NCBI RefSeq assembly: GCF_002214565.1
Contig: NZ_CP015106.1
Location: 558,001 to 622,000 of the forward strand
Direction: 5' to 3'
From: Thermococcus radiotolerans
GTDB taxonomy: Archaea > Methanobacteriota_B > Thermococci > Thermococcales > Thermococcaceae
DNA length: 64,000 nucleotides
In this document: positions 1 to 64,000 of the stretch, one piece after another
How the letters are laid out: each line of letters starts with the position of its first letter
How positions within the stretch are numbered: position 1 is the stretch's first letter
Notes under the pieces: model-generated
The model's database searches: none
The model's input: only the letters and a program-made list of their open reading frames with translations
What the model was told of the DNA's origin: nothing
Made by a program: the position numbers and the translations under genes

Positions 1-10
1 ATGCACCACC

Positions 11-1621
11 ATGATTCTGGGAATCCACGACGGTCACGACGCGGGTGCGGCGCTCATTGACAGGGGTAGGGTATTCGCCGTCAACGAGGAGAGGCTCAAC
101 AGGGTCAAGAAGTACAGGGGCTTTCCGGTCCTGAGCGTGCGGAAAGTCCTGGAGATGGCGGGAGCTGGTCCAGAAGACGTTGAAATCATAGCCGTTGCGG
201 GCATATTCCGGAAGCAGAAACGACTTCTTGAGCTTGAGGGGAACCTCCGCGCACTCTTCGGGCCCGAGTTTAAACGGAAGATCCTTTTCGTTGAGCATCA
301 CCTAGCCCATTCGGCATCGGCCTACTACACCTCTGGCTGGAGAGATGCTCTCGCCGTAAGCATTGATGCCGCTGGAGACGGACTGAGCTCCTCGATTTAC
401 GTCGCGAGAGATGGGGAGATGGTCAGGATAGCCCAGAGCACCTACCTCGACTCCCTGGGGGATTTCTACGCCTCCGTTACCGAGCTTCTGGGCTTCAAAC
501 CGATGCGCCACGAGGGCAAGGTAATGAGTCTCGCCGCCTACGGGAGGCCAACCTACGATTTAAGCTCGATCATAGAGCTCAACGGGCTAAGCTTCGACAA
601 TCATCTCGGGCTCATCGGGATCGAAGCAACGAGGAAGCTCGCCGAGTTCTTTGGCTATCCCCTTTCGAAGGCAAAGGAAACTGCCATGGAAATGAAGCGC
701 GGAAAGCTTGAGGGTAAGCTCCAGAAAAAGGCCATGGAGATAGCGGCAAGCGCTCAGGCCCATCTGGAGAGGCTGATTGAGGAGCTGGGAGTTAAACTAA
801 CGGATAGAGGCCTTCCCATTGCCTACGCTGGGGGAGTTGCCCAGAACGTCAAGGCGAACGCGGTTCTGAGGAAAATCTTTGGAGACGATAACCTCTGGGT
901 CTTCCCGGCGATGGACGACGGAGGCCTGGCCTTCGGAGCGGCGGTTTTTGCGAAGGCACAGATGGATAGGCTTGACGGAAGATGGAGACCGTTCAGGCTG
1001 GAGCACGTTTACCTCGGCCCGGATTATTCCAGCGAACAGGTTGAGGAATTCCTGAGGAACGGGGGCGTTGAGTTCGAGGAGGTTGACGTTTCCGGTTTCG
1101 TGTCGGACGCCTTGGCCGAGGGCAAGCTGGTCGGTTTCTTCCAGGGCAGTATGGAGTTCGGGCCGAGGGCTTTGGGAAACCGCTCGATTTTAGCCGACCC
1201 GAGGGATGAGACCGTTAAGGAGAGGCTCAACGTTGCCCTGAAGCGCGACGTCTTCCAGCCATTCGCGCCTTCGCTGCTGTGGGAGAAGGCTGAGGAGTAC
1301 CTCGAAGACCTCAACGGAAGGCCCAACGAGTTCATGACCATGAGCTACACCGCGAGCGAAAGCTTCAGGGAGCTCGCTCCAGCCGTCGTTCACGTGGACG
1401 GCACAACGAGGCCGCAGGCTGTGAGAGAGGAAATCAACCCGACTTACTACGGGATAATCAAAGCCTTCGAGCGGAAGACCGGCATGGGCGCGGTGCTGAA
1501 CACAAGCTTCAACATGCACGGAGAGCCCATAGTCTGCTCGCCGGAGGACGCGCTGAGAACGTTCAGGAACGCGGGACTCGATGTGCTGGTCATCGAGGGC
1601 TTCGCCGTCCATGGGCGCTGA
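11..1621 (+). CDS. Carbamoyltransferase, NodU/CmcH family
   Basis: 536 aa, near the family's usual length of about 530-600. The N-terminal ASKHA-like half starts MILGIHDGHDAGAAL and carries the metal-site segment EHHLAHSASAYY (about residues 95-106). The C-terminal carbamoyltransferase domain has MEFGPRALGNRSILADPRD (about 380-398) and LNTSFNMHGEPIV (about 495-507). The family moves a carbamoyl group from carbamoyl phosphate to a hydroxyl or similar acceptor. The acceptor here is unknown, and no glycan or antibiotic cluster is adjacent. The ATG at 11 is preceded by only ten bases, so its promoter lies outside the window. It converges with an unknown gene one base downstream of its stop. Confidence 0.9.
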   Translation: MILGIHDGHDAGAALIDRGRVFAVNEERLNRVKKYRGFPVLSVRKVLEMAGAGPEDVEIIAVAGIFRKQKRLLELEGNLRALFGPEFKRKILFVEHHLAHSASAYYTSGWRDALAVSIDAAGDGLSSSIYVARDGEMVRIAQSTYLDSLGDFYASVTELLGFKPMRHEGKVMSLAAYGRPTYDLSSIIELNGLSFDNHLGLIGIEATRKLAEFFGYPLSKAKETAMEMKRGKLEGKLQKKAMEIAASAQAHLERLIEELGVKLTDRGLPIAYAGGVAQNVKANAVLRKIFGDDNLWVFPAMDDGGLAFGAAVFAKAQMDRLDGRWRPFRLEHVYLGPDYSSEQVEEFLRNGGVEFEEVDVSGFVSDALAEGKLVGFFQGSMEFGPRALGNRSILADPRDETVKERLNVALKRDVFQPFAPSLLWEKAEEYLEDLNGRPNEFMTMSYTASESFRELAPAVVHVDGTTRPQAVREEINPTYYGIIKAFERKTGMGAVLNTSFNMHGEPIVCSPEDALRTFRNAGLDVLVIEGFAVHGR

Positions 1622-1622
1622 G

Positions 1623-2054
1623 TTAGAGCAGTGCCCTAAGGAAGGCTAGGGACAGCCTCACCATCTGCAGCTTGCCCCTCACCTCAATGTTTTTCAGGCC
1701 GAAGATTGTCGGATTGGCCTTGAACCCCATCACCATGACTTCCTGCCCCTGGTACATGAGGAACACAGTTTTCCCTTCCTCGTCCAGCCTGTTCGCCACC
1801 TCCTCAAGGCCCTTCAGCTGCTTCAGAACCTCCAGCTTCCCGGTGATGCCCCCTTCCCCTTCCCTCATCTTCATGAGTGGGGAGGCCACCTCGAGCAACT
1901 TCCCGGCGTCGATTATGTCGACCACCACGTCATCCCTGGTGATCCGAATGAGAACCCCCTCTGCCGAAACCTCGAGCGAACCGCTGACTATAAGGTTCTG
2001 GAGCTTCAGGGCGCTCTCAAGCAGGCTCCCAGCGTCCACGGGCACCACCGGCAC
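1623..2054 (-). CDS. Hypothetical protein, 143 aa
   Basis: I do not recognise this family. The protein is soluble, with no signal peptide or membrane segment, an acidic middle (KMREGEGGITGKLEVLKQLKGL) and a hydrophobic C-terminal end. It follows the small gene at 2073-2366 by 18 bases on the same strand, so the two probably form a bicistron. The start is uncertain: GTG at 2054 gives MPVVPVDAG, while GTG at 2039 sits behind an internal GGTGGTG. Codon use looks normal for the window, and it ends one base from the convergent carbamoyltransferase gene, so I treat it as real. Confidence 0.7.
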   Translation of the reverse strand: MPVVPVDAGSLLESALKLQNLIVSGSLEVSAEGVLIRITRDDVVVDIIDAGKLLEVASPLMKMREGEGGITGKLEVLKQLKGLEEVANRLDEEGKTVFLMYQGQEVMVMGFKANPTIFGLKNIEVRGKLQMVRLSLAFLRALL

Positions 2055-2072
2055 GGGATAAAAGGAGATGCC

Positions 2073-2366
2073 TCACTCCTTCCTGAGAGGCACTATCTTC
2101 AGGGTTATCTCGCCGTCCAGGGTTAGCTTGGTGAACTTCAGGTGAATTTCCGTCTCGGTTCCCTGAACCGCATCGAAGACCTTCCCCATGTCGACCTTTG
2201 GGAGGAGTGCCTGCTTCACCTCCACGAGGGTGGCTATAATCTCGTCTATCTGGGCCGCGGATATCCCTGGCACCTGCTCCTTCAGTTCCTTGAGTTCGTC
2301 AACGGCCTTTCCCAGCTTCTCAATCGACTCCTCATCGACGGGAGGTTCCCTCTTTTCCTCGGGCAT
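2073..2366 (-). CDS. Hypothetical acidic helical protein, 97 aa
   Basis: I do not recognise this family. The first 60 residues are charged and helical (EESIEKLGKAVDELKELKEQ), probably a short coiled coil. They are followed by a stretch with beta-like alternation (ETEIHLKFTKLTLDGEITLKIVPL). No signal peptide or membrane segment is present. The ATG is preceded by GGGGTGATC, a good ribosome binding site. It is probably cotranscribed with the unknown gene immediately downstream, so the two products may act together, but nothing in the sequence says how. Confidence 0.72.
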   Translation of the reverse strand: MPEEKREPPVDEESIEKLGKAVDELKELKEQVPGISAAQIDEIIATLVEVKQALLPKVDMGKVFDAVQGTETEIHLKFTKLTLDGEITLKIVPLRKE

Positions 2367-2500
2367 GTGATCACCCCTTGCAACACTGGTTAATGTTGGT
2401 TCTCATGGTATTTACCCTTTTTCGGTTTACTATTACGTGCCCCACTTCAGACATCAGTGAACCTTTAAGCACTTCGATGAACATCTTTTCGTTGAGGTAA

Positions 2501-2510
2501 AGTTATAAAC
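2501..2510 (+). promoter_or_regulatory. TATA box of the aminotransferase gene
   Basis: AGTTATAAAC lies 30 bp before the ATG at 2540, which predicts a very short leader. The rest of the divergent gap 2367-2530 shows no further structure that I can support. Confidence 0.6.
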
Positions 2511-2539
2511 ATTGCTCCCAAACTCCTTCGGTGATGCTT

Positions 2540-3709
2540 ATGGCGCTGAGCGACAGGCTGGAACTCGTCAACCCTTCTGAGATTAGGAAGCTCTTTGACC
2601 TTGCCCAGGGTGTTGAGGGTCTCATCTCACTCGGAATTGGTGAACCAGACTTCGACACCCCTGAACATATCAAGGAGTATGCGAAGGAAGCCCTCGACAG
2701 GGGGATGACCCACTACGGGCCGAACGCGGGTTTAATGATGCTCAGGGAGGCCCTCGCGTGGAAGCTGAAGGAGCAGAACGACATCGAGGTTGATCCGAAG
2801 ACCCAGATCATGGTGACCGTCGGGGCGAACCAGGCTTTTCTGATGGGATTCGCGGCCTTTCTGAAGGACGGGGAGGAGGTTCTCATCCCGAGCCCGATGT
2901 TCGTCAGCTACGCCCCAACGGTTCTCCTTGCGGGCGGAAAGCCCGTTGAAGTCCCAACCTACGAGGAGAACGAGTTCAGGCTTAGCGTTGACGACCTCGA
3001 GAAGCACGTTACGGACAAAACAAGGGCCATCATAATAAACAGCCCAAACAATCCGACCGGTGCTGTCCTCACCAAGAAGGACCTCGAGGAGATAGCGGAC
3101 TTCGCCGTTGAGCACGACCTCATAGTCTTCAGCGACGAGGTCTACGAACACTTCGTCTACGACGGCGTTAAGAACCACAGCATAGCCTCCCTCGACGGCA
3201 TGTTTGAGCGCACTCTCACCATCAACGGTTTCTCCAAGACCTTTGCCATGACCGGCTGGCGCCTCGGATTCGTGGCCGCCCCCGAGTGGATAATCGAGAG
3301 GATGACCCGCTTCCAGATGTACAACGCCACTTGTCCGGTTACGTTCGCCCAGTACGCGGCGGCGAAGGCCCTGAAGGACGAACGCAGCTGGAAAGCCGTC
3401 GAAGAGATGCGGAAAGAGTACGACAGGAGAAGGCACCTCGTCTGGAAGCGCCTGAACGAGATGGGACTTCCGACGGTCAAGCCCAAGGGAGCGTTCTACA
3501 TCTTCCCGCGCGTGAGGGACACCGGCCTGACCAGCAAGGAGTTCAGCAAGCTGATGCTCCTGGAGGCCAAGGTCGCCGTCGTCCCGGGTTCGGCTTTCGG
3601 AAGCGCCGGGGAGGGTTACATCAGGATAAGCTACGCGACGGCCTACGAGCAGCTCGAAGAGGCCATGGACAGGATGGAAAAAGTGCTGAAGGAGAAGAAG
3701 CTCGTTTAA
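2540..3709 (+). CDS. Aromatic aminotransferase, PLP fold type I
   Basis: A class I/II aminotransferase of 389 aa from the chosen start. The sequence closely follows the Pyrococcus horikoshii aromatic aminotransferase (PH1371, structure solved) as I remember it, including the start MALSDRLELV and the PLP-lysine segment NGFSKTFAMTGWRLGF. SPNNPTGAVL and SDEVYEHFVYD are the cofactor-contacting motifs. It transfers the amino group of aromatic amino acids to 2-oxoglutarate, the first step of peptide-based catabolism in Thermococcales. GTG 2531 and ATG 2534 are also in frame, but ATG 2540 fits the family and lies behind GGTGATG. Its stop overlaps the convergent phosphoesterase by 4 bp. Confidence 0.93.
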   Translation: MALSDRLELVNPSEIRKLFDLAQGVEGLISLGIGEPDFDTPEHIKEYAKEALDRGMTHYGPNAGLMMLREALAWKLKEQNDIEVDPKTQIMVTVGANQAFLMGFAAFLKDGEEVLIPSPMFVSYAPTVLLAGGKPVEVPTYEENEFRLSVDDLEKHVTDKTRAIIINSPNNPTGAVLTKKDLEEIADFAVEHDLIVFSDEVYEHFVYDGVKNHSIASLDGMFERTLTINGFSKTFAMTGWRLGFVAAPEWIIERMTRFQMYNATCPVTFAQYAAAKALKDERSWKAVEEMRKEYDRRRHLVWKRLNEMGLPTVKPKGAFYIFPRVRDTGLTSKEFSKLMLLEAKVAVVPGSAFGSAGEGYIRISYATAYEQLEEAMDRMEKVLKEKKLV

Positions 3710-4350
3710 AGCTTCTTCAGCTCCACCTTTATCTCTTCTTCGAGTTCTATCACGGCGTAATACTTCCTGAAGAGCGGGCCGGGGTTCACCACTATGGTCT
3801 CCCCAATCCGGTCGATTCCCCTCCCCTCGTGTATGTGACCGCAGACAACCAGCGGGGGCTGCCTCTCCTCTATGAACTCCCTGAGTGCTCTGCTACCAAC
3901 GTGATGGCCGAAGTGGACCCTGTCGGCGACCGTTCCATGGGGTGGAACGTGGGAGAGGATTATGTCCCCCTCGCGGTAGTTTCGCTCGAGTATCCCTCCA
4001 ATCTCATCCTCCGTCAGCTCCCATATGGTGTGGAACGGCGTGATGTTGGAGCCCCCGATTCCAACTATGCCAACTCCACCGACCTCAACCCGCCTGTTGT
4101 GGGCGTTTATCCCCAGTTCCGTCAGGAGTTCCGGGACGTCTCTGCCGTCGCAGTTGCCGTGTACCGCCACCAGGGGCATCCCAAGCTCAAGCATTGGTGC
4201 CAGGACTTCCCTCGCCTTCTCGGAACCGCTGAAATGCGTGAGGTCTCCTGCCACCAGGAGGGCGTCAAATTCCCCGCTCCTCAGCACCTCGGCAAGCTGA
4301 CAGGCCCTCTTGGCGTTTCCATGGATGTCGGTAACCGCTACGAACCTCAC
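3706..4350 (-). CDS. Calcineurin-like metallophosphoesterase
   Basis: 214 aa, cytoplasmic. All metal-binding motifs are present in order: TDIHGN near the N terminus, AGDLTH at about 35-40, HGNCD at about 65-69, SHVPPHG at about 130 and CGHIHEGRG at about 172-180. The family hydrolyses phosphomonoesters or diesters at a dinuclear metal site. The compact single-domain form resembles the YfcE/MJ0936 phosphodiesterase group. The physiological substrate cannot be read from the sequence. It is followed on the same strand by no close gene, and lies 11 bp downstream of the M48 protease gene, so it may be the last gene of a run that begins with the AK6-like kinase. Confidence 0.88.
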   Translation of the reverse strand: MRFVAVTDIHGNAKRACQLAEVLRSGEFDALLVAGDLTHFSGSEKAREVLAPMLELGMPLVAVHGNCDGRDVPELLTELGINAHNRRVEVGGVGIVGIGGSNITPFHTIWELTEDEIGGILERNYREGDIILSHVPPHGTVADRVHFGHHVGSRALREFIEERQPPLVVCGHIHEGRGIDRIGETIVVNPGPLFRKYYAVIELEEEIKVELKKL

Positions 4351-4361
4351 GGAACCGCCCC

Positions 4362-5222
4362 CTACGTGTAGATACCCATCTCTTCAGCGAGCTTCAGGAG
4401 CCTCTCTGCCCTATCCTTCGTTGGAGGGTGCGTGGAGACCATGTCCGCGAGGTCGCCCCGGAACGGGTTGACTATAAAGATGGCTGATGTCGCGAGGTTC
4501 CCTCCCCGCATCGGGCGGAAGGAGATTGCCTTTTCGAGCTTGAGAAGGGCGCTGGCCAGGGCGAGCGGTTTCCCGCTTATCCTCGCGCCGTGCTCATCCG
4601 CGAAGTACTCGCGCGAGGGACTGAGGCCAACGTGAAGGAAAATCCCCGCTATCGGCGTGAGAATCCTCAGAAGGAGGCCATCGTTGGGGTTGCTCCTCTT
4701 CCTGGTGCGGGAGGGCGGGTTTATCAAGCGGTCGATGGAATAGGCCACGCCAAGGAGAGAGCCACCGATCACGGAGACGAGGGTCTGAAGGGGTGTGTCG
4801 TTGTTGATTATGTGGGCAATCTCGTGGGCAATGGCGCCCTCTATTTCCTCGGGGTCCAGAACCCTGAGAAGGCCATAGGTCAGAACTATCGTGCTGCTCC
4901 CGGGCCCCTTACCGGCGGAGAATATGTTGGGGGTTCCAACCGGGGCCAGGGCCAGCCTGGGAACCGGAATCCCGGCGCTGGAGGCGAGCTTTCTCAGCAC
5001 GGCGTACAGGTAGGGATAGTCACTCTCCCCAACGAGCCTTGCCCTGTACCATCTCATCAGAATCCGGTCACCGTACCAGTAAACCAGGAAGTACGCGATG
5101 AGAACCACAACGATGGCCGCAGTGAGGCCCCTTCTCTCCCACAGGAGATACCCAATAATGATCGGGATAATCGCAACGAGGAGTATCGTGAGCAGAAACC
5201 TGAGCCATTTGAGGGCCCCCAT
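4362..5222 (-). CDS. Membrane zinc metalloprotease, M48 (HtpX-like)
   Basis: 286 aa. Two hydrophobic segments near residues 8-28 and 33-50 anchor it in the membrane. The zinc-binding HEIAH lies at 133-137, and the third zinc ligand comes from EYFADEHGARISG near residue 205. A further hydrophobic stretch lies between them. HtpX-type enzymes degrade misfolded membrane proteins. The gene starts 2 bp after the AK6-like kinase on the same strand, consistent with cotranscription. The length matches archaeal HtpX homologs. Confidence 0.9.
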   Translation of the reverse strand: MGALKWLRFLLTILLVAIIPIIIGYLLWERRGLTAAIVVVLIAYFLVYWYGDRILMRWYRARLVGESDYPYLYAVLRKLASSAGIPVPRLALAPVGTPNIFSAGKGPGSSTIVLTYGLLRVLDPEEIEGAIAHEIAHIINNDTPLQTLVSVIGGSLLGVAYSIDRLINPPSRTRKRSNPNDGLLLRILTPIAGIFLHVGLSPSREYFADEHGARISGKPLALASALLKLEKAISFRPMRGGNLATSAIFIVNPFRGDLADMVSTHPPTKDRAERLLKLAEEMGIYT

Positions 5223-5224
5223 AT

Positions 5225-5767
5225 TTAATCCCCTCCGAGCATTAGATACTGAACGACGTCATCGTAGGCCCAGCTCCAGTCGACTATTCCAACCCTCCTC
5301 TTCACCCCACTATTCAGGAGGGATAGAATCTCGTCGACCACTTCATCGGGAGTTTTGCCTGTGGTGTCCACCTCTATGACGTTTTCATTCTCCTCGATGG
5401 CCTCGACGAGAATAACGTCCACGAGCTCTGCCTCGACGTTCTCGGCAAGCTTTTTGCGGGGATAGCCCCTGGATTCGAGCCTCTCGGCCACCATCTTGGG
5501 ATGCAGGCGGAGAACCACGACAACATCGGCTGGAACCAGGTGACTCAGGTGACCGTCTATCACAACATCCCTCCCGGAGAACTCCTCTCCAACTGCCCGG
5601 GAGAGCTCGTCAACGTCTATCTCGATTTCATCCCCTACCTTCTCCCCGATGCCCTTTGCCAGGGCGAAGTCCTTTATGCTCACGTATTCATACCCAAGCC
5701 TTTCGCTCAGGATTTTGGAGACCGTGGTTTTACCGACTCCGGGAGTACCACTCACGGCGATTATCAT
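5225..5767 (-). CDS. Adenylate kinase-like NTPase, AK6/Fap7 family
   Basis: 180 aa. A Walker A loop GTPGVGKTT begins at residue 7, and the short LID-like segment [17 protein letters not shown] is typical of AK6. In eukaryotes Fap7 acts in 18S rRNA maturation with uS11, and archaeal members are thought to work similarly. The reaction would be ATP + AMP to 2 ADP, or ATP hydrolysis tied to ribosome assembly. A TATA-like AAACTTCCGG / TTTATATGC region lies in the divergent gap 5768-5907, which otherwise holds only promoters. Confidence 0.87.
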
Positions 5768-5907
5768 CGATTTACCCCCGAGAACTCACTCTATTTTGTT
5801 ACCGGAAGTTTATATGCTTGTTCCTCGTTAATCGTCGAATGTACATGTAGCATTCAGCGAAAACCTTTTAAGGACTATAGTTTCTATATAGACGCAGGTG
5901 ACACGGA

Positions 5908-6123
5908 ATGGAGAGGCTAAAATTACTTCAGAGGAAGTTGCACGTTGTGAAGAAGCAGAAGGAGCTCCTCATGCTTGAGGAGGCCAAACTCATAAGGGTG
6001 GCCCGTCAGAAAAAGGTGGCCGCCAAGAAGCTCGCCAAAGTCAAGAAGGAGAAAGTTGCCCTCGCCCTTGAAGAGGCGAGGCTCGTCAGGGTTCTCAAGC
6101 AGAACGGCTATCCCGCCGTCTGA
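5908..6123 (+). CDS. Small basic coiled-coil protein, 71 aa
   Basis: I do not recognise the family. Almost the whole protein is one lysine-rich amphipathic helix, and it contains an internal repeat: LLMLEEAKLIRVARQKK (about residues 20-36) is echoed by ALALEEARLVRVLKQNG (about 51-67). It lacks a signal peptide. The ATG follows GCAGGTGACACGG, and a T-rich run just after the stop (GTTTTTTC) could terminate it. High basicity suggests binding to nucleic acid or a ribosome, which is inference only. Confidence 0.75.
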   Translation: MERLKLLQRKLHVVKKQKELLMLEEAKLIRVARQKKVAAKKLAKVKKEKVALALEEARLVRVLKQNGYPAV

Positions 6124-6156
6124 GTTTTTTCAAAACTTTTAGAAAAGGAGAAAAGC

Positions 6157-7374
6157 TCAGAAGACGTTGAGCTTGTCCTCCAGTATCATCTTCTGTATCT
6201 TCGTTATGTCCGCGAGCCATGCATCCGCTATCTCGTAGGCCGGCTTCTGGATGGTCTCGAGGTGGTAGCCCTTCTTCGGGATAACCTGAACGCTCGCGAC
6301 GAGCGGCTCGTCGATGGGCTTGCCTATCTGGCTGAGTATCCTGACGTAGACCTCCTCGACGCCCTCGACCTGTTCGGCGATGTCGTTGGCGATGAGCATC
6401 GAGAGGAGGTTGTAAATCTTTCCGACGTGGCTGACCGGGTTCTTTCCGGCAGCGGCCTCCATGCTCATGTGTCTGTTCGGGGTGATGAGGCCGTTAACAC
6501 GGTTACCCCTTCCAACGCTACCGTCGTCGCCGGCCTCGGCGCTGGTTCCGGTGACGGTGATGTAGTAGATGCCCTTCTCCGGGTCGTCGGCGGTGTTGAC
6601 GTAGATGTTGACCTTCCTCTCGGTGTGCTCCTCCGCAACCGAGCGGGCGGCCTCGTAGATGGCGTCCTTAACGGCCAGGTAGTCCTCGGGGGTCTGAACC
6701 TCGCTGTCAACTATCGCAGCGGCTATGGTGAGGTCTATCTCGTCGCCCTTCCTGAGGCCCATGACCTTGATGTCCTCACCGACGGCAGGATACTTCCTCT
6801 TGAACTCGTCGCTGTTGAGGAGCCTCTCGGTCTCGAGGACTATCCTCTCGGTCTCGCTGAGGGGAGCGTAGCCGACTCCAAAGCTGGTGTCGTTGGCGAG
6901 CGGAATCGGGTTCTCCTTGGCCTTGTTGAAGACTCCAACGAGGTCAACGCTTCCCTGACCTATGCGGGAGTCTATGACGACGTGGTTCTCGAGGTCCAGG
7001 TGGCGAACGGCCTTCTTGAGGTAGTCCTTGGCGGCCCTGATGGCTATCTCGTGAACCGGGAAGAACTCGCGGTCAACCATCTCGACGGCCCTTCCGGAGA
7101 GGAGGATGTATATCGGCTTGATGACCTCACCGCCCCCGAACTTCGGGTAGGCCCTTCCGCCGACGACCTCAACCTGGTCGGTGTTGTGGTGGAGTATGAT
7201 TCCATACCTCTTGATGTACTCTCTGCTGAGCGCCCTGCTGACGGCCTCTGCTATTCCATCGGCTATGCTGTCCGGGTGGCCGATTCCCTTCCTTTCAACG
7301 AGCTCAACCTTCTGCATCTCAACCGGAGTCCTCATGAGCTCCTCAACCACTATGTTTCTAACCTTCTCAGCCAT
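6157..7374 (-). CDS. mat: S-adenosylmethionine synthetase, archaeal type
   Basis: 405 aa from [13 protein letters not shown], the start known for archaeal MAT. GTG/ATC codons upstream to 7383 are less likely. The archaeal-specific motifs [35 protein letters not shown] and [17 protein letters not shown] are all present. It makes SAM from methionine and ATP for methylation and polyamine synthesis, and will supply the radical SAM and SPOUT enzymes elsewhere in this window. It is preceded by its own TATA box at 7419-7430, so it is probably monocistronic. Confidence 0.96.
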
Positions 7375-7418
7375 GATCGTCACCCCTCAAGGTCTGTATG
7401 GACGGCTCTGTTCATCAC

Positions 7419-7430
7419 TTTATATATTTT
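7419..7430 (-). promoter_or_regulatory. TATA box of the SAM synthetase gene
   Basis: On the minus strand the sequence reads AAAATATATAAAG, about 45 bp upstream of the ATG at 7374. It is the clearest TATA in the gap. Confidence 0.65.
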
Positions 7431-7511
7431 TCGGCATGAATTCGGGAGCCGAATATTCCTGAGAGTTATCAACACCAAAATCCTTAAAATTTTTCCCGAA
7501 AATTCTCCATA

Positions 7512-7664
7512 CGGCATCCGACGACGCCCGGTGGCCCGGTCCCCGGAGCGTTCGGGCAGCGATGAAGGGGTGCGACGATGCCGGGCGGACAGGGCTTGGT
7601 CTCCGGACCGCCCGAGGGTGCCGTCGAGCTGCCGATGATGGTGGGGGATGGCCAAGCCCACATT
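7512..7664 (+). ncRNA. H/ACA guide RNA with two hairpins
   Basis: GC-rich island in an AT-rich gap, headed by a TATA-like CTTAAAAT at about 7487-7494. Hairpin 2: lower stem GGGCTTGG (7592-7599) pairs with CCAAGCCC (7652-7659), directly followed by ACA (7660-7662). Pocket strands are 7600-7607 and 7645-7651. The upper stem CCGCC/GGTGG (7608-7612/7640-7644) is capped by a K-turn with GA at 7614-7615, a GAT bulge at 7634-7636 and GA at 7637-7638. The pocket lies 15 nt from ACA, as expected. Hairpin 1 has lower stem 7525-7531/7581-7587, a K-turn (GA 7546-7547 with GATGA 7561-7565) and ACA at 7589-7591. A competing stem 7512-7518/7577-7583 exists. It would guide pseudouridylation of rRNA with L7Ae, Cbf5, Nop10 and Gar1. 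Confidence 0.78.
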
Positions 7665-7700
7665 TTTAACCGGTTCTTCCTAACATCCCCCGGTGAGAGC

Positions 7701-8321
7701 ATGGAGCTAAAGACTATCATAGATGAGATACGAACCGTGCTGGATGAGAAGGACGCCCTGAGGGAGGAGGCTCTGAGACTCACGAGGGAGATAGTTCGCC
7801 TGAGTGGGGATGCCATAAAGGCCCTCCACCGCGGCGAAGCCGAGAAAGCCTCCGACCGTCTCAAACTTGCCGGTGAGAGGGTAAAGAGCCTGAGGGAGAA
7901 GCTCAGAGAGCATCCCGACATATACTTCACGGGCTACGTTCAGAGCGCCCACCAGGAGTTCGTGGAGGCAAGCCTGTTCTTCGCGTACATCACGGGCGGG
8001 AGATTCCCGTCACCATCCGAACTGGGGGTTCCGCACGCGGACTACGCGCTGGGAATAGGCGACTTCATAGGGGAGCTGAGGAGGCGCTTCCTGATACTGC
8101 TCCTGGAGGGAGATATCGGGGGTGCCGAGGAGGTCTACCGTTTCATGGAGGCTATCTACGAGGAGCTCATGACTCTCGAGTATCCGAAGGGGCTCGTGAA
8201 CATCAGGGGCAAGCAGGATCAGGCCAGGCACATCCTTGAGAGAACCCTCGAGGACCTGACGAGGGCAAAGCTGAGCAGGAAGCTAGAGGAGAAGCTGGAG
8301 ACCGCGATTGGGAAAGAATGA
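7701..8321 (+). CDS. Translin family protein
   Basis: 206 aa, almost wholly helical, with heptad-like charged helices at residues 1-75. The central IYFTGYVQSAHQEFVEA and late GKQDQARHILERTLEDL match the archaeal translin group. Translins bind single-stranded RNA or DNA, and some are RNases acting on tRNA fragments. The start ATG 7701 follows GGTGAGAGC. The reading frame stays open upstream through the H/ACA RNA, but that part is structured RNA, not protein. A 28 bp gap with an inverted repeat separates it from endonuclease V. Confidence 0.85.
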   Translation: MELKTIIDEIRTVLDEKDALREEALRLTREIVRLSGDAIKALHRGEAEKASDRLKLAGERVKSLREKLREHPDIYFTGYVQSAHQEFVEASLFFAYITGGRFPSPSELGVPHADYALGIGDFIGELRRRFLILLLEGDIGGAEEVYRFMEAIYEELMTLEYPKGLVNIRGKQDQARHILERTLEDLTRAKLSRKLEEKLETAIGKE

Positions 8322-8326
8322 TGGCA

Positions 8327-8356
8327 TAATTACATAATTCGGTGATTATGTGATTA
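8327..8356. repeat. Inverted repeat over the endonuclease V start
   Basis: TAATTACATAAT (8327-8338) and ATTATGTGATTA (8345-8356) are complementary at 11 of 12 positions plus one G-T wobble. The six-base loop TCGGTG carries the ribosome binding site, and the GTG start at 8350 lies in the right arm. It could be a translational hairpin or a DNA operator. Confidence 0.6.
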
Positions 8357-8925
8357 ATGAATTCGATGAAAAACTCCGGAAAATCGAGAGGATCCAGGAA
8401 AAGCTGGCATTGAGGGTAGAGGAGAGACCGCTCAGACCGGAGGAGGTAAAAACCGTCGCGGCGGTCGATGTCTCTTACCGAGGGGACACCGCCAGGGGTG
8501 CCTTCGTTCTCTGTTCTTATCCCGACTGCGAAGTCTTGAGGACGAAGGTCGTTGAGACCGAGGTTTCGTTCCCCTACATACCCACATTCTTTTTCCTGCG
8601 CGAGACCAGGCCCATCCTGCTGGCCCTCAGAGGAGAGGAATTCGACCTCCTCTTGGTGGAGGGGCACGGGAAGGCACATCCCAGGGGATACGGACTGGCC
8701 TGCCACATCGGCCTGCTCATCGAAAGGCCCGTGATAGGGGTCGCCAAGAGGCCCTTGAAGGGAGTCGCGGAGAAAGACTTCAGGAAGGTGGGAAAAGCTT
8801 ATGTAAGCGTCGGCCATTTAGTCGACTTAGAATCTGCGGTGAGGCTCATCGAGCCCCTGCTTGAGGGAGGCTATCCAAAGCCGCTCAGGCTCGCCGACAG
8901 GCTATCGAAGAGGGGAGGCCTATGA
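8350..8925 (+). CDS. nfi: Deoxyinosine 3' endonuclease (endonuclease V)
   Basis: 191 aa. Family motifs in order: [10 protein letters not shown] (first metal aspartate, about residue 40), [12 protein letters not shown] (the conserved glutamate, about 80) and [19 protein letters not shown] (about 100-118). The third motif has Glu where the usual text is D-G-H/Q-G. The enzyme nicks DNA one nucleotide 3' of deoxyinosine, a repair need in hot cells where adenine deaminates. The start is GTG 8350. An ATG overlaps it at 8348 but is followed at once by a stop. It overlaps ribK by 4 bp, so repair and flavin genes share a transcript. Confidence 0.9.
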
Positions 8926-9560
8926 AGAGGATAGAGATGCTCATACTGCTCGCCAGAAGAGGGGCGCTTGGAAAGAAGATAAAGATCACCCTTAGGGAAC
9001 TCGCCAACGAGCTGGGAATCTCTCCCCAGTCGGTTCTCAGGCTCCTCGAGGAGATGGAGGAAGAGGGGCTCGTGGACAAGGAGGTAGTGGGAAGGAAAAC
9101 GTACGTGGAGATCAGCCATGAGGGCCTGACCTTCCTTGAGAACCTGTGCGACGCCATTTCGGAGGCCCTCTACAACGGCATAATAATCGGCGAGGTAATC
9201 TCGGGAATAGGCGAGGGCGCGTACTACGTCAGGCAATACGCCCACCTGATGAGGGAGTATCTGGGATTCGAACCGTACCCCGGAACGCTCAACATTAGGG
9301 TGCTGTTTCCAAAGACCGTGTTCGATGCGTTCTGTGGCGTTAGACCCGTGATCCTTCCGGGTTTCGTGAAGGATGGAAGAACCTTCGGTGACGTCAAGGC
9401 CTACCGCGTTCAGATAGAGGACGTGGAAGGGGCGATAGTAATCCCGTCGAGGACCGTCCATCCCCCCAAGATAGCCGAGATAGTTGCCCCCGTCTGCCTG
9501 AGGGAAACCCTCGGGCTGAGAGACGGAGACAGGATAACCGTGAGGGTCGTGAAAGGATGA
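8922..9560 (+). CDS. ribK: CTP-dependent riboflavin kinase with HTH domain
   Basis: 212 aa. Residues 1-85 are a winged helix ([29 protein letters not shown]). Residues about 88-212 are the archaeal kinase, with [16 protein letters not shown]-like text, GDVKAYRV and [11 protein letters not shown]. It phosphorylates riboflavin to FMN using CTP. The fused DNA-binding domain, also seen in other archaeal RibK proteins, suggests it doubles as a regulator (RbkR type), possibly of riboflavin genes. It overlaps nfi and the downstream membrane protein gene by 4 bp each, so the three are cotranscribed. Confidence 0.92.
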
Positions 9561-10075
9561 ACTGGAAGTCGGTTCTCACTTGGGCGGGGGTTGGCTCCTT
9601 CGCTGGATTTGCGATAGCCGTTGCCATGTACTCCCCCAGAGGAAACGAAAACTTCGTGTACCTGATATACGCGGGCATGCTCCTTGGCGCCCTCCTCGGG
9701 GTGAGGTACCCCATCGAGAGCAGGGCGTCGGCGTACGCTTTCCCGCTGGGCTTCGCCGCCACGTCGCTCCTCGCGGGTCTATGGATGGTAAAACCGGTGG
9801 CGTCCAACGACATCTACACGTTCCTCGCCATCGTGATGGCGGCCATGATACTCGTAGGAGCCAGCGGGTTCTTCGACATGTTCCTCGTGCCCCTGACCTA
9901 CTTCGGCGGCTTTGCCGTCGCCATGCTAACCTTCAAGGGTTATCAGCCCCTTCAGGGGACGGAGGGAGCTGTCGTCGGCCTATTCACGGTGGGGGTCATG
10001 GGGGCAATACTCGCGTTCTTTGCGGTCTTCGGAAGGTGGGCCTTCACCGCGGCCAGAAACATTCCCAGGAGGTAA
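9557..10075 (+). CDS. Membrane protein, five to six TM segments
   Basis: 172 aa. Hydrophobic segments occur at about residues 6-27, 34-52, 58-78, 88-108, 113-132 and 140-163, ending in a short basic tail (NIPRR). I do not recognise a family. The ATG overlaps the ribK stop (ATGA). A riboflavin transporter role is tempting from the position but there is no motif for it, and I would not assign one. Confidence 0.78.
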
Positions 10076-10116
10076 CGTTTAAATACGTTCACCGATAACC
10101 TAATTCGGTGATTAAA

Positions 10117-10326
10117 ATGGTGATGCGCCTCTCAAGGCTCTACGGGAAGCAGATATACAACACCAAGGGCTACTACATCGGCTACGTTGACGAGATACTG
10201 ATCGAGATCGATAGGGGGCAGGCCAGGATACTCGCCCTAGGCCTTCCTGGGGAGAAGGTGGGCGTGCCCTACGACAGGGTCACCGCGATTGGGGATATAA
10301 TACTGGTAAAGGCAAGGGAAGAATGA
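10117..10326 (+). CDS. PRC-barrel domain protein
   Basis: 69 aa from ATG 10117 (GTG 10108 and ATG 10123 are also in frame; GGTGATT precedes all). The single domain runs LYGKQIYNTKGYYIGYVDEILIE...GVPYDRVTAIGDIILVK, a short beta barrel like those in RimM and photosynthetic reaction-centre H subunits. Archaeal stand-alone members are thought to be RNA or ribosome associated, but this is not established. It has its own TATA-like CGTTTAAATACG at about 10077-10088. The gene ends directly against the convergent DHH gene. Confidence 0.85.
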   Translation: MVMRLSRLYGKQIYNTKGYYIGYVDEILIEIDRGQARILALGLPGEKVGVPYDRVTAIGDIILVKAREE

Positions 10327-11790
10327 TCAACCCTCTTTAACTTTTAGCGCGTCCAGGAACTTTTCGGTTATGGCCTCTTCTGCCAGCCTCAGCAGCGAGC
10401 TCTTGTCCTTCGCGAGCTTGAATATTCCAAGCGGAATTCTGGCACCGCCGGACTGCGTGTGTCCGCCGCCGCTACCTATGTCGCCGAAAGCCTCCCTGAG
10501 AACGGTCCCGATGTTGACCCTAACATCGCGGGTTCTCGCGGATATCTCTATCCTGTCGTCAACGATTCCAAACACCAGAACGGTCGTTATGCCCTCCAGC
10601 CGGAGGAGGAAGTCGGCCGACTCGGCTATGGCGTCGCGGTTGGTGATGAAGCCAACGTTGCTGACGACGACGTTCTTGTATATGCGGCGGTTCATTATGG
10701 CCTTGGCCAGTATCTCGGCCGTCTCAGTGCTTATGTCGGGGTGCTCTATCTTATCGAGGAGCTCGTAATCAACCTTGCCCGCCAAGAACTCGATGGCCTT
10801 GAGGTCAACGTGGCTCAGCTTGGAGAACTTCTTGGTGTCTATGTAGATGCCGTAGAAGAGGGCCGTCCCGAGAGTCGGTGTGACCGATATGTTGAGGGTA
10901 CGGAGGTATTCGGCCAGTATGGCGGACGATGAGTTCACCTCGGGCCTTATATCGAGGAAGGCATCGTCGGGGAGGAGTTCCTGAAGGTGCTGGAGTATCT
11001 GGTGGTGGTCTATGAGTATCTTTATCTTTTCGTAGTCGTTGCCCTCCAGTATCGTCAGGTTCCCGTTGGGCTGGCAGTCCACGAGGGCTATCACTGGGTA
11101 GCGCTTGAGCTCGTAGGAACCGCGGGAAATCTTCCTTATGTCAACGCCGAGGAGGTTGACGAAGGCCCTGTTCTCATGGTGCGTTATCTCGCCCCCGTAG
11201 ACTATCTGGGTCTTGAAGCCGAGCGTCTGGGCTATGACACTGAGTGCCGTCGCGCTGGCTATGGCATCCGGGTCCGGATTATCGTGCATGACTATAAGAA
11301 GGGAGTCGTTCTTGGACTTGAGCTCCTTGAGCTTCCTTACGAGAAGGTTTGCGTTCTTCCTCTCGCCCAGCATCATTACGGTCTTTACCATGACGTCCTT
11401 GAGGGCGCTCCTCGGGGAAATCGCGTAGTCAACCTTAACCTCTGCCTCAAACTCCTCGTTTATCTGCGAGACGAGCTCGTCGAGGCTCACCTCGTCGGGG
11501 AGAACCGTTAGAATGGGAACCTCCTTGTTGTTGGTTCTTATGACGTAAACAGTCTTCTTTATTGTGTCAACGTCCATCGTGGCGATTATAACGAGTTCTG
11601 CTTTGTCTATACCGGCCTTCAGCAGGGTCGCGGTGTAGGAAAAATCACCCTGAACAACCTGAAAACCGCTATCCTCAAGGGCCTTTGCGCGGAGTTGATC
11701 CTTCTCGATGATTATAACCTCAAACTCCCCTTTGAGGGAGTCTGCTATCGAGCGGCCGATTGCGCCACCTCCGAGTATCAGCACCCGCAT
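10327..11790 (-). CDS. DHH phosphoesterase fused to Rossmann TrkA-N domain
   Basis: 487 aa from MRVLILGGGAIGRSIADSL, behind GGTGAG. The N-terminal 125 residues form a TrkA-N/RCK NAD-binding fold (GGGAIG; ATMDVDTIKKTVYV). The DHH domain starts with MHDNPDPDAIASATAL, then LVDCQPNG and the signature LIDHHQ. The DHHA1 domain ends in GSGGGHTQSGGARIPLG. DHH-DHHA1 proteins include c-di-AMP and nanoRNA phosphodiesterases. The fused nucleotide-sensing Rossmann domain suggests a regulated phosphodiesterase, but the substrate is inference. Confidence 0.88.
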   Translation of the reverse strand: MRVLILGGGAIGRSIADSLKGEFEVIIIEKDQLRAKALEDSGFQVVQGDFSYTATLLKAGIDKAELVIIATMDVDTIKKTVYVIRTNNKEVPILTVLPDEVSLDELVSQINEEFEAEVKVDYAISPRSALKDVMVKTVMMLGERKNANLLVRKLKELKSKNDSLLIVMHDNPDPDAIASATALSVIAQTLGFKTQIVYGGEITHHENRAFVNLLGVDIRKISRGSYELKRYPVIALVDCQPNGNLTILEGNDYEKIKILIDHHQILQHLQELLPDDAFLDIRPEVNSSSAILAEYLRTLNISVTPTLGTALFYGIYIDTKKFSKLSHVDLKAIEFLAGKVDYELLDKIEHPDISTETAEILAKAIMNRRIYKNVVVSNVGFITNRDAIAESADFLLRLEGITTVLVFGIVDDRIEISARTRDVRVNIGTVLREAFGDIGSGGGHTQSGGARIPLGIFKLAKDKSSLLRLAEEAITEKFLDALKVKEG

Positions 11791-11904
11791 GTTTCTCACC
11801 TTTTTGCACAATAATGTTTAAATACAAGCGCCGATATACTAAGACGGTGAACTCCTTTCGGGATTTCTTTGATAGAGGGATATATATAGCTAATGGTGAT
11901 GAGC

Positions 11905-13659
11905 ATGCAGCTGCCGGACAAGCAACCGCTCATTGAGAACGTGGTAGTGACGTCGGCGGGGGAGCTGAAGGGCCTCGTTGAAGAGGGCCTCTCAAAGGGC
12001 AACGGAGCGTTTCTAAAGATATTCGCCAAGGATTCAAGCGGTAAATACTACCTGACCATACTCCTCGACAGGTCCAAGATTCTAGCCGCGGAGTGCCTCC
12101 TCGTGGACAAGAAACAGGACCTCAGCGGGGAAGAGGCAATCAGCGTGTTGAAGTCACTCATTGGTAAACCCATGGTCATTGACGTTTATGACCTTGACGA
12201 GCTGGAGATCAAGCTTTCAATAGCGGATAACGTTGATGTTTACGTCCAGACCCCAAAGATACCGCTAGAGGAACTCCTCGGAAAGGCGGAGGAAGGGCCG
12301 CCGGCCAAGGAGGAGATGAAGGCAACGACAACCGCAGCGGTGGCCAAAAGTGAGGTTCCAGCGACGCTCCCGGTGGTCGAGAAGATAAAGGCTGAAGCGA
12401 AGGTCGAGGAGACCGCCGAAGAGAAACCCGAGGCAGTGCCAGAACCAAAACCCGCTCCGGCGCCCGTGGAGGAGAAGAAGCCAGCCCCCGCCGGAAAGCC
12501 CGAGGTTGTTGTCAACCTTAGTGGGGGAAGCGTTCCCGAGAAGGCCTTCCAGGTCTACGCCGAAGACCTGCTCAAGGAGGCCAAGAGGATCAAGGGACTG
12601 AGGATCAACAAGATTGAGTTCGATGCAAACGTCGGTGAGGGAGTGGTCTACCTCAACGTTCACATCTACGGAAACTCCGATGGCAGCGCCAGGGACATAG
12701 AGATAGCGGAGAAGAGAATGCTCCACGCGGTTAGCAAGTACGCGCCGGTTCTCCTGAGGGAGGCGGAGGTTAAACCGATAGTCAAGGACGTCAGCGTCGT
12801 CATAGACGGCCAGGAAGTGAAGCCCCAGGAGATAGTGGATAGGGACAAAAAGAAGACGGGCAACGTGACGAAGGACGGCAGGATAAGCCTCGCGGTTCTG
12901 GAGGATGTATGGCCCTACTTCAGCGCGTACGCCAGAACGGTCGTCACGGAGATAGAGAGCGCGGGAATTCGGGTCAAGAAGGCCTACTTCGACGTGAAGG
13001 GAAGGAGGGAGTTCGAGATAAACCTCTCGATGGTCGCGGAGGCCGGGATGACCAAGGAGGCCGTCGAGAGAATAGCCCGGGACGTCCTCACCAGGCATGC
13101 CAGGGAGCTCGGAAGGTCCCTCAAGCGCTACATAACCGTGCACAACATCGACGTTGAGATCCTCGCGCCTGCGGTCACCTCCAAGACCACCAAAGAAACT
13201 GCAGTGACGACGTCGAGCAAAGCCGCCGAGGTTCTGGCAAAGAAGGAACTCCTCGAGAAGGAGGTCGAGCAGCTCCTGAAGCAGGCGGGAATAGATGAAC
13301 TCGCCCCGTTCACCGAGGAAAAGAAGAAGGAAGCCGAGGAAGCCATGCTGAAGGGGCGCATCGAGCCGGCCATCGAGACGCTGAAGACCAGGATACACGC
13401 CGAGATGAAGATGATTCCAAGGGTCACGTTCAAGTGGCTCAAGCTGAACCACGAGATCAAGGATTCGACGATTCAGCTCGATATAGAGGCCAGCTTCCTG
13501 AGGGAGGAAACGGGGGGACTCTTCGGCTCGTTCTCGGGAGTCTCGGATAGCAAGATCAAGAAGGACATCGAGGACGCCATAAGGCGCATCCTGAAGGAAG
13601 TTTCAAAGGAGTACAGCATAAGGATAGAGCTGAGGAGGCTCAACATTATCATCCGCTGA
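11905..13659 (+). CDS. DUF2226-like protein with linker
   Basis: 584 aa from MQLPDKQPLIENVV (ATG 11905 behind GGTGATGAG; ATG 11893 is also in frame). The N-terminal 135 residues look like a globular DUF2226-type domain. Residues about 135-205 are a low-complexity A/P/E/K-rich linker (PVPEPKPAPAPVEEKKPAPA). The C-terminal 380 residues alternate helical and beta segments, with two similar stretches around IEFDANVGEGVVYLNVHIYG and AYFDVKGRREFEINLSMVAE. It has no signal peptide or membrane segment. The function is unknown. Confidence 0.75.
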   Translation: MQLPDKQPLIENVVVTSAGELKGLVEEGLSKGNGAFLKIFAKDSSGKYYLTILLDRSKILAAECLLVDKKQDLSGEEAISVLKSLIGKPMVIDVYDLDELEIKLSIADNVDVYVQTPKIPLEELLGKAEEGPPAKEEMKATTTAAVAKSEVPATLPVVEKIKAEAKVEETAEEKPEAVPEPKPAPAPVEEKKPAPAGKPEVVVNLSGGSVPEKAFQVYAEDLLKEAKRIKGLRINKIEFDANVGEGVVYLNVHIYGNSDGSARDIEIAEKRMLHAVSKYAPVLLREAEVKPIVKDVSVVIDGQEVKPQEIVDRDKKKTGNVTKDGRISLAVLEDVWPYFSAYARTVVTEIESAGIRVKKAYFDVKGRREFEINLSMVAEAGMTKEAVERIARDVLTRHARELGRSLKRYITVHNIDVEILAPAVTSKTTKETAVTTSSKAAEVLAKKELLEKEVEQLLKQAGIDELAPFTEEKKKEAEEAMLKGRIEPAIETLKTRIHAEMKMIPRVTFKWLKLNHEIKDSTIQLDIEASFLREETGGLFGSFSGVSDSKIKKDIEDAIRRILKEVSKEYSIRIELRRLNIIIR

Positions 13660-13671
13660 TTTCTTTTTATT

Positions 13672-13730
13672 CAATCAGCACTCAAGATCGTCATCATCCT
13701 GACGTCAGTTCTGCCGAGGTCATCACATAC
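13672..13730 (-). ncRNA. C/D box guide RNA
   Basis: Read on the minus strand: box C GTGATGA (13720-13726), guide CCTCGGCAGAA, box D' CTGA (13705-13708), box C' GATGATGA (13691-13698), guide CGATCTTGAGTG, box D CTGA (13675-13678). Box spacings of 11 and 12 nt and about 57 nt in all are those of archaeal sRNAs that guide 2'-O-methylation with L7Ae, Nop5 and fibrillarin. It lies between two convergent genes, downstream of the RecA-like gene. The targets would be the complements of the two guides, with the modified base opposite the fifth nucleotide upstream of D or D'. Confidence 0.85.
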
Positions 13731-13765
13731 TTGGTTCGTGTCCGAGGATTTATAATCCTGCCCCC

Positions 13766-14506
13766 TCAGCCCCGTGGAGCAGCGAGCGGCATGATGTTCT
13801 GGTGTTTGATATCGTACCTGTAAGCCTTGGGTTCAAACTTAGCCAGAGGAGACTTGAGGACGTACATCTGCTCGGAGATTCCATAGTCACCTTTCTTGCT
13901 TGAGAATTCAAGCACGTAATCGTTGAACTCAATGTTCCATGAGAGGAACCCTCTGGAAACCCTATCGGCTCCGAGGAGGTACAGTGAAAAGAGGTGCCTG
14001 CCGTTTATGATGCGGTTGGAGAGGAGACGCTTGATGAGCTTTATGCTTCTGTCCTCATCGATTTCGAAGGCCATTCCATCGAGCGAGAACACGAAATCAA
14101 CGACCTCCGTCTTGTCGGTTTTTCTGAATATCTCCCTGTATATCTGCTCAAGCTTCGGAATGTAGGTCTCGGGGTTGAAGCCCTCTATCCTGTAAACGTA
14201 TTCCTCTTGGTGATGGAATCCGTATCTCGAGCCGAAAACGTCAATTATGACGAGGTTTCCCTTCTCACCTTCCTCCTCTATGTCAAGGCCCGCGGAGTTG
14301 GCGCGCAGGATCAGCCTCGGAAGGGGAAGGTTGTAGTTTATGATGATTCCCAGGGCTCCGTTGGATATCTGGTGCTTCAGTATCTCAAAGGGCAACGCCC
14401 AGCCTAGAGAGAAAGAGTCATAAATGACCAGCAAGCTGGAATTCTTCACGATTCCACCGCCAACGGCGGCATCAATGTAGTCTATTCCAGACGTTACCAC
14501 CTTCAT
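13766..14506 (-). CDS. RecA/KaiC-fold protein lacking a P-loop
   Basis: 246 aa from MKVVTSGIDYIDAAVGGGI, which matches the opening of RadA/KaiC-like ATPases (TGI..LD..LGGGI). At the Walker A position the protein reads IYDSFSLGWAL instead of a G-x-x-G-x-G-K-T loop, so ATP binding by the usual route is unlikely. LVIIDVFGSRYG and VDFVFSLDGMAFE stand in the place of Walker B-like strands. Two hydrophobic strands at about 27-36 and 53-60 are core strands, not membrane segments. It is divergent from a FilR1-type regulator and shares a promoter region with it, so it may be the regulator's target or partner. Confidence 0.78.
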   Translation of the reverse strand: MKVVTSGIDYIDAAVGGGIVKNSSLLVIYDSFSLGWALPFEILKHQISNGALGIIINYNLPLPRLILRANSAGLDIEEEGEKGNLVIIDVFGSRYGFHHQEEYVYRIEGFNPETYIPKLEQIYREIFRKTDKTEVVDFVFSLDGMAFEIDEDRSIKLIKRLLSNRIINGRHLFSLYLLGADRVSRGFLSWNIEFNDYVLEFSSKKGDYGISEQMYVLKSPLAKFEPKAYRYDIKHQNIMPLAAPRG

Positions 14507-14562
14507 GTGTTTCACGCCACCTCATTTGTACGTTTGGGTATATAACGTTTTTGCTCTCCAAC

Positions 14563-14586
14563 AACAAAATTGTTCTGGTTGAACAA
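14563..14586. promoter_or_regulatory. Inverted-repeat operator between divergent genes
   Basis: Two overlapping inverted repeats: AACAA-AA-TTGTT (14563-14574) and TTGTTC-N5-GAACAA (14570-14586). They lie between a minus-strand TATA (GTTATATACC, about 14535-14545) and a plus-strand TATA (AGTTTATTAG, about 14606). They are a likely binding site for the adjacent HTH regulator, controlling both genes. Confidence 0.55.
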
Positions 14587-14648
14587 AAATTCCGGGTTCG
14601 AGAAAAGTTTATTAGGAGGATAACCAAAAAAGAACGGGAGGAGAAGCC

Positions 14649-15443
14649 ATGAATCCTGAAAACGTGCTCAAAATGGTTATAACCTCCAGCGTGCGCCATA
14701 AAGTGTTGCTCGCTCTCTCGGAAGGGCCAAAAACTCTCGGGGAGATTCACGGCCAGGTGGGCTCGACCAAATCCACAATCTCACATGCACTCAGCGATCT
14801 TATGGATGAGATGCTCATAATTCAAGAGCCCGAGACCAAGCAGTACCAGCTCACCAACCTAGGCTACCTCGTGTCCCTTCAGATGAAGAACATAATGGGG
14901 GCGCTGGAGAGCATCAGGAAGTTTGAGGAGTTCTGGCTATCCCACGATTTGAGCGGCATCCCCGAGGAGCTTCTGCTGAGGATAGGTGACCTAAGGGATT
15001 CGGAGCTCCATACCACGACGCCGGAGTATCTGAAGCTGCCCCACGAAATCTACATGGAGCTCATAAGGACGTCCAAATGGATTAAGGGGGTCTCCCCGAT
15101 ACTGTTCGCCGATTATCCCGAGGAGTTTCTGGAGCTGGCGTTTGGAGAGGAGGTGGACATCGAGATAATAACGACCAGAACCGTGTACGAGAAGCTGGTT
15201 GAGCTATCGGCCCCAGAGGCCGTTGAGAAGGTCCGAAACCTTCCGAACGTCAGGCTGTACGTTATAGACGAGAACCCGAAGGTCGCTTTCACGGTGACCA
15301 ACAACTTCCTGTCCCTGGGCCTGTTCCTTCCCAACGGAACCTACGATATGATGAACGACCTGATCAGCACCAGCGAGCGGGCCAAGAAGTGGGGAATAGA
15401 ACTCTTCGAGCACTACAAGAGGAGGGCCGAGAGGGTTATCTGA
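14649..15443 (+). CDS. Winged-helix regulator with FilR1-type domain
   Basis: 264 aa. Residues 1-70 are an ArsR-like winged helix (VRHKVLLALSEGPKTLGEIHGQVGS, then STISHALSDLMDEMLI). The remaining 190 residues match the FilR1/DUF1724 domain of archaeal regulators (LSHDLSGIPEELLLRIGDL; DIEIITTRTVYEKLV; LFLPNGTYDMM). FilR1 itself is a methanogen regulator, and the effector here is unknown. A ribosome binding site GGGAGGAG precedes the ATG. The gene is divergent from the P-loop-less RecA-like gene and is followed 19 bp later by the UbiA-like gene. Confidence 0.85.
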   Translation: MNPENVLKMVITSSVRHKVLLALSEGPKTLGEIHGQVGSTKSTISHALSDLMDEMLIIQEPETKQYQLTNLGYLVSLQMKNIMGALESIRKFEEFWLSHDLSGIPEELLLRIGDLRDSELHTTTPEYLKLPHEIYMELIRTSKWIKGVSPILFADYPEEFLELAFGEEVDIEIITTRTVYEKLVELSAPEAVEKVRNLPNVRLYVIDENPKVAFTVTNNFLSLGLFLPNGTYDMMNDLISTSERAKKWGIELFEHYKRRAERVI

Positions 15444-15462
15444 CCGGTTTAATCACAGATTA

Positions 15463-16386
15463 ATGAAGGGTATGAGACTGTCATTTGATTACACCAGGTA
15501 CTCGCAAGGGGGCGGCGTTGGGAACACCGTCGGCTCAGGCTTTGGGTTAATTTTGAGTCTGTTCAATTTCCTCATCTCCACGTCGGTGTTTCTGGCCGCA
15601 AGCGGCGTGTTTAAACTGTGTCTCTCCTTTCTGCTCTACGGTGTGGCTCCCCAATGGAACCTTCTAGCGGCCACGTTCCTCCTCGTCTTCAGCGTCTACG
15701 GCATCAACAAGCTGACCGACATCAAGGAGGACGAGGTCAACAATCCTGAGAGGGTCGGTTACGTGAAGAGGGTTGCCAAAGCTCTCAAGTACGCGGTGGT
15801 GCTGTCCCTCGTTCTGGCCGTTTTATTGAGCGCCCTCACGAGCCCGCTGGCTGTTCTGGTCGTTCTGTTCCCCATAGTTGCGGGCGCCCTTTACAGCATC
15901 AGGCTGATCCCAGGTTATCCGAGGCTCAAGGACATCACGGGGGTCAAGAACCTGATAATAGCCGTCACCTGGGCGAACGGAACGGCGTTCCTCCCGTACC
16001 TGGTTGCCAGCGGGGTTGCACTCCAAAAGGTCGCCCTCATCTACTACTTCTTCTTCATGAAGAGCATGATAAACACTATACTCTTCGACGTCAGGGACAT
16101 CGAGGGGGACAGGATAAACGGCATACAGACGATCCCCGTGAAGCTGGGGCTGGAAAAGAGCAGGGCGCTGCTGCTCCTGCTGAACTCGACGTTCATACCC
16201 TGGATCATAGCGGCCCACAGCCTTGGATACTTTGGAAAGTACATGTCCGTGCTGGCCTTCGCGATTCTGAACGGCTACGCCTACATCCTGTATTTCGCCC
16301 GGAGGAACTACAGGCCCGGCAAGGTTCTCGACGTCTGGGTTGACGGGGAGTGGTTCTACACCCTGTCCCTGGCAATGGTCATATGA
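15463..16386 (+). CDS. UbiA-family prenyltransferase
   Basis: 307 aa with about eight membrane segments. The first aspartate-rich motif is NKLTDIKEDEVNNPER (about residues 85-100) and the second is DVRDIEGDRINGIQTIP (about 207-223). These bind the Mg-prenyl diphosphate. The family attaches prenyl chains to aromatic or glycerol-phosphate acceptors, for example in archaeal lipid or quinone-like synthesis. The acceptor cannot be told from the sequence. Starts at ATG 15463 or 15472 are both possible, and neither has a well-spaced ribosome binding site. It follows the FilR1-type regulator by 19 bp and may be cotranscribed. Confidence 0.85.
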   Translation: MKGMRLSFDYTRYSQGGGVGNTVGSGFGLILSLFNFLISTSVFLAASGVFKLCLSFLLYGVAPQWNLLAATFLLVFSVYGINKLTDIKEDEVNNPERVGYVKRVAKALKYAVVLSLVLAVLLSALTSPLAVLVVLFPIVAGALYSIRLIPGYPRLKDITGVKNLIIAVTWANGTAFLPYLVASGVALQKVALIYYFFFMKSMINTILFDVRDIEGDRINGIQTIPVKLGLEKSRALLLLLNSTFIPWIIAAHSLGYFGKYMSVLAFAILNGYAYILYFARRNYRPGKVLDVWVDGEWFYTLSLAMVI

Positions 16387-16443
16387 ATTCTTCGTTCTCC
16401 ATCGAAACGCTAAGTTTTTAAGCTAAACGTCACCGGTTCTCAC

Positions 16444-17313
16444 ATGGACGGCGTAATCCTCGGTGTTCTGGCTGCATTGGGCTCTGCGGTTTCATGGGCG
16501 GCCTCCACCATACTGATAAAAGTCGGCATGAGGAACAAAAGCCCCGTTGCAGCCAACATATTCCGGCTCTACGCCGTCGCGGTGATGTTCGCCGTTGTGT
16601 TCTGGATAAACGGTACTTTCTCCCAGATAGCCCATCTCACCCCGACCCTCCTGGCGGTCGCCTTCGTTTCGGGTCTCTTCGGCTTCGTTATTGGCGATTA
16701 CTTCTACCTGAACGCCCTGAAGATGATGGGCGTTTCCAGAACGGTTCCGATAACCTCCACGTACCCTCTCTGGGCGATACTGTGGGCGTTCCTTTTTCTA
16801 GGCAGGAGGATAAGCCCCCAGGTGATAATCGGGGCCGTTCTCGTCGTCACGGCCATAGTGGTTGTCCGGCGGGCGGAGGAGGAAGAGAGGATTGACCCCA
16901 AGGGTTTCGTATTCGCGCTCCTCGCCCCGCTCTCATGGAGCTTTGCGATCCTGACGATGGACTGGCTGACTACCAGCATAGACGTCCTCCCGCTGGCTGG
17001 AATAAGGATGATGTTCGCGGCGGTTGGAGTCTCCCTCTTCCTGCCCAAGTACGGGGCGGAGGTTAGGAGGATAACCCTCAGGGAGGCCCTTCTCCTCATC
17101 GGCGCGGCACTCACGGGCCTAATGCTCGGCCAGTACCTCTTCGTCTACTCGATAAACCAGGTTGGCTCCCAGATAGCCGCCCCGGTATCTGCGGTGAACC
17201 CGATAATAGCCTCCGCCCTCGCTATAGTCCTCCTGAAGGAGCCGCCGAACAAGAAGATACTTGAGGGCCTTATCCTCGCGGTTCTCGGAGTGATACTCAT
17301 CTCGACGGCATGA
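16444..17313 (+). CDS. EamA/DMT-family transporter
   Basis: 289 aa with ten predicted membrane helices formed by two five-helix EamA repeats. The first repeat runs from LGVLAALGSAVSWAASTILIK and contains GDYFYLNALKMMGVSR. The second begins at FVFALLAPLSWSFAILTMDW and ends with ISAVNPIIASALAIVLLKEPP-like text. The family exports amino acids, nucleosides or other metabolites, and no substrate can be assigned here. A TATA-like AAGTTTTTAAGC sits 30-40 bp upstream of the ATG. It is flanked downstream by the second H/ACA RNA. Confidence 0.9.
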   Translation: MDGVILGVLAALGSAVSWAASTILIKVGMRNKSPVAANIFRLYAVAVMFAVVFWINGTFSQIAHLTPTLLAVAFVSGLFGFVIGDYFYLNALKMMGVSRTVPITSTYPLWAILWAFLFLGRRISPQVIIGAVLVVTAIVVVRRAEEEERIDPKGFVFALLAPLSWSFAILTMDWLTTSIDVLPLAGIRMMFAAVGVSLFLPKYGAEVRRITLREALLLIGAALTGLMLGQYLFVYSINQVGSQIAAPVSAVNPIIASALAIVLLKEPPNKKILEGLILAVLGVILISTA

Positions 17314-17365
17314 GGCGCAGGTTTTTAAGTTCTCACTCATATATTTAATCGCCGACAGTGAGGGG

Positions 17366-17512
17366 ACAATGCGTCTCCTCATGGGCTCGGTTTACCCGCC
17401 TCCGCGAGGTATCGGGTTCCGTGAGCGGAGCGTGCTCACGCCGAGCCCACAGGGCCGGGAGCATCCACCCGCGCGAGCGAATGAACGCGGGCCTCTGTAC
17501 CCGGCCCACACT
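17366..17512 (+). ncRNA. H/ACA guide RNA, double hairpin
   Basis: Hairpin 1: lower stem GGGCTCGG (17383-17390)/CCGAGCCC (17441-17448), then ACA (17449-17451). The upper stem CTCCGC/GCGGAG (17400-17405/17425-17430) is closed by a K-turn with opposed GA pairs (17406-17407, 17423-17424). Hairpin 2: lower stem GGGCCGGG (17452-17459)/CCCGGCCC (17500-17507), then ACA (17508-17510). Its upper stem CCCGCG/CGCGGG (17468-17473/17486-17491) carries a GA-rich K-loop. Pocket strands are 17460-17467 (AGCATCCA) and 17492-17499 (CCTCTGTA). Both pockets have the usual spacing to ACA. A TATA (ATATATTTAATC, from 17340) places the 5' end near 17366. Predicted role: pseudouridine guide for rRNA. Confidence 0.88.
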
Positions 17513-17575
17513 TCGACGCCCTTCTGAGGAAGACTTATAACTTCCGGGACTGAAGTAAATAACTGGTGGTTATGT

Positions 17576-18148
17576 ATGGTGATAATCCCCCGCCCGATAG
17601 ACCCGAGGGAGATAAGGCGAATCAGGAAGGAACTCGACATAACCCAGGAGGAGCTCGCGGAAAAGGCAGGCGTGACCCAAGCTTACATCGCCAAACTTGA
17701 GGCGGGGAAGGTTGACCCCAGGCTCTCGACCTTCAATCGGATTCTCCAGGCCCTGTTGGAATGCAAGAAGGCCCAGCTCAAGGCGAAGGACGTCATGTCC
17801 TCCCCGGTCATCTCGGTCAAGCCCTATGAGCTCGTCGAAAACGTCATCAAGATAATGAACGAGCACAACATCTCCCAGATTCCAGTCATAGCGGGCAACA
17901 AGGTCGTCGGCTCGGTGACGGAGCGAACGCTGGTCAGGCAAAGCCTTGAGTACGAGGACATCTACGACCGAAAGGTCATGGAGGTAATGGAGGAGCCCTT
18001 CCCCATAGTCAACGAGGACGAAGACCTCGAGGTCGTCAAGTATCTGCTGGAGGAACACCCGGCCGTTCTCGTTCAGAACAGGGAGGGGAAAGTTGAAGGC
18101 ATCATAACCCGAGTGGACATATTCAGGATTGGAAAGGGGAAGGAGTAA
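17576..18148 (+). CDS. HTH (XRE) regulator with paired CBS domains
   Basis: 190 aa. Residues 8-62 form an XRE-type helix-turn-helix (IRRIRKELDITQEELAEKAG, then VTQAYIAKLEAGKVDP). Residues about 70-188 hold two CBS domains (DVMSSPVISVKPYELVENVI; VMEVMEEPFPIVNEDEDLE). CBS pairs bind adenine nucleotides such as AMP, ATP or SAM, so this is a ligand-sensing transcription factor. Such fusions are common in archaea and their targets are mostly unknown. The ATG follows CTGGTGGTTATGT. It is transcribed separately from the H/ACA RNA just upstream. Confidence 0.9.
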   Translation: MVIIPRPIDPREIRRIRKELDITQEELAEKAGVTQAYIAKLEAGKVDPRLSTFNRILQALLECKKAQLKAKDVMSSPVISVKPYELVENVIKIMNEHNISQIPVIAGNKVVGSVTERTLVRQSLEYEDIYDRKVMEVMEEPFPIVNEDEDLEVVKYLLEEHPAVLVQNREGKVEGIITRVDIFRIGKGKE

Positions 18149-18243
18149 TATTCTTCCCACGGTCTTATCCAATTTTGGAAACGTTTTTATCGTTTACCAC
18201 CCCAGTAGTTTTAAAGGACGAATAAGACGCGGGGGAATGGCCG

Positions 18244-19455
18244 ATGAGGAAGCTGCCAATCACGTTGATTCTTTTCGTCGTTCTCTTGTCCCAGTACGTC
18301 AGTGCCACAAGCATAGCGGTTGACGTTTCACACAATGAGGGAACGGTCGCGCTCGTCTCACCGATAGTCGACCCAACAACCGGGCGAATCGTTGCAGAGG
18401 GCATCATACCGACCCTATCGTGGTACGAGTGGGGCTACATAGGATACAGCCCGGAGCTGAGGAAGGCAAAGGTCGTCCATCTGGGGAGCACCATAACCTA
18501 CGACGCCCTGAAAAACGTGGACGTCCTGGTGATCGGACAGCTGTGGGAGGGTCTCTCACAGGATGAGATAGCCGCCATCGTGAGATGGTTCTCCGAGGGA
18601 GGAAAGGTCCTGTGGGTCTCCGGAGACTGCGACAGGAAGGAGAGCGCCTACGTACAGCGCAACGCCAACGAACTCCTCTCCGCTATACCCGGGGTAAAGC
18701 TCAGAATAGACTACGCCACGGCAAAGGATACGTTCAGCAACGCTGGAAAGAGCGCCTACGTTTCCGGCTTCGTGAGGGTTGACCTTGAAACCCCCGACGC
18801 GAACGTTCTCAACAGGGGATACCAGGGGGAGATTGGCAAGGTCCTCTTCCACGAACCCGGCGTCCTGGCGTGGGTGGACGGCGATGGCAAATGGCACCCC
18901 CTAGTGGCGGGGGAGATTCCGGATGGCGTCTATAGGATAGTCACGACCAGCGGCAACGGAGTGATAGAGGACGACTATCCCCCAGAGGCAAGGACGTACA
19001 AGGCATGGGAGCAGGGACTGTTCACGCTCCTAGCGGCGGAGTTCGTAAAGCTTCCCAATGGGGCGGAGAGCATTCTCATAGTCAGCGCCGAAAGTCCCTA
19101 CGGCAGCCCGGTGCCGATATGGGTCAACAGGTACGGCAGCTACCTCTTCGACGGCCAGCAGTTCGTTACAAACCTTCTCCAGTGGGCGACCCTCGAGGCC
19201 TCCAGGATGAAGCCCGCGGTGGAGACAACGACGACAACCACCTCTTCAAAAACGACGACAACAACCACTACAACTCACAGCACGTCCAGCGTCACAACCA
19301 CCACAACAACCACCACGCAGGAGAGTGCTACTGCGGACGTCACCACCACGACAACGTCGACCTCCGGGGGAACGCCCCTCTGGATCATAGGGGTCATCAT
19401 TGTCCTGCTCATAGGAACCGCTGCCCTGGTGTTCCTGCTCATCAAGAGGCCGTGA
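18244..19455 (+). CDS. Surface-anchored protein with Thr-rich stalk
   Basis: 403 aa. A signal peptide (RKLPITLILFVVLLSQYVSA) is followed by an extracellular domain with a class I amidotransferase-like text (VDVLVIGQLWEGLSQDEIAAIVRW, then EGGKVLWVSGDCD). Residues about 325-375 are a threonine-rich stalk, probably O-glycosylated. A C-terminal membrane helix (WIIGVIIVLLIGTAALVFLL) and KRP tail anchor it. The layout is that of Thermococcales cell-surface proteins. No catalytic Cys-His-Glu triad is evident, so a binding or structural role is as likely as an enzyme. The next gene also carries a Thr-rich spacer. Confidence 0.82.
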   Translation: MRKLPITLILFVVLLSQYVSATSIAVDVSHNEGTVALVSPIVDPTTGRIVAEGIIPTLSWYEWGYIGYSPELRKAKVVHLGSTITYDALKNVDVLVIGQLWEGLSQDEIAAIVRWFSEGGKVLWVSGDCDRKESAYVQRNANELLSAIPGVKLRIDYATAKDTFSNAGKSAYVSGFVRVDLETPDANVLNRGYQGEIGKVLFHEPGVLAWVDGDGKWHPLVAGEIPDGVYRIVTTSGNGVIEDDYPPEARTYKAWEQGLFTLLAAEFVKLPNGAESILIVSAESPYGSPVPIWVNRYGSYLFDGQQFVTNLLQWATLEASRMKPAVETTTTTTSSKTTTTTTTTHSTSSVTTTTTTTTQESATADVTTTTTSTSGGTPLWIIGVIIVLLIGTAALVFLLIKRP

Positions 19456-19550
19456 GGCCGTCTCTTCTTTTTCCTTGATGGCAAAAATATCCAACAACTT
19501 TATATACCTTCGGCCAAATCAGTGATGGACAAATAATCCAGGTGATGCAT

Positions 19551-21410
19551 ATGAAGAAGACCGCCGTCTTGCTCATGATTCTCATGCTGGGCGCGGTTAT
19601 GGCCGCGGGTTGTATCGGCGGAAATGCCACCACAACCACGGGCAGTGGAAGCCCCAGCGAGAGCCACTCGCCGCTGACCACAACGACGTCCAGCGCCTCT
19701 GAATTCGAAACAACCACATCCTCCGTGGAGAGCCACTATCCCATCACCGTCACGGATTTTGTGAACAGAACGGTCACGATAGAATCCGAGCCCAAGCGCG
19801 TCGTCACCATCGCCCCGAGCATAACTGAGGACCTCTACTACCTCGGTCTCTTCGACCGGGTTGTCGGGGTCACCGACTTTGACGACTTTCCTCCAGGAGT
19901 TGCGAACGTTACGAGGATAGGCGGCTACGGGAAGTACGCGAACCTTGAGGTCATAGCGTCGCTTAACCCCGACCTGATACTCGTTGACAGCTTTTCGATG
20001 GCCATCCTCGGCGACCTTGAAAAGATAGCCCCGGTAGTAGTCGTTGACCCTCACAGCGTGAACGACATCCCGAGGGCGCTTGAGCTCCTTGGGGGGGTCT
20101 TCAACGTACGGGAGAGCGCCAAGAAGGCCACTGCCGAGTTCCAGGAAGGGATAAAGGCGATAAGTTCGATGGTCGCAGGGGAGCCCAAGGTTGAAGTCTT
20201 CTACGTCGTCTGGAGCAACCCGCTCATGACGGCTGGAGGAGGAACCTTCATCAGCGACATTATCGAGCTAGCCGGCGGGGAGAACATCTTCAGCGACACC
20301 ACGGGCTGGCCGACGGTGAGCCCCGAACAGGTGCTGGAGCGCGACCCGGAGGTAATACTGCTCACCCCACACTGCGGCATGACCGTTCAGGACGTCTACA
20401 AAGGGCCGCTGGCGAACACGAAGGCCGCCAGGGAGGGCAGGGTCTACGTGATTGAGAACGAGAACGACCTTATACACCCCAGCCCCCGCGTTGTTATGGG
20501 ACTTGAGGCCGTGGCAAAGCTCCTTCATCCCGACGCCTTCCAGGTGAGTTATCCCATCACCGTCATCGACTTTGCCGGGAGGAAGGTCACCCTCGAGAGC
20601 GAGCCCCAGAGGATAGTCTCGCTCGCACCCAGCATAACTGAGAGCCTGTTCTACATAGGCGCGGGAGATAAGGTCGTTGGCGTGACCGACTACGACGACT
20701 TCCCGCCGGCGGTGAAGAACATCACCAGGGTCGGCGGCTACGGCAAATACGCCAACCTGGAAACCATAGCATCTCTCCAGCCGGACCTCATACTCGCGGA
20801 CGGCTTTTCCACTGACATCCTCGACAGCCTGGAGAGGATAGCTCCGGTTATCATAGTCGACCCCAAGAACATCACGGATATTTACAACGCCCTCGAGTTG
20901 CTCGGCAGGGTAACCAACCGTGAGGAGGGGGCGAGGTCTGTTGCAGCCGAGATGAAGGCGGAGGTGAGCTACGTCTCCGCGATGGTCGCCGGGAAGCCAA
21001 AAGTCAGGACGTTCTTCATCCTCAGCTACTACAACGGCTACTGGACGGCCGGAGCGGGAACCTTCGTCAACGACCTCATAACCCTCGCCGGCGGAGAGAA
21101 CATCTTCGACGATGTAAGCGGCTGGGGAGCGGCGAGCGAGGAGCAGATAATCGCAAGAAACCCGGAGGTCATCATAATCTCACCGAACGCGGGGATAAAG
21201 CCCGAGGACCTCTGTTCGGGCCCGCTCTCCGAGGTTGATGCGGTCAAGAACGGGCACGTTTACGTCCTCAGCGATGAGAACCTCGTGGTCAGGCCCGGTC
21301 CGAGGATAGTCCACGGCCTCGAGGAGATAGCGGAATACCTGCATCCAGACGTCTTCAACTACCAGCCCCAGCCGCTCGCGTGCAACGCCACCGCTTCGGC
21401 TGGAGGCTGA
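19551..21410 (+). CDS. Solute-binding lipoprotein with two fused BtuF-like domains
   Basis: 619 aa from MKKTAVLLMILML, behind AGGTGATGCAT. The lipobox VMAAGC ends at about Cys22, followed by a Thr/Ser-rich spacer. Two class III (BtuF/FepB) binding domains follow in tandem, at about residues 65-330 and 335-610. Each opens with YPITV-DF--R-VT-ESEP-R-V, then APSITE-L-Y, then VGGYGKYANLE and PDLIL. They probably bind a siderophore, haem or corrinoid outside the cell for an ABC importer. Bacterial homologs have one domain. No permease or ATPase of an importer is adjacent, since the ABC genes downstream are on the other strand and are of exporter type. Confidence 0.92.
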   Translation: MKKTAVLLMILMLGAVMAAGCIGGNATTTTGSGSPSESHSPLTTTTSSASEFETTTSSVESHYPITVTDFVNRTVTIESEPKRVVTIAPSITEDLYYLGLFDRVVGVTDFDDFPPGVANVTRIGGYGKYANLEVIASLNPDLILVDSFSMAILGDLEKIAPVVVVDPHSVNDIPRALELLGGVFNVRESAKKATAEFQEGIKAISSMVAGEPKVEVFYVVWSNPLMTAGGGTFISDIIELAGGENIFSDTTGWPTVSPEQVLERDPEVILLTPHCGMTVQDVYKGPLANTKAAREGRVYVIENENDLIHPSPRVVMGLEAVAKLLHPDAFQVSYPITVIDFAGRKVTLESEPQRIVSLAPSITESLFYIGAGDKVVGVTDYDDFPPAVKNITRVGGYGKYANLETIASLQPDLILADGFSTDILDSLERIAPVIIVDPKNITDIYNALELLGRVTNREEGARSVAAEMKAEVSYVSAMVAGKPKVRTFFILSYYNGYWTAGAGTFVNDLITLAGGENIFDDVSGWGAASEEQIIARNPEVIIISPNAGIKPEDLCSGPLSEVDAVKNGHVYVLSDENLVVRPGPRIVHGLEEIAEYLHPDVFNYQPQPLACNATASAGG

Positions 21411-21474
21411 GCCTTTGTTTTCACTTTTCGGGCAATCGTTAAAAAGCCCGTTTCCAACTTTTCTTGGTGGGAAC

Positions 21475-21642
21475 ATGGAGCGAAAGACGTTCTACAGAAT
21501 CCTGCTCGTCATTGTCATCATCCTCACGGTCATCTACACCCTCGGAATAATGGGCCTTATACCCTTCCAGTGGAGCTACTACATCACGATATTCATGATA
21601 ATCCTCTTCTTGGCCCTCAGGATAGAGAAAAGACGTCAGTAG
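21475..21642 (+). CDS. Small membrane protein, 55 aa, two TM
   Basis: Starts MERKTFYRILLVIVIILTVIY at ATG 21475 behind GGTGGGAAC. Two hydrophobic helices (about 8-27 and 33-48) end in a basic tail, IEKRRQ. I recognise no family. It overlaps the convergent ABC permease by 7 bp. The frame is open upstream to 21415, but the ribosome binding site favours 21475. Confidence 0.7.
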   Translation: MERKTFYRILLVIVIILTVIYTLGIMGLIPFQWSYYITIFMIILFLALRIEKRRQ

Positions 21643-22349
21643 AGGGCCTTTAGCCTCCTCACGGAGAGGGTGATAAAGACCAGACCGATCAGAAGGAGCG
21701 CCAGAAGGGCGTAGAGCGGTGCCACGATGTCGTAGTAGTACAGCATCGAGTACCTGAGCCCCTCAACCGAGTACGTCATGGGCGTTAAGAGACCCACCGC
21801 AACGAACCACTTCGGAAAGAGGGTCAGTGACGCCAACGCCCCGCTGGTGAATATCATCGGGAGCCTGAGCAGGTTGAGCCATGTCATGACGTTTATCGGG
21901 TTCTCAACGGCGAGGGATACGTAGACGCCGAAGGAGGAGAAGGCCACGTTGGCCAGGATGAGGAAGAGGGCCGTCAGCGGCCAGTTCCAGACCGGATACA
22001 CCATGAAGTACCTCACAAGGAGTAGGGTCACGAGGCTAACCATGAGGCCGAAGAGCGAGCCGACGAGAACCTTGGCGATGACTATTTCCCCGTATCTGAT
22101 GGGGGCCAGAAGAAGGCGCTCGAACGTCTTCAGCCGCCTTTCGAAGATCAGCGACGATGAGACGAAGGACGTGGTCGCGAAGAGGGATGAGATGCTGATC
22201 AAGCCGGGGGCGAGGTGGTCAACGTCCCCGAAGCGGACGATGAAGGCGAGGGTGAATACCAGGGGAAATATAAGTCCCCAGCTGATTGAACCCGGCTTCA
22301 GAAGGTACTCCTTGAGCTCCTTGTTCACTATGACGAGAACCCTTTTCAT
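21636..22349 (-). CDS. ABC-2 type permease
   Basis: 237 aa from ATG 22349, which overlaps the ATPase stop as ATGA and follows GGGGGTGCCCGAT. Six membrane segments are arranged as in ABC-2 exporters, with the amphipathic entry KELKEYLLKPGS and the loop RRLKTFERLLLAPIRYGEIVIAKV-like text typical of the family. It forms the transport channel with the ATPase encoded just upstream. The substrate is unknown; drug, lipid or polysaccharide export are the usual options. It is the last gene of a three-gene unit with the beta-propeller protein. Confidence 0.9.
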   Translation of the reverse strand: MKRVLVIVNKELKEYLLKPGSISWGLIFPLVFTLAFIVRFGDVDHLAPGLISISSLFATTSFVSSSLIFERRLKTFERLLLAPIRYGEIVIAKVLVGSLFGLMVSLVTLLLVRYFMVYPVWNWPLTALFLILANVAFSSFGVYVSLAVENPINVMTWLNLLRLPMIFTSGALASLTLFPKWFVAVGLLTPMTYSVEGLRYSMLYYYDIVAPLYALLALLLIGLVFITLSVRRLKALY

Positions 22350-23287
22350 ATCGGGCACCCCCCGCAGGTCGCCGGGCGGATCCGCTCCTCGTTCTCATCC
22401 GTGAGCTCGAGAAAGACCTCCTCTATGCTCGGAAGCTCCGTGGAGACGTGCCTCACAACGAGTCCGAGCTCGTCTTTGACTTCCCAGAACTCCCCAAGGA
22501 ATTTGTCCGGGTCTTCGACAGTTACCACGATCGAATCCTCGTCAAACGTGGGGTTGTAGGGCTCCAGGAACTTTAAAAGCCTGTTGCTGATGGGCTCTAC
22601 CTTGAGCCTGACCCTCACCCCAGCCCCCACGAGCTTCCTCAGCTCGTTCCTCTTTCCCAGGGCGACTATTTTTCCCCGGTTGATTATCGCTATCCTGTGT
22701 GGGAGAACCTCGGCCTCCGCCATGTTGTGGGTCGTCAGGAATATGGTCTTCCCCATCTTGTTGAGCGCCAGTATCATCTCCCTGACGAGCTTGGCGGACT
22801 GAACATCCAGGGCCACTGTTGGTTCGTCCATGAAGAGCACCGGCGGTTCGTGGATGAGTGCCGCCGCGATGGTTGCCCTCCGCCTATAACCGGAGCTGAG
22901 CTTTCCGAACTTTCTCTTCGGGGGAAGGTTGAAGTCCTTTATCAGGCGGGAGACGTTTTCCAGCGGGGCGTCGTAGAGCCTCGCCAGGAAGCGGAGGTTC
23001 TCCTCAACCGTCAGCTCATCGTACAGGTTGGAAACGTCTGGAACCACGCCGATGCTGCGCTTAACGTCCAGCCGCTGGGTTCTAACGTCGTACCCGTTCA
23101 CGTAGGCTTCGCCCGCCGTTATGGATGTCAGCGTTGAGAGCATCCTCACGGTGGTCGTTTTTCCCGCCCCGTTGGGGCCCAGGAAGCCAAATATCTCCCC
23201 CTTTTTAACATCGAAGCTTATCCCATCGACGGCAGTGAAGTCGCCGTACATCTTCGTGAGTTCCCTCGCCTCTATAACCGGCCTCAC
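22346..23287 (-). CDS. ABC exporter ATPase
   Basis: 313 aa from GTG 23287, which overlaps the upstream stop (GTGA) and has GGAGGG before it. An in-frame TTG at 23305 is less likely. Walker A GPNGAGKTT, signature LSSGYRRRATIAAAL (a variant of LSGGQ), Walker B VLFMDEPT and the H-loop TTHNM are all seen. A C-terminal accessory domain of about 100 residues ends in a Cys pair (ATCGGCPI). It powers the ABC-2 permease encoded next. The arrangement matches DrrA-type exporter ATPases. Confidence 0.93.
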   Translation of the reverse strand: MRPVIEARELTKMYGDFTAVDGISFDVKKGEIFGFLGPNGAGKTTTVRMLSTLTSITAGEAYVNGYDVRTQRLDVKRSIGVVPDVSNLYDELTVEENLRFLARLYDAPLENVSRLIKDFNLPPKRKFGKLSSGYRRRATIAAALIHEPPVLFMDEPTVALDVQSAKLVREMILALNKMGKTIFLTTHNMAEAEVLPHRIAIINRGKIVALGKRNELRKLVGAGVRVRLKVEPISNRLLKFLEPYNPTFDEDSIVVTVEDPDKFLGEFWEVKDELGLVVRHVSTELPSIEEVFLELTDENEERIRPATCGGCPI

Positions 23288-24429
23288 TCTCTCATCTCCC
23301 TCCAAAGGAGTGCGATTACCAGAAGGACGAGCGCACCCAGTCCGACCGCCACGAGGGGACTTCCGAGTTCCCTCCTGAGCGGCGTTTCAGGGGGTTGGGT
23401 GGAAAGACTCTCCCCGAGGCTCATGAAGTCAACGTTTGCCTCGCAGATGTCCTTGCCGTGGAACCTGCGCGAGAGCGCTAGATACCTCGCTCCAGGGGAT
23501 ATCGCGACCTTCTCAACGGTCTCGTTGGGGGAGTAGTCCCAGAGGATCGTCCCGTTCGGGGCCACGAAGATGGCCTCATCGCCGCCGGTGGCGAGGGTAT
23601 AACCCTCGGCGGTCGCCACATCGGTGATGAGGAGGTAGAACGGAACCGAATAAACCTGATTGCCGTCCCTGTCGAGGAGAACGACCTCGTTAAGGTTGCC
23701 TCCCAGGGCTATCCCGTTTCCATCGAACTCCATGTCCCTGATGAGACCATCGAACTTCCTCTCCCAGAGCTTCTCTCCCTTCCAGCTGAAGGCGTAAATG
23801 GAACTCCATGTTTCGTCCGGGGAAACCACGAGGGCAACGACCATCTCTCCATCTCCAGCGACTTTCTTCACATCCCCCGGAAGGGTGAGGTTGAAAATGG
23901 GCGTTCCGTCATCCCGGAAGGCGACAGACCTACCCCCATCGCCCCCGACGAGTATTCTATTCCCCACGAGGTCGACGCTCCAGAGGTACGAGCCTATGTT
24001 CCTCTTCCACACCGGCTTCATGTCCCTGAAGAAGTATACGAAGCCATCAACGTTTCCCGCTACCGCAGTTCTCCCGTCCCGGGAGATGTCCACACTGTAA
24101 ACGACGTTTTCGGTCTTGTACTCCTTCAAAAGCTTCCCGTGAGGGTCAAAGAACTGGACCCAGTTGCCGTCGGTTCCGACGATGACGGTTCCGTTCTCAC
24201 TAACCGCGACCGAATAGGCAAAGCCCCTCACAGGGGCCTTGAACTCCCTGCTCCCGTTGGGCTGAAGGAGTATGGCGTCGTAACCAAAGCCGAGGGCAAG
24301 GTCGCCTCTATCGTTGAAGGCCATGGAAAACACTATGCATTCGTCATGGTACGTCCAGTCCCAGCTGGGCTGGGCGCTCACGGGCATCAGAGTGATGAGA
24401 ATCAGGATGAGAGGTAGGGGCCATCTCAT
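23284..24429 (-). CDS. Secreted membrane-anchored beta-propeller protein
   Basis: 381 aa from MRWPLPLILILITLMPVSA, a clear signal peptide. The body consists of seven or so short repeats with a G-x-x-x-x-x-x-D-G-x pattern (VIVGTDGNWVQFFDPHGKLL; AVAGNVDGFVYFFRD; ILVGGDGGRSVAF; TLATGGDEAIFVAPNGTI), a PQQ/WD40-like propeller. A C-terminal helix (LVAVGLGALVLLVIALLW) anchors it. It is the first gene of the unit with the ABC exporter, overlapping it by 4 bp, so it may be an extracellular partner of that exporter. The exact role is unknown. Confidence 0.82.
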   Translation of the reverse strand: MRWPLPLILILITLMPVSAQPSWDWTYHDECIVFSMAFNDRGDLALGFGYDAILLQPNGSREFKAPVRGFAYSVAVSENGTVIVGTDGNWVQFFDPHGKLLKEYKTENVVYSVDISRDGRTAVAGNVDGFVYFFRDMKPVWKRNIGSYLWSVDLVGNRILVGGDGGRSVAFRDDGTPIFNLTLPGDVKKVAGDGEMVVALVVSPDETWSSIYAFSWKGEKLWERKFDGLIRDMEFDGNGIALGGNLNEVVLLDRDGNQVYSVPFYLLITDVATAEGYTLATGGDEAIFVAPNGTILWDYSPNETVEKVAISPGARYLALSRRFHGKDICEANVDFMSLGESLSTQPPETPLRRELGSPLVAVGLGALVLLVIALLWREMRE

Positions 24430-24575
24430 TGTTTCACCCCTCAAAAGTCGCCCCCGGGTTTTAAATGGTTAGTGGTTCATCGTTCTAACGGCGGAATGGT
24501 CTCAGAATGGGGAAAGCTCCCCGGGTGTGGGGGTGCAATTTTCTCCGAAGAACCGCGTGTTAGGCTCAACGAACT

Positions 24576-24613
24576 CTTCTCAACCTTTGGTTTAGAATTT
24601 TCGGGTTTAAAAA
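24576..24613 (+). promoter_or_regulatory. hyd promoter with SurR-like site
   Basis: CTTCTCAACCTTTGGTT (24576-24592) matches the extended SurR motif GTTn3AACn5GTT at all fixed positions but the first G. A TATA-like GTTTAAAAAC follows at about 24605-24614. In P. furiosus SurR activates the soluble hydrogenase operon when sulfur is absent. The rest of the gap 24430-24696 shows only a short GGGGA..TCCCC inverted repeat near 24510. Confidence 0.5.
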
Positions 24614-24696
24614 CGCTTTTTTAACCTCCGGAGAAGCCTCAATTGAGGGGACAAAGATGAGCACATGCATAGTTATGTTCATTGGAGGTGGTTGGG

Positions 24697-25800
24697 TTGA
24701 GATACGTTAAGCTCCCGAAGGAGAACACCTACGCGTTCCTTGAAAGGTTGAAGGAGTGGGGCAAACTCTACGCCCCGGTTAAGATATCCGAGAAGTTCTA
24801 CGACTTCAGGGAAATAGACGACGTCAGGAAGGTCGAGTTCAACTACAACAGGACCATAATGCCGCCGAAGAAGTTCTTCTTCCTGCCCAGGGAGAAGCTC
24901 TTTGAGTTCAACCTGGCGAAGGCCGAGTACAGGGAGGTCATAGAGGACGTCGAGCCGTTCATACTCTTCGGCCTTCACGCCTGTGACATCTTCGGCCTCA
25001 AGGTGCTCGACACAGTTTACCTCGACGAGCTCCCCGACAAGTACTACAGGGTCCGCAGGGAGAAGGGCATAATCATAGGCATCAGCTGCATGCCCGACGA
25101 GTACTGCTTCTGCAACCTGCGCGAGACGGATTTTGCCGACGACGGCTTTGACCTGTTCCTGCACGAGTTGCCCGACGGCTGGCTCGTCCGCGTCGGAACG
25201 CCTATCGGCCACCGCATAGTCGACAAGAACATCAAGCTCTTCGAGGAGGTCACCACTGAGGACATCTGCAACTTCAGAGAGTTTGAGAACAGGCGCTCCA
25301 GGTCGTTCAAGTACCACGAGGACTGGAGCAACCTCCGCTACCTCCTCGAGCTCGAGATGGAGCACCCGATGTGGGACGAGCAGGCCGACATCTGCCTCGC
25401 CTGCGGCAACTGCAACACCACCTGCCCGACGTGCCGTTGCTACGAGGTGCAGGACATAGTCAGCCTCGATGGCGAAACCGGCTATCGCGAGAGGCGCTGG
25501 GACTCCTGCCAGCTCAGGAGCCACGGCCTCGTTGCAGGGAACCACAACTTCAGACCGACCAAGAAGGACCGCTTCCGCAACAGGTACCTCTGTAAGAACT
25601 CCTACAACGAGAAGCTCGGCATAAGCTTCTGTGTCGGCTGCGGAAGGTGCACCTACTTCTGCCCGGCGGGCATAAGCTTCGTGAAGAACCTGCGCACGAT
25701 CATGGGACTTGAGGAGAAGACGTGCCCAGGGGAGATAAGTGAGGAGATCCCGAAGAGGGGATTCGCCTACGCTTCGGAGATAAGGGGTGAGGACATATGA
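24697..25800 (+). CDS. hydB: Sulfhydrogenase beta subunit
   Basis: 367 aa. The TTG at 24697 is chosen because GGAGGTG lies 6 bp before it and the product then starts like P. furiosus HydB ([11 protein letters not shown]). Two ferredoxin-type motifs bind [4Fe-4S] clusters: [14 protein letters not shown] from residue 233 and [14 protein letters not shown] from residue 312. HydB passes electrons between HydG and the hydrogenase dimer, and with HydG makes up the sulfur-reducing half. It is the first gene of hydBGDA and overlaps hydG by 4 bp. The complex is the cytosolic NADPH-linked group 3b [NiFe] hydrogenase. Confidence 0.95.
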
Positions 25801-26681
25801 GCGAGGTAGTTCCCAAGGAGATTATGATGCCGGACGAGAACCCCTACGCGCTCCACAAGGTCAAGGTTCTCAAGGTCTATCAGCTCACCGAGAAGGAGAA
25901 GCTGTTCCTCTTCAGGTTCGAGGATCCGGAGCTGGCCGAGAAGTGGACCTTCAAGCCCGGCCAGTTCGTTCAGCTGACGATTCCGGGAGTTGGAGAGGTT
26001 CCAATAAGCATATGCTCCTCCGCGATGAGGAAGGGATTCTTCGAGCTCTGCATCAGGAAGGCCGGAAGGGTCACCACGGTCATACACAAGCTCCAGCCAG
26101 GTGACACCGTCCTCGTTCGCGGCCCCTACGGAAACGGATTCCCCGTTGACGAGTGGGAGGGCATGGACCTGCTCCTCATAGCTGCCGGTCTCGGAACCGC
26201 CCCGCTCAGGAGCGTCTTCCTCTACGCCATGGACAACCGCTGGAAGTACGGCAACATAACCTTCATCAACACGGCCCGCTACGGAAAGGACCTCCTGTTC
26301 TACAAGGAGCTCGAGGCCATGAAGGACCTCGCCGAGGCCGAGAACGTCAAGATAATCCAGAGCGTTACGCGCGACCCCGAGTGGCCGGGACTCCACGGGA
26401 GGCCCCAGAACTTCATCATCGAGGCCAACACCAACCCGAAGAACACTGCAGTTGCCATCTGCGGCCCGCCGAGGATGTACAAGGCCGTCTTCGAGTCCCT
26501 CATCAACTATGGCTACCGCCCGGAGAACATATTCGTCACGCTGGAGAGGAAGATGAAGTGCGGGATAGGAAAGTGCGGCCACTGCAACGTCGGAACGAGC
26601 ACGAGCTGGAAGTACATCTGTAAGGACGGCCCGGTCTTCACGTACTTTGACATAGTATCAACGCCTGGCTTACTGGACTGA
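25797..26681 (+). CDS. hydG: Sulfhydrogenase gamma subunit, FAD/NAD(P) reductase
   Basis: 294 aa. It resembles dihydroorotate dehydrogenase electron-transfer subunits: a ferredoxin-reductase FAD domain ([20 protein letters not shown]), an NAD(P) domain ([27 protein letters not shown]) and a C-terminal [2Fe-2S] motif [12 protein letters not shown] followed by CKDGPVF. It exchanges electrons between NAD(P)H and the iron-sulfur clusters of HydB. It overlaps hydB by 4 bp and is followed after 10 bp by hydD, so translation is coupled. Confidence 0.95.
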
Positions 26682-26691
26682 GGTGGTGGAG

Positions 26692-27483
26692 ATGGAAGGG
26701 AAGGTCAGAATCGGATTTTACGCTCTCACCTCATGCTACGGCTGTCAGCTCCAGCTGGCCATGATGGACGAGATACTCCAGCTGCTCCCGCACGCGGAAA
26801 TCGTCTGCTGGTTCATGCTTGAGCGCGACAGCTACGAGGACGAGCCGGTGGACATAGCCTTCATCGAGGGAAGCGTCTCCACCGAGGAGGAGGTCGAGCT
26901 CGTCAAGAAGATACGCGAGAACGCGAAGATAGTGGTTGCCGTTGGCTCCTGTGCAGTCCACGGCGGCGTGCAGAGCTGGGAGAAGGACAAGAGCCTCGAG
27001 GAGCTCTGGAAGACCGTCTACGGCGATGGGAAGGTCAAGTTCGAGCCGAAGATGGCCGAGCCGGTAGAGAACTACATCAAGGTTGACTACCGCATCTACG
27101 GCTGCCCGCCGGAGAAGAAGGACTTCCTCTACGCCCTCGGTACCTTCCTCGTCGGCTCGTGGCCGGAGGACATAGACTACCCTGTCTGCGTCGAGTGCAG
27201 GCTGAAGGGACACCCGTGCATACTCATAGAGAAGGGTGAGCCGTGCCTTGGACCGATAACGAGGGCCGGCTGCGACGCGAGGTGCCCAGGATTCGGAGTG
27301 GCGTGCATCGGCTGCAGGGGAGCGATAGGCTACGATGTGGCGTGGTTCGACTCACTCGCCAGGACGTTCAAGGAGAAGGGAATCAGCAAGGAGGAGATAC
27401 TCCAGCGCATGAAGATGTTCAACGCCCACAACCCGAAGCTCGAAGAGATGGTTGAGAAGATATTCCAGGGGGTGGAAGAATGA
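26692..27483 (+). CDS. hydD: Sulfhydrogenase delta subunit, small hydrogenase subunit
   Basis: 263 aa from ATG 26692 behind GAGGTGGT; GTG codons at 26683 and 26686 are less likely. The [NiFe] small-subunit pattern is present: SCYGCQ (about residues 13-18), [18 protein letters not shown], then C-terminal cysteines in [26 protein letters not shown]. It carries the iron-sulfur relay next to the HydA active site. The gene overlaps hydA by 4 bp (ATGA). Confidence 0.95.
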
Positions 27484-28769
27484 AGAACCTCTACCTTCCC
27501 ATCACCGTTGATCACATAGCGCGCGTTGAGGGCAAGGGCGGCGTTGAGATAGTCGTCGGCGACGATGGCGTCAAGGAGGTCAGGCTCAACATCATAGAGG
27601 GCCCGAGGTTCTTCGAGGCCATAACGGTAGGCAAGAAGCTCGACGAGGCCCTGGCAGTCTACCCGAGGATATGCTCATTCTGTTCGGCCGCCCACAAGCT
27701 CACCGCGGTTGAAGCTGCTGAGAAGGCGATAGGCTTCACCCCGCGCGAGGAAATCCAGGCCCTCAGGGAGGTCCTCTACATCGGCGACATGATAGAGAGC
27801 CACGCACTCCACCTGTACCTCCTAGTTTTGCCGGACTACCTCGGCTACTCCAACCCGCTCAAGATGGTGAACGAGTACAAGAAGGAGATAGGCATAGCCC
27901 TCGACCTAAAGAACCTCGGAAGCTGGATGATGGACGAACTCGGAGCGAGGGCAATACACCAGGAGAACGTCGTCCTCGGAGGCTTCGGCAAGCTGCCCGA
28001 CAAGGCCACCCTCGAGACCATGAAGAAGCGCCTCAGCGAAGCACTTCCGAAGGCGGAGTACACCTTCGAGCTGTTCTCCAAGCTCGAGCAGTACGAGGAG
28101 GTCGAGGGGCCGATAATCCACGTGGCGGTAAAGCCGAGGGGAGATGTCTACGGCATCTACGGCGACTACATCAAGGTGAGCGACGGCTTCGAGTTCCCGG
28201 TCGAGGACTACAAGAAGCACATCGTCGAGAAGGTCGTCGAGCACAGCTTCGCCAAGCACAGCTTCTACAACGGCGAGAAGCCCTTCATGGTCGGTGCGCT
28301 TCCAAGGCTGGTCAACAACGCGGAGACACTCTACGGAAGGGCCAGAGAGCTCTACGAGAGCCACAAGGACCTGCTCAGGCCGACCAACCCCTTCGCGAAC
28401 AACCTCGCCCAGGCGCTTGAGCTGGTCTACTTCATCGAGCGCGGCATAGACCTCATAGACGAGGCCCTCGCCAAGTGGCCGATAGCGCCGAGGGACAGGG
28501 TTGAGGTGAAGGACGGCTTCGGCGTCAGCACCACCGAGGCCCCGCGCGGAATCGTCACCTACGCCCTCGAGGTCAAGGACGGAAGGGTTGCCTACGCGGA
28601 CATAATCACTCCGACGGCATACAACTTCGCCATGATGGAAGTCCACGTCAGGATGATGGCGGAGAAGCACTACAACGACGACCCGGAGAGGCTCAAGTAC
28701 CTCACCGAGATGGTCGTTCGCGCCTACGACCCGTGCATCTCCTGTTCGGTGCACGTGGCGAGGCTTTAG
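27480..28769 (+). CDS. hydA: Sulfhydrogenase alpha subunit, [NiFe] catalytic subunit
   Basis: 429 aa. The two CxxC pairs that hold the Ni-Fe site are RICSFC (Cys65, Cys68) and DPCISC (Cys419, Cys422). The protein ends CSVHVARL, so the maturation protease probably removes the last four residues after His425. It reduces protons or oxidises H2 with NADPH via HydB and HydG, and the family also reduces elemental sulfur or polysulfide. The text follows P. furiosus HydA closely. The maturation protease gene follows after 45 bp with its own TATA-like CTTTTTATTC. Confidence 0.96.
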
Positions 28770-28814
28770 ACAACTTTTTATTCTTCCGCCCTATTCTTTC
28801 CAGGAGGTCCACAA

Positions 28815-29264
28815 ATGAGGACATTGATTCTCGCACTCGGCAACGAACTGATGAAGGACGATGGAATCGGACTGAAGGCCGGCAGAATACTCGCGGAGAA
28901 GGGGTACAACGTCCTCGACGTTGGCACGGACATATTCATGCTCTCCGCCCACTACAAAGACGAGGAGCGGTTGATAATCATAGACGCCATCCTGAGTGAG
29001 AAGTTCCGGCCGGGCGAGATAATTCACCTGAGCGGCGAGGAGGTCTTTGAGAAGCTGAAGGCCGAGATAAGGAGCGCCCACTTCATGGGGGCGATAGACG
29101 GGCTCAAACTCCTGATGGCGATGGACGAACGCCTCGCCAAGGCGGATATACACTTCATCGGCGTCGTGGCCAAGGAGATAGACCTCGGGATGGAGCTCAC
29201 CGATGACGTTGAAAGGGCCCTGCCGAGGGTCGTCGAGCTGGTTGAGGAACTATGCAAAAAATGA
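28815..29264 (+). CDS. Hydrogenase maturation protease
   Basis: 149 aa of the HycI/HoxM/FrhD peptidase family. The text LALGNELMKDDGIGLKAGRIL holds the first nickel-sensing acidic residue, DVGTDIF the second and IIIDAI the third element. It would cleave the C-terminal tail of HydA once nickel is inserted. Its place straight after hydA supports that substrate. AGGAGGT precedes the ATG by 6 bp. No other hyp genes are in the window. Confidence 0.9.
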   Translation: MRTLILALGNELMKDDGIGLKAGRILAEKGYNVLDVGTDIFMLSAHYKDEERLIIIDAILSEKFRPGEIIHLSGEEVFEKLKAEIRSAHFMGAIDGLKLLMAMDERLAKADIHFIGVVAKEIDLGMELTDDVERALPRVVELVEELCKK

Positions 29265-29285
29265 ATTGAAGAATTGAATAAAAAA

Positions 29286-29579
29286 TCAGCCGAGGAGCAT
29301 CTCAAGCTCCTTTCTCATTATGCCCCTGTTCATGAGCAGGTGAAGGATTATGAGGAACATCATGATGATGCCGTAGCGGGCGCGGAGCTTGAGGAAGTCG
29401 AGCTGAGTCATCCCCAGAAAACTGCCGTTTTTGCTGGCGATCACCGTTCCAACCGTTATGAATATCACGCCCAGGAACATCACGAACAGTAGCATTGAGA
29501 AAGCGGCCTTTACCTTAAGTCTCTTCCTCATTTTGGGATTCTTTTTAGCCTCTTCGAAGGCCTTTGCCATCGGATCCAT
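29286..29579 (-). CDS. Hypothetical membrane protein, 97 aa, two TM
   Basis: The N-terminal 25 residues are strongly basic (EEAKKNPKMRKRLKVK). Two hydrophobic helices follow, FSMLLFVMFLGVIFITVGTV and GIIMMFLIILHLLMN. I recognise no family. It converges with the hydrogenase protease gene. A TATA-like sequence TTATAACAC lies in the 111 bp gap upstream, which otherwise holds only a T-rich run that could end the suf transcript. Confidence 0.72.
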   Translation of the reverse strand: MDPMAKAFEEAKKNPKMRKRLKVKAAFSMLLFVMFLGVIFITVGTVIASKNGSFLGMTQLDFLKLRARYGIIMMFLIILHLLMNRGIMRKELEMLLG

Positions 29580-29690
29580 GCTATCACCTTAAAATGAGAG
29601 GACGGAGTGGTTATAACACTTCGTTAGGAGTCTCCGACGAAAAATCGGGAAAAATTAGGGGCACGATATAACAAAAGAAAGATTTTTCAA

Positions 29691-31028
29691 TCACATGCCC
29701 CCACTCACGGCGAGCTCGATTATCTTCCTTATCTCCACGAGGAACTCCATCGGTATGTCCTTGAGCATCGGCTCGAGGAAGCCCTTGACGATTAGCTGGG
29801 TCGCCTTCTCCTCGCTCAGACCGCGTGACATCAGGTAGAACAGCTCCTCCTCGCGTATCTTGCCTATCGCAGCCTCGTGGCTGAGCTCGGCGTCGTCAAC
29901 CTTGCTGACGAGTCCGGGGTAGGTCTCCATCGTGGCCCTATCGCTCATCAACAGTGCGTCGCAGCTTATGTGTCCCTTGGCCCTCGGCGCCTCCGCCCGT
30001 ATGATGCCCCTGGTTATCACAGTGCTGTCGTCCATTATGACCGACTTGCTGGCGTTTATTCCAGCGGCACCCCTGCCCTGGAGGTACATCTCGCCGCCAA
30101 GGTCAACGTACCAGTCCTTCTGACCGAGGATTATGCCGTTCAGCTCAACGTAGCCGTTCTTGTCCACCCAGTACTTGGGGTTGGTTATGTTGCTCCTTCC
30201 GGTTCCGAGGCCAACGGTGGTGTTGATGAAGCGGGCCCCCTTACCGATTCTCGCCCGGGTCATCGGCCTCGTGTGAACGTACTCCGGCCAGTTCTGGAGA
30301 ACCGTCAGCTGGGCCTTGGCCCCGTCGCGGATGTACGCCTCGGTCATGTCGAGGTGCAGGGAATGCTTGACGAGCACCGGGGCGGTGCATCCCTCTATGA
30401 GGTGGAACTCGCTGTTCGGCTCGGCTATTATGATTATGTGCGGCGCCTGAGCCAGTGCGCTCTCCTGGATGAGGAAGAACAGATGAAGCGGGAACGGGAC
30501 CTTTAGCCCTTCCTTGACGTAGAGGAAGATTCCGCCGTTCCACACCGCCGTGTGATAAGCTGTAAGCTTGCTCTCGTCAGTCCGGAACATCTGGAGGAAG
30601 TGTTGTTTAACGACATCGGGGTATCTCTTGACTGCCTCTTCCATCGGCAGAACGATGAGCCCCTTCTTTTCCCACTCCTTGAGGAACTCGTTGTAGATTA
30701 CCCCGGTATCGGTCTGAACCGCCAGGCCGGCTATGTACTTCTGCTCGACCTCACTAATGCCGAGTCTGTCGAGAAGGGCCTTCATCTCCGGGGGCAGGTC
30801 GTCGAGGCTCTCGATGTTCTCGGGAACGCCGGCTATCTCGGGCTTGGCTATGAACCTCAGGAGTTCGTCCTCGCTGATTATAGGATCCCTGTGAGGGGCC
30901 CTCTCGAAGGCCTCCAGAGCTTTGTACCTTATCCTCGTCATCCACTCTGGCTCTTTGTTCCTCCTGGCGAGGTTCTCTATCTCCGCCGCTATTATCTCCT
31001 TGGCCTCCTGAACGGTTATCTCACTCAT
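29691..31028 (-). CDS. sufB: Fe-S cluster scaffold SufB (SufBD family)
   Basis: 445 aa from MSEITVQEAKEIIAAE; codons upstream to 31103 overlap sufC in another frame and are not used. The beta-helix core with VDLGGEMYLQGRGAAGINASKS, CDALLMSDRATMETYPGL and the C-terminal SHEAAIGKIREEELFYLMSRGLSEEKA are typical of SufB/SufD. With SufC it assembles [Fe-S] clusters, needed for the hydrogenase and radical SAM proteins nearby. The ATG overlaps the sufC stop by 8 bp, so translation is coupled. No second sufD or sufS is adjacent, the usual minimal archaeal SufBC arrangement. Confidence 0.93.
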   Translation of the reverse strand: MSEITVQEAKEIIAAEIENLARRNKEPEWMTRIRYKALEAFERAPHRDPIISEDELLRFIAKPEIAGVPENIESLDDLPPEMKALLDRLGISEVEQKYIAGLAVQTDTGVIYNEFLKEWEKKGLIVLPMEEAVKRYPDVVKQHFLQMFRTDESKLTAYHTAVWNGGIFLYVKEGLKVPFPLHLFFLIQESALAQAPHIIIIAEPNSEFHLIEGCTAPVLVKHSLHLDMTEAYIRDGAKAQLTVLQNWPEYVHTRPMTRARIGKGARFINTTVGLGTGRSNITNPKYWVDKNGYVELNGIILGQKDWYVDLGGEMYLQGRGAAGINASKSVIMDDSTVITRGIIRAEAPRAKGHISCDALLMSDRATMETYPGLVSKVDDAELSHEAAIGKIREEELFYLMSRGLSEEKATQLIVKGFLEPMLKDIPMEFLVEIRKIIELAVSGGM

Positions 31029-31767
31029 TGCAGCCACACTCCTCGAATATCTTCTGGAAGCCCTTCTCCTCAATTTCCTTAACGAACTCGCCGCCCCTCT
31101 CAAGCACTATCCTTCCCTCGCGCATGACGTGAACCCTGAACCTGCTGGGATCGAGGTGCCCGAGTATCCTGCCGTAGTGGGTTATCAGGAGAACGGCCGT
31201 TCCCTTCTCATGGAGTTCCTCTATCTTCCTGCTGATGACGCTGAGAGAGTCAACGTCAACGCCGCTGTCCGGCTCGTCCAGGATGAGGAGCTTAGGCTCA
31301 AGCAGGAGAGCCTGGAGGATTTCAAACCTCTTTCTCTCGCCCCCGGAGAAGCCGACGTTGACGTACCTCATCAGATCCTCCTCTTTGAACCAGAGCTCCT
31401 TGGCCGTCTCAACTATGCGGTCGTAGGCCTCCACCATGTCCATGCCCTTGACCTCCGCCAGAACCTGCTGAAGGAACTCCATTATCCTGACTCCCTCGAC
31501 CTCTTCTGGGTGCTGGAACGCCAGCATTATGCCGCGCTTGACGCGCTCGTCCGGCGGGAGCTCGGTTATGTCCTCGCCGTTGAATGTTATTCTTCCCTTT
31601 TTGATTTCATACCTCGGGTGGCCCGCGATGGTCAGGGCCAGGGTGGACTTCCCGGAACCGTTCGGCCCCATTATGACGTGAAACTCGCCAGTGCCCACCG
31701 AGAGGTCCACGCCCCGGAGAATCTCCCTATCCCCAACAGTGACAATGAGGTTCTCAACATTGAGCAC
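31021..31767 (-). CDS. sufC: Fe-S assembly ATPase SufC
   Basis: 248 aa from GTG 31767, chosen because GGAGGTGA lies 5 bp upstream; the frame continues to 31812 without such a site. Walker A GPNGSGKST, the SufC-type signature FSGGERKRFEILQAL, Walker B LLILDEPDSGVD and the H-loop ITHYGR are present. It is the soluble ABC-type ATPase that drives SufB. A TATA-like GCTTAAAAAAC at about 31800-31811 provides a promoter for the sufCB unit. Confidence 0.95.
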   Translation of the reverse strand: MLNVENLIVTVGDREILRGVDLSVGTGEFHVIMGPNGSGKSTLALTIAGHPRYEIKKGRITFNGEDITELPPDERVKRGIMLAFQHPEEVEGVRIMEFLQQVLAEVKGMDMVEAYDRIVETAKELWFKEEDLMRYVNVGFSGGERKRFEILQALLLEPKLLILDEPDSGVDVDSLSVISRKIEELHEKGTAVLLITHYGRILGHLDPSRFRVHVMREGRIVLERGGEFVKEIEEKGFQKIFEECGCNE

Positions 31768-31871
31768 TCGCTTCACCTCCAGCCTTACCTCGACTGTCCG
31801 TTTTTTAAGCATTTCTGGACAAAGGTGTAGAAGACTATGAAGCAGATGTTCCCGGGAAAAGTTAAAAAAGC

Positions 31872-33779
31872 TCAGAGAGAAAGCGGGAGAGCCTCCCTTA
31901 TGCGCCTGAGAAGCTCCCTCTTCTTCTCGCTCTCCTCGAGGGCTATCTCGAGCACCTCGTCTATGGTCTCAACCGGGAATATCTGCACCTTTTCCGCCTT
32001 GTCCTTGCTGAGGAACACATCCTTCTCGTTGCTCTTGGGGATTATCACCGTCGTTATGCCCGCCTCTATGGCGGCCTCTATCTTCGGCGTCGCACCGCCT
32101 ATCGGGAGCACCTCACCGCGAACGCTGAGCGAACCGGTCATCGCCACGTCCTGCCGTATGGGTATCTCCTCGAGGGCGGAAATGACGGCGGTGGCAACGC
32201 TTATGCTCGCCGAATCGCCCTCCACGCCCTCGTAGGTCTGGAGGAACTGGACGTGGATGTCGTATCTGCTTATGTCCTCACCCTTATAGCGCTTGATTAT
32301 CGCCGAGACGTTCTGCACGGCTTCCTTGGCTATCTCGCCGAGCTTTCCGGTGACTATAATCTTGCCCTCCTCCTTGCTCGCTGCCGGGGCAACGACGGCC
32401 TCAATCGGGAGCACTATACCGCTCTGCTCGCCTATCACTGCAAGGCCATTGACCCTTCCAATCTCGCTCCCTTCGGTCTTGATGACCTGATACTCCTTCT
32501 TGCGCTCGATGTACCAGTCCGCGAGCTGCTTCTCGAGCGGCTTCGCCATCCTGACGGCCTCAAGAACGTCCTCACGGTCAACGTACTTCTTGCCCTTCTT
32601 GACCGCTATGTCCCCAGCGGCCCTCACGATACCGCCGAGGTCGCGCAGGCGTAGGGTCAGGTGCCCCTTCCTGCCGGCGCGCTTCTGTGCCTCCCTGACT
32701 ATCTCCTCAACGGCGTCGCGCGTGAAGTGGGGTATCTTGCCGTCGCGTATGACCTCTTGGGCAACGAACTGGATGAGCTTGCGCCTGTTCTCTATGGTGT
32801 CCGGCATCGTGGTGCGCATGTAGACCTCGTAACCGTAGCCCCTGATACGGGAGCGCAGAGCCGGATGCATCTTGTCAACGGTGTCGAGGTTTCCGGCCGC
32901 GACGAGGACGAAGTCACACGGGACCGGCTCGGTCCTGACCATGGCACCGCTCGACATCTCGCTCTGGCCGGTTATCGGGAACTTCTTCTCCTGCATCGCC
33001 GTGAGGAGGTTCTGCTGCATCTTGAGGCTCAGCGTCGCCACCTCATCTATGAACAGGACGCCCCTGTGGGCGCGGTGTATCATTCCCGGCTCAACGCGCT
33101 CGTGGGCGGGCGTTCCCAGACCGCCGCTCTGGAACGGGTCGTGGCGCACGTCACCGAGGAGCGCTCCGGCGTGGGCACCGGTCGCGTCTATGAACGGTGC
33201 CTTGTTCCTTCCGCAGTTGTCAACGAGTAGCTTGGGAACGAGGACTGAGCCCTTGAGGCGCATGTTCGAGAGCGCCATTATCGTGAGTATTACAACGAAG
33301 AGGCCCATGAGGAGCGTGGTCGCGCTGAAGTCTATAAACAGGGCGAGCATGACCGTGAACATGACGAACAGAAGGATGTAGGATTTTATACTCTCCTGCC
33401 CCTTGGCCTTCTCGCGGTACTTCTCGACTATCCGCCGCCCCTGGCAGGCGGGGACGGTCTTTATCTTGGGCATGTTCTCGTCTTCAGGGTTTGGAAAGAC
33501 GAGTATGTCCTCCAGGTTCTCCGTGGGCAACAGCTCCGCCATCGCCTGACCGAGCATTGACTTGCCGGTACCCGGCTCACCTATGAGAAGAACGTGCCTT
33601 TTTTGGTTCGCCGCGGTTCTGATGACTTCAACCGCGTGCTCCTGTCCTATGACCTGGTCAATGAGCTTCTCGGGAACCTTGACCTCCTCGGTCGTGCTGA
33701 ACTCCATGCCTAGCTCAAGCCTCTCTCCATATTCCCTGGGGGCCAGGGCTTCCCTATTGACCTTCTCGTCTTCCCCCAT
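31872..33779 (-). CDS. lon: Membrane-bound ATP-dependent protease LonB
   Basis: 635 aa from ATG 33779 behind GAGGGA; a GTG at 33797 is also in frame. An AAA+ domain has Walker A GEPGTGKS (67-74) and Walker B VLFIDE. Between the two an insertion carries two membrane helices ([36 protein letters not shown]), the archaeal LonB hallmark. The protease domain has the catalytic Ser in EGDSAS and Lys in [14 protein letters not shown]. It is the main membrane-bound quality-control protease of archaea lacking FtsH. The Walker A region is uninterrupted: no intein, unlike some Pyrococcus lon genes. Confidence 0.96.
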
Positions 33780-33896
33780 TTTGCTTCCCTCTTCCACTCT
33801 CTCAAATTGGAATGCTCGGGGCGATTTATAACTTTTTTGAGAAGGTCAAGAAAAAGCTAAAATAGGCCTTGCCATCCATAACCCTTGGTGGAAGCG

Positions 33897-34700
33897 ATGA
33901 AGGTTGAGGATCAGATTGTGTTCACGGCGCATCATGGGAGCTGGAAGGTGGCCGACAGGCTGATCGACATGGAAGACGAGAAGGTGGCCCACTTCTTGGC
34001 CAGCATCTCCAACACGGTCAACGCCAAGATACCCGAGTACCTGACGGAGGTCATGAACGTCGCGGGGATAATGAGCCTCGCGGAGGAAATCGGAAAGAAG
34101 GATTTGAGCGATGCCATTGTCGCCCTCAAGTCGCCCGGAACGGCAAGGAAGCTCGGTGCCCTAGTCTTCGAGGAGGACAAAAAGCTCAGGAAGCACCTCG
34201 TTGACGTGGCCAAGGCCATCCTCGTGAGGGAAGTGCTCTCGAAGAAGGTCCCCGTGGAGTATCCGGAAGAGCCCCTGAGAGAGGTCAGGATAGTCTTTCC
34301 GTACAACGAGGACCACGTGAACTTCACGGCATTCCATCTCAGCGCGGAGCACGGCAAGTGGAGGGCCGTTAGAAGGCTCATAATCGATGACAAAACGCCG
34401 ATGGCAGACGTCGCGCGGCTTTTGGCGAGCATAAACGAGAGCATCACGCTCAAGCTCCCGGTCTATGCGGGCATCGACCTCAAAGGCATAGACGCCTGGT
34501 TCGGCGAGTTCAAGAAGGTTAAGAAGGCCGAAATCCCGGCCGTTGTGGAGAAGTACAAGCACTTCCCTGCCGAGAACTATGCCCCCGGCCCGTTCCAGGA
34601 GCATGCAAAAGTTTACGCCCTGAGGAAGGCCCTTGAGAAGATAGGCCTCTCCCTGGACGTCCCGGCCAAGAGCCTTGAGAAGTACCTGGAGAAGAAATGA
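33897..34700 (+). CDS. DUF2666-like protein with two repeats
   Basis: 267 aa from ATG 33897, behind GGTGGAAGCG. The protein has two related halves. IVFTAHHGSWKVADRLIDM and VAHFLASISNTVNAKIPEYL in the first are echoed by HLSAEHGKWRAVRRLIIDD and VARLLASINESITLKLPVYA in the second. This layout matches my memory of DUF2666, an archaeal family of unknown function. No signal peptide or membrane segment is present. A C/D guide RNA starts a few bases after its stop, perhaps processed from the same transcript. Confidence 0.75.
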   Translation: MKVEDQIVFTAHHGSWKVADRLIDMEDEKVAHFLASISNTVNAKIPEYLTEVMNVAGIMSLAEEIGKKDLSDAIVALKSPGTARKLGALVFEEDKKLRKHLVDVAKAILVREVLSKKVPVEYPEEPLREVRIVFPYNEDHVNFTAFHLSAEHGKWRAVRRLIIDDKTPMADVARLLASINESITLKLPVYAGIDLKGIDAWFGEFKKVKKAEIPAVVEKYKHFPAENYAPGPFQEHAKVYALRKALEKIGLSLDVPAKSLEKYLEKK

Positions 34701-34702
34701 AC

Positions 34703-34766
34703 CGCCGTGATGAGGCCGAGGACACCCGAGGGGAACCGATGAGGAGTCTTCGCTTCGCTGATTTCC
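34703..34766 (+). ncRNA. C/D box guide RNA
   Basis: Box C GTGATGA (34707-34713), guide GGCCGAGGACAC, box D' CCGA (34726-34729), box C' GATGAGGA (34738-34745), guide GTCTTCGCTTCG, box D CTGA (34758-34761). Both guides are exactly 12 nt. It fills the gap between two genes on the same strand and could be cut from their transcript. Its expected role is to guide 2'-O-methylation of rRNA or tRNA. Targets were not searched. Confidence 0.85.
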
Positions 34767-34787
34767 ATTCCCTCTGGAGGTGAAAGC

Positions 34788-35171
34788 ATGAGGAAGGAGA
34801 CGGTTCTCACCGAAAGGGCCCCGAAGCCGATAGGGCCGTACAGCCAGGGAATAATCGCGGAAGGAAGGTTCCTCTTCGTCTCGGGGCAGATACCAATAAA
34901 CCCCGAAACCGGGGAACTCGTTACCGGCGACATCGAGAAGCAGGCGGAACAGGCGCTCAAAAACCTCCTGGCGGTCGTCGAGGCCGCTGGTGGAAGGGCC
35001 GAGAACGTGGTGAAGGTGACGGTGTACATCAGGGACATGGGCAACTACGCCAGATTCAACGAGGTCTACAACCACTACTTCTCCGAATCCAAGCCCGCCA
35101 GGGCAGTCGTTGAAGTTTCAAACCTTCCAAAAGGCGTTGACGTGGAGATAGAAGCCATAGCGGTCCTTTGA
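34788..35171 (+). CDS. ridA: RidA family enamine/imine deaminase
   Basis: 127 aa, the usual length. The family motifs [42 protein letters not shown] and [21 protein letters not shown] are all present, and the arginine that binds the substrate carboxylate is the R of RAVVEV. RidA hydrolyses reactive enamines released by PLP enzymes such as threonine dehydratase, yielding ketoacids. GGAGGTGAAAGC precedes the ATG. The JAMM gene follows 17 bp later. Confidence 0.94.
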
Positions 35172-35197
35172 ATTTTTAACATTTTTCGGTGAGCGAA

Positions 35198-35569
35198 ATG
35201 GAAGCGGTAAGGATCAGACGCGAGCTCCTGGAGTACCTGCTGGAGCTCGCCCGCGACTTCTATCCCAACGAGTTCGCGGGCTTTCTGCGGGAGAGGGACG
35301 GGGTATTTGAGGAGGTTTTGATAGCCCCAAACCCACATTTCGGGAGTAGCTCCGCGTTCTTTGACACATGGATGCTGCCCTACGACGAGAGCATCAAGGG
35401 CACCGTTCATTCCCACCCTGGCCCGAGTCCCTGGCCGTCCCAGGCGGATTTGAACTTCTTCTCAAAATTCGGGGGAGTTCACATGATAATCGCCTATCCA
35501 TTTACCGAGGACAGCGTAAGGGCGTACCGCAGCGACGGAAGCAGACTCGGGATTGAGGTTGTAGAATAA
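35198..35569 (+). CDS. JAMM/MPN+ metalloprotease
   Basis: 123 aa from ATG 35198 behind CGGTGAGCGAA. The JAMM zinc motif is intact: an N-terminal Glu in NEFAGF, then HSHPGPSPWPSQAD (H-x-H-x7-S-x2-D). Archaeal stand-alone members such as HvJAMM1 and P. furiosus JAMM1 remove the ubiquitin-like SAMP modifiers. This is a likely desampylase, by family resemblance only. No SAMP gene or E1-like gene is nearby. Confidence 0.9.
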   Translation: MEAVRIRRELLEYLLELARDFYPNEFAGFLRERDGVFEEVLIAPNPHFGSSSAFFDTWMLPYDESIKGTVHSHPGPSPWPSQADLNFFSKFGGVHMIIAYPFTEDSVRAYRSDGSRLGIEVVE

Positions 35570-35626
35570 CATCATGTGAAAATTCTTAAAAGGAAACCAG
35601 CCATAATTCAGTTACAGGTGTTGCCC

Positions 35627-36004
35627 ATGAAGATTAAGGACCTTCTGGACGGGCTGAACGAGAAGCAGAAGAGAACAGTCCTGCAGTGCGCGGAAACCTG
35701 TGGAATCCCTGACCTGGACAGGGAAGTTGACCTCCAGGTGGAAAGCGACGCGATAAAGTTCCTGAAGGCTATTTCGAATCCACTCCGTCTCAGAATACTC
35801 AAGCTCCTGAGGGACAACTGGCTGTGCGTGTGCCTTATCTCAATGATACTCGAGAAGGACCAGACCCTCATAAGCCACCACCTACGCACGCTCAAGAGCC
35901 TTGGACTGATCGAGGAGAGGAAAGAAGGCAAGATGCACTTCTACAGGACCAACACCGAGGCCCTTAAGAGGTACCTCGACATGATCAGCATTGAGCTGGT
36001 GTAA
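35627..36004 (+). CDS. ArsR-family regulator with CVC metal motif
   Basis: 125 aa from ATG 35627 behind ACAGGTGTTGCCC. The winged helix is SNPLRLRILKLLRDNWLCVCLI, then DQTLISHHLRTLKSLGLIEER. The CVC in the alpha-3 position matches the metal/metalloid-binding motif of ArsR/SmtB repressors. Two further cysteines lie in the N-terminal helix (QCAETCG). It may therefore sense a metal ion, metalloid or thiol state. The downstream MazG gene starts 5 bp later, so it may be the target or just a passenger. Confidence 0.87.
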   Translation: MKIKDLLDGLNEKQKRTVLQCAETCGIPDLDREVDLQVESDAIKFLKAISNPLRLRILKLLRDNWLCVCLISMILEKDQTLISHHLRTLKSLGLIEERKEGKMHFYRTNTEALKRYLDMISIELV

Positions 36005-36008
36005 GGCC

Positions 36009-36305
36009 ATGAACGACCTCCAGCGGGAAGTTGACAGAATCGTCATGGAGTTCGGGGGGTACTGGAAGCCGTTTGAGATGCTCGCTGCCCTGATGGAGGA
36101 GATCGGGGAACTTGCGGACGAGCTGCTGAAGGTGGAGGGCGTCAAGGGCTCAGGGGACAGGGAGCGCCTGAAAGAAGAGCTCGGCGACGTTGCCTTTGCA
36201 CTCTCCTGCATCGCCAATTACTATGATGTGGACATCACGGAGGCCATCAGGGAGACCATAGAGAAGTACAGGGAACGGGACAGGGACCGCTGGAACAACG
36301 TATGA
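36009..36305 (+). CDS. MazG-like nucleotide pyrophosphohydrolase
   Basis: 98 aa from ATG 36009. The metal-binding helices read LMEEIGELADELLK (ExxE) and LKEELGDVAFALSCIA (ExxD), as in MazG/dUTPase-like all-alpha NTP pyrophosphatases. It should hydrolyse NTPs or dNTPs to the monophosphate and pyrophosphate, cleaning the nucleotide pool. The start lies 5 bp after the ArsR-type regulator's stop, so the two form one operon. Confidence 0.9.
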   Translation: MNDLQREVDRIVMEFGGYWKPFEMLAALMEEIGELADELLKVEGVKGSGDRERLKEELGDVAFALSCIANYYDVDITEAIRETIEKYRERDRDRWNNV

Positions 36306-36475
36306 AATCTACATTAAGTGTGCCGTGAATTTGTAACACAATGAACTACCATATAATTGGGTTATACGAGGGCGTGGAGGCACGAGTTACTAAGTGGTTA
36401 GAAATCTTCCAACTTATCGAAACATTTTTATAATCGGGCGCTCAATTTCCACCATAATTCGGGGGAGGTGGAGAC

Positions 36476-36925
36476 ATGGCTGATAAAATAAACGGAATAG
36501 ATGTAAAGATTTTGAAGCTCCTCGCCAAGAACGCCCGCCTTACCTACAAGGAGCTTGCCGAAATTCTCGGCACCACTAGGCAGAGGATATCCCGCAGGAT
36601 GGATCGTCTGGAGAGAAACGGCATCATAAAGAAGTACACCGTGATACCCAACTACGACGCCCTCGGTTACGTTCACGTAATCCTCGGAATCACAGTCAAG
36701 CCCTCGGTCAACGTAGACGAGATAATCCCCGCCCTCGTTGAGGATGAGAACATCAAGATAATAGAGCGTGCGCTCGGTTCCCACACCCTTGTAATCCACA
36801 TCGTTGGGCCCAAGGATATGAAGGAGCTTGAGAAGATCATAAACGAGGTCTCCAAGAAGATACCGGGCATTGACAAGCTCGACATAACCTTCGTGACCGA
36901 GACCGTTAAGTTCGAGGTTCTTTAA
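36476..36925 (+). CDS. Lrp/AsnC-family transcription regulator
   Basis: 149 aa. The N-terminal helix-turn-helix is IDVKILKLLAKNARLTYKELA, then TRQRISRRMDRLERNGIIKKY. The C-terminal RAM ligand domain is VHVILGITVKPSVNVDEII...GSHTLVIHIVGPKDM...KLDITFVTETVKFEV. Such proteins form dimers or octamers and sense amino acids. GGGGGAGGTGGAGAC precedes the ATG and TTTTTATAATC (from 36424) is its TATA. The 170 bp upstream gap shows no other feature. Confidence 0.93.
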   Translation: MADKINGIDVKILKLLAKNARLTYKELAEILGTTRQRISRRMDRLERNGIIKKYTVIPNYDALGYVHVILGITVKPSVNVDEIIPALVEDENIKIIERALGSHTLVIHIVGPKDMKELEKIINEVSKKIPGIDKLDITFVTETVKFEVL

Positions 36926-37002
36926 TTCCCTTTATTTCCTTCGTCAACCGCCGAGGGAAAGAATAATAAAGCCCCCGCCTGCACTTCTCCCAGGTGGCAG
37001 AG

Positions 37003-37716
37003 ATGTTTGAGAGAGCGGCAGTGGACATTGCAGTGGTTGCAGGGCTCGGCTTTGGTTCCTATAGGTTCAAGGCACTTGACGCTAAGGGGGCCGTTGCAGC
37101 GGCACTCCTCGGGCTCTCGGTTATCGAGCTGGGGGGAGTGTACCCATTCGCCGCGCTTCTGACCTTCGTGGTTCTCGGCGTTCTGGCCACCAAGTACAAA
37201 TTCAGGGAGAAGGCCAAGCTCGGTGCCGCCCAGAGCAGGAATGGAATAAGGAGCTGGGGCAACGTCCTCGGCAACGGGCTGGCGGCGCTCATTTTCCTCG
37301 CCTTCGAGTACTTCTCCCATATGGACGTTTTCTGGGCCGCCAGTTTCGCCGCGATTGCAACCGCTAACGGCGATACCCTCGCCAGTGAGCTCGGTAAAAT
37401 CTTCGGAAAGAGCCCGAAGCTTATCACGACACTAAGACCCGCGAAACCCGGTACCAACGGTGCCGTCTCATGGGCGGGAGAGCTGTTCGCACTCGCAGGC
37501 GCCCTCATAATGGGCCTCTTTGCGCTCCCCGTGACGGCTGAAAAGGCCACGATGCTCCTCGCGGTTACCCTCGGAGGATTCATCGGAGTCAACCTGGACA
37601 GCCTCATAGGGGCAACCCTTGAGAACGAGGGGATAACGGACAACAACTCAACGAACTTCCTCGCGAGTCTCCTCGGAGGATTCATCGGCGCCGGACTCCT
37701 CTACCTCCTCGCGTGA
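37003..37716 (+). CDS. DUF92 integral membrane protein
   Basis: 237 aa from ATG 37003, behind AGGTGGCAGAG. Six to seven membrane helices with the DUF92 text FGSYRFKALDAKGAVAAALLG, ANGDTLASELGKIFGKSPKLIT, PAKPGTNGAVSWAGE and GGFIGVNLDSLIGATLE. Plant VTE6, a phytyl-phosphate kinase, belongs to this family. The archaeal members are uncharacterised and may phosphorylate an isoprenoid alcohol phosphate; that is inference. A C/D guide RNA follows 30 bp downstream. Confidence 0.88.
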   Translation: MFERAAVDIAVVAGLGFGSYRFKALDAKGAVAAALLGLSVIELGGVYPFAALLTFVVLGVLATKYKFREKAKLGAAQSRNGIRSWGNVLGNGLAALIFLAFEYFSHMDVFWAASFAAIATANGDTLASELGKIFGKSPKLITTLRPAKPGTNGAVSWAGELFALAGALIMGLFALPVTAEKATMLLAVTLGGFIGVNLDSLIGATLENEGITDNNSTNFLASLLGGFIGAGLLYLLA

Positions 37717-37745
37717 AGTTTTAAAATCACCGCGAGAACTTTTCT

Positions 37746-37806
37746 CGGCGGATGATGACTACGGCGGATTCCCGAGCAGTGAGGAGGACCTTAGGGTCTG
37801 ACGCCT
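37746..37806 (+). ncRNA. C/D box guide RNA with terminal stem
   Basis: Box C ATGATGA (37752-37758), 13-nt guide CTACGGCGGATTC, box D' CCGA (37772-37775), box C' GTGAGGA (37779-37785), 12-nt guide GGACCTTAGGGT, box D CTGA (37798-37801). GGCG (37747-37750) and CGCC (37802-37805) form the closing stem. The gap 37717-37845 holds nothing else. It should guide two 2'-O-methylations. Confidence 0.88.
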
Positions 37807-37845
37807 CATCAAACATAATTCGAGAATTGAAGAATTAAAGAAAAA

Positions 37846-38901
37846 TTAGGCCTTTTCCTCCCGCTTCCTTGCGTACTCCTCGTAAACCTCCCAGAGCGAG
37901 ACGAGTGCGGCCGGAATGCCGTGCTCCGTGGCGAACGTCATGTACGGTGCGAGGTCAACCACGTAGTCGGCGAACCTGAAAAGGCCGCGCGGGATGCCCT
38001 CACGGGAGCCGACGAAGATTACGACTTCCTTCGCGTAGAACATGTCCTTGGCGAGCTTCTCCTTTACCTCTGCAAGGGTCGGCCCCTTGGGGTCGGTGAT
38101 GATGAGCAGCCTCTTGCCCCGTCTCTTGTCCCTGACGACCTGATAGAGGTCCCAGACGCTCACCGGAACCTTTTCCACCTTCCAAGGATAGGCCTCGCGC
38201 TGTATCTGGTATCTGCTCTCCTGACCGATTCTGACCCCCTTTATGAACTCCGCCAGCTCGAAGGCGTCCATCTTCTCCTTGGGGGCGATGATCAATTCCT
38301 CCACCTCAAAGGCCTGCGCAGCCCTTCCAATCTTCTCACCGAAGGATCGGCAGGCCTTATAGTCTCCCCAGTAGGGCATCTGAACGAGTGTAACCTTGCG
38401 GAAAAGTTTTCTCGCGTCTATCTTATCGGGCGTGAACTTCCTGAACTCCTCACCCGGGACCACGGAGATGTAAGCTTTGTCACCGATTATCTCAACCTGA
38501 ACAACCTTGTCCGGCCAGCTGAGGTTTACATCGGCATTCGTGAGCTCCCGTATTCTAGCGCCCAGTTCGCGGTTAACGTCCATGCTGGTGAACCCGTGCT
38601 TTCCGCGCCTCTTGGTCTTCACGGCGAAGGTCTCGCTCTCCTTGATCATAGGGGCGAGTTTCTCGGCGCTTTCGACTATTTTTTCAAGCTCGGCCGGAAC
38701 CTCAACGATGACCGGAATCAGCCTCTCGACCTCCGGTATCTCCAGTATCTCCTCAGCGGCCTTTTCCCCGTCCGTCTCGACGATGACCAGACCGTAATAG
38801 CCCATTGGGGACGCCCAAACGCGGGCATCAGGTAAGATTTCCCTGATGTAGTTGGCGGCGACACTCTCCATTCCTCGCTGGGTCTTGACTATGAACTTCA
38901 T
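37846..38901 (-). CDS. THUMP domain protein with SPOUT-like C terminus
   Basis: 351 aa. The N-terminal half includes a THUMP RNA-binding domain (FAVKTKRRGKHGFTSMDVNREL and VNLSWPDKVVQVEIIGDKAYIS). The C-terminal half (KRLLIITDPKGPTLAEVKEKL, EVVIFVGSREGIPRGLFRFAD, LAPYMTFATEHGIPAAL) reads like a knotted SPOUT methyltransferase, with GSREGIP in the cofactor loop. It belongs with archaeal proteins of the COG1818 type. Its likely substrate is tRNA or rRNA but the modified base is not known. It is separated from S3Ae by an 84 bp gap that shows no feature. Confidence 0.84.
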   Translation of the reverse strand: MKFIVKTQRGMESVAANYIREILPDARVWASPMGYYGLVIVETDGEKAAEEILEIPEVERLIPVIVEVPAELEKIVESAEKLAPMIKESETFAVKTKRRGKHGFTSMDVNRELGARIRELTNADVNLSWPDKVVQVEIIGDKAYISVVPGEEFRKFTPDKIDARKLFRKVTLVQMPYWGDYKACRSFGEKIGRAAQAFEVEELIIAPKEKMDAFELAEFIKGVRIGQESRYQIQREAYPWKVEKVPVSVWDLYQVVRDKRRGKRLLIITDPKGPTLAEVKEKLAKDMFYAKEVVIFVGSREGIPRGLFRFADYVVDLAPYMTFATEHGIPAALVSLWEVYEEYARKREEKA

Positions 38902-38985
38902 AACCGCACCTCCGGGAGAAGAAGCGGTCGGGTGCTTAAAAGTCTGCCGAGTAGCCGAACGACGGGAGAATAGAATTGGGAGGCA

Positions 38986-39588
38986 TCAAGCCTCCGGCTC
39001 GGCGAGAACCTTGATCTTCCTGATCTCGGCCCTCTTGATCGGGTATATCTTGCGCGCCTCCTTGGCCATCTCGGCGCCCATCTTGCCGCTGACGGCCTCG
39101 AGGATGAAGTCCTTGTAGTTGAGCTCCTCGGCCTTCTTGTAGATGATCTCCTTGATGATCTCCCTTATTGCCCTCTCTTGGCTGGTCTGGATGCGCCTGT
39201 AGGCTATGACCATACCCATGACGCGGAGCTTGTAGCCGTCCTTGGTAGTGACGTTGAATATGCCGTCAACCCTGGTGGTTCTTCTCCTGACGAGCGAGCG
39301 GATGTAGCTCCTCGCGAGGGTGTGGCCCTTGAACTTGGTGTAGGCATTCTGACCCTTGACGTCGTAGATCTGGAAGTAGAGCTTGACCTGGCCCTTGGTG
39401 AAGTCGCCGGTGAGGTCCTTGAGGGTGGTCTCGATGACCCTTCCGATGACCTTCTCGGGGTCGTCGGCGGGGGTGAGGCCGATCTCCTTGCTTCCGAAGA
39501 AGTCCGGAGCGTAAACTATGTACCACTCTTTCATCTTCCACTTATCCTTGGTAGCAGCAGCCCTCTTCCTTGGGTTACCCTTTGCCAT
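38986..39588 (-). CDS. rps3ae: Ribosomal protein eS1 (S3Ae)
   Basis: 200 aa, the archaeal length. The text [19 protein letters not shown], then [22 protein letters not shown] and [23 protein letters not shown] is diagnostic. It is part of the small-subunit platform. It is last in the block rps15 - GAN nuclease - Pcc1 - rps3ae, an arrangement typical of Thermococcales as I recall. Confidence 0.97.
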
Positions 39589-39603
39589 CTCAACACCTCC
39601 AGT

Positions 39604-39864
39604 TCACACCTTTTCGGTAACATCTTCGGCGATTTTGATTGAAAACACCAAATCGTCCAGCGCTTTGATGAGTGTCTCAATCTCACCCGAGTATTTAACC
39701 TTTGTTATAACGTCCCCATCTTCCCATCGGGTTAGCACATTTAAACTTTTCTTTAGGCTCTCAGGAAGGCCCACGTTGTCCACTTCGAGTGCCTCGGCTA
39801 TCGCCTCGGCCCTTCCAGGGTCGCCGTAGTGCCAGACTATCTCCGCCCTGGCCTCAATCTTCAC
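39604..39864 (-). CDS. pcc1: KEOPS complex subunit Pcc1
   Basis: 86 aa from GTG 39864, behind GGAGGGAAAGGGCA; the open frame to 39891 lies inside the GAN gene. [23 protein letters not shown] and [22 protein letters not shown] are the Pcc1 pattern. Pcc1 dimerises the KEOPS complex, which makes the t6A37 modification of ANN-decoding tRNAs, including the initiator tRNA-Met encoded 3 kb away. It overlaps the GAN stop by 11 bp, so translation is coupled. Confidence 0.85.
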
Positions 39865-41281
39865 TGCCCTTTCCCTCCACCTGCTTTCCAAGCGCCTCGT
39901 TGAAGAGCCTTATGAACTCGTCCAGCCTGTCCTTCGGGAAGCGGATTCCAGCGGCTATTGCGTGTCCTCCGCCCTCACCGCCAAGCTTCTCCGCGACCTC
40001 TCTGAGCGCCTCTCCAAGGTGATATCCCTTCGCCAGGGCTTTCTCGGTTGTTCTTGCGGAACCCTTCACGAGGTTCTCATCCTCATCGCTGTCCGCTATA
40101 ACGACCACCGGCTTCTCCGGGTCGGCGAGGCCGGCGTTTATCGCTATGTTGGCGGCTATTCCAACGAGCGTGTCCCTGATGTTTTTGCCGGCGTAGAAGA
40201 CGTAGGCATGCTCCCCCTCGTCGGCCATGCTCCAGTTCTGGATGAGGAACTTCCTGGCCTCTATCTGCTCCCTCTTGTAGTCCTCCAGCATCTTTCTGGC
40301 GCGCTTGTAGGCATCCTCGTCGCCGAGGCATATGGCAACGCCCAGGGTCCCGGCGTTTAAGCGACCGGTGGCGTTGAGGAGCGTCGCAAACTCCCTCGCC
40401 TCGTGTCTGGGATCGCCCTCAGGGTAGAGTGGACTTATCACCACGTCGCCGATGAGCCGGTCTATTGCCTCCTTTGGGGCACCATGCTTGATGAGGTGTA
40501 TCACCAGCGCATCGTGGAGCTTCCTCTTCTCCTCCTCGCGGAGCTGCCAGTACCTCATGTCTGGGTCAAAGCCCCTGGCACGGAGCCACTCTATTGCCTT
40601 CCTCTCGTCCCCGGTGACCTCTGGAATCTCCGGATGGGTGGCGTAAGCGAGCATCTGATAGAGCGGCCGGCTCTCCCTTCCAAAGAGGCGGAGCTCCTTC
40701 CTAACCTCCAGGATATCCAGCTTCTTCCCGTCTTCGAGTATGTCGTTGTTGAGCCCATGGAAGGTTCCGTCTATCTCCTGCATGTCACCAACGGCGCCGA
40801 CGATGGCAACGTACGCCATGTCCATGTTCCTCTCGTTCATCTCCTTGGCGACGAAGTAGGCGACGCCAGAACCACTGAGGTCCCGAACGCTGTTGGCGCC
40901 GAATGGAACGGGATTCACCAGCACGTGAGAATCCGTGGAGAACTCGTCCTTCTCGGGGGGATGATGGTCGGCAACGACGACGGTTGCCCCCTCGAGGTGC
41001 TTCTCGATCAGGCTTATTGAGCCGCTCCCAAGGTCGCTGAAGACGTATATCCTGTGCTTCTCCGAGGCGAGCTCCTGAACGAGCTCCTCACTGAGCTGCT
41101 TGACTATACTGAGCTGGAAGGTCCCACCCTCACGGGCAACGGCCCTGGCCAGAACGGCACCGGCGGTTATCCCATCGGCGTCACGGTGGGAGATTATCCT
41201 GATAGTGTGCCCTAGCTCGATGTGCATCTTGATTAGCTCTGCTCCCTCGCGGGCCTTCTCCAAGAAAGCGCCCCGGTCCAT
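39854..41281 (-). CDS. GINS-associated DHH nuclease (GAN, archaeal RecJ/Cdc45-like)
   Basis: 475 aa. DHH motifs [35 protein letters not shown] and IVGAVGDMQ are followed by a DHHA1 domain ending [20 protein letters not shown]. The sequence follows Thermococcus kodakarensis GAN (TK1252) as I remember it. GAN binds GINS in the replisome and is a 5'-3' single-strand exonuclease related to eukaryotic Cdc45. It lies between S15 and Pcc1, linking replication and translation genes on one transcript. Confidence 0.93.
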
Positions 41282-41309
41282 TTTACCACCTTATAAGAAG
41301 GAAAGGGGA

Positions 41310-41765
41310 TCAGCGAACCAGGAGCTTGGCCTGCTCCGGATCGTAGCGCCACTTGGCGGGCAGCTTGCCGGTTCTCCTGTAGTACTTGACGAGGCGCCTG
41401 ATCTTGCTCTCGGTGAGCTGAAGGCCCCTCCTGGAGTGCTTGTCCTTCGGGTGCTGTTCGAGGTGCTTCCTGAGCTTAACCGCCTTCCTGATGAGGGACA
41501 TGAGGTCCTCCGGAAGCTGCGGTGCGAGGCCATTCTCCTCGAGGATCTTGGTTATCTTCTTGCCGGTGATGAGCTTGACGCTCGGGATGCCGTACTGGTC
41601 CCTGAGGATGGTTCCTATCATAGCAGCGCTGTAGCCTTCCTTCCTGAGCTTAATAACGAGCCCCTCGACCTCCTCCGCCGTGTACTCCACCCACGTCGGC
41701 GGAGCGGTCCTCGGAGGCCTCTTAGAACCTGATTTACCCCTCTTTCTCGCGTGTATTCTTGCCAT
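41310..41765 (-). CDS. rps15: Ribosomal protein uS15
   Basis: 151 aa from [17 protein letters not shown], behind GGAGGTGTATGAT; the frame stays open upstream to 41867 without support. The archaeal N-terminal extension is followed by the S15 core, with [37 protein letters not shown] and the helix [20 protein letters not shown]. It binds 16S rRNA helices 20-22. It starts the S15-GAN-Pcc1-S3Ae block, and a TATA (GGTTTAAAAAGG on the plus strand read-out, about 41830) lies upstream. Confidence 0.97.
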
Positions 41766-41900
41766 ATCATACACCTCCCGGTGACGGCCAGCTCCCGCCA
41801 GCCGCCCCTTCGCGTTGGGAATTGAGGAGAGGTTTAAAAAGGTTTGCCCGCAGTGTTTACGAGGCAAAAAAGTTTTAAGTAAACGAGTTAAAATAGTTAT

Positions 41901-42728
41901 ATGCGGACATTAAGGGGCCTCCTGCCCTCAGAAGTGGAAAGAATACAGGAACGTGCGCTCCAACTCCGTGAGTCAGGAATGAGCTACCTAAAGATCACAC
42001 AAGAATTGGCTGAAGAGTTCAACGTTTCAGTCTCAAAGGCAACAGTTTTACGGTGGTGCAAGGGAACTCACAACACGTTTAACAAAACCAAGCGTGTCAA
42101 TCTAGAACCCTCTCCAGAACTGGCCTACATCGTTGGGGCCTATCTTGGCGATGCCTCCGTCAGCGAGAGAAACTATCAGTACAGAATCCGCCTGAAGGTC
42201 ATCGACAGGGATTTCGCCCAGAATTTCGAGAAGGCTTTGAGAGCCATTGGAGCAAATCCGAGAGCGGGCTTTGAGCACAACCGCAGCAGAGCCAACAGGT
42301 GGTGGGTCGAGGTTACCAACAAGGAACTGTTCATGTTCTTGAAAGGGCCGAAAGAGAAGCTTTTCGAAGTTGCCAGAGCATATCCAAAGGAGTTCCTGAG
42401 GGGATTCTTTGACAGTGAGGGCACGGTAATCTTTTCTAAGAAGTCTAAAATGCTATACGTAAGCGCATCAAACTACGATACTGAAGTTCTCAGATTATGC
42501 CAGGATCTTTTGGATGGACTCAAAATACACTCAAAGATCTATCTTCATCAAAAGAAAGGAACTCCCGTAAATATTCGGGGCAAAATCTACCATTACAGCA
42601 ACGATCTGTACGAGATAAGAATTCACCGCAGGGATAGCGTGCTCAAATACCTCCAAAACATTGGATTCTCGATTTCAAGAAAACAAGCCAAACTGGAAAA
42701 TGGCTTAAGGGAACTGGGAAGGCTGTAG
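41901..42728 (+). CDS. Free-standing LAGLIDADG homing endonuclease with HTH
   Basis: 275 aa. An N-terminal helix-turn-helix ([19 protein letters not shown], then [10 protein letters not shown]) precedes two LAGLIDADG helices: [12 protein letters not shown] (about residues 75-86) and [12 protein letters not shown] (about 168-179), each with the catalytic acidic residue at its end. Such monomeric enzymes cut long, nearly unique DNA sites. It is neither in an intron nor in an intein. Codon use is more AT-rich than its neighbours, especially in the last third, suggesting transfer. A TATA-like AAGTTTTAAGTAAAC and TTAAAATAG precede the ATG with hardly any leader. Confidence 0.9.
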
Positions 42729-42759
42729 AGAACGTACAAATGTACACATTCGAACAAAA

Positions 42760-42834
42760 TAGCGGGGGGAGGATTTGAACCTCCGACCTCCGGGTTATGA
42801 GCCCGGCGGGCACTCCTAGCTGCCCCACCCCGCT
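42760..42834 (-). tRNA. Initiator tRNA-Met (CAU)
   Basis: 75 nt on the minus strand. The acceptor stem AGCGGGG/CCCCGCT includes the A1-U72 pair that marks archaeal initiators. The anticodon stem-loop CCGGGCTCATAACCCGG has three G-C pairs next to the loop, also an initiator trait. The T arm reads GGAGGTTCAAATCCTCC. The CCA end is not encoded, and there is no intron. Confidence 0.95.
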
Positions 42835-42865
42835 GCTCGACCCGTAGTTAGTGAACCGTGCAGGG

Positions 42866-42873
42866 TTTATAAA
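42866..42873 (-). promoter_or_regulatory. TATA box of the initiator tRNA gene
   Basis: TTTATAAA, read on the minus strand in the context AATTTATAAACCC, lies about 32 bp before the 5' end of the tRNA. The remaining gap to 42941 shows no other feature. Confidence 0.7.
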
Positions 42874-42941
42874 TTTTGCGGGAGTGAACGGAACGATGGG
42901 ATTGCAAGGAATAAAAGAGTAAAAAGGGGTTGCCGTGCTCC

Positions 42942-43649
42942 TCATCCCATGGGCGTTATGTGGACGACGATCTTTGAATCCTCCGTCTCGAACTCAAACC
43001 TGCGCGGAACGCCGCTGGAGTCGACGAAGACGTGCCAGGTCTTGCCCGATTTCGTGGTGAACTCGTACTCAAAGAGCTTCTCCTTGAGACCCAGTCCCAT
43101 CAGTATCCTGTCAGATAGGGAAACTGAGCTCTTAACCTTCCTGAGGTCGCGGGAGTTGAGGAGCGCATCCCTGAAGGCCAGTGTGGGAAGGCTTCCCCGT
43201 ATCATGTCCACCGCCGTGTCGCTGTCTACCCCGTAATACTTCTCCCAGAGCTCCTTAACGTCCATGGTGGTTCCATCCGCAAGGGTTACGGTTCCCGAAA
43301 CATCGCCCGTGAGCAGGTTGACGGTTATCTGGCCATGCATCGCCAACGAGCCGTTGATGTAATACTCCTCCGACTCCGTAACAACGCCCCGTACCATGTC
43401 AACTGCCCCCGTCGTCACGACTTTGCCGTGGTACTCAAAGTCCTTCTTGAGGACGTTTGAGCCCCCGTTGTTAACCACGTAAACCCTGTACTGGTCGAAG
43501 TCAATCTCACGGACGAACTGGTACTTGTTCATGCTTCCCATTGCAGAGGCGAGTGCCTTCTGTGAGGGCGGCTGCGAAACGGCATAGGCTGCTCCCAGCA
43601 TCCCTCCAAGGAGAACCAACACGAACAGCAGGACGAGATACCTCCTCAT
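42942..43649 (-). CDS. Secreted protein of unknown function, 235 aa
   Basis: A signal peptide (RRYLVLLFVLVLLGGMLGAAYA) ends near residue 25. The mature part is rich in beta strands, with HGKVVTTGAVDMVRGVVTESEEYYING and LEYEFTTKSGKTWHVFVDSSG-like text that recalls LolA/outer-envelope carrier folds, but I cannot name a family. GGGGGTGATGTGA precedes the ATG. It follows the small secreted gene at 43663 by 13 bp, so the two are probably one unit. Confidence 0.75.
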   Translation of the reverse strand: MRRYLVLLFVLVLLGGMLGAAYAVSQPPSQKALASAMGSMNKYQFVREIDFDQYRVYVVNNGGSNVLKKDFEYHGKVVTTGAVDMVRGVVTESEEYYINGSLAMHGQITVNLLTGDVSGTVTLADGTTMDVKELWEKYYGVDSDTAVDMIRGSLPTLAFRDALLNSRDLRKVKSSVSLSDRILMGLGLKEKLFEYEFTTKSGKTWHVFVDSSGVPRRFEFETEDSKIVVHITPMG

Positions 43650-43662
43650 TCACATCACCCCC

Positions 43663-44112
43663 TCAGTAGGAACCCAAATCCCCCACGAATTCATAGTGCC
43701 ACTTCATGGTCAGCTTGGAGCTTGGACCGCCGTCAGCGTCGCTGAGGTACGGGTAGTAGAAGTTGCAGGTGAAACTGCCCTGGTGGTAGGTCCAGGACCT
43801 GTAAAAGCCGGCGCTGTTGCTGAGGCGAACGTAGGCGTAGTCCAGAGAGTAGAGCCCCACGAAGGGAAACGATATCTGCGAGTATCCGGAGCCGGAGTAC
43901 CAAGAGGTCGAGTACGATATCACTTTACCCTGCATCTTGAAGGTGTATGTGAACGGCCATATGCCCACATTCTTGGTGGCGTAGAACGTTGGTCCGCTGT
44001 CCGACAGCACGACGTCGTAGGTGTCGGCCCCGTAGACCATCGCGGGAGTCGCTAGTACACTACAGAGAACCAAAAACAAAACAATTGCCAGTTTTCTAAC
44101 ACTAAGTCTCAT
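43663..44112 (-). CDS. Small secreted aromatic-rich protein, about 149 aa
   Basis: A signal peptide (RLSVRKLAIVLFLVLCSVLATPAMVYG) is followed by about 120 residues rich in Tyr, Ser, Phe and Trp (SYSTSWYSGSGYSQISFPF). I recognise no family. ATG 44112 or 44115 is likely, as GGGAGGTG ends 3-6 bp before. The mature domain looks like a single beta sandwich. It seems cotranscribed with the next secreted gene, perhaps as a secreted pair. Confidence 0.7.
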   Translation of the reverse strand: MRLSVRKLAIVLFLVLCSVLATPAMVYGADTYDVVLSDSGPTFYATKNVGIWPFTYTFKMQGKVISYSTSWYSGSGYSQISFPFVGLYSLDYAYVRLSNSAGFYRSWTYHQGSFTCNFYYPYLSDADGGPSSKLTMKWHYEFVGDLGSY

Positions 44113-44256
44113 CATGGGCACCTCCCGATAGTTGGGCATTACTTATTGTCTTCAAAATACTATAAAAATTTCTGAGTAATTTTGATATCACCCTGACTTC
44201 TGAAAGTGGAAGAAGGGCTTATAAGCAACAAAGCGTCGAACCAAATAGGTGGTGAC

Positions 44257-45417
44257 ATGTATCTAACGAAGGAGGAGGAGCTCATACTCGCCGGGGAGTA
44301 CGGCTACGCACTCCAGAAGGCCATGGAGATACTGGTCGCCCTCGGTGAAATCTACGGTGCGGAGAGACTCATTCCGATCAAAAGCGCCCAAATCGCGGGT
44401 GTTTCCTACAAGAACATCGGCGATGCCGGAATGGAGTTTCTGAGGGATTTCGCCGATGCTGGGGCAAAGGTTTCCGTTTACACAACGCTCAATCCAGCCG
44501 GCATAGGCGACGACGAGTTCATGGAGAAACAGATGGAAGTTCTCGAACTCTACAGAAGGATGGGCATCGAGATTACCTCCACCTGCACGCCTTACTACGG
44601 CGCAAACCTTCCAAAGTTCGGTGACCACCTGGCCTGGAGCGAGAGTTCCGCGGTAAGTTTTGCAAACTCCATACTTGGGGCAAGGACGAATCGCGAAGGT
44701 GGCCCGTCAAGCCTGGCCGCAGCTATAGTGGGCAAAACCCCGAACTATGGCTTCCATCTGGACGAGAACCGAAAAGCCACGGTTGTGATTACTGTCGATG
44801 CCAGGGTAGAAACCTTCGTAGACTACTCAGCTCTCGGCTACCACCTCGGTAAAGTCCTCGGCAACGATGTCCCCTACTTCAAGGGACTCAGACCATCGAA
44901 CGTCGAGTACCTCAAGGAGATGGGTGCAGCGATGGCCGCGAGTGGCTCGATAGCGCTCTACCACGTTGAGGGAGAGACCCCGGAGTATCGCTGGGCCATT
45001 GCCGATAAACTCGAAACGATAGCGGTGGAGGAGGGCGACATACGGGCTGTAAAAGAGGCTTTCTCAGACGACTGGAGTGAGATAGACATGATACTCATCG
45101 GCTGCCCCCACGCCTCCCTTGCGGAGATAAAAGAGGTGGCGGAGCTTCTGAGAATCCGCGGGAAACCCCTGAAGATTCCGCTGTTCATCACGGCGGGCAG
45201 GGCGGTCAAGGCTCTGGCCGATGCGCTCGGATACACAGAAACGATAGAACGCTACAACGGTCGCATTATTCCGGACGTCTGCTTCGTCGTGTCCCCAATC
45301 AAGGGATGGTACAATGGGGTAGCCACCAACAGCGGTAAATCGGCGTTCTACTTCCGCTCCTTTGGATTCAGCGTGAGGCTCGACGATGCCGAGAACCTGA
45401 TAATGGAGGCGCCGTGA
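44257..45417 (+). CDS. Aconitase X large subunit / phosphomevalonate dehydratase
   Basis: 386 aa from MYLTKEEELILAGEYG, behind AGGTGGTGAC. The AcnX (DUF521) text IKSAQIAGVSYKNIGDAGMEFL, TCTPYYGANLPKFGDHLAWSESSAV, FANSILGARTNREGGPSSLAAA and IGCPHASLAEI includes the cysteines for an iron-sulfur cluster. With the small subunit it forms the archaeal enzyme that dehydrates 5-phosphomevalonate to trans-anhydromevalonate phosphate in the modified mevalonate pathway. The small-subunit gene follows 9 bp later. No other mevalonate gene is in the window. Confidence 0.92.
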   Translation: MYLTKEEELILAGEYGYALQKAMEILVALGEIYGAERLIPIKSAQIAGVSYKNIGDAGMEFLRDFADAGAKVSVYTTLNPAGIGDDEFMEKQMEVLELYRRMGIEITSTCTPYYGANLPKFGDHLAWSESSAVSFANSILGARTNREGGPSSLAAAIVGKTPNYGFHLDENRKATVVITVDARVETFVDYSALGYHLGKVLGNDVPYFKGLRPSNVEYLKEMGAAMAASGSIALYHVEGETPEYRWAIADKLETIAVEEGDIRAVKEAFSDDWSEIDMILIGCPHASLAEIKEVAELLRIRGKPLKIPLFITAGRAVKALADALGYTETIERYNGRIIPDVCFVVSPIKGWYNGVATNSGKSAFYFRSFGFSVRLDDAENLIMEAP

Positions 45418-45426
45418 GGTGGTAGC

Positions 45427-45819
45427 ATGAGGCTCCAGGGAAGGAAGATAGTCGGGGGAAAGGCCGAGGGGGAGCTGGTAGTCTCCCAGAAACCTCTATC
45501 GTTCCTCGGTGGTGTTGACCCCGAGACGGGAATCGTGACGGACGCGGAGAGCGACATCAGGGGGCAGAGCATCGCGGGCAAGATACTGGCGTTTCCAAGG
45601 GGAAAGGGCTCAACCGTTGGTTCTTATGTTATCTATGCACTCAAGAAGAACGGCAAGGCGCCTAAGGCTATAATCGTCGGCGAAGCGGAGACCATAGTCG
45701 CGACAGGGGCCATAATAGCCGGAATTCCAATGGTGGATGGGGTGGACGTCTCGAAGCTCAGGAGCGGGAAGAGAGTCACCGTTAACGCCGACGAGGGACT
45801 GGTCGAAATTGAGGAATAG
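45427..45819 (+). CDS. Aconitase X swivel (small) subunit / phosphomevalonate dehydratase
   Basis: 130 aa of the DUF126 type. RKIVGGKAEGELVVSQKPLSFLGGVDPETG, DIRGQSIAGKILAFPRGKGSTVGSYVIYAL and IVATGAIIAGIPMVDGVD are characteristic. It is the mobile domain of the AcnX enzyme, encoded as a separate protein as in other archaea. The start ATG follows GAGGTGGTAGC and lies 9 bp after the large-subunit stop, a clear operon. Confidence 0.93.
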   Translation: MRLQGRKIVGGKAEGELVVSQKPLSFLGGVDPETGIVTDAESDIRGQSIAGKILAFPRGKGSTVGSYVIYALKKNGKAPKAIIVGEAETIVATGAIIAGIPMVDGVDVSKLRSGKRVTVNADEGLVEIEE

Positions 45820-45860
45820 CCTTTTTAAGCCTTCAGTCAATTCCTTTTCAGGGAGTCAAA

Positions 45861-47111
45861 ATGCCGAGGGGAGTCTACGAGTGCATCAACTGCGGGCACA
45901 GGGAGGTGCTGGATTCCACGGAGCCCCTCATCGAGAAAGGCTGTCCTAAATGCGGCGGGGACATGGTTCTAGTGGAGTTCCAAACGGAACCAGAAGAGCT
46001 GACGCTTCCCCTTCACCACGATGTCCCATTCCTTCCTGAGGCCGTTGAGAGGAAAGTTAAGGAATTTTACGATGCAGAGCTTGAGAGAATAGACGGAAGG
46101 GTTTTCGTGTTTAAGGTTCGTGAGATTCGGGAGGAGAACTTTGAGAGAGTTCTGAGTGAACTGGAGGAGCTCGGCTACTGGGCGGCGCTCAAAAAGCGCG
46201 GTGGTGATATTCTACTGTTCGTGTTCCCTGCCCAGGGGATAAAGGAGGACAATCGGTGGCTCCCGTGGATTTTTCTGATAGCCACAATATTCACGACACT
46301 GTTCGCGGGCTACTACCTCTCATCCCTCTACATCCAGCTGCTCGATTACTACAACCTTCCCGGGATAAGGAATCCCTACGTTAACGCAGTGGCGTTTTCC
46401 ATAAGCGTAATGGCCATACTCGGAACCCACGAGCTGGGCCACAAGATCGCCGCGGCCTACCACGGCGTCAGGGCAACGATGCCCTACTTCATACCGTTCC
46501 CCAGCATGCTGGGAACCCTTGGAGCGGTCATAAGGGTCAAATCCCCCCTACCAACTAGGAACGCCGCCATAGACCTCGGCGTCAGCGGCCCCATAGCCGG
46601 CTTTCTGGTCGCTATACCCGTGAGTATAATAGGGCTGAAGCTCTCAGTGCCGATACCCCAGCACCTTGTTCCCCCCACAGAGGGAGGGATAGTCTTCGGC
46701 GAGAACCTCTTTTTCATGTTAATTGAGAAGTACGTGGTGACGTTCCCCGAGAACAGCGTCGTGTTCCTTCATCCGGTCGCCATCGCGGGATGGGTCGGGA
46801 TTCTGGTGACCTTCCTTAACCTCATCCCGGCGGCCCAGCTCGATGGAGGGCATATAGCGCGCTCCTTCCTCGGGGAGAAGGCCCACAGGTATTTAACAAT
46901 GGTCGTCGGACTCGTCCTCATAGGAATGAGCTTCCTCTGGATTGGATGGCTCATCTGGGGAATGCTGGTTCTTCTAATGGGCTCGGTTGGAAACCCCGGG
47001 GCGCTTGATGAGGTCTCCCCGATATCCAGAAAGAGACTCCTCCTGGCCATTATTGCGATGGCAATATTCGTTATCTCGGCGACGCCACGGCCGCTGTGGG
47101 TCAGCGGCTGA
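45861..47111 (+). CDS. Site-2 protease family (M50) with zinc ribbon
   Basis: 416 aa. The first 40 residues form a zinc ribbon (CINCGHREV ... CPKCGG). About seven membrane helices follow. The active site HELGH is at about residue 190, with the third ligand in LIPAAQLDGGHIARS (about 325-340). These enzymes cleave substrates within the membrane. It has no PDZ domain. The N-terminal ribbon suggests a cytosolic partner or nucleic acid contact, which is inference. It converges with the HTH gene, overlapping by 11 bp. Confidence 0.92.
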   Translation: MPRGVYECINCGHREVLDSTEPLIEKGCPKCGGDMVLVEFQTEPEELTLPLHHDVPFLPEAVERKVKEFYDAELERIDGRVFVFKVREIREENFERVLSELEELGYWAALKKRGGDILLFVFPAQGIKEDNRWLPWIFLIATIFTTLFAGYYLSSLYIQLLDYYNLPGIRNPYVNAVAFSISVMAILGTHELGHKIAAAYHGVRATMPYFIPFPSMLGTLGAVIRVKSPLPTRNAAIDLGVSGPIAGFLVAIPVSIIGLKLSVPIPQHLVPPTEGGIVFGENLFFMLIEKYVVTFPENSVVFLHPVAIAGWVGILVTFLNLIPAAQLDGGHIARSFLGEKAHRYLTMVVGLVLIGMSFLWIGWLIWGMLVLLMGSVGNPGALDEVSPISRKRLLLAIIAMAIFVISATPRPLWVSG

Positions 47112-47667
47112 TCTTCTTCCCCTCCTTGAGTATCTGCTCGATGTCGTAGTATATGGAATCCCTCGAAACGCCGAACATCCTCGCTATCTCAGATATGTTG
47201 AGGACCTTGGGGTTGTAGTTGAAATCCCTGAGAACCTTGGCAAGGAGCTCGCGCCGCTCCTTGATGGTGTACTCATCAAAGGCTTTGACCTCGAGGGGTG
47301 CGTTGTAGACCGCGACGGCGACCGCGTAGGTTCTCCTGGTAACGGGTGTTGTATAAGTTCCAATCTCAAAATCAACGATCTTGGCATTCTGCGGGAGGGC
47401 CCGGTTGAGCTTTTCCAGCACTTTTTGAATCGCATCCTCCTTGTGCTTGCCGGGAGAGTAATCGGCCAGGACGCCCTTTCGCGCGTTACCATGGGGATCG
47501 AGTAGAAGAGTTACCGTAAGGTTCATAAAAGCTCCGAAAGTAAGATGGATCTTTGAAGAATATATAACGCCTCCCCGATCGGATAGTAGATCTCTCGACT
47601 TTACCACCACATCCTTTACACAATCTTCAATGTTAACAGACTCCGATTGAATTGCCAATAATTCCAC
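47101..47667 (-). CDS. HTH protein next to the pilin cluster
   Basis: 188 aa from GTG 47667 behind GGTGG, or 141 aa from ATG 47526 behind GGAGCTTTT. The C-terminal 45 residues are a helix-turn-helix (VLNISEIARMFGVSRDSIYYDIEQIL). The middle (KIVDFEIGTYTTPVTRRTYAVAVAVYN) is beta-rich. I do not recognise the family. It lies divergent from two class III pilin genes, so it may regulate them; this is inference from position. The two candidate starts differ by 47 residues that look less conserved in character. Confidence 0.72.
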   Translation of the reverse strand: MELLAIQSESVNIEDCVKDVVVKSRDLLSDRGGVIYSSKIHLTFGAFMNLTVTLLLDPHGNARKGVLADYSPGKHKEDAIQKVLEKLNRALPQNAKIVDFEIGTYTTPVTRRTYAVAVAVYNAPLEVKAFDEYTIKERRELLAKVLRDFNYNPKVLNISEIARMFGVSRDSIYYDIEQILKEGKKISR

Positions 47668-47727
47668 GCGACCACCCCTGGGCTTTCTGCAGTATTGGGG
47701 AGATTTGACTTAAATTTGAGGAGAAAG

Positions 47728-47737
47728 CTATATAAGC
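47728..47737 (+). promoter_or_regulatory. TATA box of the pilin genes
   Basis: CTATATAAGC followed by a T-run, 48-57 bp before the ATG at 47785. It predicts a start near 47755. The divergent HTH gene starts at 47667, so regulators bound here could affect both. Confidence 0.6.
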
Positions 47738-47784
47738 TTTTTTAGTGCATTAATGTATGAAGTAATCCTTCGGGGGTGAATAAC

Positions 47785-47958
47785 ATGAAGAGGAAAGCCC
47801 AAGGTGCCATCGAGTACCTGTTTATGATTGCAGCTGCCCTGATAATAATCCTGATTGTGGTCAGGCAGCTGAGGGGTAGGACCAGCACTGCGGAGTCCAC
47901 AATCTCAAGCGCGGAAGGAGATATAAACAGCACGTTTGAGAACATGAGTGGTAGTTGA
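47785..47958 (+). CDS. Class III signal-peptide pilin-like protein
   Basis: 57 aa from MKRKAQGAIEYLFMIAAALI. KRKA-QGAIEYL is the class III (DUF361) signal, cleaved by the prepilin peptidase EppA just before the Gln. The hydrophobic helix that follows (FMIAAALIIILIVV) is the pilin assembly core, and the Ser/Asn tail is short. Such minipilins form or regulate thin type IV-like pili. The start is ATG 47785 behind GGGGGTGAATAAC. A second similar gene lies 61 bp downstream. Confidence 0.9.
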   Translation: MKRKAQGAIEYLFMIAAALIIILIVVRQLRGRTSTAESTISSAEGDINSTFENMSGS

Positions 47959-48019
47959 ACTTGTTTTAATGCTTCTTTTTAATTTTGCTCTGGATTAAGT
48001 TAATCTTGGAGGTTCAAAA

Positions 48020-48208
48020 ATGGCTAAACGAGCTCAAGGTTCTTTAGAATATCTCTTGATGGTTGCTGCAGGTATAATAATAGCTGCTGTAGTGGTACTT
48101 CACCTCATTGGAATCAAGGGCCTTGCCAGATGGGCGGGATCGCAGATGAACAGCACCGGTGAAGAGATATCAGAGAACCTTCAGAACCTGAGTAACGCCA
48201 CGGAGTGA
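48020..48208 (+). CDS. Class III signal-peptide pilin-like protein
   Basis: 62 aa. MAKRAQGSLEYLLMVAAGII again has the Gln-Gly-x-x-Glu-Tyr class III signal, then a long hydrophobic helix (IIIAAVVVLHLIGI) and an Asn-rich tail (NSTGEEISENLQNLSNATE) with possible N-glycosylation sites (NST, NLS, NAT). GGAGGT precedes the ATG. It is a likely partner of the pilin at 47785, and they differ mainly in the tail. Confidence 0.9.
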   Translation: MAKRAQGSLEYLLMVAAGIIIAAVVVLHLIGIKGLARWAGSQMNSTGEEISENLQNLSNATE

Positions 48209-48259
48209 CAAGGTAAACTTTTTAGGGTGTCACCTTTAGCTTTATTCTAGGTGATGAGT

Positions 48260-48820
48260 ATGGGTTTCCTATCCTTCGGTTCAAAGAAAGATAAAATAAA
48301 AAAGCTCATAGAAGAGGAATGCTTTGATGAGATAGTTTCAATGGCAGTAAGGGACAAAAAAGCCCTGAACGCGCTCATAGAACTTCTGGACGACAACGCA
48401 CCCGGTATCAGAGGAGACGCGCTCCTGATAATTGGAATGGTAGTCGAGCAGAGGGGAGACGTCATCGAGCCACATCTGGACAAGGTATTTCCAAAAGCCA
48501 TCGAGCTGACCAAAAACAGGAACCCCTACGTGAAGGAAAACGCGATGATTCTTTCGTACGAGCTCGCCCGCAGATTCCCTGACAAAATTATGGGGCTGAA
48601 GGGCACCATTGTTGAGGATCTCATAGAAGAGCTCAAAGAAGGTGACAAGAACACCAAAGGCTTTGCATTGATGCTCTTGGGCGAGCTGGGAGCCAGCGAG
48701 GCGAAGGAATACGTTGAAGAGCTCGTCAACGTTGAGGACAAGGTGATACTCCCATTCGAGGGCAAAAAGTGGGTCCCGCTGGGAGAGATAGCCAAGGAGA
48801 CCCTCGAAAAACTTTCGTGA
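48260..48820 (+). CDS. HEAT/armadillo-like repeat protein, 186 aa
   Basis: Begins MGFLSFGSKKDKIKKLIEE behind AGGTGATGAGT. The protein consists of paired helices of about 38 residues (KALNALIELLDDNAPGIRGDAL; PHLDKVFPKAIELTKNRNPYVKENA; GLKGTIVEDLIEELKEGDKNTKGFALM), typical of HEAT repeats. It has no signal peptide. HEAT proteins are scaffolds, so it may bind a membrane or assembly partner. Its place between the pilins and a BofA-like protein suggests a joint unit, but separate promoters are possible. Confidence 0.82.
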   Translation: MGFLSFGSKKDKIKKLIEEECFDEIVSMAVRDKKALNALIELLDDNAPGIRGDALLIIGMVVEQRGDVIEPHLDKVFPKAIELTKNRNPYVKENAMILSYELARRFPDKIMGLKGTIVEDLIEELKEGDKNTKGFALMLLGELGASEAKEYVEELVNVEDKVILPFEGKKWVPLGEIAKETLEKLS

Positions 48821-48912
48821 TTTGAAATCCCATTGATTTATTTTCGCTTTCGTTCCAGTTTCTGCGAAAGGTTAATAAGGATGGTTCAGTATTAACTACT
48901 TCAGGTGATACC

Positions 48913-49149
48913 ATGATATCGGAGCTACTGTTCCTGTTTTTCCTGTTCCTGGCCATCCTGCTGGTGGTCAAGGTCGGCTTCGGCATAATCAAGTACCTAG
49001 TGGCCAACGCGATAATCGGCCTGATAATACTGTGGTTCACGAACTGGATAGGAATATCGGACGTGCCACTGACTGCACTTAACGTGCTCGTGGTGGCCAT
49101 TGGCGGCATACTGGGAGTTATAGCACTCATAATAGTCTACTGGTTCTAG
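48913..49149 (+). CDS. BofA-like membrane protein, 78 aa
   Basis: Two to three hydrophobic helices (ELLFLFFLFLAILLVV; GIIKYLVANAIIGLIILW; LNVLVVAIGGILGVIALII) with the KYLVANAIIGL text of the BofA/pro-sigma-K processing inhibitor family. In bacteria BofA inhibits an M50-type intramembrane protease. An M50 homolog lies 2 kb upstream in this window, an intriguing coincidence but no more. TTCAGGTGATACC precedes the ATG. Confidence 0.82.
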   Translation: MISELLFLFFLFLAILLVVKVGFGIIKYLVANAIIGLIILWFTNWIGISDVPLTALNVLVVAIGGILGVIALIIVYWF

Positions 49150-49224
49150 CCGCTTCTTCCTAAACTTTTATAAATTCCTCGCGTTTTCTTCGTCCGGGAG
49201 AGAATTCTCAGGGGAGTGATGCTC

Positions 49225-50472
49225 ATGTCTCACAAGTCAGCTGAAATGTACGAACTCAAGAAGAAGGTCGATGAGCTGAAGAGCTATCGAGGTCGGGCAA
49301 CCGAGCTGGTTAGTCTATATATTCCCGCCGGATACGACATAAACAAGGTCATGCAGCAGCTGCGAGAGGAGTACGGAACGGCGCAGAACATCAAGTCCAA
49401 ATCAACTCGAAAGAACGTTCTCGGCGCCCTTGAGAGGGCCATGCAGCACCTCAAGCTCTACCGCAAGACGCCCGAGACGGGTTTGGCCCTCTTCGTTGGC
49501 AACGTCAGCGAGCAGGAGGGCGTCAGCGACATAAAGCTCTGGGCGATAGTCCCACCCGAGCCGCTGAAGGTCAGGCTCTATCGATGTGACCAGACCTTTA
49601 TAACCGAACCCCTTGAGGAGATGCTCCGCGTAAAGGACGCCTACGGCCTCATCACCGTCGAGAAGAACGAAGCGACGATAGGCCTCCTCAGAGGAAAGCG
49701 CATTGACGTCATCGACGAGCTGACTTCAAACGTTCCCGGAAAGACCCGCGCCGGTGGTCAGTCGGCGAGGCGTTACGAGAGGATTCGCGAGCAGGAGACT
49801 CACGAGTTCATGAAGCGCATTGGCGAGCATGCCAACAAGGCCTTTCTCCCGCTCCTTGAGAAGGGCGAGCTCAGAGGAATAATCATCGGCGGCCCTGGGC
49901 CGACCAAGGAGGAGTTCGTTGATGGGGACTACCTCCACCACGAGCTTCGAAAGAAGGTCATCGGTGTCGTGGATATCAGCTACCACGGCGAGTACGGTCT
50001 GAGGGAGCTCGTCGAGAAGGCCAGCGACATACTCAAGGACCACGAGGCGGTCAAGGAGAGGCACCTTATACAGGACTTCTTCAGGCACCTCGTCAAGGAC
50101 ACCGGGATGATAACCTACGGTGAGAAGGAGGTAAGGAAGGCCCTTGAGCTCGGTGCCGTTGACACGCTCCTGCTCAGCGAGGGCTACGACAAGGTTCGCG
50201 TTAGGGCAAAGTGCAACAACTGCGGCTGGCAGGAAGAGAAGACCATGAGCGAGCAGGAGTTCCACGTCTACAGGAAGAAGCTCACCCACTGCCCCAAGTG
50301 CGGCAGTCAGAACATAAGCTTTGAGAAGTGGGACGTTGCAGAGGAGTTCATAAAAATGGCGGAGGAGAGCGGCTCCGAAGTCGAGATAATATCCCTCGAC
50401 ACGGACGAGGGCCAGCAGTTCTACAAGGCCTTCGGAGGCCTCGGAGCCTTCCTCAGGTACAAGATTCAGTGA
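49225..50472 (+). CDS. prf1: Peptide chain release factor aRF1
   Basis: 415 aa from [15 protein letters not shown], behind GGGGAGTGATG; GTG 49216 and ATG 49219 are also in frame. NIKS at 55-58 reads stop codons, and the GGQ loop at about 177-179 triggers hydrolysis. A C-terminal zinc-binding stretch (CNNCGWQEE...CPKCGSQ) is present, as in archaeal and eukaryotic RF1. It acts at all three stop codons. The aldolase gene converges 2 bp after its stop. Confidence 0.97.
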
Positions 50473-50474
50473 GC

Positions 50475-51356
50475 TCAGCCCAGCACCTCGGCGAGTAGCT
50501 TTCTTATTCCCTCTTTTACGTCCTCCCCATCCATCAGATACGGGGGTCTGAGGACCGGCTTTATCGAGAATCCCCTGAGCGACATTGCGAGCTTTATCGC
50601 GGAGCCGAAGGATGAGGCGAGGTCGTAGACCATCGACAGCTTTGCCAGTCTTCTCGCGTGCTCGAAGGCTTCTTCGAACCTCTTTTCCTGAAAGGCCTTG
50701 TAGAGGGCCAGATGAACCTCCGGAGCGAAGTTGGCACATGCCATTATTCCCCCGTCCCCGCCGAGGACGAGCGTGTTCAGGAAGTGCTGGTCGAGGCCGG
50801 TGAAGACCTTGAAGTCCTTTCTCTCCCCCTTCACCTCGAGTATTACGTCACGAACGTGGTTGACACTGTCAATGGTCTCCTTGACGCCGGAGATGTTCGA
50901 GTACTCTAAAGCGAGGCGTTTGATTAGGGAAACACTGAGCGGGTTGGCGCAGGCAGGGATGTTGTAGAGTATAATAGGAATATCGGTTCTCTCGGCGACC
51001 ATCGAGTAGTGTGTAAACAGGGCCTCGTCGTTCAGGGGGCAGTAGTAGGGGGGTGCTATGACGACGTAGTCCGCTCCGATGTCCTGGGCGTGCTTCGTAA
51101 GCTCAACGACCTCAAAGGTGTTGGAGGACGCGGTTCCCACGAGGTAGAACGACGCGTTAACGAGCTCCCTGCCCTTCTCGGCCAGGAACTTTCTTTCCTC
51201 GACGCTGAGACTCGTGAACTCCCCTGTTGTCGCGTTGATGAATATCCCATGAACGCCAACCTTCTGGAGAAACTCGAGGTGCTCCTCTAGGGCCTGGACG
51301 TCGATGGAGTAGTCCTCGTTGAAAGGGGTTACAAGGGGCACTATAACACCGCGCAT
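50475..51356 (-). CDS. DapA/NanA-family class I aldolase
   Basis: 293 aa from MRGVIVPLVTPFNEDYSID. Family motifs: INATTGEFTSLSVEER, GTASSNTFEVVELTKHA, YYCPLNDEALFTHY, ILYNIPACANPLS and the Schiff-base lysine in ISGVKETIDS. The family includes dihydrodipicolinate synthase, N-acetylneuraminate lyase and KDG aldolase. The residues needed to separate these are not obvious, so I leave the substrate open. The frame continues upstream to 51431 through a palindrome and TATA, so the shorter start is right. A TATA-like CTAAAATAC lies about 35 bp upstream. Confidence 0.9.
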   Translation of the reverse strand: MRGVIVPLVTPFNEDYSIDVQALEEHLEFLQKVGVHGIFINATTGEFTSLSVEERKFLAEKGRELVNASFYLVGTASSNTFEVVELTKHAQDIGADYVVIAPPYYCPLNDEALFTHYSMVAERTDIPIILYNIPACANPLSVSLIKRLALEYSNISGVKETIDSVNHVRDVILEVKGERKDFKVFTGLDQHFLNTLVLGGDGGIMACANFAPEVHLALYKAFQEKRFEEAFEHARRLAKLSMVYDLASSFGSAIKLAMSLRGFSIKPVLRPPYLMDGEDVKEGIRKLLAEVLG

Positions 51357-51413
51357 GAGACCACCGAAGATTTTTGGGAGAGGGAGTATTTTAGGGTTCC
51401 GGGAGTTTGAGAG

Positions 51414-51429
51414 GTATCGGTACCGATAC
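51414..51429. promoter_or_regulatory. Perfect 16-bp palindrome upstream of the aldolase gene
   Basis: GTATCGGTACCGATAC, perfectly self-complementary, lies between the argS stop and the aldolase TATA (about 51390), at the position of an upstream activator or operator. It lacks the T-run of a terminator. Confidence 0.55.
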
Positions 51430-51452
51430 AAAATAAAATTAGAAACGCCAAA

Positions 51453-53399
<1,947 letters not shown>

Positions 53400-53450
53400 T
53401 TATACCCAACCTTTAAAAAGTTCTCCGAGGGATTTACTTTGGGGATGGGT

Positions 53451-53729
53451 ATGAAGCACCACGTCGGAGAGCACAAGGCCAAGAAGGGACTGATAAGGAT
53501 AGAATTCGACGAGAGAGAGGGTATTGCTGAGCACGTCAAGATTACGGGAGACTTCTTCATGCACCCCGAGGAGACCGTCCAGGAGCTCGAAAGGGAGCTT
53601 GAAGGACACAAACTCGAAGAGCTGGAGCAGATTATAGACGAATTCTTCGCGGTTAGGATGGACGTGGAGATGCCCTACGTCAACGTCGAGGACTTCAAAA
53701 TCGCCTTGAAGAACGCCCTCAGGGAGTGA
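53451..53729 (+). CDS. Lipoate-ligase C-terminal-like small protein (LplB-like)
   Basis: 92 aa from ATG 53451; ATG 53445 is also possible. GEHKAKKGLIRIEFDEREGIAEHVKITGDFFMHPEETVQELERELEG resembles the small subunit (LplB) of bipartite archaeal lipoate-protein ligases, which corresponds to the C-terminal domain of bacterial LplA. It would help load lipoate or a related acid onto carrier domains. The large LplA partner is not in the window, and the assignment rests on my reading of the motif. Confidence 0.68.
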   Translation: MKHHVGEHKAKKGLIRIEFDEREGIAEHVKITGDFFMHPEETVQELERELEGHKLEELEQIIDEFFAVRMDVEMPYVNVEDFKIALKNALRE

Positions 53730-53730
53730 G

Positions 53731-54309
53731 GTGAGCCCCTTGCTCAAACTTGGCTTGGAGGTTCCCAAAAGGACCCTCGGATACCTTTTAATCGTTTTCC
53801 TCGCGGCATCTTTTCTCGGTTACGCTTTCGCCATTGGAAACCCCGATGCCGCTATGGAGGCCGTTAAAAGGCTTGCCGAGCAGATAGGACCGATATCCGA
53901 CTCCAGCTTTGAGAACTTCGTCAAGATATTCACCAACAACTCGATGGTGGCCCTTTTCATGCTCCTCTCCGGCCTCTTCTTCGGCCTCGGCCCATGGCTC
54001 ATAATGGCCTTCAACGGCTTCGTGGTTGGCCTCGTCGTCAGGGCCGTTCAGGAGAGCGGAGAGCTTTCGTTCCCCCAGATAATCCTCGGATTGATACCCC
54101 ACGGAATCATTGAGATACCGGCGATAGCACTCGCGGGAGTCTCGGGGATAGTCTGGTACCGCGAGATAGTGAGGGGAGAAGGAGAAACTGGAGAGAGGTT
54201 CAGGAGGGGAGCGGAAAAGGCTTTGAAGCTCTTCGCGGTTTCAGTGCTGCTCCTCCTTGTGGCTGCCTTCATTGAGGCCTACGTAACCCCGCGCGTTGCC
54301 GGGGTCTGA
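53731..54309 (+). CDS. SpoIIM-like (DUF95) membrane protein
   Basis: 192 aa with about five membrane helices. NSMVALFMLLSGLFFGLGPWLIMAFNGFVVG and ILGLIPHGIIEIPAIALAGVSGI are the family's signature, named for stage II sporulation protein M. The role in archaea is unknown. The start is GTG 53731 or TTG 53740; GAGGTGA sits 5 bp before the TTG. It follows the LplB-like gene by 1 bp. Its last 69 bp overlap the convergent DUF354 gene. Confidence 0.88.
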   Translation: MSPLLKLGLEVPKRTLGYLLIVFLAASFLGYAFAIGNPDAAMEAVKRLAEQIGPISDSSFENFVKIFTNNSMVALFMLLSGLFFGLGPWLIMAFNGFVVGLVVRAVQESGELSFPQIILGLIPHGIIEIPAIALAGVSGIVWYREIVRGEGETGERFRRGAEKALKLFAVSVLLLLVAAFIEAYVTPRVAGV

Positions 54310-55376
54310 TGATTCTTCCACCTTCATCGTCATGAACGTTCCGAACTCCTCGTAGGTCTCTATCTCGCGCAGGATTACGTCCATGGGGTTCTCGAAACCG
54401 CTCACAACGCTCCGTATGTAAGCGCGGTAGCCGCCGTTCATCTCCATCATGCGCTCCGCCATCATGGCGACCTTCACCGGGTCGGTTGAGTGGAACTTCA
54501 CACCCTTCTCCACGAGCCACTTGGTGACCGCCAGTAGCCTTCCAGGATAGGTTGAGATCGTCGGGGTTCCAAGGGCTATGGCCTCTCTGTTCATCGTTCC
54601 CCCGGCACCTATCATAAGCTTGGCATAGTAGAGAAGGCTGAGGCTGTCAACTGGCCTTTCGGGCATTACCACGTTTTCAAAGTGCTCAAAGCGTTTCCTC
54701 TGCTCCTCCGTCCTGGGGAAGAGCACTATGGGAACCTCGGGGAGGAGCGGAATAACGTCCTCGAGCACACTCTTCGGAGGTCCGTTGAAGTAGTTGGCCT
54801 TTATCGGCTCCGTGCGCATGACGATGTACTCCCCGCGCCTCAAGCCCAGCTCGTTCAGGACTTCCCTGTCCGGAATGAAGCCGTAGAGATGCGCCAGCTC
54901 CGAAAAGCCCTTGACCGGGCGCATTCCGTTCGCGGATCGGCGCCGCACCTGAGGAGCTCGTAGGCGTCTATGGCGGTTGGGTAGAGAAGGAGCGTGGTGT
55001 ATGGGAGTATCAGCTTGTTCTGGGCAACGGCCGTCTCGTTGTCGACGAAGCCTATGGCGGGTATCTGGAGGCCGAAGGCAACCCTCGGTGCCTCGGCGGA
55101 ATGCTTGTAAATCGCCAAGTCGGGCTTCTCCTCGATTATGAGCTTGGACAGCTTGTACATCCTCTCGGTGCCCGCTAGGAGCTTGCCCTCGAGGGTTGCA
55201 CCGCCGTGCTTTCCGACCACGTAGTAATCAAATCCAAACATGTCGAGGATTCCAGTGAGACCATCAAACTCGCGGGTTGTGACCAGAACCTCGTGTCCGG
55301 CCTTCTCCAGCTCCTTTATTACACCTTTGAAAAAGTGAACGTGAGGGGCGTTCGTGATGTCAATCCATACCTTCAT
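54241..55376 (-). pseudogene. Frameshifted DUF354 glycosyltransferase-like gene
   Basis: Two partial frames form one DUF354 protein. The upstream part (from ATG 55376) reads MKVWIDITNAPHVHFFKGVI and ends its valid frame at RCGADP. The downstream part resumes at NGMRPVKGFSELAHLYGFIPD in another frame and includes MIGAGGTMNREAIALGTPTIS. The switch falls on CGCG at 54931-54934, where a duplicated CG adds two bases. DUF354 proteins are GT-B-like enzymes of unknown role, often by wec genes, as here. It could be a true pseudogene or a sequence error. The tail overlaps the SpoIIM-like gene by 69 bp. Confidence 0.85.
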
Positions 55377-55527
55377 TTTACCACCCATTTACTGGACAAC
55401 TCTGTTCAATATAAGGCTTTCCCAAAAACGATTGTGAAGCGTTCTTTTCAAAGTTTTGCCACACCGTGTTAAGGCCAACAAACGTTTAAAACGCTTTCTT
55501 TCGCTGAAACTGAAAAAGTCACGCGAT

Positions 55528-55553
55528 ATCCACCGGGAAGAAAAACGGTGGAT
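55528..55553. other. 8-bp hairpin in the gap before wecC
   Basis: ATCCACCG (55528-55535) pairs with CGGTGGAT (55546-55553) around a 10-base loop. It lies about 35 bp after a TATA-like CGTTTAAAACG (55483-55493), so it may be the 5' part of a long wecC leader or of a small RNA. The rest of the gap 55377-55660 holds a second TATA-like GCTTTTATTC near 55618 and a T-run near 55604. Confidence 0.35.
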
Positions 55554-55660
55554 GGACAAAGAGGGCCCCAAACCTTGCAAGTGAAGGAAATCCGTCCGGA
55601 AATCGTTTTTTGGAAAAGGCTTTTATTCGAGGATGGAGTTAGGGGTAGTGGGTGGAAAGC

Positions 55661-56947
55661 ATGCTGGACAGGATAGAGGACAGAAGCGCAGAGATAGCTG
55701 TGATAGGTCTCGGTTACATAGGCCTCCCGACGGCAATAATGTTCGCCAACGCGGGTTTTAGGGTCACGGGGTATGAGATAAGGAGAAACGTCGTCGAGAG
55801 CATAAACTCTGGGAAGGCCCACATAGTGGAACCAGAGATAGACGATCTCCTCAAAAAGGCCATCGAAAACGGCACCCTGCGGGCGACCTCCGATCCAAAC
55901 GATATCAAGGGAAAAGACGTCTACATAATCTGCGTTCAGACACCCCTCAGGGAGGATAAGACCCCCAACCTAGAATTCCTGCGGAGTGCCGTTGAGACCG
56001 TCGCAAAGGTCATGAAAAAAGGTTCGCTGGTCATAATCGAGAGCACCGTTCCGCCGCTCACGACAGTTAAGATGGCGGAGCTCATAGAGGAACTCAGGGG
56101 ATTCCGGGCGGGGAAGGACTTCTACATGGTCCACGCCCCGGAGAGGGTGATGCCGGGCAGGATATTCAAGGAGCTGGTTTACAACTCCCGCATTTTTGGG
56201 GGAATAACTCCGGAGAGCGCGGAGCTGGCTGAGAAGCTGTACCGTTCCTTCGTCAGGGGGCAGACCTTTAAGACCAGCTCAACCGTCAGCGAGGTTGTCA
56301 AGCTCATGGAGAACACCTTCCGCGACGTCAACATCGCCCTAGCCAACGAGTTCGCGCTCCTCGCACACCAGTACGGGATAGACGTCTTCGAGGCGATAGA
56401 GCTCGCCAACACCCATCCGAGGGTCAAGATTCACGTTCCAGGCATCGGCGTCGGCGGCCACTGCCTTCCAAAGGACCCCCATCTGCTCGTCTGGCCCGCC
56501 GAGAGGGATTTTGGACTGATACGGCTTGCCAGGGAGATAAACGACTCGATGCCTCTGCTCACGAGGGAACTCCTGTTCAACGCTCTTGGAGAGGTCAACG
56601 TCCCGCCAAACGACGCCGTCGTGACAATTCTCGGCCTCGCGTACAAGGGAAACAGCGATGACACGAGAAACTCCCCCGCGTTTGCGCTCATTGATGCCAT
56701 CAAAGATGATGTGGCGGAGGTCAGGACCTACGACCCGTTTGTCGGCGGAACCCATCAAAACCTGGAGGAGGCCCTCAACGGAGCGGATGCAGCCGTCATA
56801 GCAACCGATCACACCGCCTTCAAGTCCCTCGACTGGGAGGGGCTCGGTAAGCTCATGAGAACGAGAATCCTCGTGGATGGAAGGCACGTTGTTGAGAAAC
56901 CGCCCCGCGGGTTCGTCTTCAGGGGAGTTGGGAGGGGAGAGTATTGA
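55661..56947 (+). CDS. wecC: UDP-N-acetyl-D-mannosamine dehydrogenase
   Basis: 428 aa from ATG 55661 behind GGGTGGAAAGC. The nucleotide-sugar dehydrogenase layout is clear: NAD-binding GLGYIGLPTAIMFANAG at about 16-32, ESTVPP, the central APERVMPGRIFKELVYNSRIFGG-type text, HVPGIGVGGHCLPKDP with the catalytic Cys, and YKGNSDDTRNSPA. It oxidises UDP-ManNAc to UDP-ManNAcA with two NAD+. The wecB gene overlaps its stop by 4 bp, which supports this substrate. The product would feed surface glycans or N-glycans. Confidence 0.9.
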   Translation: MLDRIEDRSAEIAVIGLGYIGLPTAIMFANAGFRVTGYEIRRNVVESINSGKAHIVEPEIDDLLKKAIENGTLRATSDPNDIKGKDVYIICVQTPLREDKTPNLEFLRSAVETVAKVMKKGSLVIIESTVPPLTTVKMAELIEELRGFRAGKDFYMVHAPERVMPGRIFKELVYNSRIFGGITPESAELAEKLYRSFVRGQTFKTSSTVSEVVKLMENTFRDVNIALANEFALLAHQYGIDVFEAIELANTHPRVKIHVPGIGVGGHCLPKDPHLLVWPAERDFGLIRLAREINDSMPLLTRELLFNALGEVNVPPNDAVVTILGLAYKGNSDDTRNSPAFALIDAIKDDVAEVRTYDPFVGGTHQNLEEALNGADAAVIATDHTAFKSLDWEGLGKLMRTRILVDGRHVVEKPPRGFVFRGVGRGEY

Positions 56948-58077
56948 AGCCGGCCTTCGTCTTCGGAACGAGGCCAGAGATAATAAAGCTGGCACCGGTC
57001 ATAAGGGCGTTTGAGGAGAGGGGCGTCAAGCCGCTCCTCATCCACACGGGGCAGCACTACGACTACGAGATGAGCAGGGTCTTTTTGGAGGAACTTGAGC
57101 TCGACGGGATAGACTACCACCTGGAGGTCGGCTCCGGCACCCAGGCGGAGCAAACGGGAACCGCGATGATAAAGATCGAGAGGGTCCTGATGGATGAAAG
57201 GCCGGACGTGACCCTCGTGCAGGGAGACACCAACACGGTTCTGGCCGGGGCCATAGCGAGCGTTAAGCTGAAGATACCGGTCGCCCACGTCGAGGCTGGA
57301 CTGAGGAGCTTCGACAGGACGATGCCGGAGGAGATAAACAGAATCCTGGCCGACCATGCGAGTGAGGTTCTCTTCGCCCCAACGGAGGAGGCGAGGAGGA
57401 ACCTTGAGAGGGAAGGGATAACCGAGAACGTTTACGTCGTTGGCAACACGGTGGTCGACGCCGTTCTTCAGAACGCGGAGATAGCGGAAAAGAAGAGCGA
57501 CATCCTCGAAAGGTTCGGCCTCAAACCTAAGGAATACGTCCTGATAACCGCCCACAGGGCCGAGAACACGGACAGCAGGGAAAACCTGACAAAGTTCGTT
57601 GAGATACTTGAGGCCCTTCCGATAAAGGCCATCTATCCCATGCACCCCCGCACGAGGAACAGACTGAAGGAATTCGGCCTGTGGAAAAGGATAAGCTCGA
57701 TCGAGAACCTGATTATAACCAAGCCCCTCGGCTACCTTGACTTCCTCAAGCTGGAGAAGAACGCCTTCGCAATAATGACCGACTCCGGAGGAATACAGGA
57801 GGAGAGCATAATCCTCAACGTGCCCTGCCTTACCCTCCGCTACAACACCGAGAGGCCGGAAACAGTCACTGCTGGCGGCAACGTCCTCGTTGGCCTGGAG
57901 AAGGAGCGGGCTCTGGGGTACCTCCAAAGACTCCTGAAGGACGGGGAGTTCTACCGGAAAATGGCCGAGGCACCGAATCCCTTCGGCGACGGAAGGGCCG
58001 GGGAAAGGATAGCGCAAATACTGCTGGAGCTTCACGAAAAGGGAGAGCTGAAGGTCCGGAGCTCAAGGTTTATTTAA
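56944..58077 (+). CDS. wecB: UDP-N-acetylglucosamine 2-epimerase
   Basis: 377 aa from TTG 56944, overlapping the wecC stop (TTGA) and preceded by GGGAGGGGAG. FGTRPEIIKLAPVIRAF, HTGQHYDYEMS, GDTNTVLAGA, HVEAGLRSFDR and DSGGIQEE are diagnostic. It converts UDP-GlcNAc to UDP-ManNAc, the substrate of WecC. The 3' end overlaps a convergent secreted-protein gene by 4 bp. Confidence 0.95.
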   Translation: MKPAFVFGTRPEIIKLAPVIRAFEERGVKPLLIHTGQHYDYEMSRVFLEELELDGIDYHLEVGSGTQAEQTGTAMIKIERVLMDERPDVTLVQGDTNTVLAGAIASVKLKIPVAHVEAGLRSFDRTMPEEINRILADHASEVLFAPTEEARRNLEREGITENVYVVGNTVVDAVLQNAEIAEKKSDILERFGLKPKEYVLITAHRAENTDSRENLTKFVEILEALPIKAIYPMHPRTRNRLKEFGLWKRISSIENLIITKPLGYLDFLKLEKNAFAIMTDSGGIQEESIILNVPCLTLRYNTERPETVTAGGNVLVGLEKERALGYLQRLLKDGEFYRKMAEAPNPFGDGRAGERIAQILLELHEKGELKVRSSRFI

Positions 58078-58667
58078 TCCGAGCCTTCCTTCATCTTCCC
58101 CTCCAGCTCAAATCTTTCTGCCTGGTCGGCGACGGCCTTCGCCGCCTGCCTCAGGAGATAGTCCTGGTAGCCCTTGAGGGCGATGAAGCCCTCTGATTCG
58201 TCAGAAACATCGATGATGATGTAGGCCTGGAACTGGGGCTTTTTGGTCCTTTCAAACTCTACCAGTGCCCTCCTCTTATCTGTGGCGTTCTTGTACTTGA
58301 GGTAGTGGCTCAGATCGCCGACGCTCGAGTAGACAGCGATTACCCGTACGTGCCCCTTTGAGAGTACCGGAGAATAGCTGACGTTGAACCACTCCACCCA
58401 GACCGCCAGAAACTGACCGTCGCATTCCACCGGGGCGGAGAGTGTCAGAACCTTGTGCCCCCTTGCCCTCAGTTCAGCGGCAACTAAGTTTCCGAAAGAG
58501 GAATCCGGATACACGCAGAAGCCCTCGTTGAATGTGGCGTTGGCATTTCTCAGGCCTCCAATTTGAGCACTCGCATGGGTCTCGGACCTGGCCAGAGCAA
58601 AGTCCCCGAAGTAGAATGTGAGGGTCAGGATCATCACCGCTATACCAACTAGGTATACCTTTTTCAT
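58074..58667 (-). CDS. Secreted or anchored protein of unknown function, 197 aa
   Basis: Begins MKKVYLVGIAVMILTLTFYF, a signal peptide or N-terminal anchor. The mature part holds several possible N-glycosylation sites (NAT, NVS, NAT) and two cysteines. I recognise no family. GGFIALKGYQDYLLRQAAKAVADQAERF-like C-terminal text is helical. A palindromic TTGAAC-GAT-GTTCAA lies 56-70 bp upstream and may control it and the divergent small gene. Confidence 0.72.
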   Translation of the reverse strand: MKKVYLVGIAVMILTLTFYFGDFALARSETHASAQIGGLRNANATFNEGFCVYPDSSFGNLVAAELRARGHKVLTLSAPVECDGQFLAVWVEWFNVSYSPVLSKGHVRVIAVYSSVGDLSHYLKYKNATDKRRALVEFERTKKPQFQAYIIIDVSDESEGFIALKGYQDYLLRQAAKAVADQAERFELEGKMKEGSD

Positions 58668-58722
58668 TTTCTTTCCCAATGAAGTAACACCCTCATGTGA
58701 TTTAAACTTTTTGGAGTTAAAT

Positions 58723-58737
58723 TTGAACGATGTTCAA
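58723..58737. promoter_or_regulatory. Palindrome TTGAAC-N3-GTTCAA in a divergent promoter
   Basis: The inverted repeat sits directly before the TATA (AATTTATAAAT, from 58740) of the small degenerate gene, and opposite the start of the secreted-protein gene. It is a plausible repressor or activator site. GTTC/GAAC arms also occur at 14570-14586. Confidence 0.5.
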
Positions 58738-58780
58738 AAAATTTATAAATTCGACATCGGAGTGGTGATGGGTAAGAGGC

Positions 58781-58916
58781 ATGAAGTACAGCGAGCTGGT
58801 GCTCGTACTCTACACTGCCCTGTGGTGGTGACGCTGGCGGTTGCGTGGAAGGGGTACTATTCTTCATCGTGCTCGCACTGCTGATGCCGTTCATCGAGAA
58901 AAAGGTGCGTAGTTAG
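58781..58916 (+). pseudogene. Degenerate small membrane-protein gene
   Basis: A TATA and a ribosome binding site (GGTGATGGGTAAGAGGC) precede ATG 58781. The first frame gives MKYSELVLVLYTALWW and stops. Shifting frames at TGTG (58821-58824) gives VVTLAVAWKG, and shifting again near 58853-58862 gives FFIVLALLMPFIEKKVRS with a stop at 58914-58916. Together they read as one protein of about 43 aa with two membrane helices and a basic tail. Two dinucleotide insertions would explain it. It could be decay or sequence error. Confidence 0.65.
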
Positions 58917-60172
58917 ATCGGCGTGCCGATGTAGATGCCGTGCCTGGTACGGACTATCCTTATTTTTATCCTGTCTCCTATCTCGGCGTCCGTGTTTATG
59001 ACCTCGATGAGTCTGTTCCTAGCTTTTGCCAGCATCTCGCCCTTTATTCTCCCCGGGAGAACTATCTCTGCCTTGACGATTTCCCCCGGTCGGAAGGATA
59101 GGGGGATGAACTCACGCTTTTCCATGCCGAAGTGCTTCGGCTTCAGGACGAGCGGCCTCATTCCGGTCTTCTCCTCAAGTTTTCTGAGCCATGCGTAGAA
59201 GTCCTTGAAGGGAACGAGCTTTGCTATCGTCGGGTTCCTGCCGAACTTGTAGGGTATGTAGTTCTGGAAGCCGAGGGCAGGCCAGCGCTTTCCGGCACCT
59301 ATCTTCCTGGCGAATTCTATGAAGGCCTCGGCCTCGTCGTCGTTTACCCCGAAGATTATGACCGGGGCGAGGAGGACGTCTATTCCGGCGTTGACTAAAG
59401 CCTCCGCCATGTCCAGAACGTGCTCAAGGTCGTAGCTCTTCATTCCCATGAGCATCCTCGCCTTGTCCGGGTCGAGGGAGTGGATGGAGAGGTTAACCCT
59501 ATCGAGGCCCGCCTCCGCCAGCTCCTCAACGAGCCTATCGTTCAGAAGCGTTCCGTTGCTCTGCATTGAGATGATAGAAACGTGGGGATGCTCCCGAAGG
59601 GCCTGAACGAGCTCGACACGGAAGGGATAGATAAGGGGTTCGCCCTGCCCGTCCAGGTGGGCCTCAAGGCCCCTGCCCTTTATCCTCGCAACCTCGTCGA
59701 ACCACTTCATGAGGTAGTCAACGTCAACCACGTAGTCGAGCTTCCTCGTTCTCGAGTAAGGCCCCTCGTCCACCGAGCAGAACACGCAGCTGAGGTTGCA
59801 GCCACTCACGCCGCGGACCTGAATGAGGTTGGTCCCCCTGTCGATCAGACCGAAGGCGTTGTAGCCAAGGAGCGGAACGTCCATACCCTCATGGATGTAG
59901 ATGACCTTTCTTCCCGTGTACCGGTTTCTCAAGAGAGCACCGAGGTTGTTCTGGATGTAGATAGCTATGTACTTCTCAACGTCGGGATAATCGGTGTCCA
60001 CTAGGAGGGCACCGTCCCTCGCGGTTATGGCTGGTTTCACGCGATATTTCCTTTTAATCACTCTCGCAAGCTCGTCCTTCTCAAAGTCAGCGTAGAGCGT
60101 CTCGCGCCAGACCAGCCTGATGCTCTCACCGGTGTCTTCAAAATGAGTATGAGGAAGCCTTACCTCGATCAT
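58913..60172 (-). CDS. Radical SAM protein with C-terminal TRAM-like domain
   Basis: 419 aa from MIEVRLPHTHFEDTG; upstream in-frame codons to 60259 are not supported by a ribosome binding site. The [4Fe-4S]/SAM motif CNLSCVFC lies at about residue 125. It is followed by HLDGQGEPLIYP and the radical SAM barrel (ISMQSNGTLLNDRLVEELAEAG; RVNLSIHSLDPDKARMLMG). The last 60 residues (KARNRLIEVINTDAEIGDRIKIRIVRTRHGIYIG) resemble a TRAM RNA-binding domain, so the substrate may be RNA. It is of the archaeal COG2100 type; the reaction is unknown. Confidence 0.87.
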   Translation of the reverse strand: MIEVRLPHTHFEDTGESIRLVWRETLYADFEKDELARVIKRKYRVKPAITARDGALLVDTDYPDVEKYIAIYIQNNLGALLRNRYTGRKVIYIHEGMDVPLLGYNAFGLIDRGTNLIQVRGVSGCNLSCVFCSVDEGPYSRTRKLDYVVDVDYLMKWFDEVARIKGRGLEAHLDGQGEPLIYPFRVELVQALREHPHVSIISMQSNGTLLNDRLVEELAEAGLDRVNLSIHSLDPDKARMLMGMKSYDLEHVLDMAEALVNAGIDVLLAPVIIFGVNDDEAEAFIEFARKIGAGKRWPALGFQNYIPYKFGRNPTIAKLVPFKDFYAWLRKLEEKTGMRPLVLKPKHFGMEKREFIPLSFRPGEIVKAEIVLPGRIKGEMLAKARNRLIEVINTDAEIGDRIKIRIVRTRHGIYIGTPI

Positions 60173-60360
60173 GTTTCCGGGTTTCGCAGAGATTTTAAAA
60201 ATCCGCCGATGGATAAAACATCCGTTCCACGGTGGTGGGTTCCAGACATCCGCGCCCAAAGATTTTTAAGGAAAGACCTTTTGCCATCATGCGAACATGG
60301 AAACATTTTAATATTATTGAATTAAACAGTCTAGTGATGAACTAGTGTGGGTGATAGGTA

Positions 60361-60861
60361 ATGTGGGGAAAGATCGAGCATTACTTTGACGAGTATCCCG
60401 TGAGGAAGCAGATCGCCAAGACGCTCCTCAAGTACGGCCTCAGGGTTTCCGATGACATGAAGATCAAGGCCGGTGACATAGAGGTTCCGTACACCAAGAT
60501 CGCGAAGGCCCTCGACGTTGACCGGCGCGTCGTCAAAGAAACCGTTGGGATGATACTCAAGATACCCGAGCTGAAGGAGATATACACCAACCTTGAGCCG
60601 ACCGTTCACATGAAGTACGTTGGAAGGCACGTCGGCTACGGCGTCATAGAGATCGAGCCCGAACCCAGGGCGATAGGAATACTTGCCAAGATCGCCCAGA
60701 AGATAGCCGAGAGGGACATAAACATCATCCAGGTCGTTGCCGAGGACCCCGAACTCTATCCCGAGGCCACCCTCACGATAATCACCGAGAAGCCGATTCC
60801 CGGCGACCTCATCAACGAGCTCTCCAAGCTTGAGGGCGTCAAGAGGATATCTATCTACTGA
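60361..60861 (+). CDS. ACT-domain regulator, COG2150 type
   Basis: 166 aa. Residues 1-75 form a helix-turn-helix-like region (RKQIAKTLLKYGLRVSDDMKI; VPYTKIAKALDVDRRVVKETV). The C-terminal ACT domain (GYGVIEIEPEPRAIGILAKIAQKIAERDINIIQVVAED) should bind an amino acid. It is annotated in archaea as a predicted regulator of amino acid metabolism. GTGGGTGATAGGTA precedes the ATG, and TTTTAATATTATTG (60305-60318) is TATA-like. Confidence 0.87.
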   Translation: MWGKIEHYFDEYPVRKQIAKTLLKYGLRVSDDMKIKAGDIEVPYTKIAKALDVDRRVVKETVGMILKIPELKEIYTNLEPTVHMKYVGRHVGYGVIEIEPEPRAIGILAKIAQKIAERDINIIQVVAEDPELYPEATLTIITEKPIPGDLINELSKLEGVKRISIY

Positions 60862-60898
60862 GGGGTTTCCTCATTTTTGATTGAAATTTTCATCACTT

Positions 60899-61000
60899 TT
60901 TTATAACATTCTGTAAACAAATTTGGGAACTTCATGGCTCCTCTAAAGTCATGCGCCATGAGGAACCCTTTCTAACATCAGAGAACAAGTCTGATGCCCT
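60899..61000 (+). other. Possible small RNA with two hairpins
   Basis: A TATA-like TTTATAAC (60899-60906) is followed after about 24 bp by a 9-bp stem CTTCATGGC/GCCATGAGG (60930-60938/60955-60963, one G-T pair) and then CATCAG/CTGATG (60976-60981/60991-60996), ending at a T-rich stretch. The gap between the ACT gene and the Mrp operon holds nothing else here. It may instead be the 3' end of the ACT gene transcript. Confidence 0.3.
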
Positions 61001-61014
61001 TATTTTAACCAAAC

Positions 61015-61066
61015 GTTTTAAACCTTTGTTATTCGCAGGTAAGGTTTATAAGCCATTGTTTAAAAC
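61015..61066 (+). promoter_or_regulatory. Mrp-operon promoter with two SurR-like sites
   Basis: GTTTTAAAC (61015-61023) and GTTTAAAAC (61058-61066) both fit GTTn3AAC, the core of SurR binding. They flank the TATA box TTTATAAG (61045-61052): one upstream, one over the expected transcription start. Such sequences arise easily in AT-rich promoters, so the match is suggestive only. Confidence 0.4.
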
Positions 61067-61128
61067 CAAAAATTAGCTTCGCTTAACTCTATTGGGAGCA
61101 CTTCCATCAACCTGCGGAGGGTTGTCGA

Positions 61129-61635
61129 ATGGGAGAAGCAAGCAGGATAAGTCGCTACCTGTACACGGTTATCGTACTGTTCCTGATATGGCTGTTTCTA
61201 ACGGCCAGTTTGGACCCACAGGAACTGGAAATCGGCCTACTACTGTCGCTCATCGTCGGTGCGTTCACCTACGAGATATTCACAACGAACGGCCTCGCAA
61301 ACCTCAACCCCAAGAGGATAGCATACGCAATAGCCTACATCCCCTACTTCCTGTGGGCGATGATAATGGCAAACCTCGACGTCGCATACAGGGTTCTGCA
61401 CCCCAAGAGACCGATAAACCCGGGAATCGTCGAGTGCAGGACCGTTCTCGAAAGCGACGTTGGGAAGCTCAGCTTGGCAAACTCCATCACCCTGACTCCG
61501 GGAACCATAACCCTCGACGTGGACGGTGACAAGTACTTCATCCACTGGATAGACGTCAAGGACGATTCTGTTGAAGGTGCCTCCAAGAACATAACCCAAC
61601 CCTTTGAAAAGTTCCTGAAGGTGATCTTCGGATGA
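61129..61635 (+). CDS. MnhE-type subunit (Mbh/Mbs A)
   Basis: 168 aa. Membrane helices at about 12-30, 33-52 and 62-85, then a cytosolic tail with ECRTVLESDVGKLSLANSITLTPGTITLDVDGDKYFIHWIDV, the MnhE/MrpE signature. It is the first gene of an Mrp-type cation/proton antiporter module, which in Thermococcales is usually joined to a membrane-bound hydrogenase or sulfane reductase. GGAGGGTTGTCGA precedes the ATG. It overlaps the next gene by 4 bp. Confidence 0.92.
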   Translation: MGEASRISRYLYTVIVLFLIWLFLTASLDPQELEIGLLLSLIVGAFTYEIFTTNGLANLNPKRIAYAIAYIPYFLWAMIMANLDVAYRVLHPKRPINPGIVECRTVLESDVGKLSLANSITLTPGTITLDVDGDKYFIHWIDVKDDSVEGASKNITQPFEKFLKVIFG

Positions 61636-61886
61636 TAGGGATAAACATTTATCTCGCGCTCATAGCCGTAGCGACGCTGCTCAGCATGTACAGGGTCTTC
61701 AGAGGACCGACCACCGTTGACAGGCTCGTCGCCGTTGACATCATGACCACCATAACCACGGGGCTCATGGTTCTCTTCGCGCTCTACTACCAGAGGATGA
61801 TATTCCTCGACGTTGCCCTGGTCTACGCGATACTCGCCTTCGGTGGAGTCATAGCCTTCGCGCGCTACATGGAGGGAGGTCTATGA
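61632..61886 (+). CDS. MnhF-type subunit (Mbh/Mbs B)
   Basis: 84 aa with three membrane helices. LLSMYRVFRGPTTVDRLVAVDIMTT is the MrpF signature, including the conserved G-P-T-x-x-D-R. It belongs to the membrane cation module. It overlaps both neighbours by 4 bp (ATGA), a tightly coupled operon. Confidence 0.93.
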   Translation: MIGINIYLALIAVATLLSMYRVFRGPTTVDRLVAVDIMTTITTGLMVLFALYYQRMIFLDVALVYAILAFGGVIAFARYMEGGL

Positions 61887-62284
61887 ACGCGCTCACTGCC
61901 ATCGGTGAAATCCTCGTGCTGCTGGGAACGTTCTTCTACTTCCTGTCGGCACTAGGTCTTATCAGAATGCCGGACGTCTACAACAGGATGCAGACCTCGA
62001 CCAAGAGCGCGACGCTTGGAAGCCTCGGTGTCCTGGTGGGCGTCGGCATCTGGGCGCTCGGCACTGACTTCGGAAGCATCCCCTGGCTCACGAAGACCAT
62101 CGTCATCGCGGTCTTTCTGCTGCTCACCAACCCGATAAGCGCCCACGCGCTCATAAGGGCGGCCTACAAGAGCGGCATACCCCTCTGGGAGGGCAGCGTC
62201 GTTGACAAGTACAGGGAGCACCTGGAGGCCAAGGAGAGGGAGGAAGTTGAAGAAACACCCGCTGAGGAGGGTGGTGAGGAATGA
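61883..62284 (+). CDS. MnhG-type subunit (Mbh/Mbs C)
   Basis: 133 aa with three membrane helices and an acidic tail (EAKEREEVEETPAEEGGEE). LGTFFYFLSALGLIRMPDVYNRMQTSTKSATLG is the MrpG signature. The tail is longer than in many MrpG proteins. It overlaps the next gene by 4 bp. Confidence 0.93.
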   Translation: MNALTAIGEILVLLGTFFYFLSALGLIRMPDVYNRMQTSTKSATLGSLGVLVGVGIWALGTDFGSIPWLTKTIVIAVFLLLTNPISAHALIRAAYKSGIPLWEGSVVDKYREHLEAKEREEVEETPAEEGGEE

Positions 62285-62565
62285 ACTGCATAACCTGCAT
62301 CGAGTACATCATAGTAGGCGTCATGATAATATCCGCGGTTCTCGCGGTGGAGTGGAGAGACCTCCTAGCGGCGGCCGTTGGAACGGCTGCGGTCAGTCTA
62401 TTCGCCTCGCTGCTGTTCTTCATGCTGCAGGCGCCGGACGTCGCAATGACAGAGGCAGCCATAGGCGCAGCGCTCAGCGGTGCGATATTCATCTTCGCCA
62501 TCAAGAGAACTCAGCGCTTTGAGACGGAGGAGGAAGAGAAGCCCGGCTGGTGGGTGAGGTGGTGA
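62281..62565 (+). CDS. MbhD-like subunit (N-terminal DUF4040 type)
   Basis: 94 aa with three membrane helices. VEWRDLLAAAVGTAAVSLFASLLFFMLQAPDVAMTEAAIGAAL is the MbhD/MrpA C-terminal motif, with the conserved APDVAMTEAA. In bacterial Mrp it is part of the large MrpA protein, and in Thermococcales complexes it is a separate subunit. It ends 2 bp before the next ATG. Confidence 0.9.
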   Translation: MNCITCIEYIIVGVMIISAVLAVEWRDLLAAAVGTAAVSLFASLLFFMLQAPDVAMTEAAIGAALSGAIFIFAIKRTQRFETEEEEKPGWWVRW

Positions 62566-62567
62566 AA

Positions 62568-63275
62568 ATGCTCAAGCGCGCGCTCGCTATAATCCTGCTC
62601 CTCATCGTGGGTTACTGGCTCGCCCAGGGCCTCGCGGGAGTTCCCTTTGGGCAGGATAGGATGCTCGTTGCCCAGTACTACCTCGACAACGTGAAGCAGC
62701 AGACCGGAGCCGTCAACGCGGTCACCGCCGTCGTCGTCAACTACCGTGGATTCGATACCCTCGGTGAGGTCACCGTTCTGTTCATAGCATCAACCGGAGT
62801 CGGCGCACTCCTCTGGAGGAAAAAGAAGAAGAGAACCGCCAAGACCGAGGGTTCGATAGTCCTTACAACCGGAACCAGGCTTCTGGTGCCCTTCGTCATG
62901 CTCTTCGGTGCCTACATCTTCATCCACGGACACCTCACACCGGGAGGAGGATTCCCGGGCGGAGCCACCATCGCCACCGCATTCCTGCTGCTCTACCTGG
63001 CGTTCATAACCTACGAGATACCCCACAAGGGCTTCGAGAAGACAGAGGGGCTCGCGGGAATGAGTTACGTTCTCGTTGGCCTCATCGGTCTCTCCATAGG
63101 CGGCTACTTCCTCTTCGACTGGATATGGCAGACCTGGAACTTCGGCACGGAGAACGTTGGAAGGCTCCTCAGCGGCGGATTCATACCGATAATCTACACC
63201 ATCATCGGCCTGAAGGTCGGCACTGAGCTCAGCGGCATCATCGACAACATGCTCAAGGAGGAGGTGAGCGAATGA
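62568..63275 (+). CDS. Fused MbhE-MnhB-type subunit
   Basis: 235 aa from ATG 62568 behind GAGGTGGTGAA. Residues 1-90 (NAVTAVVVNYRGFDTLGEVTVLF) match the MbhE segment of MrpA. Residues about 100-235 (LLVPFVMLFGAYIFIHGHLTPGGGFPGGATIA) are an MnhB protein. In P. furiosus Mbh these two are separate genes, whereas the sulfane reductase operon has 13 genes, as recalled, and could carry the fusion. This hints at Mbs/Mbx rather than Mbh, but the decisive genes lie beyond the window. Confidence 0.88.
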   Translation: MLKRALAIILLLIVGYWLAQGLAGVPFGQDRMLVAQYYLDNVKQQTGAVNAVTAVVVNYRGFDTLGEVTVLFIASTGVGALLWRKKKKRTAKTEGSIVLTTGTRLLVPFVMLFGAYIFIHGHLTPGGGFPGGATIATAFLLLYLAFITYEIPHKGFEKTEGLAGMSYVLVGLIGLSIGGYFLFDWIWQTWNFGTENVGRLLSGGFIPIIYTIIGLKVGTELSGIIDNMLKEEVSE

Positions 63276-63616
63276 TCAGCGTCTACTACTTCGGCGCCAT
63301 AGCCCTCATCCTCGTGGGCCTCTACGCGATACTCGTCAAGAAGAACCTGCTCAAGATACTCATCGGACTCAGCATAATGGAAACCGGCGTGAACCTGCTC
63401 CTCATCAGCGTTGGCTACGTCTCCGGAAGGAGCGCACCCATACTGAGCGAGGGAATCGGCCCGAACCAGGCCGTTGACCCAATCCCTCAGGCCCTCGTGC
63501 TCACCGCGATAGTTATAGGCGTTGCCACCACCGCCATGGCCCTTAGCGTCGCCATGCTGATCTACGAGAAGTACGGAACCCTTAACATCGAGGAGATAAG
63601 GAGGTTGAGAGGATGA
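63272..63616 (+). CDS. MnhC-type subunit (Mbh/Mbs G)
   Basis: 114 aa with three membrane helices. LIGLSIMETGVNLLLISVGYV and DPIPQALVLTAIVIGVATTAMALSVA are the MrpC/NuoK signature. It overlaps the upstream and downstream genes by 4 bp each. Confidence 0.93.
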   Translation: MISVYYFGAIALILVGLYAILVKKNLLKILIGLSIMETGVNLLLISVGYVSGRSAPILSEGIGPNQAVDPIPQALVLTAIVIGVATTAMALSVAMLIYEKYGTLNIEEIRRLRG

Positions 63617-64000
63617 ACGGGCAGTACGCCGCTCTGCTCATAGCGCTACCCCTCATCAGCGCGTTCTTCGTGCCCCTGCTGAAGGGCGCCGGAAAGAACG
63701 CAATCAGGTACTTCCTCATAGCTGTCACCGCACTTCAGACCGGAATAGCCGCGTGGGTGTTCCAGTGGGTTTACTCCACGGGCCAGCCGATAATCGTCAT
63801 CGCAGGTGGCTGGAGGCCGCCTGTTGGAATCAACCTGTACTTCGGCCACTTCGCGGCGCTCTTCGTGCTCATCGTCGCGGCAATCAGCTTCCTCATGGCT
63901 GTCTTCAGCCTCAGGGCAATCGAAGTCGAGCCCATAGACAAGTACGCCATGCTCTTCCTGCTCCTCATGCTCGGAGCCACCGGCATGATAGCGACGGGGG
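63613..64000 (+). CDS. MnhD/NuoN-type antiporter subunit, partial
   Basis: Only the first 129 residues are in the window. ATG 63613 overlaps the MnhC stop (ATGA). The frame is MNGQYAALLIALPLISAFFV, with helices at about 6-24, 33-52 and further ones, and GGWRPPVGINLYFGHFAALFVLIVAAI is the MrpD/NuoN entry. It would be the proton or sodium antiporter-like subunit (MbhH/MbsH). It has no in-frame stop before the window ends. Confidence 0.9.
   Translation, partial: MNGQYAALLIALPLISAFFVPLLKGAGKNAIRYFLIAVTALQTGIAAWVFQWVYSTGQPIIVIAGGWRPPVGINLYFGHFAALFVLIVAAISFLMAVFSLRAIEVEPIDKYAMLFLLLMLGATGMIATG

Follow-up and report, generated by a model that had tools for sequence, protein, structure and literature searches.

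The gene at positions 19551-21410 of the window, as the whole 64-kb stretch of DNA analysed here is called, encodes a 619-residue lipoprotein in which two BtuF-like solute-binding domains share one lipid anchor. The explanation that we favour as a whole, and consider quite likely, is that this is a lipid-anchored two-domain corrinoid binder serving an unlinked BtuC2D2 importer. The grade is a compound one, because ligand and partner are held with high confidence and the idea that both domains dock stands at roughly even odds. Proteins of the BtuF kind are known; the two-domain form is new. No description of the tandem protein was found in the open-licence literature searched, and the available portions of PMC4870337, PMC5662663 and PMC8305020 held nothing decisive.

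Architecture of the tandem lipoprotein

The window comes from a single-contig genome of 1.87 Mb, referred to below as the host, and the gene lies on the plus strand with its ATG at 19551 and its stop at 21410. A signal peptide with a lipobox (...AAGC; 19551-19613) ends at C21, which is invariant in two alignments. It is followed by a Ser/Thr-rich stretch (residues 22-62, 19614-19736) that is predicted with low confidence (pLDDT below 50 for residues 11-59) and is a probable spacer between the membrane and the domains. The N-terminal class III solute-binding protein (SBP) domain (residues 63-330, 19737-20540) and its C-terminal counterpart (residues 334-603, 20550-21359) are separated by a junction of three residues (331-333, 20541-20549). 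It has the same length in every one of the 52 tandem rows where the boundary pattern was located, with one genome entering twice. A tail carrying Cys611 completes the protein (21360-21407), and no membrane-domain family was detected in the chain.

The first-pass annotation had called the gene a lipoprotein with two tandem class III SBP domains, and this is borne out by the lipobox cysteine, by two matches to PF01497 and by the fold of both halves. The Pfam search found PF01497 twice in the protein with 216.6 bits, and the genome search gave 115.6 and 106.4 bits for the two halves against a cut-off of 27.5. These domains lie at C1:577800-578456 and C1:578613-579272 on the chromosome. An alignment of the two halves with each other spans 270 columns at 55.9% identity and scores 321 bits (E 8e-116); the best of 20 shuffled controls reached 20.4 bits. 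This agrees with the old, diverged duplication that had also been proposed, and the trees described below prefer a single such event.

The predicted structure has a mean pLDDT of 88.5 and a pTM of 0.82. Both halves of this model (residues 60-331 and 334-603) match solved class III SBPs in Foldseek, and the match ranges give each half a two-lobed cluster A-II fold. Vibrio cholerae BtuF (5ysc) aligns with the model at Z 26.0 and rmsd 3.0 over 247 residues, and Escherichia coli BtuF (1n2z) at Z 25.3 and rmsd 2.9 over 239. The ligand cannot be named by fold alone, because iron and haem SBPs match the predicted model as well as the BtuF structures or better; the best solved structures by sequence also include iron- and haem-type SBPs. 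The NCBIfam BtuF model NF002894 falls short of its cut-off (219 bits summed over both halves, cut-off 234), and so does TIGR04281, which describes PGF-CTERM-anchored SBPs (318.9 bits summed over the two halves, cut-off 325). The end of the protein lacks the C-terminal PGF motif; an N-terminal lipobox is present instead.

Residues of functional interest in BtuF have counterparts in both halves. Two docking-type glutamates (E133 and E259 in the N domain, E404 and E531 in the C domain) are kept in all 139 domains that were compared in trees (51 N, 51 C and 37 from single-domain proteins), and a cleft tryptophan (W253 and W525, respectively) is kept just as universally. They align with E72, E202 and W196 of BtuF, whose numbering was assigned by hand. 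The equivalent glutamates of BhuT, E94 and E231, form salt bridges to R84 of the permease BhuU, according to the available part of PMC5136619. The pocket aromatics of BtuF are Y50, W66, W85, F162, F168 and W196, and W66 of the E. coli protein tunes cobinamide affinity (PMC5269720, available part). Here, the Y50, W66 and W196 columns are aromatic in both halves. The W66 column, which lies next to a gap, has Tyr in both halves of this protein and Gly, Asp or Phe in other groups. Neither the W85 column (Asp or mostly Thr) nor the F162 column (mostly Val or Ser) is aromatic. The earlier suggestion that one ligand might be held between the two domains is unlikely to be right, since both lobes of an SBP, along with separate docking residues, are present in each half.

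A probable importer partner, corrinoid context and a common upstream element

No FecCD-type importer adjoins the tandem gene, just as the first-pass annotation had observed. The upstream flank (18244-19455) encodes an exported-looking protein with a sub-threshold Pfam match only, and the downstream flank (21636-23305) an ABC-2-type ATPase/permease pair. The window also contains a gene for an XRE-HTH and CBS-pair protein (17576-18148), the family of which is present in 18 of 59 SBP loci surveyed (58 genomes, G002 contributing two loci, with flanks of up to 4 kb, some cut by contig ends). It was considered as a regulator and showed no link to the 15-bp element described below.

The same annotation supposed that the lipoprotein serves a transporter elsewhere and proposed a search for orphan FecCD-type permeases, and one such permease exists. 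Two FecCD permeases exceed the cut-off in the host genome. One lies inside a complete SBP-permease-ATPase operon (L038). The other, P0002 (C1:1304773-1305792), stands upstream of an ATPase gene, P0003, with no SBP gene alongside. This orphan btuC-btuD pair (C1:1304773-1306517), about 0.73 Mb from the tandem gene, is a strong candidate for the partner. The top NCBIfam matches are BtuC models for P0002 and a haem-importer ATPase model for P0003, all of them under cut-off.

An orthologue of P0002 (at least 55% identity) is present in 88 of 94 Thermococcales genomes, and the other six are assemblies of 61-82% completeness. Not one of the 59 SBP loci contains a BtuC homologue of the P0002 cluster, and the SBP is likewise missing from all 21 BtuC loci examined. 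Across 45 same-contig pairs from 44 genomes the smallest spacing between the two genes is 36 kb (G075), a value that hinges on single-contig chromosomes being treated as circular; some genome lengths in this list are rounded, and it omits G044 and G072, whose pairs are more than 400 kb apart. One near-complete genome (G074) has one PF01497 match and one FecCD match, and these are the two orthologues, 49 kb apart. Outside Thermococcales a BtuC-like open reading frame lies near the SBP gene in at least 32 of 56 loci, a count based on a crude choice of frames that surely misses some.

The neighbourhood of the SBP gene in relatives points to corrinoids. CobQ is encoded in 19 of the 59 loci (8 of 22 tandem and 11 of 37 single-domain loci), and among these 19, CobT is encoded in 17, CobY in 15, CbiZ in 14 and CobS in 13. 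Family names come from one example each; TIGR00313, TIGR00303 and TIGR00317 were matched above their cut-offs, and the CobY- and CbiZ-like examples fell below those of NCBIfam. A uracil-DNA-glycosylase-like neighbour in five single-domain loci was kept out of the salvage count. One radical SAM family is found in six of the 59 loci, and in one of them its gene (L106:5833-6618) separates the tandem SBP gene from cobQ.

The host has a salvage cluster of its own at C1:438-449 kb, with genes for CbiZ (PF01955), CobT, CobQ, a CobY-like protein, CobS, CobZ, CbiB and a CobD-like protein. It has no SBP gene, and the tandem lies about 130-140 kb away. In relatives with the cluster, the SBP gene sits beside or between cobT and cobQ. 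In the host these two genes are directly divergent (L263:1433-3965, about C1:439.4-442.0 kb). The SBP gene has thus probably changed its place. CbiC, an enzyme of corrin-ring synthesis, was found in none of the 94 Thermococcales genomes by a search that was positive in 7 of 14 controls, and CobS was found in 77 (above cut-off in 72). With the salvage cluster present and CbiC not found, the organism is one that salvages corrinoids and, to judge by this single marker, lacks ring synthesis.

A further link between the SBP and the orphan importer is a 15-bp element, TGGACAAATAATCCA, an imperfect inverted repeat with arms TGGA/TCCA. The only copy in the window is at 19526-19540, 10 bases 5' of the ATG. 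A degenerate second copy with four mismatches, TGGCAAAAATATCCA, lies at 19479-19493, beyond a TATA-like stretch, and a similar copy is present in many relatives. Some match to TGGACAAATAATCCA with up to three mismatches is expected in 64 kb by itself. Exact copies are another matter: 0.0018 are expected from the base composition of the 1.87-Mb genome, versus two found. One is at the tandem gene and the other at btuC, where it ends on the first base of the start codon as called.

The pattern extends to relatives. The best copy at the SBP start region has at most two mismatches in 78 of 88 upstream rows and three or four in the remaining 10; G019 is counted twice here, and the region searched reaches into the open reading frame, starts being uncertain. 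A copy with at most two mismatches precedes BtuC in 19 of 20 cases, and the one exception (G005) has none within three mismatches. The form TGGAYAAATWATCCA was found in 77 of 94 genomes and its reversed control in none of the 94. Among the matches listed, 61 are exact copies of TGGACAAATAATCCA, with 37 before an SBP gene, 20 before BtuC and four elsewhere. All four of these lie 19 bases 5' of a gene from one family of exported-looking proteins of about 450 residues: L258:1629-2981 (minus strand, G023), L259:3035-4456 (plus, G039), L260:3035-4387 (plus, G070) and L261 around 1614-2997 (minus, G071). The L261 copy has an early stop in frame, and the L260 protein has no Pfam or NCBIfam match. The family is a candidate new member of the corrinoid regulon. 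One further exact copy, in G093, lies between the gene for a B12-binding mutase subunit and meaB. The host has a two-mismatch copy at the same meaB position, where methylmalonyl-CoA epimerase follows, and a second two-mismatch copy 86 bases 5' of the ATG of the gene upstream of meaB, which resembles the G093 mutase subunit.

By gene content, then, the element reads as the mark of a B12 regulon, and TGGACAAATAATCCA is its probable operator. The fit is not universal. The consensus element is absent from 12 of 74 good genomes and from eight of the nine genomes of genus g3. A variant, TGGATAAATTATCCA, is moreover found at genes for which a connection to B12 is not apparent, twice in the host. It recurs in different genomes near the same two genes, one for an ABC-2-like permease (L231, L245) and one for a protein starting MADVK or MTDVK (L235, L247). 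A variant of the element also lies 5' of an ArsR-family HTH gene in three genomes (L234:812-1396, L238:1069-1656 and L256:795-1382), one of which is the host (C1:1545143, two mismatches). This gene is a candidate for the regulator, or may mark a separate regulon. A CBL-box is reportedly found before B12 genes in some archaea, and a hypothetical B12 regulator is said to have been proposed for it. TGGACAAATAATCCA is probably this archaeal CBL-box, a term that had no occurrence in the open-licence literature searched.

Because of the common element, the co-occurrence and the absence of each gene from the other's loci, the orphan BtuC/BtuD pair is very probably the importer fed by the tandem lipoprotein. 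The gene context in relatives, the pathway content and the common element likewise make a corrinoid, and not haem or a ferric chelate, the likely ligand. Taken jointly, corrinoid ligand and BtuCD partnership are claims in which we place strong confidence, going by sequence comparison.

Distribution and history of the tandem

The first-pass annotation had called ligand binding by two such domains unusual for a BtuF/FepB type; that the layout itself is rare is not borne out. A relative at E 1e-30 or better is present in 92 of 94 Thermococcales genomes. The tandem form is found in 54, the single-domain form in 37 and a fragment only in G045. The 54 include G049, G053 and G066, where a contig end truncates the gene, G023, where the frame is broken, and G016, where the leader falls outside the open frame. 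Within Thermococcales the tandem is confined to genera g1 and g5. The annotation had named many known archaeal tandems with a defined single-ligand role as what would refute it; half of this holds, the tandem being common in Thermococcales, but no paper on it turned up in the open-licence literature searched.

The single-domain proteins resemble the C half. They align best within residues 329-619 in 36 of 37 genomes, the exception (G003) aligning with the N half. When single-domain genes of g1 were checked for chimerism, 30-column bins mostly favoured the C half, with near ties at the domain start.

How often did the duplication occur? Trees of the 139 domains cluster strongly without a clean split into N and C. 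In the first tree the N domains of eight tandems (five from g5, plus G046, G052 and G063) group with single-domain rows, and two independent duplications were considered. Tests on constrained trees disfavour this. Forcing all 51 N domains together on the full alignment gave a log-likelihood 35 above that of the free quick tree, with a p-AU of 0.81. The columns of the second lobe alone make the 51 N domains one clade with support 99, and those of the first lobe do not reject the grouping (p-AU 0.38). These p-AU values and the second-lobe clade are why we prefer, as a reading that is not proven, one duplication followed by homogenisation of the first lobe in some lineages. Some single-domain proteins (G020/G072, G029/G040 and G034) nest among C domains, which suggests two or three losses of the N half.

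Other arrangements came to light in passing. G109 has a 576-residue frame that is a possible tandem. Some Thermococcales also have a second, remoter family of tandem class III SBPs (frames of about 706-774 residues, 30-36% identity), exemplified by L215:5899-8076, in which PF01497 is found twice. By coordinates, this remoter tandem adjoins its own FecCD gene (G086, G087, G089-G092 and others), unlike the tandem studied here. Three loci of Candidatus Dadabacteria (L200, L206, L225), at first candidates for tandems, turned out to have a pair of distinct, neighbouring SBP genes, with a BtuD-like gene after them and, in two of the three, a BtuC-like gene too. These pairs are a possible unfused counterpart of the tandem.

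What two domains on one anchor might do

The protein is like BtuF of E. coli and V. cholerae in its fold, its docking glutamates, its cleft tryptophan and its aromatic Y50 and W66 columns, and in having a FecCD/BtuC-type permease with an ATPase as its likely partner. It is unlike BtuF in having two domains per lipid-anchored chain and unlinked partner genes, in its non-aromatic W85 and F162 columns, and in an invariant TPHCG loop in the N domain. Single-domain orthologues in Thermococcales belong to the same family and have the same upstream element but only one domain, and where the salvage cluster is seen their gene adjoins cobT and cobQ. A functional parallel for two domains is GlnPQ, in which two SBPs in series serve one ABC importer and the same questions of affinity and delivery arise; there a 14-residue linker connects the two SBPs, which are joined to the membrane domain (PMC8025302, available part). 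In contrast, the tandem is a separate class III lipoprotein with a three-residue junction, and GlnPQ belongs to another importer type.

The mechanism that we propose is as follows. The organism would make no corrin ring and would live on salvaged and remodelled corrinoids, as the marker genes tested show. When corrinoid is scarce, a regulator acting at the common 15-bp element would let the tandem gene and btuCD be co-expressed; the element is observed, and we infer the regulator, its ligand and the direction of control. At the cell surface the two BtuF-type domains on one anchor would bind cobalamin or cobinamide, and, judging from the conserved residues and the fold, each would close on one corrinoid in its own cleft. 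Either domain could then dock by pairing its two glutamates with arginines of BtuC, and so deliver the ligand. The second site would be a tethered reserve that raises the local ligand concentration or widens the corrinoid range, much as in GlnPQ. Finally, once imported, the corrinoid would be remodelled by CbiZ, CobQ, CbiB, CobY, CobS and CobT, whose genes are observed, to supply B12 enzymes such as methylmalonyl-CoA mutase; the flux is presumed. The version with two equivalent docking sites has about an even chance of being correct.

What if the two halves are not equivalent? They may differ in corrinoid specificity, for example with one taking complete cobamides and the other cobinamide or corrinoids with other lower ligands. 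This is a serious possibility to which we give somewhat less than an even chance. Several positions would suit it. The F168 column has Met, Thr or once Gln in N domains and Trp or Tyr in C domains, H309 stands against R581 in 43 Thermococcus-type tandems, and the TPHCG loop (residues 272-276, 20364-20378) is found in all 51 N domains and there only. However, the position of W66 is Tyr in both halves of this protein.

A division of labour is a less likely arrangement, though one to keep in mind. Here, the C half alone would dock and deliver, and the N half would scavenge or store corrinoid and pass it on. It is the C half that resembles the single-domain orthologues, which evidently suffice, and the place of some of these within the C domains of the tree would suit a loss of the N half. 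The cysteines also differ. Cys555 is present in all 51 C and all 37 single domains and in none of the 51 N domains. Cys275, in the TPHCG loop, is in none of the C or single domains. Counted from the start of the domain, each of the 37 single-domain proteins has exactly two cysteines. Of 51 tandem frames longer than 560 residues, among which one genome figures twice, 43 have three. Most simply, Cys555 and Cys611 would form a disulphide and Cys275 would be unpaired. The N half lacks this pair and has an invariant loop of its own. What does not fit is the conservation of both docking glutamates in 51 of 51 N domains, since a domain that never docks would have no use for them.

An invariant unpaired cysteine is odd in an exported protein of a heat-loving archaeon, which suggests that Cys275 has a function. 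One idea, and a rather improbable one, is that the N domain grips cobalt directly, with Cys275 as an axial thiolate ligand or His274 as an imidazole ligand. The TPHCG loop aligns with a stretch of BtuF, starting near residue 217, which is helical in the presence of cobalamin and disordered with cobinamide. If cobalt is gripped in this way, the N half might accept corrinoids that are base-off or incomplete, or remove a tightly bound upper ligand, and then pass the product to the C half or to BtuC. We know of no SBP with a cobalt-coordinating cysteine. A precedent from a membrane protein of another kind is the corrinoid uptake protein BtuM, in which a cysteine is an axial cobalt ligand (PMC6072759, available part); it bears on the Cys275 idea alone.

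The first-pass annotation had named haem, corrinoids and ferric chelates together as ligands to try. Context, pathway and element uphold the corrinoids and speak against the others. Haem or a ferric siderophore is very improbable, even though matches by fold and sequence include haem- and iron-type SBPs and PF01497 covers both, because some relatives have the gene among salvage genes, CbiC is missing, the control element is common to btuC and, with two mismatches, meaB, and a ligand of this kind would suit the complete operon L038 better. Weaker still is the notion that the N half is a decaying, functionless relic of the duplication: its apparent repeated loss would suit this, but none of the 51 N domains deviates in the docking glutamates, the cleft Trp, the TPHCG loop or W221, and the N half is about as identical to relatives as the C half is.

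The preferred reading, a two-domain corrinoid binder for an unlinked BtuCD, thus proposes a ligand, a partner and a regulon for a protein that family libraries name by sub-threshold or general models only. It would give a likely route of B12 uptake to an order in which CbiC was not detected, and the element offers a DNA site with which an archaeal B12 regulator might be fished out. A natural experiment is on offer, since the same BtuCD orthologue would work with one SBP domain in some related Thermococcales and with two in others. Because the one- and two-domain forms share BtuCD, the role of a second tethered domain in a type II ABC importer is open to test.
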